Of a stretch of 46,104 nucleotides of DNA, positions 1 through 46,104 are shown piece by piece. The DNA is from Prauserella aidingensis. Lineage in GTDB: Bacteria; Actinomycetota; Actinomycetes; Mycobacteriales; Pseudonocardiaceae. A program made the position numbers and the translations under genes. The notes beneath the pieces were generated by a model. That model had not been told where the DNA came from, made no database searches, and was given only the letters and a program-made list of their open reading frames with translations. The stretch spans positions 1-46,104 of the forward strand of contig NZ_JAMTCN010000034.1 in assembly GCF_024171865.1 (NCBI RefSeq), in the 5' to 3' direction. Position 1 is the stretch's first letter, and every line of letters begins with the position of its first letter.

Positions 1-300
1 GCGTGACCAGTCGATCTCCCCGGCGGCGTTCAACTCGGCGAGTAGCTCCTGATGCAACCGGTCGAAGACCCCGAGCTCCTGCCAGTCCCGAAGCCGTCGC
101 CAGCACGTCATCCCGGAACCGAACCCCAGCTCCTGAGGCAGGTCCTCCCACCCGATCCCGGTGAACAACACGAACAGGATCCCCTGCAACACCTGCCGAT
201 CCGGCAACGGCTTCGGCCCCGTCCGACTCGCCGGACGCACCGGCAACAACGGCCCTATCCGGGCCCACAACTCGTCCGACACGACCCACGGCGCAGCCAC
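1..300 (-). CDS. IS5-family transposase, N-terminal part (partial)
   Basis: Read from a GTG at 300 the frame is open for 100 codons to the window edge. It begins VAAPWVVSDELWARIGPLLP and continues with GPKPLPDRQVLQGILFVL, then TGIGWEDLPQELGFGSGMTC. This is the N-terminal helix-turn-helix region (DUF4096 type) of IS5-family transposases of the actinobacterial two-frame kind, in which the DDE half is usually made by frameshifting. The GTG start is preceded in frame by a TGA, so the start is well bounded. The DDE catalytic part lies outside the window, so activity cannot be judged. Confidence 0.85.
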   Translation of the reverse strand, partial: MAAPWVVSDELWARIGPLLPVRPASRTGPKPLPDRQVLQGILFVLFTGIGWEDLPQELGFGSGMTCWRRLRDWQELGVFDRLHQELLAELNAAGEIDWSR

Positions 301-344
301 ACCAAGATCATCTCAAACCAAGATCATCAACCTGTTAGGGGCTC
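1..344 (-). mobile_element. IS5-family insertion sequence, one end (partial)
   Basis: This is the transposase-start end of an IS5-family element that continues beyond the left edge. The outer end lies near position 344, where the reading frame of the neighbouring gene (313-618) stops resembling a protein and runs into CCTAACAGG-like terminal sequence. Inside the end is a 12-base direct repeat, ACCAAGATCATC, at 301-312 and 317-328, possibly a transposase binding site. The exact terminal repeat and target duplication cannot be fixed without the other end. Confidence 0.75.
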
Positions 345-618
345 TCAGCCCCGACCACGCCGTGTGGGCCGCCTCCGCCACGTCGGCGTCCACGACGCAC
401 CGCAGGACGATGAGCCGCGAACGTTCGTTCGCCCGCGGTAGGTCAGCACCCACATCGAGACACAACCTCTTCACCGCGTCCTCCACGGCCTGCCGTGCCA
501 CGAACGCCGCCGCGCGCGTCACCTGCGACGGCGGGATCCCCCGCGCGCCGTCCAGGATCGCCCCCGCCTCCGCGAGCAACCGCCCCGCAACGCCGCCACC
601 GTCTCCCACGGCCGTCAC
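313..618 (-). pseudogene. HEPN-like protein gene truncated by the IS5 insertion
   Basis: The GTG start at 618 overlaps the stop codon of the upstream ATPase gene (GTGA), so the two were translationally coupled. About 91 native residues remain, ending ...HTAWSGL; the last ten residues (RAPNRLMILV) come from the insertion sequence. The native part is helical with RAAAFVARQAVEDAVKRLC, a pattern typical of the first helices of HEPN domains (x-x-F-x-A-R-Q-A-V-E-x-A). In HEPN RNases the catalytic R-x4-6-H motif lies further downstream, so in this reading the insertion removed the active site. The HEPN assignment is inference from a short stretch; the truncation is seen directly. Confidence 0.6.
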
Positions 619-3089
619 CGCGTGCTCCGCAGGTCCCTGACGAAGTTCTCCACCGACCTGACCGCATCGAGCGGGTCCCTGTCCAGCTGCCCGTGGGCCC
701 CACCGGTCACCAGGCCGAACGCCTCGCTGCGTCCCGGCCCTCGCCGTTTCCAGCCACTGACGTCGGCCTCCGGATCGCCCTCGAGTGCCAACGCGATGCG
801 ATTCTTCGTGCGCTGCGCGGCTCGCCAGGCCTCCTCCACATCGGATCTCGCATCTCCGCGGGTCAACCTGCGCGTCAGATACACCTCGTGACACGCCGCC
901 TCCACCGCCTGCCGGCACAACCCCGGCAACACGCGGCGGCGCACCTCGTCCGGAACCTGCTCGTCCTTGCAGATCGCGAACGCGTCGTCGAGCAACCGGC
1001 GCGTAGGGTCCTCGCAATCCGCGACCGTCACCACCGACTCGCTGTCCCGATTCACCTCCACGATCCGCGCATCGACCCCGAGCTGCCGGACCGCCTGCGG
1101 CAGCCGATCGTCGTGCGAGAACACGACCACCTGGCGGTCCCGCGCGAACCCGGCCAGCACCTTGACGAAACTGTCCACCTTCGCCGGATCCATCGCCTGG
1201 ATCGGATCGTCCAGCACCACGAACCGGAACGGACTCCCCGGCGCGGTCGCCCGCGGCAGGAACAACGCCAACGCCAGACCGTGCAGCTCGCCCTGGCTCA
1301 TCACACCCAGCGCCTCGGCGTCCGCACCGTCCACATCGGCGTACAGCTCCAGCTTGCGCGACGTGTTGCGTCCCTTGAACCGGATACCACCGAGGTCGAC
1401 GTTGCTCTCCTGCTTCAGCGCAGCCCAGATCTCCCGGGCACGCTCCTCGAGAGCGGCGAGCCGGTTGGCCCGCAACTGTTCCCGAACCCGCTTCATGGCG
1501 TCCCGTGCGGCCTTGGCACGGTCCAGCTGCGGCTGCCGCGCGGCAGCCTCCCTGGCGAGCTTCACCCACTCGCCCAGGTCGAGCGCGTGCGCCGTCCAGA
1601 CGTCCTCGTGCTCGGCCAGCAACTCCCCGGCCTCGGTCCTGAGGTTCGCCACCGCCTCGGCCAGCTCCGCGTGAACACGCTCCACATGGGACGCTCGTTC
1701 GCCGTCGCCCTCCGGCAGCTCCTGCCAGTGACGCACCACCTCGACGGCCTCCGCCCGCGTACTCAGCGGGAACGCCTCCGGGGCGGCCGGGGTGCGAACA
1801 GCGTCCACGACCTCACCGAGTCGTCGCCGAGCCCGATCGAGCCTGTCGCCCGCGGCACGCCGCTGCGCCGACTCGGCGTGCTCCTCCTCGAGCGCGTTTT
1901 CGACCCGCTGTCGCCAGGCCTCGTCCAACGTTCCCTCGCCGCACACCGGGCACTCGATGTCGCCTTCGTGCACGTGGAAGTCGAGTGCACTGCGCAGGAG
2001 CGCGGTGCGGCGATCCGCGAGCGCCGCCGCATTGTCGGCGAGCTGCGTCCACGCCCCGGCGGCGTCACGCAGTTCCCGTGCCGCCTCGGCGACGACGTCG
2101 GCGGCCGGGACCGTCACCTCGGCCAGGGCGCGCAGCTCGTCGATCCCACGCTGGGGAGCGGCGCCCGTCGCGATGCGTTCCACCTCGTCGACGTCCGGCC
2201 GGTGCTTGCGCAACTGCGCCAACGCCGCGCGGGCGCGCTCGTCGTCGACGTCGGCCAGCTGTTTCTTCAGCTCTTTCGTACGGGCTTTGCGGGCTTCTTC
2301 GGCTTCTCCCAGCTGTTTTACGGCGTCGGTCAGCAACTGTTCAGTGTCAGCGGCCTGTTCGAGCCCGAGGACCTCGTTGACCTTGTCGTGCAGCTTGCTC
2401 GGCTCCGACTCCAGCAGACCGCCGAGCTCGTCGTAGGACAGGATCGGCTGGTACCGCTCGATGTCGCGATCCCACCCGAGCGAACCGAGTCCCTCCTCGC
2501 GGCGCCCACCCGCCCGCTGGAACCACTGCTCGCGGTCGGCGAGGTCGCCGGTTCCCTCGGCCCAGCTGACGCCGACGGCGGCCTTGCCCTGCCCTTCCAC
2601 GGCCAGCCCGACACGCACCTCACACGGCTCGGCCCGGTGCAGATTGCGCCAATGCTGCTGCCACACCGCGGCCTTCCTGCCGTTCTGCTTGTTCCAGCGG
2701 TACGTGTGCCCCGTCAGTGCAACCTCGATCGCCTCGGAGAAACTCGACTTGCCGGAACCGTTGCGGCCCGCCACGATCGTCAACCCCGGCGCCGGATGCA
2801 GCGGAAGCTTCGCCTGCGGTCCGATCCCGCGGAACCCGCTCACCGTCACCGATTCGAGGAACGCACCGGACGGCTCGCGACTCTCGTCGGTGTCGGTTTC
2901 CGCCGGTGCCTCTGTCTCCGTCGTCGGCGCCGGTGCCGGATTGTCGAGCATGTCGGCGAGCGCGTCGGCGCCTTCGAGCGCTGCCAGCACGACATACTGG
3001 GCATCCGTCTCGGACGCATCGTCGGCCTCGAGCAGCTCGGTGATCTCGTCCGTCAACAACGTCCGGGTGGAACCACCGTTGTCATTCAT
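615..3089 (-). CDS. SMC/RecF-like AAA ATPase with zinc hook
   Basis: Protein of 824 residues. Residues 1-75 are acidic and Pro/Thr/Glu rich. A RecF/SMC-type head begins near 78 (ESVTVSGFRGIG), with Walker A GRNGSGKS at 108-115. A coiled-coil middle part carries a CPVC zinc hook at 380-383. The second head half has a signature-like SQGEL at 598-602, Walker B FVVLDD near 623-628 and an H-loop FSHDD at 657. About 130 residues follow the ATPase core, including RQAVEAACHEV and GGAHGQLD, which again look HEPN-like. An SD (GGGAGGCAGG) precedes the ATG. It was the first gene of a coupled pair whose second gene is cut by IS5. Such ATPase plus effector pairs (RloC, Lamassu-like) often act in phage defence; that role is inferred only. 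Confidence 0.8.
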   Translation of the reverse strand: MNDNGGSTRTLLTDEITELLEADDASETDAQYVVLAALEGADALADMLDNPAPAPTTETEAPAETDTDESREPSGAFLESVTVSGFRGIGPQAKLPLHPAPGLTIVAGRNGSGKSSFSEAIEVALTGHTYRWNKQNGRKAAVWQQHWRNLHRAEPCEVRVGLAVEGQGKAAVGVSWAEGTGDLADREQWFQRAGGRREEGLGSLGWDRDIERYQPILSYDELGGLLESEPSKLHDKVNEVLGLEQAADTEQLLTDAVKQLGEAEEARKARTKELKKQLADVDDERARAALAQLRKHRPDVDEVERIATGAAPQRGIDELRALAEVTVPAADVVAEAARELRDAAGAWTQLADNAAALADRRTALLRSALDFHVHEGDIECPVCGEGTLDEAWRQRVENALEEEHAESAQRRAAGDRLDRARRRLGEVVDAVRTPAAPEAFPLSTRAEAVEVVRHWQELPEGDGERASHVERVHAELAEAVANLRTEAGELLAEHEDVWTAHALDLGEWVKLAREAAARQPQLDRAKAARDAMKRVREQLRANRLAALEERAREIWAALKQESNVDLGGIRFKGRNTSRKLELYADVDGADAEALGVMSQGELHGLALALFLPRATAPGSPFRFVVLDDPIQAMDPAKVDSFVKVLAGFARDRQVVVFSHDDRLPQAVRQLGVDARIVEVNRDSESVVTVADCEDPTRRLLDDAFAICKDEQVPDEVRRRVLPGLCRQAVEAACHEVYLTRRLTRGDARSDVEEAWRAAQRTKNRIALALEGDPEADVSGWKRRGPGRSEAFGLVTGGAHGQLDRDPLDAVRSVENFVRDLRSTR

Positions 3090-3194
3090 CGGAACCTGCC
3101 TCCCTTGTCGCTGTGGCCTTCGTCGGGGAGGCAGGCCGCTGTTACGGGGTGTGCCGAGGCGATACGCGAGCGTTACCGGTCGCCCTCACCAGAC

Positions 3195-3239
3195 GGAGCC
3201 CGGGTGCGCGGGACTGTCGTTCCCACGCACCCGGGCTCC
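3195..3239 (-). terminator. Hairpin terminator after the LAxTG protein gene
   Basis: A perfect 14-bp inverted repeat, GGAGCCCGGGTGCG at 3195-3208 and its complement at 3226-3239, encloses a 17-base loop. It lies 44 bases past the stop codon of the surface protein gene and about 105 bases before the ATPase start, so it probably ends the former transcript. There is no U-tract, as usual in high-GC actinobacteria. Confidence 0.65.
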
Positions 3240-3282
3240 TCGAACAGGGCGGATGCCCGCCGGGAACGGAAAGTCGGGCCGG

Positions 3283-4119
3283 TCAGGCGCCGTGCTCTCC
3301 CCTGCGGCGGGACAGCCACACCGTGCCGCCGCCGACAGCGAGCAGCGCCACGCCGGCAGGCACAAGCCACGTCAGCGTGCCGCTGACCCCGGTGTCGGCC
3401 AGGTCGTCGTTCGCGGAGACCGCGTCGACCGTCACCGGCGCCGACGAGGTGGGGCCGGGCGTGGTCACGGGAGCCACTCCGTCGTCGGTCTCGGACGGCT
3501 GACCACCCTTGCCGTTGTCGCCTCCCTCGTCACGCTTGTCGTCGCCGTCGTCGCCGTCGTCGCCCGGCTTCTCCGGATTCCCGGGCTCGTCGCCCGGGTT
3601 CTCGCCACCGGGCTGCTCACCGGGCTCCTCACCGGGGTTCTCGGGATCGTCGCCGGGCTCCTCCGGGTTCGGCGGCGTGGTCGACTCGGGCTCGCACAGG
3701 TCGACGTCGACGGACTGCGCAGGTGCGAAGAAGTGCTGCTCGGGGCCACGGTCGATCCAGGCCCGCACCGTAATCACACCGTCGCCGTTGACGTCCGGCG
3801 TGTCGACGGGCACCTCGACGGTGACCGTCTCCTCGCTGCCCGCAGCGATGGGGGTCAGGTGGAAGACGTTGCCCCACGTCTCATTCTCGAGCGGACCCTC
3901 TTCGATGGTGTCGCCGGTGACGTCGTCGGCCGTGCCGCTCTCGGAGCCGATCTGGAAATCGCCGAAGAACTTGAAGTCGGTGGGGTTGCTGAAGGTCACG
4001 GTAGCGATGCCGCACTCCTCGCTGCCGATGGTGACCGAGGTTCCCTCGTCAGCCGCCGCGGGGGACACGCACAGGAATACACCCGCCACCGCAGCAGGAA
4101 TGGTCAACAGTTTCCTCAT
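3283..4119 (-). CDS. LAxTG-type sortase-anchored surface protein
   Basis: Protein of 278 residues. A signal peptide (MRKLLTIPAAVAGVFLCVSPAAA) is followed by a beta-rich domain of roughly 125 residues with two cysteines (EECGIA, VDLCEP). Then comes a Pro/Gly/Glu/Asp stalk with repeated PG-D/E-E/D-P motifs (about residues 150-215). The C-terminus is a cell-wall sorting signal: LADTG at 240-244, a hydrophobic segment (TWLVPAGVALLAVGGGTVWL) and a basic tail (RRR). LAxTG is the motif of class E sortases common in high-GC actinobacteria. Start chosen at the ATG at 4119 because the signal peptide begins there and an AGAGAG ribosome site precedes it; the open frame upstream (to 4398) is not protein-like. 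No sortase gene is in the window, and the ligand or function is unknown. Confidence 0.8.
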   Translation of the reverse strand: MRKLLTIPAAVAGVFLCVSPAAADEGTSVTIGSEECGIATVTFSNPTDFKFFGDFQIGSESGTADDVTGDTIEEGPLENETWGNVFHLTPIAAGSEETVTVEVPVDTPDVNGDGVITVRAWIDRGPEQHFFAPAQSVDVDLCEPESTTPPNPEEPGDDPENPGEEPGEQPGGENPGDEPGNPEKPGDDGDDGDDKRDEGGDNGKGGQPSETDDGVAPVTTPGPTSSAPVTVDAVSANDDLADTGVSGTLTWLVPAGVALLAVGGGTVWLSRRRGEHGA

Positions 4120-4525
4120 CGTCTCTCTTTCTTGTTGCAACCGCACAGCCCGTGGGGTCGTGAACCTTCCGATTCTCGGGCGATGCGGGAACGTCGAATT
4201 CCACAGTGGACTGTTGGCGTCACAACGTCGGATGACGCGCCGGAACAGCGTGGACACGCAAGCCACACCCCGCTTCTCGTGCCCACACACCGAAGCCCTT
4301 CGGTGGCGCGACCGGCAGTGTTTCCCGCTTCGGTGGAATGTGATCGCGGCGTGACAAACGATCACGCTCGGTGCTTCACGACGGCCCACCGACAACACAG
4401 GCGGTCACGGGGCAGGAATGGTCCACGCCATATCGGAATCAGTGGAAAATGTTGACCATCGACTACGGGGGCCAGGCGATCTCGTCCGCAACGTCGATGT
4501 CCGGCGGGTCGTCGGCGCACTCCGG

Positions 4526-4575
4526 CGTATCGATACGAAGAGCCGCCCGTCGGTACGAAACCGGCGAGCGGCTCT
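4526..4575 (-). terminator. 12-bp palindrome next to a strong hairpin
   Basis: AGAGCCGC at 4539-4546 pairs with GCGGCTCT at 4568-4575, and four further pairs can form inside the loop. Immediately beside it is a perfect 12-bp palindrome, CGTATCGATACG (4526-4537). On the minus strand this follows the mscS gene and its repeat array, so the hairpin may end that transcript; the palindrome could instead be a protein site for the surface protein gene downstream. Confidence 0.45.
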
Positions 4576-4705
4576 GTCTACGCACCTCGTCCGCGCAGGG
4601 GCCTCAGCGCCGTGCACGAACGCAGAACAACGGCGGCCTGAGTACGGAACACGCGCTCCCGGGAGCGCGGTCGCGCGGCAGCACGTCGATGAGGGGCGGC
4701 GGTCG

Positions 4706-4831
4706 GGTGACGGGCGGGCGCAACACGGTCCCCGGGATCCGCAACACGGGCCCCTGGGAACGCAACACGGTCCCCGGAACCTGCAACACGAGCCCCCAGG
4801 GACGCAACACGCGCCCCTGGATCCGCAACAC
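4706..4831 (-). repeat. 21-bp tandem repeat array 1 (six units) after mscS
   Basis: On the minus strand the octamer GTGTTGCG (once GTGTTGCA) recurs six times in exact 21-bp register, with cores (plus coordinates) starting at 4719, 4740, 4761, 4782, 4803 and 4824. The 13 bases after each core are semi-conserved, roughly NNNCCNGGGGNCC, and often nearly palindromic. The first core begins 24 bases after the mscS stop codon. The same family occurs at 17040-17165 and 36171-36275. Spacers differ between units, but there is no longer invariant repeat as in CRISPR. Confidence 0.9.
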
Positions 4832-4855
4832 GGCAGCGTGCCGGCGCGGCCGGGG

Positions 4856-5791
4856 TCAGCCGGACTGGGAAGCGCCGGCGTTCGCCAACGGCAGGATCGG
4901 GTAGGCGACGCGGACGCCCGCGGCGTCGAGGCCGGCCTTCAGGTGGGCCCGCAGGTCGCGGCCGATCGACCACTGGTCGCCGGGCTGGGTCATGACCATG
5001 ACCCGCACCGTGACGGCACCGTTGCCGATGCCGACCACACCGCTGATGTCCGGCCGCTCGATGATCTTCGGCGCGAACTCCGGGTTGTCGGCGAATTCGT
5101 CGATGCTGCGCTGGATGACGGCCTTCGCCTCGTCGAGGTTCACCGAGTAGTCCAGCGGCAGCTCCACGACCGCGTTGGCCCAGTCCTGGTTCATGTTGCA
5201 GACACGCATGATCTCGCCGTTGCGCACGTGCCACAACCCGCCGTTGAGGTCGCGGATCTTCGTCACCCGCAGCGTGACCGCCTCGACCGTGCCGACCGCG
5301 TCGCCCACGTCGACGACGTCACCCACGCCGTACTGGTCCTCGACCATCATGAAGATGCCGGACAGGAAGTCCTGCACCAGGCTCTGCGCACCGAAACCGA
5401 TCGCAAGGCCGATCACACCGGCGCTCGCGATGATCGGGCCGATGTTGATTCCGAACTGGCCGAGGATCGTCACGAACGCGATGCCGAAGATCACGAACGA
5501 GGCAACGCTCTTGAGCACCGAAGCGATCGTGCCCGCCCGCTGGCGCTGCCGTTCGCCACGACTCTCGTTGTTCTGCTTGATGACCCGGCTCGCCGCCTTG
5601 GCCTTCGCCTTGTCGATCCGCTCGCGCGAGTTGACCATCCGCTTGGCCAGCTGGTCGATGACCCGGCCGACGATCGCACGCAGCACCAGCGCGAGCACCA
5701 CGATGATCGCGATGTTGATCAGACCGGACACCATCTCCGTGGAGTTCTCATTGAACCAGTCCACGAACGCATTGGCCTGGACACGAGGCAT
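4856..5791 (-). CDS. mscS: Small-conductance mechanosensitive channel, MscS family
   Basis: Protein of 311 residues. A first membrane helix (about 20-42, INIAIIVVLALVLRAIVGRV) is followed by a basic linker, a second helix near 88-110, and the MscS pore helix region ASAGVIGLAIGFGAQSLVQ, then SGIFMMVEDQYGVGDVV leading into the beta domain with TVEAVTLRVTKIRDLNG. These are the hallmark residues of the family, which opens on membrane tension to release solutes during osmotic downshock. The ATG at 5791 is preferred over 5842 because of GAGGGGAG upstream and because the extra N-terminal residues are Pro-rich. It is transcribed alone; its 3' end is followed at once by repeat array 1. Confidence 0.88.
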   Translation of the reverse strand: MPRVQANAFVDWFNENSTEMVSGLINIAIIVVLALVLRAIVGRVIDQLAKRMVNSRERIDKAKAKAASRVIKQNNESRGERQRQRAGTIASVLKSVASFVIFGIAFVTILGQFGINIGPIIASAGVIGLAIGFGAQSLVQDFLSGIFMMVEDQYGVGDVVDVGDAVGTVEAVTLRVTKIRDLNGGLWHVRNGEIMRVCNMNQDWANAVVELPLDYSVNLDEAKAVIQRSIDEFADNPEFAPKIIERPDISGVVGIGNGAVTVRVMVMTQPGDQWSIGRDLRAHLKAGLDAAGVRVAYPILPLANAGASQSG

Positions 5792-6125
5792 GGGCGCGGG
5801 TCTCCCCTCTTCCGCTGGCAGCGGACACGTACTCGGCGTCACCGGGCAGGGTAGGCAGCCACCCGCACGCCGCCCGCACGCGGGGCGCCATCGACCTGAC
5901 GAAGTGCTCCTTGACCAGCACGTCGAAGACGCCTCGCCGGCCCGTTGACGTCAGTGAGCGGCCGACTTCACCGGTACCTCACGGGCCCAGGCCACCAGCC
6001 TCAGCACCGCAGCCCGGTCGCGGGGTGCATGCTGTCCACGTCAGGGCTCCTGCCGCCCACGTCAGGGCGCAACCCGCGCGCCTCAGCACGCAGTCGGGCC
6101 GCCTCGACACCGCAGGCCACCGATC
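5792..6125. other. Gene-free interval holding degenerate 21-bp repeats
   Basis: These 334 bases lie between the mscS start and the TetR stop codon. The TetR-proximal half holds a second type of 21-bp repeats (see 6023-6106). The mscS-proximal part should contain the mscS promoter, but I see no convincing -35/-10 pair. No protein-like open frame is present. Confidence 0.55.
6023..6106 (-). repeat. 21-bp degenerate repeat array with a TGACGTGG core, after the TetR gene
   Basis: On the minus strand, units of 21 bases start with TGACGTGG at 6064 and 6043, TGAGGCGC at 6085 and CGAGGCGG at 6106; the TetR stop region itself (TGAGATCGG at 6128) fits the register to within one base. The 12-base string CCACGTCAGGGC (plus strand) is identical at 6036-6047 and 6057-6068. 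The 8 + 13 organisation and position after a stop codon match the GTGTTGCG arrays, but the core is different. Weaker copies may extend to about 5950. Confidence 0.65.
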
Positions 6126-6752
6126 TCAGGGACGCAGGCCGTCGAACAGCATCCGCAGATAGGTGTCGGCGACGTCCTCGACGTCGTCGTCCGACGCGCC
6201 CCGGATCCAGCCGCTGACGCCGTTGAGCATGTCGAGCATGCCCAGTGCCACCAGCTTCGGATCGAGCTCGCGGAACTCGCCCGCACGCATGCCCGCGGCG
6301 AGCACGTCCCGCACCCGCCGGTGGTAGTACTGCCGGTACCGGTCGACCTCGGCCAGGTGCTCCTCCGTCAGCGACGTGCGCTCGTGCAACGCCACCAGAT
6401 GCTCCACCCGCCGCCTGCGCAACTGCCGGATGTGCGCCCGCAGCAGGTCCGCCAGGCGTTCCGCCGGCGTTCCCGCCGCGTCGAGCAGCGGCAGATTCTC
6501 CTCCACCGGCTCACGCGTCACCGCCAGGCAGATCTCGTAGAGGATCTCCTCCTTCGACGAGAAGTGGTGGTACAGGCTCGCCCCGCGGATACCGACGGCC
6601 TCGGCGATGTCACGCATGCCGACGTTGCCGTACCCGCGCGTCGCGAACGTCCGCGCTGCCGCCGTGACGATCTCCGCACGCCGGCCACGACTCCGCCCCG
6701 TGCGCGGCGCCGTGCGGTTCGCCGGTTCGGCCCCGTCGGTCGGCTCGGCCAC
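6126..6752 (-). CDS. TetR/AcrR-family transcriptional regulator
   Basis: The N-terminal DNA-binding domain is clear: AEIVTAAARTFATRGY, then the helix-turn-helix NVGMRDIAEAVGIRGASLYH and HFSSKEEILYE. The C-terminal ligand domain is all-helical and resembles the KstR2-like group. Start is uncertain: the GTG at 6752 lies 11 bases after a GAGGAG site, while a GTG at 6761 is only 2 bases from it, and an ATG at 6866 gives an unlikely Pro/Arg-rich leader. The gene follows the CoA ligase and nitroreductase genes on the same strand, which suggests that it controls that catabolic region and may bind the CCTAAC-N4-GTTAGG-like palindromes at 9179 and 9322. Confidence 0.85.
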   Translation of the reverse strand: MAEPTDGAEPANRTAPRTGRSRGRRAEIVTAAARTFATRGYGNVGMRDIAEAVGIRGASLYHHFSSKEEILYEICLAVTREPVEENLPLLDAAGTPAERLADLLRAHIRQLRRRRVEHLVALHERTSLTEEHLAEVDRYRQYYHRRVRDVLAAGMRAGEFRELDPKLVALGMLDMLNGVSGWIRGASDDDVEDVADTYLRMLFDGLRP

Positions 6753-6819
6753 CCGTTCCACGTCTCCTCTCGCGCCACCGCCCGGTGACACCGTGTCCAC
6801 CGGCTGCCCGTATGTCCGC

Positions 6820-6843
6820 GGTCGTGCCCGCGCGGGCGCGACC
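6820..6843. terminator. 24-bp near-perfect palindrome between CoA ligase and TetR genes
   Basis: GGTCGTGCCCGC (6820-6831) faces GCGGGCGCGACC (6832-6843), with 11 of 12 positions pairing. It lies about 60 bases past the CoA ligase stop codon and 60-90 bases before the TetR start. It may act as a terminator hairpin or as an autoregulatory operator; the sequence does not decide between them. Confidence 0.4.
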
Positions 6844-6903
6844 ACTATCGCGCACCGCGCAGGCACCGCTCCGGCAACCCCGCCGATCCGGCGCCGCGCA
6901 GAG

Positions 6904-8463
6904 CTAGGCAGGCGTGTTCGCGACCTGCCCGCGCAGCTGCCGTTTCAGGATCTTGCCCTGCGGGTCGACGGGCAGCTCCGAGACGACGTGCACGGCCTTG
7001 GGCACCTTGTACGAGGCGAGCCGCTCCCGGCACACCGCGATGACGTCCTCGGCGGTGACCTCGTGCTCGCCGTCCGGGACGACGAACGCCGTGACCGCCT
7101 CCGACCAGTACGCGTCCGGCAGCCCGACGACCGCGGCCCTGAGCACGCCCGGATGGCCGTACACGACCCGCTCGACCTCCTGCGACGACACGTTCATCCC
7201 GCCGGTCTTGATCATGTCCTTGAGGCGGTCGTGGAAGAACAGGTTGCCGTCGGCGTCGATGCGCACCATGTCGCCGGTGTGGACCCAGCCGTCGCGGAAC
7301 ACCTCGGCGGTGCGCTCGGGATCGTCGAGGTAGCCGAGCATGGCCGACGGGGTACGGCACAGCAGCTCGCCCACCTCGGCGTCGTTGCCGTCGGCGTCGA
7401 CGACGCGGATCTCCAGGTGCGTGACCGGCTTGCCGATCCACGCCGCGTCGCCGCCGGGGACGTCGTCGAGCGTGCGGAAGAACCCGACCGTGCCGAGCTG
7501 CGAGAGTTCCGACTGCCCCCAGTACGTGCCCCACAGCACGTCGGATGCCGCCGCGGCCCACGCCTCGACGACGTGGGGCGGAATCAGCCCGCCGTAGGTC
7601 ATGCACCGGCGCACCTGGCCGACCGCGTCCGGCCCGAACGCCGGTTCCTGCGCCAACGCCGTGTAGAACGTCGGCGTCTGCGCGATGACGGTGATCCGCT
7701 CGCTTTCGATGATCCGCAGGGCCGCGGCCGGTTCGACCGTCGCGGGCAGCACCAGCGTCGCGCCCATCAGCGTCAGGCTCGTCATGGAGCCGAGCCCGGC
7801 GATCGTGTGGAACGGCATGACGAACAGCCACGTGTCCCGTGGGCCGGTGTCCAGTCCCCAGCCCCACGCCGGGGCCGTGGAGGCGAGGTAGTTGCGGTGC
7901 GGGATCAGCACGCCCTTGGGGCTGGCCTCCGTTCCGGAGGTGTAGACGATCAGCGCCACATCGTTCTCGTCGACGGCGACGTCCGGTTCGTCGGTCGGCT
8001 GTTCGGCCAGCAGCCGGTCCAGGTCGGCGCCGTAGGTCAGCCGCGCCGCGTCCGGGGGTCGCGCCGCGTCGACGACGGCCTGGAAGTCGGGATCGGTGAG
8101 CACCAGCGTCGCCCTGCTGTGGCTCAGCTGGTGCGCCACCTCCGGTTCGCGGTACAGCGGGTTGACCCCGGTGAACGCGGCGCCGATCTTGAGGGCGCCG
8201 TAGTAGGCCGCGACGACGTCGACGCTGTTGCGCGCCATCGACGCGACCCTGCTGCCGTGGCCGAGTCCGCGCGCGGTGAACAGGTGCGCGAACCGGTTGG
8301 CCCGCTCGTCGAGCGCGCCGTAGGTCGTCTCGGTGCGGGTGCCGTCTGCGCCGTAGGCGATGAACGCGACCTTGTCCGGCTGCGTCCTGGCGTGCCTGCG
8401 CAGCTGGTCACCGATGGTCGCGCGGCCCAGCGGGGTCCGGTGGTGCGGGGCGAGGTCGGGCAC
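6904..8463 (-). CDS. Acyl-CoA ligase (AMP-forming, class I adenylate-forming)
   Basis: Protein of 519 residues, typical for fatty or aromatic acid CoA ligases. It carries the P-loop motif YTSGTEASPKG (core A3), the YGGL/YWGQSE region (A5), GWVHTGD (A7), FHDRLKDMIKTGGMNVSSQE (A8) and the C-terminal catalytic lysine region DPQGKILKRQLR (A10). It activates a carboxylic acid with ATP and CoA; the substrate cannot be read from sequence. Start is the GTG at 8463, eight residues before TPLGRATIGDQL, with AGGAGG five bases upstream. It follows the nitroreductase gene by 38 bases, so both are probably one operon under the operator at 9179. Closest named types would be steroid or cyclohexane carboxylate ligases, but this is a guess. 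Confidence 0.85.
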   Translation of the reverse strand: MPDLAPHHRTPLGRATIGDQLRRHARTQPDKVAFIAYGADGTRTETTYGALDERANRFAHLFTARGLGHGSRVASMARNSVDVVAAYYGALKIGAAFTGVNPLYREPEVAHQLSHSRATLVLTDPDFQAVVDAARPPDAARLTYGADLDRLLAEQPTDEPDVAVDENDVALIVYTSGTEASPKGVLIPHRNYLASTAPAWGWGLDTGPRDTWLFVMPFHTIAGLGSMTSLTLMGATLVLPATVEPAAALRIIESERITVIAQTPTFYTALAQEPAFGPDAVGQVRRCMTYGGLIPPHVVEAWAAAASDVLWGTYWGQSELSQLGTVGFFRTLDDVPGGDAAWIGKPVTHLEIRVVDADGNDAEVGELLCRTPSAMLGYLDDPERTAEVFRDGWVHTGDMVRIDADGNLFFHDRLKDMIKTGGMNVSSQEVERVVYGHPGVLRAAVVGLPDAYWSEAVTAFVVPDGEHEVTAEDVIAVCRERLASYKVPKAVHVVSELPVDPQGKILKRQLRGQVANTPA

Positions 8464-8501
8464 GGGTGCCTCCTGCGGGGATCGGGTCGCCTGCGGCCGG
8501 C

Positions 8502-9152
8502 TCAGACGGCGGCGTCGGCGAAGTACGGCCGGGTGAAGGTCTCTGCGGCGACGATGTCGGCCACCGGGCTGCGCGACAGCGTCGTCGGGAAGCCCTTCTC
8601 CGGGTAGCCGACGGTGACGTGCGCGGCCGTCAGGAAGTCGTCGGGGATCTCGAGCAGCTCGCGCACCTGCGGCTCGGCGTGGCACAGCAGCGTGGTGACG
8701 GCCGAGGCGACACCCTGGTCGCGCAGCGCGAGGCAGAAGTTCTGCACCGTCGGGTAGATCGACCCGCCACCGACGACCGACACGCGGTCCAGCTCCAGAT
8801 CCGTCGGGTGCAGCCCGTCGATCTCGGCGCAGACCACGACGATCGCGGGAACGTCGGCGAGGTGCTCGGCGAAGTGGTCCGCGTCGCGCACGGCCTTCGG
8901 CATGGCGCCGATGTTGACGCTGCCGTCGCCGATGCCGCCGAGGTAGGCCTTCCACATCGGCAGGTACAGGTCCTGCAACGCCTGTTTGCGCGCCCGGTCG
9001 CGGACCACGATCCAGCGCACCGGCTGCCGGTTGCCGCCCTGCGGCCCGAACCGCGCCACCTCGAACGCCCGGTACAGCGTCTCGTCGGGCACCGGGTCCT
9101 GCCGGTAGTACCGGCACGTACCCACCGTGCGCATCGCGTCGGTCAGCTCCAT
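8502..9152 (-). CDS. Nitroreductase-family flavoprotein
   Basis: Protein of 216 residues with the nitroreductase fold: an N-terminal FMN-binding CRYYRQDPVPDETLYRAFE, the ARFGPQGGNRQPVRWIVVRD segment, and a late YPTVQNFCLALRDQGVASA stretch lining the dimer interface. Such FMN enzymes use NAD(P)H to reduce nitro groups, quinones or enones. It is the first gene of a minus-strand operon with the CoA ligase. A TTGACA box (9230-9235) lies on the minus strand upstream, and the palindromic operator (9179-9194) lies close to the expected transcription start. The presence of an N-oxygenase homologue (AurF family) nearby makes a nitro or N-hydroxy intermediate conceivable, but a C=C reduction is equally possible. 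Confidence 0.8.
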   Translation of the reverse strand: MELTDAMRTVGTCRYYRQDPVPDETLYRAFEVARFGPQGGNRQPVRWIVVRDRARKQALQDLYLPMWKAYLGGIGDGSVNIGAMPKAVRDADHFAEHLADVPAIVVVCAEIDGLHPTDLELDRVSVVGGGSIYPTVQNFCLALRDQGVASAVTTLLCHAEPQVRELLEIPDDFLTAAHVTVGYPEKGFPTTLSRSPVADIVAAETFTRPYFADAAV

Positions 9153-9178
9153 TGCTCAACCCTTCACCCTCGGTATTA

Positions 9179-9194
9179 CCTATCCATTGTTAGG
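9179..9194. promoter_or_regulatory. Palindromic operator upstream of the nitroreductase operon
   Basis: CCTATCCATTGTTAGG matches the dyad CCTAAC-N4-GTTAGG with one deviation. A near copy, CCTAACTGCCGTTAGA, stands at 9322-9337 before the divergent monooxygenase gene. The shared motif in one divergent promoter region strongly suggests one repressor for both directions; the TetR protein at 6126-6752 is the obvious candidate. Confidence 0.65.
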
Positions 9195-9321
9195 TTATAA
9201 GCAGCGATACTCCTGTGACCGGAGGCACATGTCAAGACGCGATGCGAAATGATCAGCCAACTTGACGCAGCGTGTCGCGGCGTGTTGACACTGTTCCCAC
9301 GGCTCATCGGAACCACCAGAA

Positions 9322-9337
9322 CCTAACTGCCGTTAGA
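9322..9337. promoter_or_regulatory. Palindromic operator upstream of the Baeyer-Villiger monooxygenase gene
   Basis: CCTAACTGCCGTTAGA contains a perfect CTAAC-N4-GTTAG dyad and matches the site at 9179-9194. It lies 65 bases before the GTG start and 32 bases after a TTGACA (-35-like) box at 9285-9290, so it would overlap the transcription start region, as expected for repression. Confidence 0.65.
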
Positions 9338-9401
9338 CTTCTCGGTGAGTACCACTTTCTGATGAGTCCCACTGCGCGGCGGAAGCGGAGGACCGACTGC
9401 T

Positions 9402-11318
9402 GTGACCGAGACACCCCCGGAGACGAGTGACACGGATGCGGCCGACCTCGCCGCAGCCCTCGAGCACGCCAACCTGCCCGCCCTCGTGCCGGTGCTGTAC
9501 CAACTCACCGGTGATCGCGCCTGGCTCCAGGACCCGTACCGACCGAGCCGCAGCCGCGGTATGGACAACAACGACTCCGGCGGCTTCCCGCCCGAGGTCG
9601 CGGCCCGGATCAAGGAGGCCGTGCTCGACGCCGTGCTGACGCACGAGACGGGCACCCCACCCGCCGTGCCCGCACCGGTCGGCGACGAGCTCCGCGAACT
9701 GCTGGAAGTCGCCAACGGCGAGGCCGTTCCCGCCGAGTACGCCGACATGGCCGCCGAGGACATGGGGTTCACACCGTCACCGACGCCCGTCGCCCCGGAC
9801 GGCGGGATCGACGCCATCGTGATCGGCGCCGGCATCTCGGGCATGCTCGCCGCGATCAAACTCCGCGAGGCGGGCATCGACCACGTCGTGCTGGAGAAGA
9901 ACGACGACGTCGGCGGTTGCTGGCTGGAGAACGTCTACCCGGGGGCGGGCGTCGACACCCCGAGTCACCTCTACTCGTACTCGTTCGCACCGCGCGCCTG
10001 GCGGACCCACTTCGGCAAGCGCGACGAGGTGGAGCAGTACCTGCGCGGCGTCGCCGACGAGCACGAGCTCCGCAAGGTGATCCGCTTCGGCACCGAGGTC
10101 GCCTCCGCCGACTACGACGCCGACACCGCCACCTGGACCGTCCACACCGAACACGGCGAGCGGCTGAGCGCACGGATCCTGATCAGCGCGACCGGCGCCC
10201 TGAACCGGCCCAAGATTCCCGCGATCTCCGGGCTCGACGACTTCCGGGGCCCGATCTTCCACACCGCAGCCTGGCCGGAAGGACTCGACCTGACCGGCAA
10301 ACGCGTCGCCGTCGTCGGCAGTGGGGCCAGCGCCATGCAGGTCGTGCCCGCCATCGCCCCGACGGTGTCGCAGCTGACCGTCTTCCAGCGCTCACCCCAG
10401 TGGATCGCACCCAACGACGTCTACTTCAGCGAGATCGACGACGCCGTCGCCCTGCTGATGGAGCGGATCCCCTTCTACCGCGCCTGGTACCGCACCCGGC
10501 TCGCGTGGAACTTCAACGACCGCGTGCACCCCGCGCTGCAGATCGATCCCGAGTGGCCGCACCCCGAGCGGTCGGTCAACGTCATCAACGACAGCCACCG
10601 CCGCGCCTTCACCCGGTACCTGGAGTCGCAATTGGACGGCAGACCGGACCTGATCGCGAAGACACTGCCGGACTATCCACCGTTCGGCAAACGCATGCTG
10701 CTCGACAACGGCTGGTTCGCGGCGCTGCGGCGCGACAACGTCGAGCTCGTCACCGAAGGCGTCGAGGAGATCACGCCGACCGGCGTCCGCGGCAGCGGCG
10801 GCACCGAGACCGACGTCGACGTCGTCATCCTGGCCACCGGCTTCCACACCCACCGCTTCCTGTATCCGATGCGGGTGACGGGCCGCTCCGGCACGACGCT
10901 GGCCGACGCCTGGGGCCCCGAGAACGCGCACGCCTACCTCGGCATCACCGTCCCCGACTTCCCGAACCTGTTCATCACCTGCGGACCGGGGACCGCGCTG
11001 GGGCACGGCGGCAGTTTCATCACCGTGGCCGAATGCCAGGTCCGCTACATCGTCGACACCCTGGTGACCATGGCCCGCCACGGCCTGCGCGCCGTGGAGG
11101 TCCGCCCCGAGGTCGAGGCCGACTACACCCGGCGGCACGACGAGGCCCACGAGAAGATGCTGTGGACCCATCCCGGCATGACCAACTGGTACCGCAACGC
11201 CGACGGCCGCGTCGTGTCGACCATGCCGTGGCGGATCGTCGACTACTGGGCCATGACCCGCCACGCAGACCTCGCCGACTACCACACCGAACCGGCGCTG
11301 CCCGCCGACGAGGTGTGA
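9402..11318 (+). CDS. Baeyer-Villiger monooxygenase, 4-hydroxyacetophenone monooxygenase type
   Basis: Protein of 638 residues. An N-terminal extension of about 135 residues (LPALVPVLYQLTGDRAWL, RGMDNNDSGGFPPEV) is the mark of the 4-hydroxyacetophenone monooxygenase (HAPMO, about 640 residues) subgroup. It is followed by the FAD Rossmann motif IGAGISGMLAAIKL, the type I fingerprint FRGPIFHTAAWPE (FxGxxxHxxxWP) and the NADPH Rossmann motif VVGSGASAMQ. Family members insert oxygen next to a ketone using FAD, NADPH and O2, giving esters or lactones. The substrate is unknown; aryl ketones are typical. Start is the GTG at 9402 (VTETPPETSD). It is divergent from the nitroreductase operon, with matching operators. 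Confidence 0.88.
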   Translation: MTETPPETSDTDAADLAAALEHANLPALVPVLYQLTGDRAWLQDPYRPSRSRGMDNNDSGGFPPEVAARIKEAVLDAVLTHETGTPPAVPAPVGDELRELLEVANGEAVPAEYADMAAEDMGFTPSPTPVAPDGGIDAIVIGAGISGMLAAIKLREAGIDHVVLEKNDDVGGCWLENVYPGAGVDTPSHLYSYSFAPRAWRTHFGKRDEVEQYLRGVADEHELRKVIRFGTEVASADYDADTATWTVHTEHGERLSARILISATGALNRPKIPAISGLDDFRGPIFHTAAWPEGLDLTGKRVAVVGSGASAMQVVPAIAPTVSQLTVFQRSPQWIAPNDVYFSEIDDAVALLMERIPFYRAWYRTRLAWNFNDRVHPALQIDPEWPHPERSVNVINDSHRRAFTRYLESQLDGRPDLIAKTLPDYPPFGKRMLLDNGWFAALRRDNVELVTEGVEEITPTGVRGSGGTETDVDVVILATGFHTHRFLYPMRVTGRSGTTLADAWGPENAHAYLGITVPDFPNLFITCGPGTALGHGGSFITVAECQVRYIVDTLVTMARHGLRAVEVRPEVEADYTRRHDEAHEKMLWTHPGMTNWYRNADGRVVSTMPWRIVDYWAMTRHADLADYHTEPALPADEV

Positions 11319-11367
11319 CGGCGAGGGGTGCCCCGGGCGAGCGGTGACACCTCCGCACGCCTCGCCG
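11319..11367. terminator. Possible bidirectional terminator between convergent genes
   Basis: CGGCGAGG at 11319-11326 pairs with CCTCGCCG at 11360-11367 across the gap between the monooxygenase gene and the convergent ferredoxin reductase gene. The loop is long (33 bases) but could fold further. Position between two stop codons is the main support. Confidence 0.35.
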
Positions 11368-11400
11368 GGGGCGTTCCGGTCGACCCCGTGACCAGCAGGT

Positions 11401-12927
11401 TCAGGACCGGCGGAGCAGGCCTGTCCGTTTCGGTTTCGCCGACCTGTCCCGTGACGTCCGGACGGTGCCGCTGCGGACGTCGTCCAGCAGCGACGCGACG
11501 GTCTCCTGCGCACACGTCTTGTTGGCACCGATCCCGCCGGACGGGCCGCGCTTGATCCACCCCACGACGTACGTGCCGTCGCGGCCCTCGACCCGGCCTG
11601 CCGTATTGGGGATCGTTCCCGTCGTCTCGTCGAACGGCAGGCCCCGCACCCCGATCCCGCGGTACCCGACGGCGCGCACCACCAACGCGGCTTCGATGTC
11701 CACATCGGACTCCGGTCCGCCGGTCCGCAGCCCGGACACCCGATCCTCGCCGCGGATCTCACGCGGCGAGGAGTGGAACCTCAGCACGATCCGTCGCCGA
11801 CCCCCCTCGGCCGGCGACGACCAGTCGATGCGTTCCTGCGCGACTCCCTGCAGCAGGTACGCCTTCTCCCCCGGCTCGGCGGCGTCGATCGCCTTCGCCA
11901 CCCGGTCGTCGTGGATGTCCACGACGACGTCGAAGTCCGGATGCCGCGTCAGGGCCAGCAGTTCCGGCTCGGTGTACGCGGCGTGTTCCGGTCCCCGCCG
12001 GGCGAGCAGCACGACCTCCCGCACCGAACTGGACCGCAGCCGCGCCAGTGCGTCCCGGGAGATGGAGGTGCCCTCCAACCCGTCCGGCTCGCTGGACAGG
12101 ATGCGGGCGACGTCGAGTGCCACGTTGCCGTTGCCGATCAGCACGGCACGCTCCGACGACAGGTCGACCTCGGCGCTCGCGTCGGGGTGGCCGGCGTCGG
12201 GGTGGCCGTTGTACCAGGACACGACGTCGGTCGCCGCGACACTGCCCGGCAGCTGCTCCCCTTCGATGCCCAGCGACCGCGCCGACGACGCGCCCACGGC
12301 GTAGATCACCGCGTCGTGCCGGGCGGCCAGGTCGTCGACCGTGACGTCCCTGCCGACCTCGACGCCGAGCCGCAGTGTCAGCCGAGGGTGCTCGCGGTAG
12401 CGCGCGAACGTCTCGTCGATCCGTTTCGTCGACGGATGGTCCGGCGCCACACCGAAGCGGATCAGCCCGCCCGCGACGTCGAGCCGGTCGATCAGCGTGA
12501 CCCGCGCACTGGTGTGCAGCAACAGGTCCTCGACGGCGTACATTCCCGCCGGACCACTGCCGACGACGGCGACGTCCGGCGCGGGAAAGTCGCTCGAGAT
12601 CGTCCGGTCGAACGTGGGCGCACCCCAGTTGTGGAACACCGGCGAGGAGCCGAGCACGTCCGCCGACACCGGCTTGCCGTCGTAGAACCGGGCGTTCACG
12701 TCGGCGTACGGCTTGAGGGACTCGCTCAGCATGTCGACCGGGAAGATGGCGTCCACCGGGCACGCATCGGCGCACGCGCCGCAGTCGATGCAGCTGCGCG
12801 GGTCGATGTAGAGCATGTCGGTGGTGCCGAAGTCCGGCTCGTCCGGCGTCGGGTGGATGCAGTTGACCGGGCACACGGCGACGCACGAGGCGTCGTTGCA
12901 GCAGGTCTGCGTGATCGCGTAGGCCAT
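11401..12927 (-). CDS. Ferredoxin-fused ferredoxin-NADP reductase (FprB-like)
   Basis: Protein of 508 residues. Residues 1-80 form a ferredoxin with cluster motifs CCNDASCVAVCPVNC and CIDCGACADACPVDA. From about 105 an adrenodoxin-reductase-type FAD/NADPH domain follows, with VAVVGSGPAGMYAVEDLL (FAD), GGLIRFGVAPDHP and LIGNGNVALDVARIL (NADPH), and a C-terminal GWIKRGPSGGIGANKTCA. It passes electrons from NADPH through flavin and iron-sulfur clusters to an oxygenase. It starts only 18 bases after the stop of the AurF-like diiron oxygenase gene, so it is the probable electron donor for that enzyme. Mycobacterial FprB has the same architecture but is somewhat longer. Confidence 0.88.
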   Translation of the reverse strand: MAYAITQTCCNDASCVAVCPVNCIHPTPDEPDFGTTDMLYIDPRSCIDCGACADACPVDAIFPVDMLSESLKPYADVNARFYDGKPVSADVLGSSPVFHNWGAPTFDRTISSDFPAPDVAVVGSGPAGMYAVEDLLLHTSARVTLIDRLDVAGGLIRFGVAPDHPSTKRIDETFARYREHPRLTLRLGVEVGRDVTVDDLAARHDAVIYAVGASSARSLGIEGEQLPGSVAATDVVSWYNGHPDAGHPDASAEVDLSSERAVLIGNGNVALDVARILSSEPDGLEGTSISRDALARLRSSSVREVVLLARRGPEHAAYTEPELLALTRHPDFDVVVDIHDDRVAKAIDAAEPGEKAYLLQGVAQERIDWSSPAEGGRRRIVLRFHSSPREIRGEDRVSGLRTGGPESDVDIEAALVVRAVGYRGIGVRGLPFDETTGTIPNTAGRVEGRDGTYVVGWIKRGPSGGIGANKTCAQETVASLLDDVRSGTVRTSRDRSAKPKRTGLLRRS

Positions 12928-12945
12928 GTGATGTCCGAGCCGGAA

Positions 12946-13857
12946 TCAGAGGAGGTTGGCGCGCTTGTAGATGCGCTTCGACGCCTTCGTCAGCAGGCCG
13001 GCCGAGTTGAGGAACTCCATGAGGCCGGCACAGCTCGACCGCAGCATCGCCTTGTGATTCTCGTTGCTGCGCGCCTCCCGGATGGCCCGCTTCGGGTCCA
13101 GGCCCGCGTTCTCGTAGACCTTCGGGTTCCACATGGCGTCGACGATGAAGTACGCCACGACGGCGATGTTGATCGCATTGATGTGGCGGCGCAGCTTGCC
13201 CGCGCCCTTCATCCGCTCCTTGGTCTCCTCGCGCGCGAACTTCATGTGCCGCGATTCCTCGACCACGTGGATGTTGTTGATGGTGCGCACGAAGGGCACG
13301 ACGCGCTCGTCGCGCATCCAGTCGCGCTGCATCACGTCGAGGACCTCTTCGGCCACGAGGATCGCGGCGTAGGCGGCCTCACCGCGCGCGGTGGCCGCGT
13401 AGAACCTGCCGCCGTGCACCGCGTACCACTTCGGCCGGTACGCGGGCGCGTTCAGCTTCTCCGCACCGCGGGCGAACATGATCGAGTGCCGGCACTCGTC
13501 GGCGATCTCCGTCAGGGCCCACTGGAACTCCGGCGACGTCGGGTCCTTGGCGTAGAAGTCCCGCAACACCATCTGCTGGAGGATCATCTCGAACCAGATG
13601 CCGGTACTGGCCACGGACGCCGCTTCCTGCCGCGTCAACTCGCGCTTCTGATCCTCGGTCATCTCGTCCCAGTAGGGCGTGCCGTAGAGCGTGCTCCACT
13701 CCGGCGACGTCCCCCAGTACGAGGTGTCCAGCGGCGTCTCCCAGTCGACCTCGGTGGCGGGGTCGTAGGACAACATCTCCGAGGAGTCCAGCAGCCGCTG
13801 CGCAACCGGCTGAGCGTCGGACGGGGCCGCGTCGGTGCGGTCGTCGATGCTGGTCAT
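12946..13857 (-). CDS. AurF-family diiron oxygenase
   Basis: Protein of 303 residues with the AurF (p-aminobenzoate N-oxygenase) four-helix pattern. Candidate diiron ligands are in FEMILQQM, ALTEIADECRHSIMF (ExxxH-like), LVAEEVLDVM and NNIHVVEESRHMKF. AurF itself oxidises arylamines to nitroarenes; many homologues in actinobacteria have unknown substrates, so only the chemistry class is claimed. It is the first gene of an operon with the ferredoxin reductase, preceded by GTGTTACC/GGTAACAC boxes that probably bind a repressor. The ATG at 13857 is followed by a short acidic leader before the conserved domain. Confidence 0.82.
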   Translation of the reverse strand: MTSIDDRTDAAPSDAQPVAQRLLDSSEMLSYDPATEVDWETPLDTSYWGTSPEWSTLYGTPYWDEMTEDQKRELTRQEAASVASTGIWFEMILQQMVLRDFYAKDPTSPEFQWALTEIADECRHSIMFARGAEKLNAPAYRPKWYAVHGGRFYAATARGEAAYAAILVAEEVLDVMQRDWMRDERVVPFVRTINNIHVVEESRHMKFAREETKERMKGAGKLRRHINAINIAVVAYFIVDAMWNPKVYENAGLDPKRAIREARSNENHKAMLRSSCAGLMEFLNSAGLLTKASKRIYKRANLL

Positions 13858-13880
13858 GAGGGCGCTCCTGACGAGATTAG

Positions 13881-13915
13881 GTGTTACCGGGATTTACTGT
13901 TACTCAAGGTAACAC
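13881..13915. promoter_or_regulatory. Operator with three TGTTAC half-sites before the AurF-like gene
   Basis: GTGTTACC (13881-13888) and its exact complement GGTAACAC (13908-13915) form an 8-bp inverted repeat 19 bases apart. A third half-site, TGTTAC (13898-13903), forms a tighter dyad with GTAACA (13909-13914), five bases between arms. It lies 24-58 bases upstream of the ATG. The motif differs from CCTAAC-N4-GTTAGG, so a different regulator, not identified here, is implied. Confidence 0.65.
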
Positions 13916-14085
13916 GGGACTTCGGGCAAGGCCAACCCGGCACATCCGACCAGGTCGAGGGGCGATTCGGGGCTCGCAGGACCGCTGCGAGGCGACGCCG
14001 GGAACGCACACATCCGCCATGCTGTTCACGGGAACCAGCCTCCGCCCCGCCCGGGGCGGGGGCACCGTCGACGTTTCAGGGAGCC

Positions 14086-14739
14086 ATGCGCGACCGACAC
14101 CACGCGGGCAGCACCGGCGATTCCACTGCTCGTATACGCCAGGACTACGACGCCTACGCCGCGCGGTACGACCGGGAGACGAGCGTCTACGAACGGACGA
14201 TGCTCGGCGACGGTCGCGGTTGGGCCTGCTCACAGGCCCGTGGCGACGTCCTGGAAGTCGCGATCGGCACAGGCCGAAATCTCCCCTTCTACCCACGGAG
14301 CGCGCGGCTGTCCGGGATCGAGCTCAGTCCGGCCATGCTCGCGCGGGCGCGTGCGCGGGCGGGCGACCTCGGCCGTGACGTCCAGTTGGTCGAGGGCGAC
14401 GCGCAAGCGCTGCCCTTCCGCGACGCCGCGTTCGACACCGTGGTGTGCACGTTGGGACTGAGCAGCATTCCCGACGACCGGGCCGCCGTCGTCGAGATGC
14501 ACCGCGTGCTGCGCCGCGGGGGTCACGTCGTACTGCTCGGACACGTGGCGAGCCCGTACCGCCCGCTCCGGACGTGGCAACGTCTCCTCGAACGGTTTCC
14601 CGCCGTCGTCGGCGTACGACGACCCGCCGACCGGCAAACCCGGCAGGTCGTCCCGCTCCTCGACGCGGCCGGGTTCACCGTGCTGTATCGCCGGCGCACC
14701 CGCGGCGGCATCGTGGAACGCGTCACCGCGGCCAAGTAG
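14086..14739 (+). CDS. Class I SAM-dependent methyltransferase
   Basis: Protein of 217 residues. The SAM-binding motif I is VLEVAIGTGRNLPFY, followed by GIELSPAMLARA (motif II acidic residue), VEGDAQALPFRDAAFDTVVC (motif III) and EMHRVLRRGGHVVLLGHV (post III). This is the Methyltransf_11/UbiE-like fold, acting on small molecules or lipids; the acceptor is unknown. The ATG at 14086 has AGGGA five bases upstream, and a GC-rich hairpin (14042-14059) precedes it. It ends 9 bases from the stop codon of the convergent dehydrogenase gene. Confidence 0.82.
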   Translation: MRDRHHAGSTGDSTARIRQDYDAYAARYDRETSVYERTMLGDGRGWACSQARGDVLEVAIGTGRNLPFYPRSARLSGIELSPAMLARARARAGDLGRDVQLVEGDAQALPFRDAAFDTVVCTLGLSSIPDDRAAVVEMHRVLRRGGHVVLLGHVASPYRPLRTWQRLLERFPAVVGVRRPADRQTRQVVPLLDAAGFTVLYRRRTRGGIVERVTAAK

Positions 14740-14748
14740 CGAGCGGAC

Positions 14749-15654
14749 TCAGTACTCGCCGTGGACGAGGTTCTCCGGCAGTTCGCCACCGGCGTAGCGT
14801 TCCAGCTCCTTCGCGACGACGGTGTACGACCGCGCGAGCCTGCCGTTGACGAACCCGCCCGTGTGCGGGGTGATCGTCACGTTCGGCGCGGTCCACAGCG
14901 GGTGCCCCTCCGGCAGTGGTTCGGGGTCGGTGACGTCGAGGATCGCCCGCAGCCGCCGCGTGGCCAGTTCTCCGAGGAGCGCGTCGGTGTCGACGACCGG
15001 CCCCCTCGCGGCGTTGACGAGCACGCCGCCGTCGGGCATCGCGGCAAGGAATCCGGCGTCGACCATGCCGCGGGTCCGCGACGTCAGCGGTACGAGCAGC
15101 ACCACGATGTCCGCGTCGGGCAGCAGCGACGGCGTTTCGTCGACGCCGCGCACCCCCTCGCGGGCGGTCATACCGACCATCGTGACGCGCACGTCGAACG
15201 GGGTGAGCCTGCGCTCGAGCTGCCTGCCGACATCGCCCGCCCCCACGATCACGGCCCGCTTGCCCTGCAACGTGTCGGTGCCGTGCGGCCGCCACTCGCC
15301 GTCGGCGTGGGCGGCCTGGAAGTCCGGCAGCTCGCGGTACAGCGACAGGAGCGTCGCCACGGCCCATTCCGCGGTGCTGCCGCCGTGGGCACCACGGCAC
15401 GTCGACAGCAGCACCCCGGGCGGGACGACGTCGACCCACTCCTCGGCACCCGCGCTGCGCAGCTGGATCAGTCGCAGCTTCGGCAGCTCCGACAGCACCT
15501 TCGCGGTGACGCCGAAGCCGGGCACGAGCACCTCCGCGTCGACGGCGGCCTCGGGCAACGGCAGGCCGGGTTCGTACTTGACCGGCTGCACGCCGTCGAT
15601 GCCGGTCAGCGCAGCCATGCCGTCGTCGTCGGGAACCAGAACCGTGATCGCCAT
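14749..15654 (-). CDS. D-2-hydroxyacid dehydrogenase (NAD-dependent)
   Basis: Protein of 301 residues. The coenzyme domain has VIVGAGDVGRQLERRL (GxGxxG), the substrate and catalytic region has LRSAGAEEW and NAARGPVVD with the arginine, DVTDPEPLPEGHPLW with the glutamate and ITPHTGG with the catalytic histidine. Family members interconvert 2-oxo acids and D-2-hydroxy acids with NAD(H). The protein is somewhat short (usual 310-340 residues) and the substrate is unknown (hydroxypyruvate or glyoxylate reductase type). The ATG at 15654 starts directly with the first beta strand (AITVLVPDD). Confidence 0.85.
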   Translation of the reverse strand: MAITVLVPDDDGMAALTGIDGVQPVKYEPGLPLPEAAVDAEVLVPGFGVTAKVLSELPKLRLIQLRSAGAEEWVDVVPPGVLLSTCRGAHGGSTAEWAVATLLSLYRELPDFQAAHADGEWRPHGTDTLQGKRAVIVGAGDVGRQLERRLTPFDVRVTMVGMTAREGVRGVDETPSLLPDADIVVLLVPLTSRTRGMVDAGFLAAMPDGGVLVNAARGPVVDTDALLGELATRRLRAILDVTDPEPLPEGHPLWTAPNVTITPHTGGFVNGRLARSYTVVAKELERYAGGELPENLVHGEY

Positions 15655-15740
15655 GTCCCCATCCTCTCGGGCCGATTACGTGCCGGGACGCGCGACCCGC
15701 TTACTCGAGACTCACGACGTGGCGCCTACTCTCGGAAACC

Positions 15741-16958
15741 GTGCGCGGTGGACGACTCGGACAGCGACGATGGTCGGTGCCGCTGGTCCTGGCGGTCAGC
15801 GGCCTGCTCGTGCTGTCCGGGTGCGCCGACTTCGAGGACGAGGCCTCCGGCGAACGGTGGTCGGCGGCCCCGGAGCTGTCCCCGGAGCGCGGACCGCAGC
15901 CGCAGCTGCCGGAGGCCCAGACACCGGACGTGCCGAGCGCTCCCCAACAGCAGCCCACGAAGGTCCCGCCACCGGAAGGCTGCAAGGACTTCGACCAAGC
16001 CGTGATCGCGACCTGCCTGGACACCGTGTCGGCGGTGACTCCGCTCCCCGGTGGCGGCCAGGTGATCAGCGCACTCGCGGGTGAGCGGCGTAGCGGGCGG
16101 GTGATGCTCGTCGACAGCAACGGCACGGAGGAGCGGTTCGCGAAGCTGGACGTCGCCGCGACCGGGGACGGCGGGCTGACGAGCCTCGCACTGTCGCCGA
16201 CGTACGCGGAGGACCGCCTCGTCTACGCCTACGTCACGACGCCGGAGGACAACCGGGTCGTGCGGTTCGCGCGCGGTCAGAAGCCCAAGCCCGTGCTCAC
16301 CGGCATCCCGAAGGGGCCGAACGGCAACGCGGGCGCGCTGTTGGCCACCGTGGACGGGTCGTTGCTCGTCGCCACGGGCAACGCAGGCGACGCGGGGAAG
16401 GCCGGCCGTCCGGGCACCCTGTCCGGCAAGGTGCTGCGGATCGACCCGTCCGGCGAGCCCGCGGCCGACAATCCGACGAACGGTTCCCCCGTCCTGGCGT
16501 CCGGCCTGACCGTGCCGGGCGGGCTGTGCCAGACGCCCGACGGCTCGCGCACGTGGGTGACCGACCGCGGTGCCGACAAGGACGCGCTGTTCGCCGTGCC
16601 CGACGGCGCGGACTCCGACGGGGTGGCCGAGCTGGGCTCGCCCGCGTGGACGTGGCCGGACAAGCCGGGCGTGACCGGCTGCGCCGATTGGACGGACTCG
16701 GTCGCCGTGGCGACCTCACGCGGCGAGAACGTGCAGAACCTGCCCCTCACCCAGGACGGCTCCGTCGGCGGAGAACCGCAGGTCACGATGGACGGCGACA
16801 ACGGGCCGAGTTACGGCAGGCTGGGCTCGCTGTCGCAGGTGTCGGAGAACGTGTCCGTCGCGGGCACCGTCAACAAGGACGGCGGCAAGCCTGGGTCGAG
16901 CGACGACCGGGTGGTGCTGATCGTGCGGCAGCCGTCGGGCGGTTCCGGCCGCGACTGA
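15741..16958 (+). CDS. LppZ-like lipoprotein with sugar-dehydrogenase-type beta propeller
   Basis: Protein of 405 residues. The signal peptide ends in the lipobox LVLSGC near residues 23-28, so it is exported and lipid-anchored at the cell membrane. After a Pro-rich spacer the rest is a six-bladed propeller of the soluble PQQ glucose/sorbosone dehydrogenase type (VSAVTPLPGGGQVISALAG, GGLTSLALSPTYAEDRLVYA, GTLSGKVLRIDPSG). No PQQ-binding ligand set is evident, so enzymatic activity is doubtful. Mycobacterial LppZ occupies the same place near gatB, which supports orthology. Start is GTG 15741; a TACTCT box ends 8 bases before it, compatible with a leaderless transcript. Confidence 0.75.
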   Translation: MRGGRLGQRRWSVPLVLAVSGLLVLSGCADFEDEASGERWSAAPELSPERGPQPQLPEAQTPDVPSAPQQQPTKVPPPEGCKDFDQAVIATCLDTVSAVTPLPGGGQVISALAGERRSGRVMLVDSNGTEERFAKLDVAATGDGGLTSLALSPTYAEDRLVYAYVTTPEDNRVVRFARGQKPKPVLTGIPKGPNGNAGALLATVDGSLLVATGNAGDAGKAGRPGTLSGKVLRIDPSGEPAADNPTNGSPVLASGLTVPGGLCQTPDGSRTWVTDRGADKDALFAVPDGADSDGVAELGSPAWTWPDKPGVTGCADWTDSVAVATSRGENVQNLPLTQDGSVGGEPQVTMDGDNGPSYGRLGSLSQVSENVSVAGTVNKDGGKPGSSDDRVVLIVRQPSGGSGRD

Positions 16959-17039
16959 TCCGCCCGCGCCCACGCCGAGCCCGTCGCCGGGGTGGCGGCT
17001 CGGAGGGCGATCTCCCGGCCCCCGCGAGGCTCGACGACC

Positions 17040-17165
17040 GGCCCCTCGGAACCGCAACACGGTCCCCTGGACACGCAACACGGTCCCCGCAGACCGCAAC
17101 ACGAGCCCCGGAACCTGCAACACGGCCTCCCGGGCCTGCAACACGGTCTCCCGGAAACGCAACAC
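17040..17165 (-). repeat. 21-bp tandem repeat array 2 (six units)
   Basis: Six GTGTTGCG/GTGTTGCA cores on the minus strand at plus coordinates 17053, 17074, 17095, 17116, 17137 and 17158, in exact 21-bp register, each followed by 13 semi-variable bases such as TTTCCGGGAGACC. The array lies between the convergent lppZ-like and membrane protein genes; in the sense direction of the minus-strand gene its first core starts 62 bases after the stop codon. No open reading frame of its own seems likely. Confidence 0.9.
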
Positions 17166-17180
17166 GGGTGCTGTTGTCGT

Positions 17181-17237
17181 GGGCGGGTGTCAGCGGGTTG
17201 GGCGGGTGTCAGCGGGTTGGGCGGGTGTCAGCGGGTT
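17181..17237. repeat. 19-bp tandem repeat, three copies
   Basis: The unit GGGCGGGTGTCAGCGGGTT occurs three times in a row without mismatch (17181, 17200, 17219) and a partial fourth follows. The stop codon of the membrane protein gene (17228-17230) lies in the third copy, so expansion happened at the 3' end of the gene. Each copy carries the same TGA on the minus strand, so copy number does not change the protein end. Confidence 0.9.
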
Positions 17238-17749
17238 GGGCGGTTGCGGCGGTCGGGACGTCTGCGGCGGGTTTCGGTGTGGAGCGCTCGGGTGTCGAGT
17301 GCCGCGAGGACGGCGGTCGCGACCACGGCGATCCCGCCGAGGTACCGGCCGACGCCGGCGTCGACGGTCACGCCGCCCGCTTCGAGGACGGCGCGTTCCT
17401 CGCTGCCGAACTGCCAGTCGGCGAACAGCCAGCCGAGCACGGTGAACAGCAGCGCCAGGCCTGCGCCGATGAGCCACAGCTGGGGCAGGCCGCCCGTGCG
17501 CGCGGCGTTGTTCCTGCCGATCGCGGCCACGGTGACGCCGACGGCTGCGACGAGCAGGGGCGGGAACCAGCCGAAGAAGGTCGCCCGCCACACCGACCGG
17601 GTGACATCATCGGCGGGCAGTTCGGCGAGCGCCGACCGCACCGCGGGGTCGTCGGAGGACAGCACGGTCCACGGCAGGAACAGGGAGACGACGGCGAGCA
17701 CCGCGGCCGCGAGCCCGCCGACCTCCCGCCACGACGGCCGAGCAGTCAC
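17228..17749 (-). CDS. Small integral membrane protein of unknown function
   Basis: About 173 residues with four predicted membrane helices: VGGLAAAVLAVVSLFLPW, FFGWFPPLLVAAVGVTVAAI, LWLIGAGLALLFTVLGWLFA and YLGGIAVVATAVLAALDT, then a basic tail RRRRPDRRNRPTR. The GTG at 17749 is chosen because AAGG lies 7 bases upstream; an ATG at 17794 would add 15 residues. I do not recognise a named family. The 3' end runs into the 19-bp tandem repeat and then repeat array 2. Confidence 0.65.
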   Translation of the reverse strand: MTARPSWREVGGLAAAVLAVVSLFLPWTVLSSDDPAVRSALAELPADDVTRSVWRATFFGWFPPLLVAAVGVTVAAIGRNNAARTGGLPQLWLIGAGLALLFTVLGWLFADWQFGSEERAVLEAGGVTVDAGVGRYLGGIAVVATAVLAALDTRALHTETRRRRPDRRNRPTR

Positions 17750-17808
17750 GAATACACCTTCCAGCTCACTGCCACCTCCTGCCGTTCCGGCCACCGCACC
17801 CCATCACC

Positions 17809-18000
17809 GCGCCAGGCGAGCCGCGTTGCGCCAGAACCACAGCGCCAGGCGAGCCGCCGCTGCGACCGCCCAAGCAACCGGCACCGCCGGGGGTTCTCAG
17901 CGGCTTAGTGGCGAGGACAGCGCCGACGTGGTGAATTGGACATTCATGAGGAGGTGATCCCGCAGCCAAGGAGCCCCTGAGGTTCCCCTACCGGCACCGC
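17809..18000. other. Structured intergenic element downstream of gatB
   Basis: The gap of 273 bases between the membrane protein and gatB holds no gene but has internal structure: GCGCCAGGCGAGCCGC occurs at 17809-17824 and 17842-17857, and ACCGGCACCGC at 17877-17887 and 17990-18000. Between the latter two is AGGAGGTGATCC (17949-17960), a 12-base perfect complement of the 16S rRNA 3' tail. The composition and repeats suggest a dispersed intergenic element or a small RNA rather than random sequence; this is inference. Confidence 0.45.
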
Positions 18001-18022
18001 GAATCAAGCCACATCGGGCTCA

Positions 18023-19528
18023 TCAAGCCCCGACCCTCTCCAAAATCAACTCGCGGACGCGGGCGGCGTCGGCTTGGCCCTTGGTGGCCTTCATGACGGC
18101 GCCGACGATGGCGCCTGCGGCCTGTACCTTGCCGCCGCGGATCTTGTCGGCGACGTCGGGCTGGGCGGCGAGGGCTTCGTCGACGGCGGCGAGGAGCGCG
18201 GAGTCGTCGGAGACGACCTTGAGGCCGCGCTTCTCGATCACCTGGTCCGGGTCGCCTTCGCCGTCGAGGACGCCGTCGACGACCTGGCGGGCGAGCTTGT
18301 TGGTGAGTTCGCCGGAGCCGACGAGTTCGATGACGCGCGCGACCTGCGCCGGGGTGATGGCGACGTCGGCGAGTTCGGTGTCGCGCGACGTGGCCTGCTG
18401 GTTGAGGTACTGGACCCACCAGCTGCGGGCGTCGGCCTGGCTCGCGCCTGCGTCGACGGTGGCGGCGACGAGGTCGATGGCGCCGGTGTTGACGAGGTCG
18501 CGGAGTTCCTCGTCGGTGAGGTTCCAGTCGTCCTGGATGCGTTTGCGGCGTTCCCACGGCATCTCGGGGATGGTGCCGCGCAGTTGTTCGACCCACTCGC
18601 GTGTCGGCGCGATGGGCACGAGGTCGGGTTCGGGGAAGTACCGGTAGTCCTCGGCGGTTTCCTTGGTGCGGCCTGCGGCGGTGGTGCCGTCGGCTTCCTG
18701 GAAGTGCCGGGTCTCCTGCTTGATGGATCCACCGTCGGCGAGGATCGCGGCGTGGCGCGTCATCTCGTGGCGCACGGCGCGTTCGACGCTGCGCAGCGAG
18801 TTGACGTTCTTCGTCTCGGTGCGGGTGCCGAACTCGCTCGCGCCCTTGGGCATGAGTGAGACGTTGGCGTCGCAGCGCAGGGAGCCCTGGTCCATGCGCA
18901 CGTCGGAGACGTCCATGGCCCGCAGCAGGTCGCGCAGCGCGGTGACGTAGGCGCGGGCGACCTCGGGGGCACGCTCTCCCATGCCGGTGATGGGTTTGGT
19001 GACGATCTCGATGAGAGGCACGCCTGCGCGGTTGTAGTCGAGCAGCGAGTGCTCTGCGCCGTGGATCCGGCCGGTGGCGCCGCCGACGTGCAGCGACTTG
19101 CCGGTGTCCTCCTCCATGTGGGCCCGCTCGATGTCGACCCGCACGACCTCGCCGTCGTCGAGCACGACGTCGATGTGCCCGTCGAAGGCGATCGGTTCGT
19201 CGTACTGCGAGGTCTGGAAGTTCTTCGGCATGTCCGGGTAGAAGTAGTTCTTCCGGGCGAACCGGCACCATTCGGCGATGTCGCAGTTCAGCGCGAGGCC
19301 GATGCGGATGGCCGATTCGACGGCGGTGCCGTTGACGACGGGCAGCGCACCGGGCATGCCGAGGCACACGGGGCACACGTGGGTGTTCGGGTCGCCGCCG
19401 AAGGAGTTGGGGCAGCCGCAGAACATCTTCGTGTTGGTGGACAGCTCGACGTGCACTTCGAGGCCGAGCACCGGGTCGTAGCGTTCGACGACCTCGGCGT
19501 AGTCCATGAGTTCGACGGTGGTGGTCAC
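18023..19528 (-). CDS. gatB: Aspartyl/glutamyl-tRNA amidotransferase subunit B
   Basis: Protein of 501 residues, normal for GatB. It begins with the conserved [20 protein letters not shown] and [15 protein letters not shown], contains [16 protein letters not shown] and [14 protein letters not shown], and ends in the helical GatB/YqeY tail ([20 protein letters not shown]). GatB is the kinase-like subunit that activates Glu-tRNA(Gln) or Asp-tRNA(Asn), accepting ammonia from GatA. Its ATG overlaps the gatA stop by four bases (ATGA), so translation is coupled in a gatCAB operon. In mycobacteria pfkA stands between gatB and gatA; here it does not. Confidence 0.97.
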
Positions 19529-21027
19529 TTGGCGGCCTCCAGTTCACCCAGCTTGTCGAGCACCGGGCCGCGCGCCGCCTCGTAGGCGGCGCCGACGCGG
19601 TAGAGGCGGTCGTCGGCGAGTGCGGGCGCCATGATCTGCAGCCCGACCGGCAGACCATCCTCGTCGGACAGTCCACTGGGGACGCTCATGGCGGCGTTGC
19701 CGGCGAGGTTGGCGGGGATCGAGCAGATGTCGTTGAGGTACATCGCCAGCGGGTCGTCGACCTTCTCGCCGAGCTTGAACGGCGTCACCGGCGTCGTGGG
19801 CGACACCAGCACGTCGACCTGCTCGAACGCGGCGGCGAAGTCGCGCGTGATGAGGGTGCGCACCTTCTGGGCCGACCCGTAGTAGGCGTCGTAGTACCCG
19901 GAGGAGAGCGCGTACGTGCCGAGCATGACCCGGCGCTTGACCTCGGCGCCGAAGCCTTCCTCGCGCGTCAGCGACATGACCTCCTCGGCGCTGTGCGACC
20001 CGTCGTCGGCGACGCGCAGGCCGTAGCGCATGGCGTCGAACCGGGCGAGGTTCGACGAGCACTCGCTCGGCGCGATCAGGTAGTAGGCGGGCAGCGCGTA
20101 GGTGAAGTGGGGGCACGAGACCTCGACGACCTCGGCGCCCAGTTCCTTCAGCTGCGCCACGGCGGTCTCGAACGAGCGGAGCACGCCGCCCTGGTAACCC
20201 TCGCCCGAGAACTCGCGGACGACGCCGACCGTGACGCCGCTCAGGTCGCCGCGCGCACCCTCGCGGGCCGCGTCGACCACCGCGGGTACCGGCGCGTCGA
20301 CCGAGGTGGCGTCCATCGGGTCGTGCCCGGCGATGACCTCGTGCAGCAGCGCCGCGTCGAGCACCGTCCGGCCGCAGGGGCCCGCCTGGTCGAGCGACGA
20401 GGAGAACGCCACGAGGCCGTAGCGGGACACGCCGCCGTAGGTGGGCTTCACGCCGACGGTCGCCGTCACCGCGGCGGGCTGGCGGATGGAACCGCCGGTG
20501 TCGGTGCCGATCGCCAAGGGCGCCTCGTAGGCGGCCAGGGACGCCGACGAACCGCCGCCGGAGCCGCCCGGGATGCGGTCGAGGTCCCACGGGTTGCGGG
20601 TCGGGCCGTAGGCCGAGTTCTCGGTGGACGACCCCATCGCGAACTCGTCCATGTTGGTCTTGCCGAGGATCGGGACACCCGCCTCGCGCAGCCGCCGCGT
20701 GACGGTCGCGTCGTAGGGCGGCAGCCAGCCCTCGAGGGTCTTCGAACCGCAGGTCGTGGGCACGCCCTTGGTGGTGAGCACGTCCTTGAGCGCCAACGGC
20801 ACGCCCGCCAACGGCGACGCGGGCCGCTCACCGGCCGCGACGGCGGCGTCGACCGTGCGGGCGGCCTCGAGTGCGCCCTCGGCGTCGACGTGCAGGAACG
20901 CGTGCACGTCGCCGTCGACGGCGGCGATGCGGTCGAGGTGGGCCTGCGTCGTCTCGGCTGCCGACACCTCACCGGTGTGGATCTTGTCCGCGAGCTCGGC
21001 CGCGGTGAGCCTGGTCAGGTCGCTCAC
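19525..21027 (-). CDS. gatA: Aspartyl/glutamyl-tRNA amidotransferase subunit A
   Basis: Amidase-signature protein of about 500 residues. The catalytic lysine lies in [14 protein letters not shown], and the serine-rich motif is [20 protein letters not shown] with [13 protein letters not shown] carrying the cis- and nucleophilic serines. GatA releases ammonia from glutamine and feeds it to GatB. The GTG at 21027 is preceded by GGAGG and is preferred; an in-frame GTG at 21042 overlaps the gatC stop and is also possible, adding five residues. Confidence 0.96.
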
Positions 21028-21038
21028 TGTTCCTCCGC

Positions 21039-21338
21039 TCACTGTTCTTCGCCAAGGATGCGCGGGACGCGGAACCGTCCCTCTTCGGCCGCGGGAGCCC
21101 CGGACAGGGCCTCGTCCTGGGACAGCCCCGGACGGACCTCGTCGGGGCGGAAGACGTTGGTCAGCGGCACGGCGTGCGACGTCGGCGGGATGTCGTCGCC
21201 CGCCACCTCGCCGACCTCGGCCACCGCGTCCAGGATCTGGTCGAGCTGGCCCGCGAAGGTGTCCAGCTCCTCCTCGGTGACGGCCATCCTGGCCAGTTTC
21301 GCGAGGTGCGCGACCTCGTCGCGGGAAATGTTCGACAC
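21039..21338 (-). CDS. gatC: Aspartyl/glutamyl-tRNA amidotransferase subunit C
   Basis: Small subunit of 99 residues: [38 protein letters not shown] and the C-terminal stretch around [20 protein letters not shown], all characteristic of GatC, which holds GatA and GatB together. GTG at 21338 chosen because the family begins here and GGAG lies 8 bases upstream; the open frame to 21518 has an Arg/Pro-rich leader that is not part of the family. First gene of gatCAB. Confidence 0.95.
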
Positions 21339-21690
21339 GCAGCTGACTCCGGTGGGATGTGCTCGGACCGCAGGGCCGCCCGGCGCCTGCGGAGGTCTCC
21401 TCTTCTCCCGGAAGTCTATGGCCGCCGCGCCGGGCCGGTGCGGCCGGGCGGGGGTTGCCGTCGAGGCCCCGCGGCGGGCGTGGCGGTGCCTATATTCGCA
21501 ACGCGTGTTCTGCAACAATCACCGGTCGGCGCACACCCGCCACGGCCGTCGACGGCCGCCGGGAAGGCGCCCGGCCACGACGTGACATGACGTGACGAGA
21601 CGGCCGTGATGCGCCCCGTGTCCCGCCGGCCACGGCCGTCGACCGGGCGGTGCGCATCCGGTTCTCGCACCCGCTCGAAGGGAGACCGCG
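21339..21690. other. Divergent promoter region between gatC and the ACT-domain gene
   Basis: These 352 bases separate two divergent genes and should hold both promoters. A TTGTTG (-35-like) and TATAGG (-10-like) pair for gatC is listed at 21489-21518. I see no convincing promoter for the ACT gene, and no RNA gene or protein-like frame. Confidence 0.5.
21489..21518 (-). promoter_or_regulatory. Possible gatC promoter
   Basis: On the minus strand TTGTTG (21513-21518) is followed after 18 bases by TATAGG (21489-21494). This is the most AT-rich spot in the intergenic region. It would give a leader of about 140 bases before the gatC GTG. Confidence 0.35.
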
Positions 21691-22344
21691 GTGTCGTTCC
21701 TGATCCGTGTGCAGTTGCCGGACACTCCGGGCATCCTCGGCGCGATCGCCACCGCCCTCGGCACGGTGGGTGCCGACATCCTCAGCGTCGACGTCGTGGA
21801 GCGCGGCGGCGGCATCGCCATCGACGACCTCGTGGTGGACCTGCCGTCGGACCGGCTGCCGGACGCGCTGATCACCGCCGCCGAGAGCGTCGACGGTGTC
21901 GAGGTGGACGCCGTCCGCCCGTACGCGGGAGTGCTCGACACCCACAGCGAGCTCGAACTCGTCGAGGAGATCGCCGAGCGGCCCGCCCAGGGGTTGACGA
22001 TCCTCGCCGACGGCGTGCCCCGGATCATGCACGCGGGCTGGTCGGTGATCGTGCAGCACAGCTCGGGTGGGGTGCAGCGGCTCGCGGCGTCGGGAGCCGC
22101 CCCGGAGACCCGCATCGGCGACGTGCCGTGGCTGCCGCTCGAACGCGCGACAGTGCTCGACGGCGAGGCGCCGTGGGTGCCCGACACGTGGCGTGAGCTG
22201 GGCACGGAGCTGGCGGCGACCCCGCTGGGCAAGCCCGACCTGGTGATGTTGATCGGCCGCCCGGGCGGCCCGATGTTCCGTCCGTCCGAGGTCGCCCGAC
22301 TCGCGCATCTTGCCGGTATTGTCGCGGTGGTCCTGGACGGCTGA
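21691..22344 (+). CDS. ACT-domain amino acid-binding protein (Rv3013-like)
   Basis: Protein of 217 residues. The N-terminal ACT domain is SFLIRVQLPDTPGILGAIAT followed by VGADILSVDVVERGGGIAID; the C-terminal half (VIVQHSSGGVQRLAASGAAP, LVMLIGRPGGPMFRPSEVARL) resembles the rest of mycobacterial Rv3013, which lies between gatC and ligA just as here. ACT domains sense amino acids; the exact ligand and target are unknown. Start is the GTG at 21691, after GAAGGGAG about 7 bases upstream. Confidence 0.8.
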   Translation: MSFLIRVQLPDTPGILGAIATALGTVGADILSVDVVERGGGIAIDDLVVDLPSDRLPDALITAAESVDGVEVDAVRPYAGVLDTHSELELVEEIAERPAQGLTILADGVPRIMHAGWSVIVQHSSGGVQRLAASGAAPETRIGDVPWLPLERATVLDGEAPWVPDTWRELGTELAATPLGKPDLVMLIGRPGGPMFRPSEVARLAHLAGIVAVVLDG

Positions 22345-22399
22345 GCCGCACCGGGCCAGCCGCCGAAACCGCTGAGTCTTCGAGGTCGCCGAGCCCACC

Positions 22400-23251
22400 G
22401 TGTCCGTTTCACCCCGCCCCGACCCGTCCCGTCCCGACGACGCCGAGGGAACCGATGGCGTCGACGGCACCAGGGACGTCGACGGCACCGGGGACGTCGA
22501 CGGCACCGGGGACGTCGACGGCACCGGGGACGTCGACGGCACCGGGGCGGCGGCGGAGGCCGCCGAGGACGGGCGGGCCGAGGACGCGTGGGCCGCGGGA
22601 GGACCGGCCGATGAGCCGCAGGTCGCGGAGCGTGCCGAGAGGCAACCGGACGGGGACGGGCAACCCGATCGGGCCGACGAGTTCGAGCGCAAGCTCACCG
22701 TCCCGGTGCTCGTCGCGGCGCTGGCGTCGATCCCGGCGGTGTTCCTGACCCGGGCGGGCGGCGCGGCCGCGGCGATCGGGACGGTGCTGAACTGGGCGTC
22801 GGTGGCGGTGCTGGTCGGCGAGTCGGTGGTGCTGCTGTGGTTGGAGGGCAGCGTGCGGCGGTGGCTGCGCCGCTACCGCTGGCAACTGCTCGTGGTCGCC
22901 GCGGCGGTGCCCGCGGTGGTGTTCGTCATCGGCCCGTTGCAGGTGCTGCGGCTGGTGCTGCTGCTCGGTGGGTTCCACATCCTGCGGGCACGGCGGATCG
23001 TGAACGCAGGCCGCGTGGTGGTCGAGCGGCTCGGACTGGGACAGCGCCGGGCACGGTGGGTACTGGCGGGCGTGATCGCCCTCGCCGGCGTGTTCTCGCT
23101 GATCGTGCTGGCCGATCCGGAGTCCCGCAGCCGCCACGTGGTCGACTGGTTCGTCGAGCGCATCGGCGTGCCGGGCACCGTGCTGGTCGGCCTCGCCGCG
23201 GCGGCGCTCGTCTACGCCGCCGGCCGCCTGCTCACCCGCATCCGCAGCTGA
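22400..23251 (+). CDS. Membrane protein with voltage-sensor-like segment and acidic repeat leader
   Basis: Protein of 283 residues. Residues 1-95 are acidic and low-complexity, containing four repeats of DGTGDV encoded by an 18-bp tandem repeat. From about 98 there are membrane helices: LTVPVLVAALASIPAVFLT, VLNWASVAVLVGESVVLLWL, WQLLVVAAAVPAVVFVI and an Arg-spaced VLRLVLLLGGFHILRARRI, which recall S1-S4 of ion channels. Two more helices follow (WVLAGVIALAGVFSLIVLA, VPGTVLVGLAAAALVYAA), but I see no potassium selectivity filter (TVGYG). It may be a voltage-sensor-only or divergent channel; function unknown. GTG start at 22400. Confidence 0.65.
   Translation: MSVSPRPDPSRPDDAEGTDGVDGTRDVDGTGDVDGTGDVDGTGDVDGTGAAAEAAEDGRAEDAWAAGGPADEPQVAERAERQPDGDGQPDRADEFERKLTVPVLVAALASIPAVFLTRAGGAAAAIGTVLNWASVAVLVGESVVLLWLEGSVRRWLRRYRWQLLVVAAAVPAVVFVIGPLQVLRLVLLLGGFHILRARRIVNAGRVVVERLGLGQRRARWVLAGVIALAGVFSLIVLADPESRSRHVVDWFVERIGVPGTVLVGLAAAALVYAAGRLLTRIRS
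22463..22548 (+). repeat. 18-bp in-frame tandem repeat in the membrane protein leader
   Basis: GACGGCACCGGGGACGTC repeats at 22463 (one mismatch), 22481, 22499 and 22517, with a partial copy at 22535. It keeps the frame and encodes the acidic DGTGDV motif. Near-identity at DNA level points to recent slippage, so copy number may vary between strains. Confidence 0.92.
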
Positions 23252-23285
23252 CCCGGCCCCGGAGCTGCTCGGCCGTCGCAGCCGT

Positions 23286-23780
23286 TCAGACGTCCATCGC
23301 GAAGCCCCACAGCGGGATGCTCGGGTGTGGTGCCCAGTCGAGTTCCGGTGCGCGGACGAAGCCGAGACGTTCGTAGAGCCGGTGGGCCGTGGTCATGCGG
23401 TCACGGCTGGACAGCACCACCCGGGCGATCCGGCGTTCCCGCGCGAGGTCGACCACGGCGCGCGTGAGCTCCTCGCCCACTCCCCTGCCCTGCGCCTGCG
23501 GCGACACGGCGAGCATCCGGAACTCCAGTTCGCCGGCGCGCGCCACCTCGGCCTTCGGCGTGCCGGCCTCGGCGACGGTCACCGACCCGAGCACGACGTC
23601 GTCACCGTCGGTCGCGACGAGCACCTCGGCAACCTCCGCGCGGCCCGCCACATCCCGCAGCGACGCGGCGTACCCGGCCTCGTCCTCGAGGTGACCGCCC
23701 GCCGTGTACGCCTCGACGATCAGATCCCCGATGGCGGCGTACTCGCCGGGCTTCGCGGGCCCCACCCGAACCTCACTCAT
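23286..23780 (-). CDS. GNAT-family N-acetyltransferase
   Basis: Protein of 164 residues: SEVRVGPAKPGEYAAIGDLI at the N-terminus, then ELEFRMLAVSPQAQGRGVGE containing the acetyl-CoA pyrophosphate loop Q/RxxGxG/A (QAQGRGVGEEL), and the C-terminal RLYERLGFVRAPE typical of the fold. Substrate unknown. The ATG at 23780 has GGAGG nine bases upstream; a start at 23837 would lie in the preceding small frame. The start overlaps the HEPN remnant, so it is probably cotranscribed with the MNT gene. Confidence 0.82.
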   Translation of the reverse strand: MSEVRVGPAKPGEYAAIGDLIVEAYTAGGHLEDEAGYAASLRDVAGRAEVAEVLVATDGDDVVLGSVTVAEAGTPKAEVARAGELEFRMLAVSPQAQGRGVGEELTRAVVDLARERRIARVVLSSRDRMTTAHRLYERLGFVRAPELDWAPHPSIPLWGFAMDV

Positions 23781-23886
23781 CGGCGACGACCTCCGCTTCG
23801 TCCGTGCCGCTCCGTCGACGGCGAATCTCGTCGACAAGTCGCTCCACGTGGTTGTCCTCGAGACGTTCGGCGTCCGTCCGGCTCAC
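23773..23886 (-). pseudogene. Remnant of a HEPN (DUF86-like) partner of the MNT gene
   Basis: A GTG at 23886 overlaps the MNT stop codon (GTGA), the usual coupling of MNT/HEPN pairs. The frame begins VSRTDAERLEDN, as DUF86 HEPN proteins typically do (M/V-S-R-x-D-A-x-R-L-x-D), and then continues HVERLVDEIRRRRSG before stopping after 37 codons. A full HEPN partner has about 110-140 residues with an Rx4-6H motif; here the middle is missing. I read it as an internal deletion, but a 37-residue real peptide or chance similarity cannot be excluded. Confidence 0.45.
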
Positions 23887-24203
23887 AGCGCCACGGCCTC
23901 CGCGTGCGCGGTGACCGAGATGCGATCCCGCAGGAGTTCGTCGCAGACGACGTCGACCCGGACACCGAGAAGTTCACCCAGTTCGTCGCTGATCCCGGCG
24001 ACAGCCAGGAGCGGATTTCCGGCATCGGGCCCCAGGTCGACGATGATGTCGATGTCGCTGTGGGGACCCGCGTCCCCCCTGGCCACCGAGCCGAACACGC
24101 GGGGGTTCGACGCGCCGTACCGGCCCACGACCGCCAACACGTCGTCGCTGCGGAGCCGGAGCATCGCCCGGAGACTCCGTGAGCGTGCCGTGGCCTGTCC
24201 CAT
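23883..24203 (-). CDS. MNT-type nucleotidyltransferase, orphan antitoxin-like
   Basis: Protein of 106 residues with the minimal nucleotidyltransferase core: RVFGSVARGDAGPHSDIDII (GS-x-D-x-D) followed by VDVVCDELLRDRI. In MntA/HepT-type pairs the MNT protein AMPylates and blocks the HEPN RNase. Here the HEPN partner appears to be lost (see 23773-23886). Start: the ATG at 24203 follows TATTCT by six bases, which fits a leaderless promoter; the longer frame to 24257 would overlap ligA. Confidence 0.78.
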   Translation of the reverse strand: MGQATARSRSLRAMLRLRSDDVLAVVGRYGASNPRVFGSVARGDAGPHSDIDIIVDLGPDAGNPLLAVAGISDELGELLGVRVDVVCDELLRDRISVTAHAEAVAL

Positions 24204-24209
24204 GAGCAC

Positions 24210-24215
24210 AGAATA
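24210..24215 (-). promoter_or_regulatory. -10 box of a leaderless MNT transcript
   Basis: TATTCT on the minus strand lies six bases before the ATG at 24203, placing the transcription start at or next to the start codon. No clear -35 box was found. Confidence 0.45.
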
Positions 24216-24249
24216 GCCGCTCGTCGCGCCGCCACCAGCCACTCGAACC

Positions 24250-26391
<2,142 letters not shown>

Positions 26392-26440
26392 TCATCGGGA
26401 CCGACATTTCGCCGACCCCACTCCTCCCGCGCGGGAACCC

Positions 26441-28738
26441 TCACACGATGTGGTCCGGGCGCACCGGAACCCTGAGCAGCTCCTTGCCGGTCGCCGCGCG
26501 GATGGCGGCGACGATCGCGGGCGTCGACGAGATCGTGGGCGGTTCGCCGACGCCGCGCAGACCGTAGGGGGCGTGCGGGTCGGCGAGTTCGAGCACGTCG
26601 ATGGTCATCGGCGGCATGTCGAGCACCGTCGGGATGAGGTAGTCGGTGAACGACGGGTTGCGGATCACACCGCCCTCGGTCTGAATCTCCTCCATGACGG
26701 CCAGTCCGAGGCCCTGCGCGGAACCACCCTGGATCTGCCCGACGACGGCCTGCGGGTTCAGCGCCGTGCCGACGTCCTGCGCGCAGTCGAGCGACACCAC
26801 CTTGACGATGCCCAGCTCCACGTCGACGTCGACGACGGCGCGGTGGGCGGCGAACCCGTACTGGACGTGCGCGTTGCCCTGGCCGGTCTCCGGGTCGAGC
26901 GCTTCGGTCGGCCGGTGCCGCCATTCGACCGTCTCGTCGAACTCCGCCTCACCCAGAACGTCGACGAGGTCGGCGAGCACCCCGTCGGAGACGGAGGCGA
27001 GCTTGCCGCCGTCGAGGTGCAGTTCGGCCGTGGTGCGGGACAGCCTCGTCGCGGCATGCGACAACAACGCGCCGCGCACCTTCAGCGCGGCCGCGCGCAC
27101 GGCACCGCCGGTCATGTAGGACTGCCGGGACGCCGACGTCGAGCCCGCACTGCCGATCGAGGTGTCCATCGGCAGGATCGTCACCTGGTCGACGCCCAGC
27201 TCGGTGCGGATGATCTGCTGCAGGATCGTCACCAGCCCCTGGCCGACCTCGGCGGCCGCGGTCTGCACCGTCACGGCCGGTTCGCCCCCGACCGCGGCCA
27301 GCCGCACCCGGGCGGTCGAGTAGTCGTCGAACCCCTCGGAGAAACAGATGTTCTTGATGCCCACGGCGTACCCGACGCCGCGCACGACGCCTTCGCCGTG
27401 GGTCGTGTTGGACACGCCGCCGGGCAGCGTGCGCAGATCCGCGGTGCCGCCGGCCGGCGCAGGGTCGGCGGGCAGCGGCATGGCCTCGAGCCGATCCAGC
27501 AGCTCGGCCACCGGGGCTGCCGAGTCGACGGTCTGCCCGGTGGGCATGACGGTGCCCTCGCTCATCGCGTTGCGGCGCCGGACCTCGGTGGGCGAGAGCC
27601 CGCACGCGTCGGCGAGTTTGTCCATCTGCGACTCGTAACCGAACGCCGCCTGCACCGCGCCGAACCCCCGCATCGCGCCGCACGGCGGGTTGTTCGTGTA
27701 GGTGCCCCAGCAGTCGATGCTCACGTTCGGCACGTCGTACGGCCCGACGCCGAGGGTCGCCGCGTTACCCACCACGGCCCCGGTCGACGAGGCGTAGGCG
27801 CCGCCGTCGAGGTAGATGCGCGCGGTGACGTGGACGAGCCTGCCGTCGCGCGTGGCGCCGTGTTCGTAGTACATCGTCGCGGGATGCCGGTGCACGTGGC
27901 CGTAGAACGACTCCTCGCGGTTGTAGACCATCTTCACCGGTTTGCCGGTGTACAACGCGAGCAGGCTCGCGTGGATCTGCATCGACAGGTCCTCGCGGCC
28001 ACCGAACGCGCCGCCGACCCCGGCCAGTGTCAGGCGCACCTGCTCCGGCGTGAGGCCGAGCGCGGCGACGATCTGCTGCTGGTCGACGTGCAGCCACTGC
28101 GTCGCCACGTACAGGTCCACACCACCGTGGCCGTCGGGCACGGCGAGACCGGATTCGGGCCCGAGGAACGCCTGGTCCTGCATGCCGACCTCGTAGCGCC
28201 CGGTGACGATGACGTCGGCCTGCGGGGTCTGCTCGCCGCGCCGGATCGGCGCGTGCCGCACCACGTTCCCGCCGGGGTGCAGCTCCGCCACCTCGCCGTG
28301 GACGGCGTCCTCGGCGTCGGTCACCGGGTCGAGCTCGTCGTAGGTGACGTCGATGAGCTTCATCGCCCGCTGCGCGGTCTCCGGATGGTCGGCCGCCACG
28401 ACGGCCACCGGTTCCCCGCGGTAGCGCACGACGTCGTCGGCGAGCACGGGCTGGTCGGGGTGTTCCAGGCCGTAGCGGTTGAGCCCGGGCACGTCGTCGT
28501 GGGTGAGCACGGCGTGCACCCCGGGCACGACCACGGCCGCCGACACATCGACGCCGGTGATCCGCGCGTGCGGGTGCGGGCTGCGCAGCGTGGCGCCCCA
28601 CAGCATGTCCTCGTGCCACAGGTCGGACGAGTAGGCGAACTCGCCCCGCACCTTCCTGGTGCCGTCCGGGCGGGCCGGGCTGGCGCCGACCCCGTTCGCG
28701 GTCGCGGCCGTGGTGCGGCCTTCCACTGTCGACGTCAT
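26441..28738 (-). CDS. Xanthine dehydrogenase, molybdopterin-binding subunit
   Basis: Protein of 765 residues of the aldehyde oxidase/xanthine dehydrogenase large-subunit family. It begins with the a/b hammerhead domain (GTRKVRGEFAYSSDLWHEDM, LRSPHPHARI), contains the molybdopterin signature VGGAFGGREDLSMQIH, CGAMRGFGAVQAAFGYESQM and a late EVGQGLVTILQQI motif with the conserved glutamine/glutamate region. It hydroxylates hypoxanthine or xanthine-like purines with water as oxygen source. ATG at 28738 overlaps the stop of the deaminase gene (ATGA), with AGGAGG upstream, in a four-gene operon. Substrate assignment rests on the operon context (PucR, 8-oxoguanine deaminase). Confidence 0.85.
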   Translation of the reverse strand: MTSTVEGRTTAATANGVGASPARPDGTRKVRGEFAYSSDLWHEDMLWGATLRSPHPHARITGVDVSAAVVVPGVHAVLTHDDVPGLNRYGLEHPDQPVLADDVVRYRGEPVAVVAADHPETAQRAMKLIDVTYDELDPVTDAEDAVHGEVAELHPGGNVVRHAPIRRGEQTPQADVIVTGRYEVGMQDQAFLGPESGLAVPDGHGGVDLYVATQWLHVDQQQIVAALGLTPEQVRLTLAGVGGAFGGREDLSMQIHASLLALYTGKPVKMVYNREESFYGHVHRHPATMYYEHGATRDGRLVHVTARIYLDGGAYASSTGAVVGNAATLGVGPYDVPNVSIDCWGTYTNNPPCGAMRGFGAVQAAFGYESQMDKLADACGLSPTEVRRRNAMSEGTVMPTGQTVDSAAPVAELLDRLEAMPLPADPAPAGGTADLRTLPGGVSNTTHGEGVVRGVGYAVGIKNICFSEGFDDYSTARVRLAAVGGEPAVTVQTAAAEVGQGLVTILQQIIRTELGVDQVTILPMDTSIGSAGSTSASRQSYMTGGAVRAAALKVRGALLSHAATRLSRTTAELHLDGGKLASVSDGVLADLVDVLGEAEFDETVEWRHRPTEALDPETGQGNAHVQYGFAAHRAVVDVDVELGIVKVVSLDCAQDVGTALNPQAVVGQIQGGSAQGLGLAVMEEIQTEGGVIRNPSFTDYLIPTVLDMPPMTIDVLELADPHAPYGLRGVGEPPTISSTPAIVAAIRAATGKELLRVPVRPDHIV

Positions 28739-30072
28739 CGCATCCTCCTGCTCGCGGCACCGAGTTCGGCGGCCACGACGGCCTCGTCGGTGGTGTGCAG
28801 CCTGCCGTCGGCGACGACGGTCTCGCCGCCGACCAGCAGCAGCTTCACGTCGGGGGTGGCGCCCAGCACGAGGGCGGCGACCGGATCGTCGATCCCGGCG
28901 TAGCGGAGCCCTCCGAGGTCCCACACGGCGAGGTCGGCCAGCTTGCCGGGCTCGAGCGAGCCGAGCTCACCCTCGCGGCCGAGGCAGCGCGCGCCACCCA
29001 TCGTGGCCATCCACAGCGCCTGCCGGGTGGTCAACGCCTCGGGCCCGCCCTGTTGCCGGGCCTGCAACAGGGCCTGGTGCAGTTCCTCGCCGAGCCCGCC
29101 CGACTCGTTCGACGCGGCCCCGTCGACGCCGAGGCCCACCGGCGCGCCCGCGTCGAGCAACGCCCGCGCCGGGGCGATCCCCGTGCCGAGCCTGCCGTTG
29201 GACGTCGGGCAGTGCGCCGAGCCGGTGCCGGTCGCCCCCATGCGGCGGACCGCGTCGTCGGCGAGGTGCACGGTGTGGGCCAGCCACACGTCGTCGCCGA
29301 GCCAGCCGAGCTTCTCGGCGTACTCCGCGGGCGTGCACCCGAACTCGGCGAGGCACTGCCGCTCCTCGTCGAGCGTCTCGGCCAGGTGGGTGTGCAGCCG
29401 GACGCCCTTGCGGCGCGCGAGATCGGCGGCCTCGGTCATGAGCCGCTCGGTGACGGTGAACGGTGAGCACGGGCCGACGGCGATGCGCACGCGCGCGCCG
29501 GGCGACGGGTCGTGGTGGGCGTCGACGGCCGCCTCGGTGCCCGCGAGGGCGGCGTCGAGGTCTTCGACGAGGTGGTCCGGCGGCAGGCCACCCTGCGACT
29601 CGCCCCGGTCCATCGACCCGCGCACCAGGTGGCCGCGCACACCGATACGGCCGACCGCGGAGACCAGTGCGTCCAGCTGGTCACCGCCGTCGCGCGGGAA
29701 GACGTAGTGGTGGTCGGCGACGGTCGTGCACCCGGTGAGCGCCAGCCGAGCCAGGCCCGCCGACGCGGCGGCGTGGGTGATGTCGGCGTCGAGCCGCCCC
29801 CACACGGGGTAGAGCTCGACGAGCCACTGGAACAGCGTCGAATCGGCCGCGTAGCCGCGGGTGGCCCACTGGTACAGGTGGTGGTGCGTGTTGACCAGCC
29901 CTGGCGTGACGAGGCAGCCGGAGGCGTCGATCCGCGTGCCGGTGTAGTGGTCGGGCGCGGGCCCCTCCCCGACGGCGACCAGGACGTCGCCGTCGACGAC
30001 GACGTGACCGTTGCGGTACTCGGTGCCCTGGGCGTCGACCGTGGCGATCGCCGCGTTCTCGATGATCCTCAT
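28735..30072 (-). CDS. 8-oxoguanine deaminase (amidohydrolase family)
   Basis: Protein of 445 residues. The metal-binding HxH motif is in LVNTHHHLYQWATRG, later metal or catalytic residues in LHTHLAETLDEERQCL, VWLAHTVHLADDAV and GSAHCPTSNGRLG, with GLGVDGAASNESGG providing the aspartate. This pattern matches 8-oxoguanine deaminases (relatives of AtzB/TrzN), which convert 8-oxoguanine to urate and ammonia. The neighbours, a molybdenum hydroxylase and PucR, fit purine breakdown to urate. The ATG at 30072 overlaps the stop of the 2Fe-2S subunit gene (ATGA). A different purine or triazine substrate cannot be excluded. Confidence 0.82.
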   Translation of the reverse strand: MRIIENAAIATVDAQGTEYRNGHVVVDGDVLVAVGEGPAPDHYTGTRIDASGCLVTPGLVNTHHHLYQWATRGYAADSTLFQWLVELYPVWGRLDADITHAAASAGLARLALTGCTTVADHHYVFPRDGGDQLDALVSAVGRIGVRGHLVRGSMDRGESQGGLPPDHLVEDLDAALAGTEAAVDAHHDPSPGARVRIAVGPCSPFTVTERLMTEAADLARRKGVRLHTHLAETLDEERQCLAEFGCTPAEYAEKLGWLGDDVWLAHTVHLADDAVRRMGATGTGSAHCPTSNGRLGTGIAPARALLDAGAPVGLGVDGAASNESGGLGEELHQALLQARQQGGPEALTTRQALWMATMGGARCLGREGELGSLEPGKLADLAVWDLGGLRYAGIDDPVAALVLGATPDVKLLLVGGETVVADGRLHTTDEAVVAAELGAASRRMR

Positions 30073-30530
30073 CGCGCATCCGCCGCCGCATGTACCGCGT
30101 CGAGGATCTTCTCGTACCCCGTGCAGCGGCACAGGTTTCCCGCCAGCGCTTCGCGGATCTCCTCGTCGCTGGGATCGGGTTCACGGCGCAGCAGGTCGTG
30201 CGCGGCGACGACCAGTCCCGGGGTGCAGAATCCGCACTGGACGGCGCCGGAATCCACAAAGGACTGTTGCACCGGGTCGAGCGTGTCGCCGTCGGCGAGC
30301 CCTTCGACGGTCCGCACCTCCCGGTCCTCGGCCTGCCCCGCGGCGACGAGACACGCACACGCGGGGACCTCGTCCAGGTACACCGTGCACGAGCCGCATT
30401 CGCCCTGCTCGCAGGCGTTCTTCGAACCGGGCAGGCCGAGTCGTTCCCGCAGGACGTACAGCAGGCTCTCGCCTTCCCACACGTCGTCGGCCCTGCGCCG
30501 CTCGCCGTTGACGGTCAGGTTCAGGCGCAT
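30069..30530 (-). CDS. Xanthine dehydrogenase, 2Fe-2S subunit
   Basis: Protein of 153 residues. The plant-type 2Fe-2S cluster ligands are in GSKNACEQGECGSCTVYLDE, and the second, C-terminal cluster in VQCGFCTPGLVVAA and AGNLCRCTGYEKI. It carries electrons from the molybdopterin centre to the FAD subunit. The ATG at 30530 overlaps the end of the FAD subunit gene by about ten bases. Confidence 0.92.
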   Translation of the reverse strand: MRLNLTVNGERRRADDVWEGESLLYVLRERLGLPGSKNACEQGECGSCTVYLDEVPACACLVAAGQAEDREVRTVEGLADGDTLDPVQQSFVDSGAVQCGFCTPGLVVAAHDLLRREPDPSDEEIREALAGNLCRCTGYEKILDAVHAAADAR

Positions 30531-31387
30531 GCGCGCACACTCCCTCGGTGGTCGTCCCAGGCCCAGGTCAGCGTCCGCCGTGCGAGGACGCCGAGGGCGT
30601 GGGTGCGGTACTCGGCTGTGCCGCGGACGTCGTCGATCGGTTCGGTGGCCGCGGCGACGAGCTCGCCGAACCGCCGCTTGAGCGAGTCCAGCAGCGGCGC
30701 GTCGGTGCCCCACGGCAGTTCGGCGGCCAGGAACGCCTCGGCGTCCGGCACGCGACGGGGAGTGGGTGCGGCCGAACCGATGGCCGCACCGACGTGGCCG
30801 TCGCGGAGGACCAGGGCGAACGAGCACACCGCGATCACCATGGCGTTGCGCGTGCCCACCTTGCTGAACTGCTCCGCGGGAGCCGCCTCGGTGGGCAGAT
30901 GGACCGCGGTGATCAGCTCGTCGGCCGCGAGGGCGTTGCGCTTCACGCCCGTGTAGAACTCCTCGGCGGGGATCCGCCGCACGCCGCGTACGGACGCGAC
31001 CTCGATCTCCGCGCCGGCGGCGAGCAGCACCGGATGTGTGTCACCCGCGGGCGAGGCTGCGCCGAGGTTGCCGCCCACCGTGCCGCGGTTGCGGATCTGC
31101 GGCGAGCCGACCGTGCGGGAAGCCATCGCCAGGCCGGGAAGCGTGTCGCCGAGCTCGTCGATCAGCCGGGTGTAGGGCACGCCCGCCCCCAGGCGGACGT
31201 GCCCCCCGGACGCGGACCAGGTGGCGAGTTCGGCGATCCGCGTCAGATCCAGCAGCGCCTCGGGGCGGCGGTGGTCGTAGTTGAGTTCGACCATCACGTC
31301 GGTGCCGCCTGCGAGGGGCACGGCCCCGGGGCGCTCCGCCTTCGCGGCGAGCGCCTCCTCCAGGGTGTCCGGTCGGACGAATTCCAC
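30521..31387 (-). CDS. Xanthine dehydrogenase, FAD-binding subunit
   Basis: Protein of 288 residues of the CO dehydrogenase/xanthine dehydrogenase medium-subunit family. FAD-binding motifs are AVPLAGGTDVMVELNY and TVGGNLGAASPAGD, with a C-terminal CO_deh_flav_C region (VGTRNAMVIAVCSFALVL). GTG at 31387 chosen because it has GGGGAG seven bases upstream and the family starts with VEFVRPDTLEEAL. It is the promoter-proximal gene of the operon FAD - 2Fe-2S - 8-oxoguanine deaminase - molybdopterin subunit. Confidence 0.9.
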   Translation of the reverse strand: MEFVRPDTLEEALAAKAERPGAVPLAGGTDVMVELNYDHRRPEALLDLTRIAELATWSASGGHVRLGAGVPYTRLIDELGDTLPGLAMASRTVGSPQIRNRGTVGGNLGAASPAGDTHPVLLAAGAEIEVASVRGVRRIPAEEFYTGVKRNALAADELITAVHLPTEAAPAEQFSKVGTRNAMVIAVCSFALVLRDGHVGAAIGSAAPTPRRVPDAEAFLAAELPWGTDAPLLDSLKRRFGELVAAATEPIDDVRGTAEYRTHALGVLARRTLTWAWDDHRGSVRACA

Positions 31388-31417
31388 GGCGTCGCTCCCC
31401 TGCGTTGGTGCACGTCT

Positions 31418-31445
31418 CGGGCTGTCCCTGTCAGTAGACAGCCCG
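31418..31445. promoter_or_regulatory. Inverted repeat in the divergent xdh/pucR promoter region
   Basis: CGGGCTGTC (31418-31426) and GACAGCCCG (31437-31445) form a perfect 9-bp inverted repeat with a 10-base spacer. It lies 31 bases before the FAD subunit start and about 80 before pucR, a natural place for PucR binding. A second imperfect dyad, GATTTTGT ... ACAAATC (31501-31523), lies next to the pucR start. Confidence 0.55.
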
Positions 31446-31525
31446 GCCCGCGCCCCGGCAACGGCGCGGATGCATGAAACGGCGACGCCCACGAGCGGCC
31501 GATTTTGTGTTTTCCTACAAATCTG

Positions 31526-32959
31526 ATGACGCTGGTGAAAACTCTGCTCGAGATTCCGAGTCTGCGCATGCGGCTGCACACGGGTGAGCACCTGCTCGAC
31601 CGTGAGGTCAGCCGGATCTACGTGACCGAACTGCCCGACCCGAGCCGCTACCTGTCCGAGGGCGAGTTCGTGCTGTCCGGCCTGCTGTGGTGGCGCGAAC
31701 CCGGCGACGCCGACCCGTTCGTGCGCGCGCTCGCCCACGCGCGGTGCGCGGGACTCGCCGCGTCGGGGGCCGACACCGGCGGCATCCCCGAGGACCTCGT
31801 CGAGGCATGCGTGCGGCATCGGATCCCGCTGCTGGAAGTACCGGCCGACCTGTCGTTCGCCGTGGTGACGGAACGGGTCGTGCTGGCACTGGCCGCGGAG
31901 ACCGGCGGAGCGCGCAAACGCCTGCTGTCGGCGGCCGCGGAGGACGCGTCGCTACCCGCGCTGCTGACCTACGGCGCCACCGAACTCGGCGCCGACTGCT
32001 GGGTCGTCACGCCGACGGGCCGCGTCGTGGCCGCCAGCGCACCCGGACCACCGCGGCGCCGCAGCGTGCTCACCGTGGCGGGCAGGCACGCCGTGCCGTG
32101 GTCACTGGTCCTGGACACCGACCCGGGGCCGAGCGCGTCGGAGGTCGCCGAGGAACTGGCGAGTCTCATCGGCCTCGCCCGCGGCCGCGAGGACGAGGTG
32201 CGCCGCACCCGCATGCACGTGGCCGCTCCCCTGCTGCAGGCGCTGGCCGACCCGGCGAGCACCGCCGAGGAACTCACCCGCGCCTACACCGCCACCGGGC
32301 TACCCGCCGAGACGCCGGTGCGCGTGCTGCTCGCACGCACTCCCGGTTCCGGTGCCGCCACGGAGATCCTCGACGAACTGCTCGCAACCCTGTCGGTCGA
32401 CGCCACGGCCTTCACCGGCCCCGGCGCACCGGGCGACGCCGAGGAGGCCTGGGCGATCGTGCCCGCCGACGAGAACTGGCCCGAGGACTGGGCGGCACGG
32501 GGAACGGAGGCGCTGGCGGCACTCGGGCGCGGGCGGATCCTCGTCGGCGCGGGCGGTCCGGCTCAGGTGCCGGGCCTGCGGGGTGCGGGCGACGAGGCCC
32601 GCCACGCCGCGCAGGCGGCGGAGCGGCACTCCGAACGCGTCGCCGTCGCCTCGGGCGACGAACTGGGCATGCACCGGCTGCTCCTCGCCGGGGCGCCCGA
32701 CGACCTGCGCCGCGCCCTGGCAGGCCGGGTGCTCGGGTCGTTGCCGCACCATCCCGAACTGCTGCGCACGGTCCGCGTCTACCTGGAGTGCTCGGCGTCC
32801 CCGGCGAAGGCGGCCAAGCGGCTGCACGTCCACGTGAACACGTTGCGGTACCGCATCACGCGGGCGGGCGAGATCCTCGGCGCCGACCTCACCGACTTCC
32901 GCACCCAGGTCGAGGTCTACCTGGCACTGTCCGTCGAATCCTGGTCCGCGGAGTCCTGA
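31526..32959 (+). CDS. PucR-family transcriptional regulator of purine catabolism
   Basis: Protein of 477 residues with the PucR layout: N-terminal purine-catabolism domain (LLEIPSLRMRLHTGEHLLDR, SRIYVTELPDPSRYLSEGEF), a GGDEF-like middle, and a C-terminal PucR helix-turn-helix, YLECSASPAKAAKRLHVHVN followed by TLRYRITRAGEIL. Family members activate purine catabolic genes in response to a purine intermediate. Divergent from the xdh operon, which it probably controls. Start taken at the ATG at 31526; the spacing from upstream AT-rich sequence suggests little or no leader. A GTG at 31535 is an alternative. Confidence 0.85.
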   Translation: MTLVKTLLEIPSLRMRLHTGEHLLDREVSRIYVTELPDPSRYLSEGEFVLSGLLWWREPGDADPFVRALAHARCAGLAASGADTGGIPEDLVEACVRHRIPLLEVPADLSFAVVTERVVLALAAETGGARKRLLSAAAEDASLPALLTYGATELGADCWVVTPTGRVVAASAPGPPRRRSVLTVAGRHAVPWSLVLDTDPGPSASEVAEELASLIGLARGREDEVRRTRMHVAAPLLQALADPASTAEELTRAYTATGLPAETPVRVLLARTPGSGAATEILDELLATLSVDATAFTGPGAPGDAEEAWAIVPADENWPEDWAARGTEALAALGRGRILVGAGGPAQVPGLRGAGDEARHAAQAAERHSERVAVASGDELGMHRLLLAGAPDDLRRALAGRVLGSLPHHPELLRTVRVYLECSASPAKAAKRLHVHVNTLRYRITRAGEILGADLTDFRTQVEVYLALSVESWSAES

Positions 32960-33012
32960 CCGGGTGAACCACGGCCGCCGGCGGGCCGCCGCGGGCCGTA
33001 CCGTGTGGAGCG

Positions 33013-34704
33013 ATGGCACGCGACAGGAGTGACGAACGAACGCTCACCGAGCTGGGCTCGACACTGTCCCGGCTCGACGGTCAGAGCTACGGCAGGTACA
33101 AGAGCCTCCAGGGCGACTGGGACGCGGGTGGCTACACCGTCGGCATCCGCAAGGCGCAGACGGACCCGTTCGCGCCGGCGAGCCGGGTCGAGGTGCGGAT
33201 CTCCGCCGACTACGCCGGATTCCCGAAGGAGCTGTGGCACACGCCGGTGCGCGCCCGCGCGCTCGCCGACCGGTTGTTGCGGGTCCTGGGCCAGCAGCTG
33301 CGCGGTTCGCTGCTACGGGCCGACGTCGGCGGGCAGCAGGTGCTGGACCGCAGCGCACTGCGCGTCTCCGGGGGCGCGCTGACCGTGCGGCTGGGCATCG
33401 ACCTGCCGGGGCCGCGCCGCCGGATCGACGGCCGCGGCGCGCGGAAGGCACTGTGCGACCAGCTCCCCCACGCCGTCGAAGCGCTGCGTTACGACGCGCT
33501 CGACGCCGACGACCTCGCGGCGTTCGTCGACTCCGTCGAGGACACCGACGCGCTGCGGAAGACACTGCCGGAGCGCGGGCTCGTGGCGTTCGTCGCCGAC
33601 GGGTCGATGCTCGCGCGCCGCAGCGGCACCGACGACCGGCCGCTGACCGACGGCGTCCCGTTCGAATCCCCCGAATCGCTGCGCACCACGGTGGAACTGC
33701 CGAACCGGGGCACGGTCACCGGCATGGGCATCCCCGAGGGCATCACGCTGGTCGTCGGCGGCGGGTTCCACGGCAAGTCGACGTTGCTGCGCGCGCTCGA
33801 ACGCGGCGTGTACGACCACGTTCCCGGCGACGGCAGGGAACTCGTCGTCAGCCGCTCCGCCACCGCGAAGATCCGCGCCGAGGACGGCCGCAGCGTCGAA
33901 CGGGTGGACGTCAGCGCGTTCGTCGGGCAGCTGCCCACCGGCGCCGACACCCGCGACTTCTCGACGTCCAACGCCTCCGGATCGACCTCGCAGGCCGCGA
34001 CCACCGTGGAGGCCCTCGAAGCGGGCGCCGAGGTGCTGCTGATCGACGAGGACACCGCCGCCACCAACCTGATGATCCGCGACGCCCGGATGCAGGAGCT
34101 CGTCGCCAAGGGCAACGAGCCGCTCACCCCGTTCGTCGACCTCGTGCGGCCGCTCTACACCGAGCACGGCGTGTCGACGGTGCTGGTCATGGGCGGTTCC
34201 GGCGACTACCTCGACACCGCCGACCGCGTGATCATGATGTCCTCGTACCACGCCGAGGACGCGACCGAACGGGCCCGGCAACTGCGCAGCGGCACCGACC
34301 GGACCGTCGAGGCCAGCGGCTTCCCCGCCGCCGCGCACCGCGTGTGCGACCCGTCGTCGCTCTCGCCCGAACACAAGGGCAAGCGCAAGGTCAAACAGCG
34401 CGGCATCGACACACTCACCTACGGCGACACCGACATCGACCTGCGCGCCGTGGAACAGATCGTCGACCCGGGCCAGGTGATGGGCATCGGCCTGGCGCTG
34501 TCCCACGGCGTCGAGTCCGGGCTGATCGACGGTCGTCGCACCGTCGCCGAGTTCCTCGACCTCCTCGGCGACGACCTCGCCGACGGGGCCGACGCGATCC
34601 GCCACGGCTTTCTCGGCGACTACGTCGTGCCGCGCCGGTTCGAGGTCGCCGCCGCACTGTCGAGGCTGCGTTCCCTGCGCGTGTCCCGCCTCCGCGACGC
34701 CTGA
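33013..34704 (+). CDS. PF09818-type P-loop ATPase (ABC_ATPase family)
   Basis: Protein of 563 residues. The middle carries a P-loop VVGGGFHGKSTLLRALERG and a Walker B with DEDTAATNLMIRD (VLLIDEDTAATNLM). The N-terminal part has GQSYGRYKSLQGDWD and the SADYAGFP segment typical of the family. Homologues occur in bacteria and protists (trypanosome MRB1590, an RNA-editing associated ATPase), but the bacterial role is not known to me. It stands alone on the plus strand; a relation to purine catabolism next door is not shown. The ATG at 33013 begins a plausible leader with no better alternative. Confidence 0.8.
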   Translation: MARDRSDERTLTELGSTLSRLDGQSYGRYKSLQGDWDAGGYTVGIRKAQTDPFAPASRVEVRISADYAGFPKELWHTPVRARALADRLLRVLGQQLRGSLLRADVGGQQVLDRSALRVSGGALTVRLGIDLPGPRRRIDGRGARKALCDQLPHAVEALRYDALDADDLAAFVDSVEDTDALRKTLPERGLVAFVADGSMLARRSGTDDRPLTDGVPFESPESLRTTVELPNRGTVTGMGIPEGITLVVGGGFHGKSTLLRALERGVYDHVPGDGRELVVSRSATAKIRAEDGRSVERVDVSAFVGQLPTGADTRDFSTSNASGSTSQAATTVEALEAGAEVLLIDEDTAATNLMIRDARMQELVAKGNEPLTPFVDLVRPLYTEHGVSTVLVMGGSGDYLDTADRVIMMSSYHAEDATERARQLRSGTDRTVEASGFPAAAHRVCDPSSLSPEHKGKRKVKQRGIDTLTYGDTDIDLRAVEQIVDPGQVMGIGLALSHGVESGLIDGRRTVAEFLDLLGDDLADGADAIRHGFLGDYVVPRRFEVAAALSRLRSLRVSRLRDA

Positions 34705-34785
34705 CGGTCGACGGGGTAGGCGGGCGGCCGGTTCCGGTGGCGAGCCCTTCGCGGCCGCGGAACCGGCGGGATAGCGTCGGTGACG

Positions 34786-35034
34786 ATGATCGATCCGCGG
34801 GAAGCATCGGAGAAGGCTCGGCGGGACGAGGAACGCCCGGTGACGGCAGGCCCGTCCACGGGACGCACCGTGCTGCGGTTCGCCTGCGGCGTCCTCGTCG
34901 CCGTGGTCGGGCTGTACCTGGCGATCGGTTCGGACAATCCGATCTGGCTTTCCGTGGCACAGGTCGTCGTGGGAGCCGCGATGGCGGTGGTGGCCGTGGT
35001 GCGGCACCGGCGTCGGCCCCGAACGCACCGGTGA
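34786..35034 (+). CDS. Small two-helix membrane protein, unknown function
   Basis: About 82 residues: a charged N-terminus (IDPREASEKARRDEERP), then two hydrophobic segments (VLRFACGVLVAVVGLYLAIG and WLSVAQVVVGAAMAVVAVV) and a basic tail RHRRRPRTHR. ATG at 34786 lies 8 bases after a TAGCGT box, suggesting a leaderless mRNA; a GTG at 34780 in the same frame is possible. Not recognised; the codon pattern and membrane topology support a real gene. Confidence 0.6.
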   Translation: MIDPREASEKARRDEERPVTAGPSTGRTVLRFACGVLVAVVGLYLAIGSDNPIWLSVAQVVVGAAMAVVAVVRHRRRPRTHR

Positions 35035-35069
35035 CGCCCACAGCGCCGCCACCGACGGGCGACGTCGCG

Positions 35070-35825
35070 TTATGCGAAGGGGGCGAGTTCGACGCCCGCG
35101 TCGAGCAGCCCTGCCCGGATCCGCCGCGCGAGGTCGACCGCTCCTGCGGTGTCGCCGTGCAGGCACAGTGACCGCGGTCGTGTCTCGACCTCGGTGCCGT
35201 CGATCGCGGTGACCGTGCCTTCGGTCGCCATGCGCACGCTGCGCGCGACGACCGCGTCCGCGTCGTGGACGACGGCGCCCGGTTCGCGGCGGGACACCAG
35301 CCGGCCTTCCGGGGTGTAGGCACGGTCGGCGAACGCCTCGGCGACGGTCGGCAGCCCGGCCTCGTCGGCCAGCCGCAGCAGTTCGGATCCGGGCAGGCCG
35401 AGGATCGGCAGGTCCGGGTCGTAGGTGCGCACCGCCTCCACGACGGCTTCGGCCTGCGCCGTGTGGTGGGCGACGGCGTTGTACAGCGCGCCGTGCGGTT
35501 TGACGTAGCGCACCCGCGTACCCGCGACACGCGCGAAGCCGTCGAGGGCGCCGATCTGGTAGATGACGTCGTTGCCGAGTTCTGCGGGGTCGACATCGAT
35601 GAACCGGCGGCCGAACCCGGCGAGGTCGCGGTACCCGACCTGGGCACCGACGGCAACGCCACGCTGCGCGGCCCGCTCGGTGACCCGGCGCAGCACCGTG
35701 GGATCCCCGGCGTGGAATCCACATGCGACATTGGCGCTGGTCACGATGTCGAGCAGCGCGTCGTCGTCGGTCAGCGGCCAGATCCCGAAACCTTCGCCGA
35801 GGTCGCTGTTGAGGTCGAGCACCAT
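35070..35825 (-). CDS. pxpA: 5-oxoprolinase subunit A (LamB/YcsF family)
   Basis: Protein of 251 residues: VLDLNSDLGEGFGIW at the N-terminus, TSANVACGFHAGDP, and VRYVKPHGALYNAVA, all signature stretches of LamB/YcsF proteins. With PxpB and PxpC these form the ATP-dependent prokaryotic 5-oxoprolinase; pxpB/pxpC are not in this window. ATG at 35825 is preceded at 6 bases by TACCCT, a likely -10 box of a leaderless mRNA. A strong hairpin (35844-35875) stands directly upstream. Confidence 0.9.
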   Translation of the reverse strand: MVLDLNSDLGEGFGIWPLTDDDALLDIVTSANVACGFHAGDPTVLRRVTERAAQRGVAVGAQVGYRDLAGFGRRFIDVDPAELGNDVIYQIGALDGFARVAGTRVRYVKPHGALYNAVAHHTAQAEAVVEAVRTYDPDLPILGLPGSELLRLADEAGLPTVAEAFADRAYTPEGRLVSRREPGAVVHDADAVVARSVRMATEGTVTAIDGTEVETRPRSLCLHGDTAGAVDLARRIRAGLLDAGVELAPFA

Positions 35826-35843
35826 GCCGTCAGGGTAGACGGA

Positions 35844-35875
35844 GCCCACCCACGCGGGCGGATGCGTGGGTGGGC
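35844..35875 (-). terminator. 12-bp perfect hairpin upstream of pxpA
   Basis: GCCCACCCACGC (35844-35855) pairs with GCGTGGGTGGGC (35864-35875) around an 8-base loop. It is a likely terminator for transcripts coming from the DUF6986/aceB side on the minus strand. Because it sits only 18 bases before the pxpA start it could also affect pxpA transcription. Confidence 0.6.
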
Positions 35876-35905
35876 CGCAGAACCGTCAGAACGGCGGTTC
35901 GTGGG

Positions 35906-36157
35906 TCACGGTGGCGGGACGACCGGTGGTTCGCCGGGGAACGGCGAGTACGCCCACGGCGAGTCGAGGTGGTGATCGTGGTGATGCCGTGGCCGGGGTC
36001 GTAGCGGGTGGTCGTCGAGTTCGCAGCCGGTGTCGCTGATCGACAACGCGGCGTCGACGGGCAGGTGGACGTACACCTGCGCAGCGGCCTCGGGCACCGC
36101 TACGCCGGGCGCCGCCCCCGCCCATCCGGAGACCTGCCGCCCGGCGAGAGGGCGCAT
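35906..36157 (-). CDS. Possible small His-rich protein, unknown
   Basis: An open frame of up to 83 codons between pxpA and the 21-bp array. The part from VYVHLPVDAALSISDTGCEL onward looks protein-like and ends in a His/Pro-rich tail with HHHDHH that might bind metal. The first 20 residues are Gly/Ala/Arg rich and the true start is unclear; no good ribosome site is seen. A hairpin follows its stop. It may be a real short gene or chance coding. Confidence 0.35.
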   Translation of the reverse strand: MRPLAGRQVSGWAGAAPGVAVPEAAAQVYVHLPVDAALSISDTGCELDDHPLRPRPRHHHDHHLDSPWAYSPFPGEPPVVPPP

Positions 36158-36170
36158 ACCGCAGGCACCC

Positions 36171-36275
36171 TCACTCCGGAATGCGCAACACGAACTCCCG
36201 AGAACGCAACACGACCCCTGGAATCCGCAACACGGACCCCCGAGAACGCAACACGGGCTCCCGAATGCGCAACAC
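36171..36275 (-). repeat. 21-bp tandem repeat array 3 (five units) after the DUF6986 gene
   Basis: GTGTTGCG cores on the minus strand at plus coordinates 36184, 36205, 36226, 36247 and 36268, exactly 21 bases apart, each followed by 13 semi-variable bases (for example TTCTCGGGGGTCC). The first core begins two bases after the stop codon of the DUF6986 gene. Same family as arrays 1 and 2. Confidence 0.9.
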
Positions 36276-36277
36276 AG

Positions 36278-37492
36278 TCAGCCTGCGCGGGCTGCCAGGC
36301 GGGACAGGGCTCGGCGGTCCAGACCACCGGCCAGCTCGCCGGCGAGTTCCGCCTCGTCGACGGCGCCGCAGTCGAGGCCACGCAGCACGTAGGTCGCGAG
36401 CGCCTGGGCGGTGGCGGGTTCGTCGAGGATCGCACCGTCGACGGCGCCCACGTAGGCGTCGAGCCGGTCGACGGCCGACGCGAGGTTCTCGCGGAAGAAC
36501 GCGTACGTCGCGGCGAAGCGACTGGGCAACTGGTGCGGGTGCAGGTCCCAGCCCTGGTAGAAGCCGCGCTCGAGGGACCGGCGCACCAGCCGCAGGTGCT
36601 CGGCCCACCCGTCGGCGACCGCGTCGCCGACGGGCAGCCGGTTGGTCGAGCCGTCGGAGAGCCTCACGCCCCGACCGGCGGCGGCGACCTGCATGAACTG
36701 CTTGGCGAAGTCCGCGGCCGGATGGTCCATGCTCTGGTACGCGCCCGCGATGCCGAGGCCCGCGCTGTAGTCGTAGGTGCCGAAGTGCAGCCCGCTGCAC
36801 CGGCCGTCGGCGGCCTGCACGACGGCGGGCAGCGCGACGGTTCCGTCGGGCCGCAGCACGGACTGCGTGGTTTCGACCTGCACCTCGAAGCGCAGCGTGC
36901 CGACGGCCAGCCCGTGGGCCTTCTCCAACTCGCCCATCACGTCCGCGGCGGCGGCGACCTGCTCGACGTCGGTGACCTTCGGCAGCGTGACGACGAATCC
37001 GGGCGGTGGTCCGCCGAGCGCGTCGAGGAACAGGTCCAGCGTGCGTATCCCTCGGCGCCGGGTGCCCACCTCGAAGCTCTTGAACCGGATACCGCAGAAC
37101 GGCGGGGCGGCCCCGCCGGAGGACAGCTGCGACGCGAGTTCCGCGGCGCACCGCAGCACCTCGGCGTCCTCGACGTCGTCGCCGGGGTTGCCGTAGCCGT
37201 CCTCGAAATCGACGCGCAGGTCCTCGATCGGTTCGGCCGCGAGCTTGGCGCGCACCCGCGAGAGCACGTCGTCGGAGGTGTCGAGGTCGTGCTCGTCCAG
37301 CACGGCGAGGGCGCGGGCGCCCCAGTCCTCGGCGAGGCCGGCGTGGAAGCGGCCGGCGGGGACGTACACCGTGTGGACGGGTTGCCGCCCGGCCGGCTCA
37401 CCGGGATAGGCGGCTGCCACGCGCGCGTCGGACGCGGCGAGTGAGGCGTCGATGCGCGCGTAGACGCCCTCGGTGAGCCGGCCGGCGGTCAT
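36278..37492 (-). CDS. DUF6986 protein, HpcH/citrate-lyase-like aldolase fold
   Basis: Protein of 404 residues. Stretches such as LRVDFEDGYGNPGDDVEDAE, GFVVTLPKVTDVEQVAAAA, VEVQ-like RFEVQVETTQSVL and LHFGTYDYSAGLGIAG resemble the metal- and CoA-ester-binding barrel of the CitE/HpcH family, to which malate synthase is also related. Its ATG directly follows the TAG of the malate synthase gene (TAGATG), so the two are translationally coupled and likely act in the same pathway of glyoxylate or malyl-CoA type chemistry. The reaction is not known. Its stop codon is followed at once by repeat array 3. Confidence 0.78.
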   Translation of the reverse strand: MTAGRLTEGVYARIDASLAASDARVAAAYPGEPAGRQPVHTVYVPAGRFHAGLAEDWGARALAVLDEHDLDTSDDVLSRVRAKLAAEPIEDLRVDFEDGYGNPGDDVEDAEVLRCAAELASQLSSGGAAPPFCGIRFKSFEVGTRRRGIRTLDLFLDALGGPPPGFVVTLPKVTDVEQVAAAADVMGELEKAHGLAVGTLRFEVQVETTQSVLRPDGTVALPAVVQAADGRCSGLHFGTYDYSAGLGIAGAYQSMDHPAADFAKQFMQVAAAGRGVRLSDGSTNRLPVGDAVADGWAEHLRLVRRSLERGFYQGWDLHPHQLPSRFAATYAFFRENLASAVDRLDAYVGAVDGAILDEPATAQALATYVLRGLDCGAVDEAELAGELAGGLDRRALSRLAARAG

Positions 37493-39070
37493 CTACTTGA
37501 TCCGCTCGTAGGCGGGCAGGGTCAGGAAGTCGGCGAACTCCTCGGCGAGCGCGACCTCCTCGAACAGCTCGACCGCGGGCTGTAGCAGGTCGGCCGGGAT
37601 CTCACCGTCCAGCTCGCCCTTGATCTCGTCGAGCACGGAGCGCACGAGCTCGCGGGTCACGGTCTGACCGGAGTCGTCGAGCACGACGCCGTTCTGCACC
37701 CACTGCCACACCTGCGACCGGGAGATCTCGGCGGTCGCGGCGTCCTCCATGAGGTTGTGGATACCGGCCGCGCCGTTGCCGCCCAGCCAGGAGGCGATGT
37801 AGCGGACGCCGACGTCCACGGCGCCCCGCAGGCCGGCCGAGGTGCACTGCGCGTCGGTCGCGGCGACGTCGAGGAGCTGGTCGGCCGTGACGGACACGTC
37901 CTCGCGGAGACGGTCGAGCTGGTTCGGCTTGTCGCCGAGGACCTTGTCGAATTCCTCCTGGCACAGCCCGACCATGCCCGGGTGGGCGACCCAGGAGCCG
38001 TCGAAGCCGTCGCCGGCCTCACGCGACTTGTCGGCGTGCACCTTCTTGGTGGCGTTCTCGGCGACCTCGGGGTCCTTGCTCGGGATCTGCGCGGCCATGC
38101 CGCCGATGGCGAAGGCGCCGCGCTTGTGACAGGTGCGCACCAGCAGCTCGGTGTAGGCGCGCATGAACGGCGCGGTCATGGTCACGGCGTTGCGGTCCGG
38201 CAGGACGAACGCCGAGCCCGCGTCGCGGAAGTACTTGATGACGCTGAACAGGTAGTCCCAGCGGCCCGCGTTCAGGCCCGAGGCGTGCTCGCGCAGTTCG
38301 TAGAGGATCTCCTCCATCTCGAACGCCGCCGGGATGGTCTCGATCAGCACGGTGGCGCGGACGGTGCCGTGCTGCACGCCGAGGGTCTTCTCGGCGTAGG
38401 TGAACACGTCGTTCCACAGCCGAGCTTCGAGGTGGCTCTCCATCTTCGGCAGGTAGTAGTACGGGCCCTTGCCGCGGGAGAGCAGTTCCTTCGCGTTGTG
38501 GAAGAAGTGCAGGCCGAAGTCGACGAGCGCGCCGACGGCCTTGCGGCCGTTGAACTCGAGATTGTGCTCGTCGAGGTGCCAGCCGCGCGGGCGGACGACG
38601 ATCGTGGCGTGCTCGACGTCGTCGCGCAGCGCGTAGTGCTTGCCGTTCGACTCGAGCTCGATGGTGCCGCGGATGGCGTCGGACAGGTTGATCTGCCCGT
38701 TCACCACGTTGCTCCAGTGCGGCGTGTTGGCGTCCTCGAGGTCGGCGAGCCACACCTTGGCGCCGGAGTTGAGCGCGTTGATCGTCATCTTGCGCTCGGT
38801 CGGCCCGGTGATCTCCACGCGGCGGTCGCGCAGCGCGGGCGGGGCCTCGGCGACCTGCCAGTCCGACTCGCGAACCTCCTTGGTCTCGGCCAGGAAGTCC
38901 AGCCGTCCGGTGCGCTTGGCCTCCTCGCGGCGCTGCTTGCGGGCTTCGAGCAGCTGGTCACGGGTGGCCGCGAAGTTCTCGTGCAAGCCGGCCACGAAGT
39001 CGAGCGCCTCCTGCGTCAGCACTTCGTCGCCGCGCTCGATCGTGTCGCCGAGCACACGAACATCAGACAT
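37493..39070 (-). CDS. aceB: Malate synthase A
   Basis: Protein of 525 residues, normal for the A isoform: LDFLAETKEVRESDWQVAEA, then WLADLEDANTPHWSNVVNGQ, LPKMESHLEARLWNDVF, VLIETIPAAFEMEEILYELR and FVLPDRNAVTMTAPFMRAY; a C-terminal LGGNGAAGIHNLMEDAATAE segment is present. It condenses glyoxylate with acetyl-CoA to malate. A promoter with TTGAGC and TATAGT (39121-39149) lies upstream; SD GAGGTG precedes the ATG. Divergent iclR gene probably controls it. No isocitrate lyase gene is here, so glyoxylate may come from purine or allantoin breakdown. Confidence 0.96.
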   Translation of the reverse strand: MSDVRVLGDTIERGDEVLTQEALDFVAGLHENFAATRDQLLEARKQRREEAKRTGRLDFLAETKEVRESDWQVAEAPPALRDRRVEITGPTERKMTINALNSGAKVWLADLEDANTPHWSNVVNGQINLSDAIRGTIELESNGKHYALRDDVEHATIVVRPRGWHLDEHNLEFNGRKAVGALVDFGLHFFHNAKELLSRGKGPYYYLPKMESHLEARLWNDVFTYAEKTLGVQHGTVRATVLIETIPAAFEMEEILYELREHASGLNAGRWDYLFSVIKYFRDAGSAFVLPDRNAVTMTAPFMRAYTELLVRTCHKRGAFAIGGMAAQIPSKDPEVAENATKKVHADKSREAGDGFDGSWVAHPGMVGLCQEEFDKVLGDKPNQLDRLREDVSVTADQLLDVAATDAQCTSAGLRGAVDVGVRYIASWLGGNGAAGIHNLMEDAATAEISRSQVWQWVQNGVVLDDSGQTVTRELVRSVLDEIKGELDGEIPADLLQPAVELFEEVALAEEFADFLTLPAYERIK

Positions 39071-39120
39071 GGAACACCTCGGGAAACGTCGTCGTTGAGC
39101 ATCGATCTTTTACATGTCGG

Positions 39121-39149
39121 ACTATAGTTTCTACATTACGGAAGCTCAA
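39121..39149 (-). promoter_or_regulatory. aceB promoter within the divergent iclR region
   Basis: On the minus strand TTGAGC (39144-39149) and TATAGT (39121-39126) are separated by 17 bases, a good sigma-70-type promoter. The -10 lies in the 8-bp palindrome ACTATAGT (39121-39128), which also provides a TATAGT on the other strand, and imperfect arms ATGT/ACAT flank it. The iclR start codon begins two bases beyond the -35, so repressor binding here could control both genes. Confidence 0.6.
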
Positions 39150-39150
39150 C

Positions 39151-39933
39151 GTGGGCGACCCTGCAGTGACGGCGGAAGGAGCCGTGGTGGCGGCGAGCGG
39201 TGGAGTGCAGTCCCTCGATCGGGCTTTCGAGCTGCTGGAACGGCTCGCGGACGCGGGCGGCGAAGCGAGCCTGTCGGAGCTGTCGACGTCGTCGGGGCTG
39301 CCCATGCCGACGATCCACCGGTTGATTCGCACCCTCGTAGCGTCCGGCTACGTGCGGCAGAACGCGAACCGGCGCTACGCCCTGGGGGCACGGTTGATCC
39401 GACTGGGCGAACAGGCGAGCCTGCAGTTCGGCACGTGGGCACGCCCACTGTTGGCGGAACTGGTCGACGAGGTCGGCGAGACGGCCAACCTGGCGGTCCT
39501 CGAACGCGACGAGGTCGTCTACGTCTCACAGGCGCCGTCGAAACACTCGATGCGCATGTTCACCGAGGTGGGCAGGCGACTGCTGCCGCACGGCACGGGC
39601 GTCGGCAAAGCGATCCTGGCGCAGCTGCCCGCCGACGAGGTGCGGGACCTGCTCGGCCGCACCGGCATGCCCGCCTACACCGAACACACCCACACCGACG
39701 TCGAGACGTTCCTGGCGCACCTGGCCGAGATCGCCGAGCAGGGCTACGCGCTCGACGAGAGCGAGCAGGAACTGGGCGTGCGCTGCATCGCGGTACCGGT
39801 TCCGGGCACGCCGACGCCGACGGCCGTGTCGGTGTCCGGCCCGGAGGGCAGGCTCACGAAGGAGGCCGTCGGCCGCATCGCCCCGATGGTCCGGCGCACC
39901 GCCGAGGAACTGGCGAAACAGCTGCCCGACTGA
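39151..39933 (+). CDS. IclR-family transcriptional regulator (AllR-like)
   Basis: Protein of 260 residues. The winged helix-turn-helix is GGVQSLDRAFELLERLADAG, SLSELSTSSGLPMPTIHRLI, then RTLVASGYVRQNANRRYALG; the effector domain contains VYVSQAPSKHSMRMFTEVGR, LPHGTGVGKAILAQLP and GVRCIAVPVPG. Divergent from aceB; in Streptomyces the IclR protein AllR represses allantoin and malate synthase genes, so this is a reasonable orthologue by context. GTG at 39151 has GGAAG upstream; a GTG further in (39184) with AAGGAG is also possible. Confidence 0.85.
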   Translation: MGDPAVTAEGAVVAASGGVQSLDRAFELLERLADAGGEASLSELSTSSGLPMPTIHRLIRTLVASGYVRQNANRRYALGARLIRLGEQASLQFGTWARPLLAELVDEVGETANLAVLERDEVVYVSQAPSKHSMRMFTEVGRRLLPHGTGVGKAILAQLPADEVRDLLGRTGMPAYTEHTHTDVETFLAHLAEIAEQGYALDESEQELGVRCIAVPVPGTPTPTAVSVSGPEGRLTKEAVGRIAPMVRRTAEELAKQLPD

Positions 39934-39968
39934 CGAATCCGGGACCGGCGCCCCGGTGCACCTACGGC

Positions 39969-40003
39969 GACGGCGGGCGCCGGAACCCCGGGTGCCCGCC
40001 GTC
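39969..40003. terminator. Bidirectional terminator between iclR and the DUF4333 gene
   Basis: GACGGCGGGC (39969-39978) pairs with GCCCGCCGTC (39994-40003) across a 15-base loop in the 94-base gap between convergent genes. Confidence 0.6.
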
Positions 40004-40027
40004 CCCGACCATGAACGGCTGTCGCCC

Positions 40028-40336
40028 TCACTCCCCCGACGACTGCTGCGGCTCGATGTTGAAGCGCACCTGGTCACCGTCGACGCTGGTCGCGGTGATG
40101 TCGGCCTTGATCTCGGCACCACCCTGGATCGTGACCGTGCACGTCGTGGTGGCGTCGACCTCGGCGTCCAGATCGTCGGGGCAGTCCACGCTGTCGACGG
40201 GCATACCCTGCTGCGAGATCGACGACGACACCTGCTTCTCGAGCTCCTCGTGCTCGACGTACTGCGAACATCCCGCGAGTCCGACGGCGGCGACACCGAG
40301 GACCGACAGGGCGACGAAACGGGACACGCGGGACAT
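40028..40336 (-). CDS. DUF4333 lipoprotein, single domain
   Basis: Protein of 102 residues: signal peptide with lipobox LAGC (VLGVAAVGLAGCSQYVEHEE) and one DUF4333 domain with the two conserved cysteines (SVDCPDDLDAEVDATTTCTV). Such domains occur in actinobacterial cell-surface lipoproteins; function unknown. The ATG at 40336 has AGGAG six bases upstream. A two-domain paralogue lies immediately upstream on the same strand. Confidence 0.82.
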   Translation of the reverse strand: MSRVSRFVALSVLGVAAVGLAGCSQYVEHEELEKQVSSSISQQGMPVDSVDCPDDLDAEVDATTTCTVTIQGGAEIKADITATSVDGDQVRFNIEPQQSSGE

Positions 40337-40480
40337 GAGCATCTCCTGGGGAAACGACGGGAAGGGCCGTATTTCCGGATTCCGGTCGCGATGCCGGAAT
40401 CCGCATACCCCACTCCGACCCCGCGATCGCCCGGCCGGTTCCGTCGGTGTCGCGTCCCACACGTCCCGTCCCACACGTCT

Positions 40481-40500
40481 CGTCCCGCACCGGCGGGACG
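40481..40500 (-). terminator. Hairpin after the two-domain DUF4333 gene
   Basis: CGTCCCGC (40481-40488) pairs with GCGGGACG (40493-40500) around a 4-base loop, 13 bases past the stop. Next to it the 12-base string CGTCCCACACGT occurs twice, 14 bases apart (40453-40478). Confidence 0.6.
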
Positions 40501-40512
40501 CCGCGCGAACGG

Positions 40513-41250
40513 TCAGCGGCCGCCCTGCAGCGGCTGCTCGTCCACCTGGACACGGAAGTTCGCGTTCTGCGAGTCGGCGTCGAGGCCGGTCACCTCGACC
40601 GTGACGCCGAACCGCGTCCCTTCAGGATTGGTGAGCACGCAGCGGGTGGTCGCACCGACCTCGGCCTTGACGTGCTCGGGACAGTGGACGTCTCCCAGGT
40701 GCTGCCCGACCTCCCGGCTCAGCGACTGCGCCGCCTGCCGGGCGAGCGCCGCCCTGTCGATCTCGTCGTCGGCGGGCGGATCCGACGCCCGGCCACCGTC
40801 ACCGCCGTCGCCGTCACTCCCGGCGCCGTCACCCCCGCTGCCGTCGGCGCTGTCGGATGCCGCCGACGACCCGCTCTCGCCGGAGTCGTCGCCGGAGCCG
40901 CCGGAGCCGTCACCGTCCCCGGAGAGCACCACGTCGAACTGCACCCGGTCGTTCTCGCCGACCTCGGTGACGGTGACCTTCGCATCGCGTTCGCCGCCGC
41001 GGGTGGTCACGGTGCACGTCGTCGTCGCGCCGACCTCCGAGTCGAGGTCGTCGGGACACGTCACGTCCTCGGGCCGCCGGTCCTGTTCGGACAACGCGCC
41101 CATGACCTGTTTCTCGAGCTCGGCCTTGTCGACCGTCGACCCGACGGAGAACTCGAACGAACACCCCGTCACGGCCAACATCGCGCAGGCCACGGGAACG
41201 AGGGCCGCGCGGGCGACGCGCGGCACCGCGCGCACTCCTCGACGAGCCAC
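40513..41250 (-). CDS. DUF4333 lipoprotein, two domains
   Basis: Protein of 245 residues. Signal peptide with lipobox VTGC (CAMLAVTGCSFEFS); first DUF4333 domain with VTCPDDLDSEVGATTTCTVT; a Ser/Gly/Asp linker of about 50 residues; second domain with VHCPEHVKAEVGATTRCVLT. The two domains and the single-domain neighbour suggest local duplication. Function unknown. It starts two bases after the end of ftsY, so it is likely cotranscribed. Confidence 0.82.
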   Translation of the reverse strand: MARRGVRAVPRVARAALVPVACAMLAVTGCSFEFSVGSTVDKAELEKQVMGALSEQDRRPEDVTCPDDLDSEVGATTTCTVTTRGGERDAKVTVTEVGENDRVQFDVVLSGDGDGSGGSGDDSGESGSSAASDSADGSGGDGAGSDGDGGDGGRASDPPADDEIDRAALARQAAQSLSREVGQHLGDVHCPEHVKAEVGATTRCVLTNPEGTRFGVTVEVTGLDADSQNANFRVQVDEQPLQGGR

Positions 41251-41252
41251 GG

Positions 41253-42863
41253 TCAGCTCAGCAGCGCGTCGACGAACGCCGACGGTTCGAACGGCGCCAG
41301 GTCGTCGGGACCCTCACCGAGGCCGACGAGCTTGACGGGAACGCCCAGCTCGCGCTGCACCTGGAACACGATGCCGCCCTTGGCTGTGCCGTCGAGCTTC
41401 GTCAGCACCACACCGGTGACGTCGACGACCTCGGAGAACACCCGCGCCTGCGCGAGGCCGTTCTGCCCCGTCGTGGCGTCGAGCACGAGCAGCACCTCGT
41501 CGACCTTCGCCTGCTTCTCGACGACGCGCTTGACCTTGCCGAGCTCGTCCATCAGGCCGGTCTTGGTGTGCAGCCTGCCTGCCGTGTCGATCAGCACCGC
41601 GTCGACACCGGCGTCGACACCGCGCTTGACGGCGTCGAACGCGACCGACGCCGGGTCGGCACCCTCCTTGCCGCGCACGACCTCGGCACCCACGCGCTGG
41701 GACCAGGTCTCCAACTGGTCGGCCGCGGCCGCACGGAACGTGTCCGCGGCACCGAGCAGCACCTGCCTGCCCTGCGCGACGAGCACCCTCGCGAGCTTGC
41801 CGGTGGTGGTCGTCTTACCCGTGCCGTTGACACCCGCCACCAGCACGACGGCGGGCTGCTTCGCACCGTCGACGTCGTGCGGCAGCGCCCGCACCGAACG
41901 GTCCGCGTCCGGCGTCAGCGTCTGGATGAGCACGTCCCGCAACGCCGTTCGCGCGTCCTCCGGCGTGCGCACCCCGCGGACCGACAGCTCCTCGCGCAGT
42001 CGCTCGACGATCTCCGTCGTGGTCGACGCGCCGAGGTCGGCGACCAGCAGCGTGTCCTCGATCTCCTCCCACGAGTCCTCGTCGAGGTCACCCGCGCCGA
42101 GCAGGCCCAGCAGGCCCTGTCCCAGCGCCGACCGCGACTTCGACAGCCGCCCCCGCAGCCGTTCGATCCGGCCGGACGCGGGCTCGGGCTCCTCGACCTC
42201 GGTCTCGGGCTCCGGCCGAGCCGTCGCCGGGGCCGCGGGCGCAGGCGCTTCGCTCTTCGGAGTCTCGGTCTTCGGGGGCTCGGCCTCGGGAACGGCCTCG
42301 GGAGCCTCGGCACCGGCGGCCGGCGTCGGCCTTTCGGTCTCCTCGGCGCCCGCGGGCGCGGTGTCCGGAGCCGTCGCTGTGTCCGGGGCCGTTGCTGTGT
42401 CCGGGGCCGTTGCTTCCGGGGCCGCGCCATCCGGTGCCGCGGCGCCGGTGGACTCAGCACTCGGGGCCGGGGTGTCCGGTCCCGTCGTGTCCGGCGCCTT
42501 CCCGGCGGCCTCCGGCTCGGCGTCCGTGTCGGGGAGGGAGACGTCGACGATGTCGCGGCGCGGTGCGTCGCGCGGTACCGAGGCGTCGTCGCCGACGCCC
42601 GGCTGGCCGTCGACCTCGGTGCGCTCCTCCACCGGGTGCGCGGGCGTGTCCGGCGCGGCCGTTCCCGACGTCGCGGTGTCGCCTCCGGGCGCGAGCGAGA
42701 TGCCGCCTCCGGCCTGGTAGCCGCCGCCCTTCGGAACCTGCTTCTCCCGGTCCCGCTCCAGGCTGATCCTGCGCCTGCGGGACAGGGTCAGTCCCACCAC
42801 GACGGCGACCGCCAGCAGGGCGGCCACAATGACAACGATCCAGATCACGGCTGTGCTCGACAC
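41253..42863 (-). CDS. ftsY: Signal recognition particle receptor FtsY
   Basis: Protein of 536 residues. An N-terminal membrane helix (VIWIVVIVAALLAVAVVVGL) and a long acidic Ala/Pro/Glu linker with ATAPDT repeats precede the NG GTPase domain: GVNGTGKTTTTGKLARVL (G1), VLLGAADTFRAAAADQLETW, LIDTAGRLHTKTGLMDEL (G3), VLDATTGQNGLAQA and TKLDGTAKGG (G4). The receptor docks ribosome-SRP complexes at the membrane. GTG start at 42863. The membrane-anchored form is usual in actinobacteria. Confidence 0.96.
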   Translation of the reverse strand: MSSTAVIWIVVIVAALLAVAVVVGLTLSRRRRISLERDREKQVPKGGGYQAGGGISLAPGGDTATSGTAAPDTPAHPVEERTEVDGQPGVGDDASVPRDAPRRDIVDVSLPDTDAEPEAAGKAPDTTGPDTPAPSAESTGAAAPDGAAPEATAPDTATAPDTATAPDTAPAGAEETERPTPAAGAEAPEAVPEAEPPKTETPKSEAPAPAAPATARPEPETEVEEPEPASGRIERLRGRLSKSRSALGQGLLGLLGAGDLDEDSWEEIEDTLLVADLGASTTTEIVERLREELSVRGVRTPEDARTALRDVLIQTLTPDADRSVRALPHDVDGAKQPAVVLVAGVNGTGKTTTTGKLARVLVAQGRQVLLGAADTFRAAAADQLETWSQRVGAEVVRGKEGADPASVAFDAVKRGVDAGVDAVLIDTAGRLHTKTGLMDELGKVKRVVEKQAKVDEVLLVLDATTGQNGLAQARVFSEVVDVTGVVLTKLDGTAKGGIVFQVQRELGVPVKLVGLGEGPDDLAPFEPSAFVDALLS

Positions 42864-42968
42864 GCCGCCATCCTCCCACCTGCCCGTTCCCCTGCGGGTT
42901 CACCCCTGCCCGCGGCGTGGGAAGTTAACGGTACGGCATAGATCTCGGACAGAAGCCCACCGAACGTG

Positions 42969-42997
42969 TTGCGCACACCGGCTGATTGGACTAGACC
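42969..42997 (+). promoter_or_regulatory. Promoter of a leaderless anmK transcript
   Basis: TTGCGC (42969-42974), a 17-base spacer and TAGACC (42992-42997) are followed after six bases by the GTG at 43004, so transcription should begin at the start codon. Confidence 0.5.
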
Positions 42998-43003
42998 ACC
43001 CTC

Positions 43004-44239
43004 GTGTCCCCTTCGCTCCGTATCGCCGGGTTGTTGTCCGGCACTTCCGTGGACGGCATCGACGTCGCCATCGCCGAACTGGCGGAATCCGACGGTGAGC
43101 TCGTCCTCACCCCGCGCGGGCAGTGGGAGCTGCCCTACCCCGACGAGCTGCGGACGCGCCTGCTCGCCGCGCTGCCTCCGGCGCCGTGCAGTGCCGAGGA
43201 GCTCACGAAACTCGACACGCAGGTCGGCCAGGCGTTCGCCGAGGCCGTGCGTCATGCCGAACGGCAGGCGGGCGACGTCGATCTGGTCGCATGCCTGGGG
43301 CAGACGGTCTTCCACTGGGTCTCCGACGGCGCGGCCCTCGGCACGTTGCAGATCGGCAGGCCCGCCTGGATCGCCGAGCACACCGGCCGTCCCGTCGTCT
43401 CCGACCTGCGGGTGCGTGACGTCGCCGCGGGCGGCCACGGTGCACCGCTCGCCAGCACGCTCGACGCACTGTTGCTGCGCGCCGTCGCCGACCGGGAGGG
43501 CACGCCCGCCGTCGCACTGAACATCGGCGGGATCGGCAACATCACCGTCGTGCCGCCCGGCCGCGGGGACGACCGGACCGGCGGCGACACAGGCGGTGGC
43601 ACAGGCGACGTGCTCGCCTACGACACCGGCCCCGGGAACGCGCTGCTCGACCTCGCTGCCGCACAGGTCACCGGCGGCAGGCTCCGCAGCGACGTCGACG
43701 GTGCGCTCGCCGAAGCGGGCACCGTCCGCACCGACCTGCTCGAACGGTTGCTGGCCGACCCGTACTACGCGGCCGAGCCGCCGAAGTCCACGGGCAAGGA
43801 ACACTTCCACAGCACGTACCTCGCCGCCGCGCTCGGCGGCCTGCCACCGGTCGGCGACACCGACCTGCTGGCGACGCTGACGGAACTCACGGCCGTCACC
43901 ATCGCCGACGCCTGCACCCGCCACGGCGCCACGGCCGTGTACGCATCGGGCGGCGGGGTGCACAACCCGGCCCTGATGCGCGCGCTCGGCGAACGTCTCA
44001 CCGTGCGCACGAGCGACGAGCTGGGCCTTCCCGCCGACGCGAAGGAGGCGTATCTGACGGCCGTGCTCGGCTGGCTCTCGTGGCACGGCGTCGCGGGCAA
44101 CGTCCCCAGCGCCACCGGTGCCCGCGGACCACGCGTCCTCGGCAGCATCACCCCTGGTGAGCGACCGCTCGCCCTCCCGACCCCACCAACGTCGCCGATT
44201 TCGCGGCTGAGGGTGGCCAACTCGCGCGAGACACGGTAG
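43004..44239 (+). CDS. anmK: Anhydro-N-acetylmuramic acid kinase
   Basis: Protein of 411 residues of the AnmK family: RIAGLLSGTSVDGIDVAIAE at the N-terminus (phosphate-binding GTSVDGID), VACLGQTVFHW (GQT-H), NIGGIGNITV, YDTGPGNALLD, and YASGGGVHNPALM near the end. It opens and phosphorylates 1,6-anhydroMurNAc to MurNAc-6-phosphate in cell-wall recycling. GTG start at 43004. The symporter gene follows by 9 bases and probably imports the substrate. Confidence 0.94.
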   Translation: MSPSLRIAGLLSGTSVDGIDVAIAELAESDGELVLTPRGQWELPYPDELRTRLLAALPPAPCSAEELTKLDTQVGQAFAEAVRHAERQAGDVDLVACLGQTVFHWVSDGAALGTLQIGRPAWIAEHTGRPVVSDLRVRDVAAGGHGAPLASTLDALLLRAVADREGTPAVALNIGGIGNITVVPPGRGDDRTGGDTGGGTGDVLAYDTGPGNALLDLAAAQVTGGRLRSDVDGALAEAGTVRTDLLERLLADPYYAAEPPKSTGKEHFHSTYLAAALGGLPPVGDTDLLATLTELTAVTIADACTRHGATAVYASGGGVHNPALMRALGERLTVRTSDELGLPADAKEAYLTAVLGWLSWHGVAGNVPSATGARGPRVLGSITPGERPLALPTPPTSPISRLRVANSRETR

Positions 44240-44248
44240 GAGAGACCA

Positions 44249-45763
44249 ATGCGCGCACTGGACCTCGCGATCATCGCGATCTTCCTGGTGGGAACGCCCA
44301 TCGTGGGCATCCTGCTCAGCGGGAAGCAGCGATCGTCGAACGACTACTTCGTCGGCAGCCGGAAGGTGCCCTGGTGGGCCGTCACCTTCTCGGTCGTCGC
44401 CACGGAGACCTCGACGCTGACCGTGCTGAGCGTGCCGACCGTGGCCTACCTCGGCAACATCACGTACCTGCAGCTGGCGATCGGCTATCTCATCGGCCGG
44501 ATCGTCGTCGCGTTCGTGCTGCTGCCGAAGTACTACGCGGGCGGGTTCGTCAGCGCGTACGGCTTCCTCGGCAAACGCTTCGGCGGCGGACTGCAGGGCA
44601 CCGCCTCGGTGACGTTCCTCGTCACGCGCCTGCTCGCCGACGGCGTGCGCCTGTTCGCCACGGCCATCCCCGTCAAGCTCGTGCTCGACGGGCTGGGCCT
44701 CGACGTGTCGTACTGGGTCGTGATCTCCGCGATCGCGCTCGTGGCCGTCATCTACACCTACTTCGGCGGGATCCGCGCCGTCATCTGGGTCGACGTCATT
44801 CAGATGGCCATCTACGTGCTCGGCGCCATCGCGGCGATCTTCGTGCTGGCGGGCCGGCTGCCCAGCGGCTGGTTCGGCGACCTCGCCGACGCGGGCAAGT
44901 TCCAGCTCTTCGAGTTCGGTTCGAACGTCGTCACCGACCAGTACGCGTTCATCACCGCCGTCGTCGGCGGTGCGCTGTTCGCGATGGCCTCGCACGGCGC
45001 GGACCAGCTGATGGTGCAGCGACTCCTGGCCTGCAAGAACGTGCGCGACAGCCAGAAGGCCGTGATCGCCAGCGGTGTCGTCGTGTTCTTCCAGTTCGCG
45101 GTGTTCCTCGTGGTCGGCGCGATGCTGTTCTCGTTCTACGGCGGACAGAGCATCGACGCGCTGGGGCTGACCAACCCCGACGACCTGTTCCCGCGGTTCA
45201 TCCTCGAAGAGCTGCCCGTCGGCCTGTCCGGCATCCTCATCGCGGGCATCCTCGCCGCCGCCATGTCGACGATCTCCTCGTCGCTGAACTCGCTGTCGAC
45301 GTCGACGATCGCCGACCTGTACGAGCGGTTCACGAAGAAGAAGATGTCCGACGCCGTGATGCTCAAGCAGGCGCGGATCTGGACGATCATCTGGGCCGTG
45401 GTGTTCGTCGTGTTCGCCTCGATGTTCACCAGCACCGACACCCCGGTCGTCGAACTCGGCCTGAGCATCGCCAGCTACACCTACGGCGCGCTGCTCGGCG
45501 CGTTCTTCCTCGGCATGCTCGTCAAGAAGGCGCGGCAGACCGACGCGATCATCGCGTTCGTGTGTGCCGTGGTCGTGGCCGCGGTGTTCGTCCTCGGCAT
45601 CACGTTCACCGTGGACGGCGAAGAGGTGGGCCTCGCCTTCCCCTGGTACGTGCCGCTGGGCATCGTCGTCACGCTGATCGTCGGCGGGCTGCTGTCGCTG
45701 CGCCACAGCGGCCCCGACCCGCACGCCGCCGACGTGGAGAAGCAGGAGCAGGAGACCGCCTAG
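44249..45763 (+). CDS. Sodium:solute symporter (SSS family)
   Basis: Protein of 504 residues with about 13 membrane helices; SSS hallmarks are SSNDYFVGSRKVPWWAVTFS, the FGGIRAVIWVDVIQMAIYVL segment and GILIAGILAAAMSTISSSLN with the sodium-site serines. ATG at 44249 has GGAGAG six bases upstream. Pairing with anmK suggests import of anhydroMurNAc, MurNAc or a sialic-acid-like sugar. The TAG stop lies in CCTAGC, where the IS481 element begins; the C-terminal tail seems natural, so the gene is probably intact. Confidence 0.88.
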   Translation: MRALDLAIIAIFLVGTPIVGILLSGKQRSSNDYFVGSRKVPWWAVTFSVVATETSTLTVLSVPTVAYLGNITYLQLAIGYLIGRIVVAFVLLPKYYAGGFVSAYGFLGKRFGGGLQGTASVTFLVTRLLADGVRLFATAIPVKLVLDGLGLDVSYWVVISAIALVAVIYTYFGGIRAVIWVDVIQMAIYVLGAIAAIFVLAGRLPSGWFGDLADAGKFQLFEFGSNVVTDQYAFITAVVGGALFAMASHGADQLMVQRLLACKNVRDSQKAVIASGVVVFFQFAVFLVVGAMLFSFYGGQSIDALGLTNPDDLFPRFILEELPVGLSGILIAGILAAAMSTISSSLNSLSTSTIADLYERFTKKKMSDAVMLKQARIWTIIWAVVFVVFASMFTSTDTPVVELGLSIASYTYGALLGAFFLGMLVKKARQTDAIIAFVCAVVVAAVFVLGITFTVDGEEVGLAFPWYVPLGIVVTLIVGGLLSLRHSGPDPHAADVEKQEQETA

Positions 45764-46104
45764 CTGTGCTGTTCGGGCACGTTGGTGACGGTTCGGCACG
45801 CGGTGGATGATCTTGATATGGGTGAGGGCCTCCGGGTTCGGTGTGGATCACCACGAACAACACGCCGATCCGAGGAGGCCCTCTGGTGGTCCACCGTAAC
45901 GCTCCGCTGACTCCGACCGGACGGCTGCGACTGGCCCGGTGCGTCGTCGAGGACGGTTGGAACGTGCGCCGCGCTGCCGAACGGTTCCAGGTCGCCCACA
46001 CGACCGCGGCCCGCTGGGCCGGCCGGTACCGCCACGGCGGCGAGCAGGCTATGGACGATCGCTCCAGCCGTCCCCGCCACAGCCCGCAACGCACCAGTCG
46101 GGTA
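45764..46104 (+). mobile_element. IS481-family insertion sequence, left end (partial)
   Basis: The element starts right after the symporter stop: CTGTGCTGTTCGGGCACG begins the presumed terminal repeat. The junction CCTAGC (45759-45764) fits the NCTAGN target known for IS481. The other end is outside the window. Confidence 0.75.
45886..46104 (+). CDS. IS481-family transposase, N-terminal part (partial)
   Basis: GTG at 45886 opens 73 codons to the window edge: VVHRNAPLTPTGRLRLARCV, EDGWNVRRAAERFQVAHTTA and ARWAGRYRHGGEQAMDDRSS. This is the helix-turn-helix N-terminus of IS481-family DDE transposases (leucine-zipper, HTH_29/32 type). GAGGAGG lies 9 bases upstream. The catalytic core is beyond the edge. 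Confidence 0.88.
   Translation, partial: MVHRNAPLTPTGRLRLARCVVEDGWNVRRAAERFQVAHTTAARWAGRYRHGGEQAMDDRSSRPRHSPQRTSRV

Follow-up and report, generated by a model that had tools for sequence, protein, structure and literature searches.

Three arrays of 21-bp units in the window

What are the arrays of short tandem repeats that follow three genes in the 46,104-nucleotide stretch of Prauserella aidingensis DNA analyzed here (hereafter, the window), and what role could they have at these positions? Array 1 (4706..4831) and array 2 (17040..17165) consist of six 21-bp units each, and array 3 (36171..36275) consists of five, all on the minus strand. On the plus strand, the core of the unit reads GCAACAC, and its copies start at positions 4720, 4741, 4762, 4783, 4804 and 4825 in array 1 (six cores spanning 4720-4831), at 17054, 17075, 17096, 17117, 17138 and 17159 in array 2 (six cores, 17054-17165), and at 36185, 36206, 36227, 36248 and 36269 in array 3 (five cores, 36185-36275). 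Every step is 21 bp, so the 17 units with an exact period that an earlier note on this DNA had described at three loci are borne out. The nearly invariant core, which that note put at eight bases, is shorter: the minus-strand 8-mer GTGTTGCG is found in 14 of the 17 units, and the 7-mer GTGTTGC in all 17. The window contains 22 copies of GCAACAC (17 inside the arrays) vs 5.55 expected, and none of 100 dinucleotide shuffles of the window had 22 or more.

Independent gene calls reproduced the minus-strand stop codons 24, 62 and 2 bases from the three arrays. Array 1 is preceded by the gene for an MscS-type mechanosensitive channel (4856..5842, minus strand; our own gene caller places the start at 5791), and array 3 by a DUF6986/aldolase-like gene (36278..37492, minus strand). 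The minus-strand gene preceding array 2 (17228..17794; start at 17701 according to our own gene caller) has no Pfam match and is convergent with a gene containing a glucose/sorbosone dehydrogenase domain (15777-16958). The distance of 62 bases between its stop codon and the array includes 38 bases that belong to two extra copies of a perfect 19-bp repeat (17180..17243, minus strand, 3.4 copies), which duplicates the stop region of this gene and is present in one copy in the related genome G003. A search of the window against Rfam yielded no matches at gathering scores, and a scan for terminators near array 2 found none at the array; the lone T-tailed hairpin, at 17489 on the plus strand, compares with 0.7 expected from shuffles. 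The window also contains an 18-bp repeat (22459-22547, 4.9 copies, 98% matches) within a called plus-strand gene (22400-23251).

Abundance and spread of the arrays

The window's own genome (G000; 5.65 Mb in 80 contigs) contains 471 matches to the two-core pattern and 313 matches to the three-core pattern, which translates into about 158 arrays, one of these being a stray pair on contig C2; the reversed-pattern control gave no matches in this genome. The expectation of hundreds of copies per genome, which had been extrapolated from three arrays in 46 kb, thus stands as far as very large numbers are concerned. On C2 (L153, L319-L321; 477 kb), there is a single stray core pair, whereas arrays abound on C3 (456 kb); in four sampled stretches of C2 (80 kb), the genes are packed tighter, and the only 21-bp repeats are two with two copies each. 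A nine-unit array (L151 12078-12252; C3 456078-456252) reaches to within two bases of the end of C3 (456254 bases), so that counts from draft assemblies may be too low for long arrays.

Six of the seven Prauserella genomes carry GCAACAC pairs (85 to 471 per genome), the exception being G001, which has none. Elsewhere in the family and order, 53 genomes gave 0 to 2 two-core matches each. Among the matches listed, the carriers include Prauserella isguenensis, salsuginis, rugosa, halophila and alba. Triple-core matches outside Prauserella, at least 105 in viral contigs and at least 100 in other genomes, were rejected as members of the same family given that their spacers differ: among the matches listed, none of the non-Prauserella triples had a spacer score above 12 of 14, and 72 of the 82 Prauserella triples scored 14.

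The array design extends beyond this sequence family. Tandem-repeat finding showed that G001 carries its own 21-bp arrays, of the GACACGGCGACG type, that G005 has a second array type beside the first, and that G009, from another genus, has a third. A wider pattern, four RACAC cores at 21-bp steps, has matches in 67 of the 249 Pseudonocardiaceae genomes and at least 50 matches in 21 of them, seven of these being Prauserella and the others belonging to g4, g10, g25, g27 and g54. The reversed RACAC control gave 0 in most genomes, with a maximum of 28 in a genome without forward matches and 20 vs 95 forward in G184. Among 394 genomes of the class, none of the 391 outside the family has more than four matches. 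The remaining 182 of the 249 family genomes have no match, which makes the element dispensable at the family level. The sequence differs between genera, and one sequence family is common to six of the seven Prauserella genomes. With RACAC as the anchor of the alignment, the consensus sequences of the lineages are GCAACACGGGCCCCGGAATCC (G000), CGGACACGGCGTCCGGAGTGC (G009), CCAACACGCCGCCCGGAGCGG (G221), CCGACACGGCGACGCGAGATG (G001) and ACGACACGCGTGATCGGAGGG (g16, nine loci); judging by this alignment, they look like drifted relatives, from which we infer common descent. With regard to a possible macrodomain bias, arrays of at least five units in G009 (contig C1, 5.55 Mb) are distributed over the length of the chromosome, except for two array-free intervals of 0.71 and 0.76 Mb.

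Unit structure and constraint

The period is nearly invariant: 360 of the 365 steps in 103 arrays are 21 bp long, in a tally that admitted steps of 20 and 22 bp only to exact cores. At least four units are present in 79 of 100 arrays, and two or three in the other 21. Conservation of the core was assessed with the pattern GCAACAC-N35-GCAACAC, in which the middle unit is free of selection by the search; 243 of the 256 middle cores were exact, 12 had one mismatch and one had five. In the spacer columns, the major base accounts for 32-95% of the units, with the exception of a single column, six bases after the core, where C is found in 100%. Thus, in this wider set, the fixed part of the unit amounts to the 7-mer and one further invariant base. 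C is also the commonest base at this position in G001, G009 and G221; the g16 lineage has A, rather than C, in 27 of 49 units. In the sense direction, the arrays start sharply at CGTGTTGC, and conservation continues for about 11 bases beyond the last core, so that each copy of the unit appears to be a polar site in its own right, with nothing missing.

The spacers had been described as often near-palindromic. Pairing between spacer bases does not exceed chance at any of the six pair positions (for example, 0.325 vs 0.316), and there is no covariation that would point to an RNA hairpin. A seven-residue protein repeat was rejected as well: in nine genomes, 135 of the 141 arrays lie outside called genes and six overlap them.

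Gene context and polarity

The genomic context was analyzed in these nine genomes, with our own codon-based gene caller retrained for each of them; leaving out the six arrays that overlap genes and five at the ends of stretches, 130 arrays were compared with a background of 1268 gaps of at least 60 bp. Convergent gaps are strongly enriched (60 of 130 arrays vs 229 of 1268 background gaps; p = 5e-12) and divergent gaps are depleted (12 of 130 vs 352 of 1268; p = 9e-7), with 58 of 130 arrays in tandem gaps vs 687 of 1268; these p-values, like those that follow, are optimistic, because related genomes share arrays that were counted as independent and the stretches were partly chosen around arrays. 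The preference for stop-proximal sites, which the earlier note had proposed to check across the genome, is present. A smaller count, made on a set of 105 arrays from the window, from stretches of G000 and from 39 named loci that may overlap, agrees with these results: 50 of 97 arrays were in convergent gaps and 8 of 97 in divergent ones, and tandem arrays were in sense in 26 cases and in antisense in 13. In this smaller set, the median distance is 38 bases to the adjacent stop codon and 214 bases to the adjacent start codon.

The arrays are also polar with respect to the genes. In the nine genomes, the direction in which GTGTY is read tends to match the sense of the nearer gene. Tandem arrays are oriented in sense in 40 cases and in antisense in 18 (p = 0.005); in G001, G009 and G221, which have other repeat sequences, the numbers are 14 sense and 2 antisense. 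The 60 convergent arrays are nearer to their sense stop in 42 cases and to the other stop in 17, with one tie (p = 0.005), the median distances being 24 and 70 bases, respectively. The sense orientation of all three window arrays therefore reflects a bias, not a rule. In G221, there are four sites at which a plus array meets a minus array 9-20 bp further on (L283 10015, L284 14840, L286 3399 and L288 2186; four of five close pairs). Such head-to-head arrays form large inverted repeats, unlike those in Prauserella, so polarity is not uniform.

Conservation and turnover between species

The positions of the arrays are often shared between species. In G003, the orthologues of window arrays 1, 2 and 3 have 5, 4 and 4 units; orthologues of array 2 are also present in G006 and G004, and the corresponding gap in G005, G002 and G001 is short and contains no array. 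In aligned stretches of G000 and G003, there are 22 and 12 arrays, respectively, by the GCAACAC criterion. Unit numbers differ in several orthologous arrays of these two genomes (6/5, 6/4, 5/4, 8/4 and 7/3); they are equal in others (e.g., 4/4, 4/4, 3/3 and 4/4).

Comparison of orthologous gaps showed the same direction in 122 cases, only the opposite direction in 11 and no array in 83, in a tally that counted genome pairs from both sides, covered mapped gaps of up to 6 kb and took one matching array in a gap as sufficient for "same". Thus, direction is usually kept where an orthologous array exists, even between differing repeat sequences, and arrays are missing at many sites in close relatives. 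Of the five mapped gaps (<1 kb) in which G001 has an array of its own type, four are also occupied by an array in some other species, compared to 3 of 35 array-free gaps (p = 0.002) and to none of the five convergent array-free gaps (p = 0.048).

One array of G001 (L207 3702-3800; contig C21) is a mosaic: three GTGTCAGC units are combined with a single GTGTTGGC unit and a single GTGTTGCG unit, the latter of the Prauserella type. This array was possibly caught while one repeat sequence was giving way to another. Another locus, on C3 of G000 (L133 5243-6521; C3 25243-26521), is a two-gene segment flanked by a minus and a plus array, which is inverted in G002 and G001 and agrees with G000 in G003, G005 and G006.

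Proposed phased protein-binding sites and alternative explanations

We see about an even chance that the arrays are phased sites for a cooperative, direction-sensitive DNA-binding protein at gene 3' ends. Each 21-bp unit would be one non-palindromic binding site, made up of the GCAACAC core and the invariant C six bases after it; the middle of the core and this C are 9 bp, or roughly one helix turn, apart. From the period and the constraint, we infer protein binding and its cooperativity: two to nine sites exactly two turns apart would face the same side of the helix, so that the putative protein could bind them cooperatively. With the array a few tens of bases past the stop codon, in most cases in a convergent gap, and tending to point with the nearer gene, the bound protein would form a direction-sensitive boundary that limits read-through or antisense transcription; it might perhaps serve as a nucleoid anchor in addition. 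Phased protein sites fit better than junk or RNA with the 21-bp step, with a polar unit whose fixed bases are about one turn apart, with constraint on the core but not on the spacer, and with the retention of place and direction, in support of the helical-phase argument made at the outset for protein binding. Several observations run counter to this model, namely the 182 family genomes without a match, the g16 lineage without the invariant C, the head-to-head pairs of G221, the many sites at which close relatives lack an array, and the near-absence of arrays from the 477 kb of C2, which exceeds what shorter convergent gaps predict. More tentatively, part of the Pseudonocardiaceae may possess a dedicated direction-sensitive chromosome-boundary system, with a protein on phased 21-bp arrays, in which the recognition sequence drifted between lineages, together with the many arrays of a given genome, the array positions and directions being retained.

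A possible, rather doubtful alternative is that the arrays are selfish or neutral satellites, which originate and expand through slippage or conversion and persist only where insertions do the least harm, past stop codons. The unequal unit numbers in several of the G000/G003 orthologous arrays (others being equal) are compatible with such growth, avoidance of promoters and genes would by itself yield the convergent bias, and convergent gaps of at least 60 bp are less frequent on C2 (0.037 per kb; 80 kb sampled) than on C3 (0.121 per kb; 340 kb). However, neutral slippage would not limit constraint to the core and one base while the spacers drift, and the orientation bias and the reuse of positions by arrays of other sequence argue against this explanation as well.

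It appears unlikely that the array is transcribed in the 3' UTR and acts as RNA, through stability, termination or protein binding, a role that the earlier note considered equally open and that the folding controls do not support. The sense-strand bias directly past stop codons is in line with such a role, and 52-nt satellites of B. coagulans are described as transcribed in the accessible parts of two reports (PMC8161180, PMC8625621). Compared to dinucleotide shuffles, the window arrays seem to fold preferentially in the sense strand (z = -2.55, -1.93 and -2.07, vs -0.81, -0.37 and -1.56 in antisense), but with a repeat-preserving permutation of columns, the mean sense z in four genomes is -0.04 (36 arrays), -0.19 (17), 0.55 (15) and -0.56 (16). 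Under this control, folding is weaker in G001 (nominal p = 0.042) and stronger in G221 (0.038), and the antisense strand is somewhat more stable in two of the four genomes (z = -0.77 and -1.46), so that sense is not consistently special. The spacers without covariation and the 18 antisense cases among the 58 tandem arrays also speak against an RNA element. A C-rich Rho/rut strand was dropped by argument, the composition differing among the lineage consensuses.

It is highly improbable that inverted array pairs are ends of mobile or invertible segments, serving as recombination sites for the intervening DNA, even though neighboring arrays are predominantly in -+ order (17 -+, 6 ++, 3 -- and 0 +- among neighbors <3 kb apart in the 105-array set; 24, 6, 5 and 4 in the nine genomes) and the two-gene segment described above is inverted in two genomes: in four comparable pairs on C3, the intervening DNA is orthologous in G003 (partly so in one), which rules out a mobile cassette with this DNA as its cargo, single arrays are common, inspection by eye revealed no target-site duplication, and sense arrays on convergent genes also produce the -+ order.

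Relationship to known repeats

The phased-site reading can be set against several known systems. REP/BIME elements are palindromic repeats that are dispersed over the genome and occur at gene 3' ends and in convergent gaps; the Prauserella arrays are similarly dispersed and similarly located, but no palindrome is maintained in them. A paper by Subirana and Messeguer (J. Bacteriol., 2020) is reportedly devoted to 20-21-nt bacterial satellites. In the accessible parts of a report by these authors, noncoding bacterial tandem repeats of 20-21 nt, identified as arrays of at least four repeats, are described as constant in size and variable in sequence, with a short constant core, and as occurring in Bacillus and in further groups, among them Actinobacteria; the size is noted to correspond to two helix turns, a protein polymerising on DNA is suggested, and the satellites are called enigmatic (PMC8161180). 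An earlier survey, in the part available, gives 23 satellites for Amycolatopsis mediterranei (PMC6749651). As described in PMC8161180, the 20-21-nt satellites resemble the Prauserella arrays in being noncoding tandem units of constant size with a short constant core and in forming dispersed families in each genome. Their sequence is given as species-specific; the sequence of the arrays studied here differs between genera, but one family is common to six of seven Prauserella genomes. In Beggiatoaceae, the TAACTGA heptamer forms short sets of direct repeats (169 sets in one genome), which, in the accessible part of the source, are mostly placed just upstream of start codons (PMC4679880); the heptamer core and the short direct-repeat sets are like those found here, whereas the Prauserella arrays follow stop codons and are depleted in divergent gaps.

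The view in the earlier note that no description had been published is therefore wrong for the kind, which is described in PMC8161180. For this particular family, a literature search that missed most subscription papers found no paper on the repeat in Prauserella or Pseudonocardiaceae. The 21-bp gene-end arrays are of a previously published kind, the 20-21-nt satellites, among which this family appears to be new. To the accessible account of these satellites, the present analysis adds their location at gene ends, their polarity, the constraint on the core, the conservation of position and the occurrence of RACAC arrays in several genera; the main text of PMC8161180 contains neither the word "orientation" nor "stop codon". 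If a protein binds the arrays, it would be a novel gene-end or chromosome-architecture factor. The question "why 21?" becomes testable, with a defined probe, controls, and carriers as well as non-carriers within one family. For satellites that had been known by little beyond their constant size, there are now measurements of where the arrays are placed, which way they point, which bases are constrained and how far their positions are conserved.
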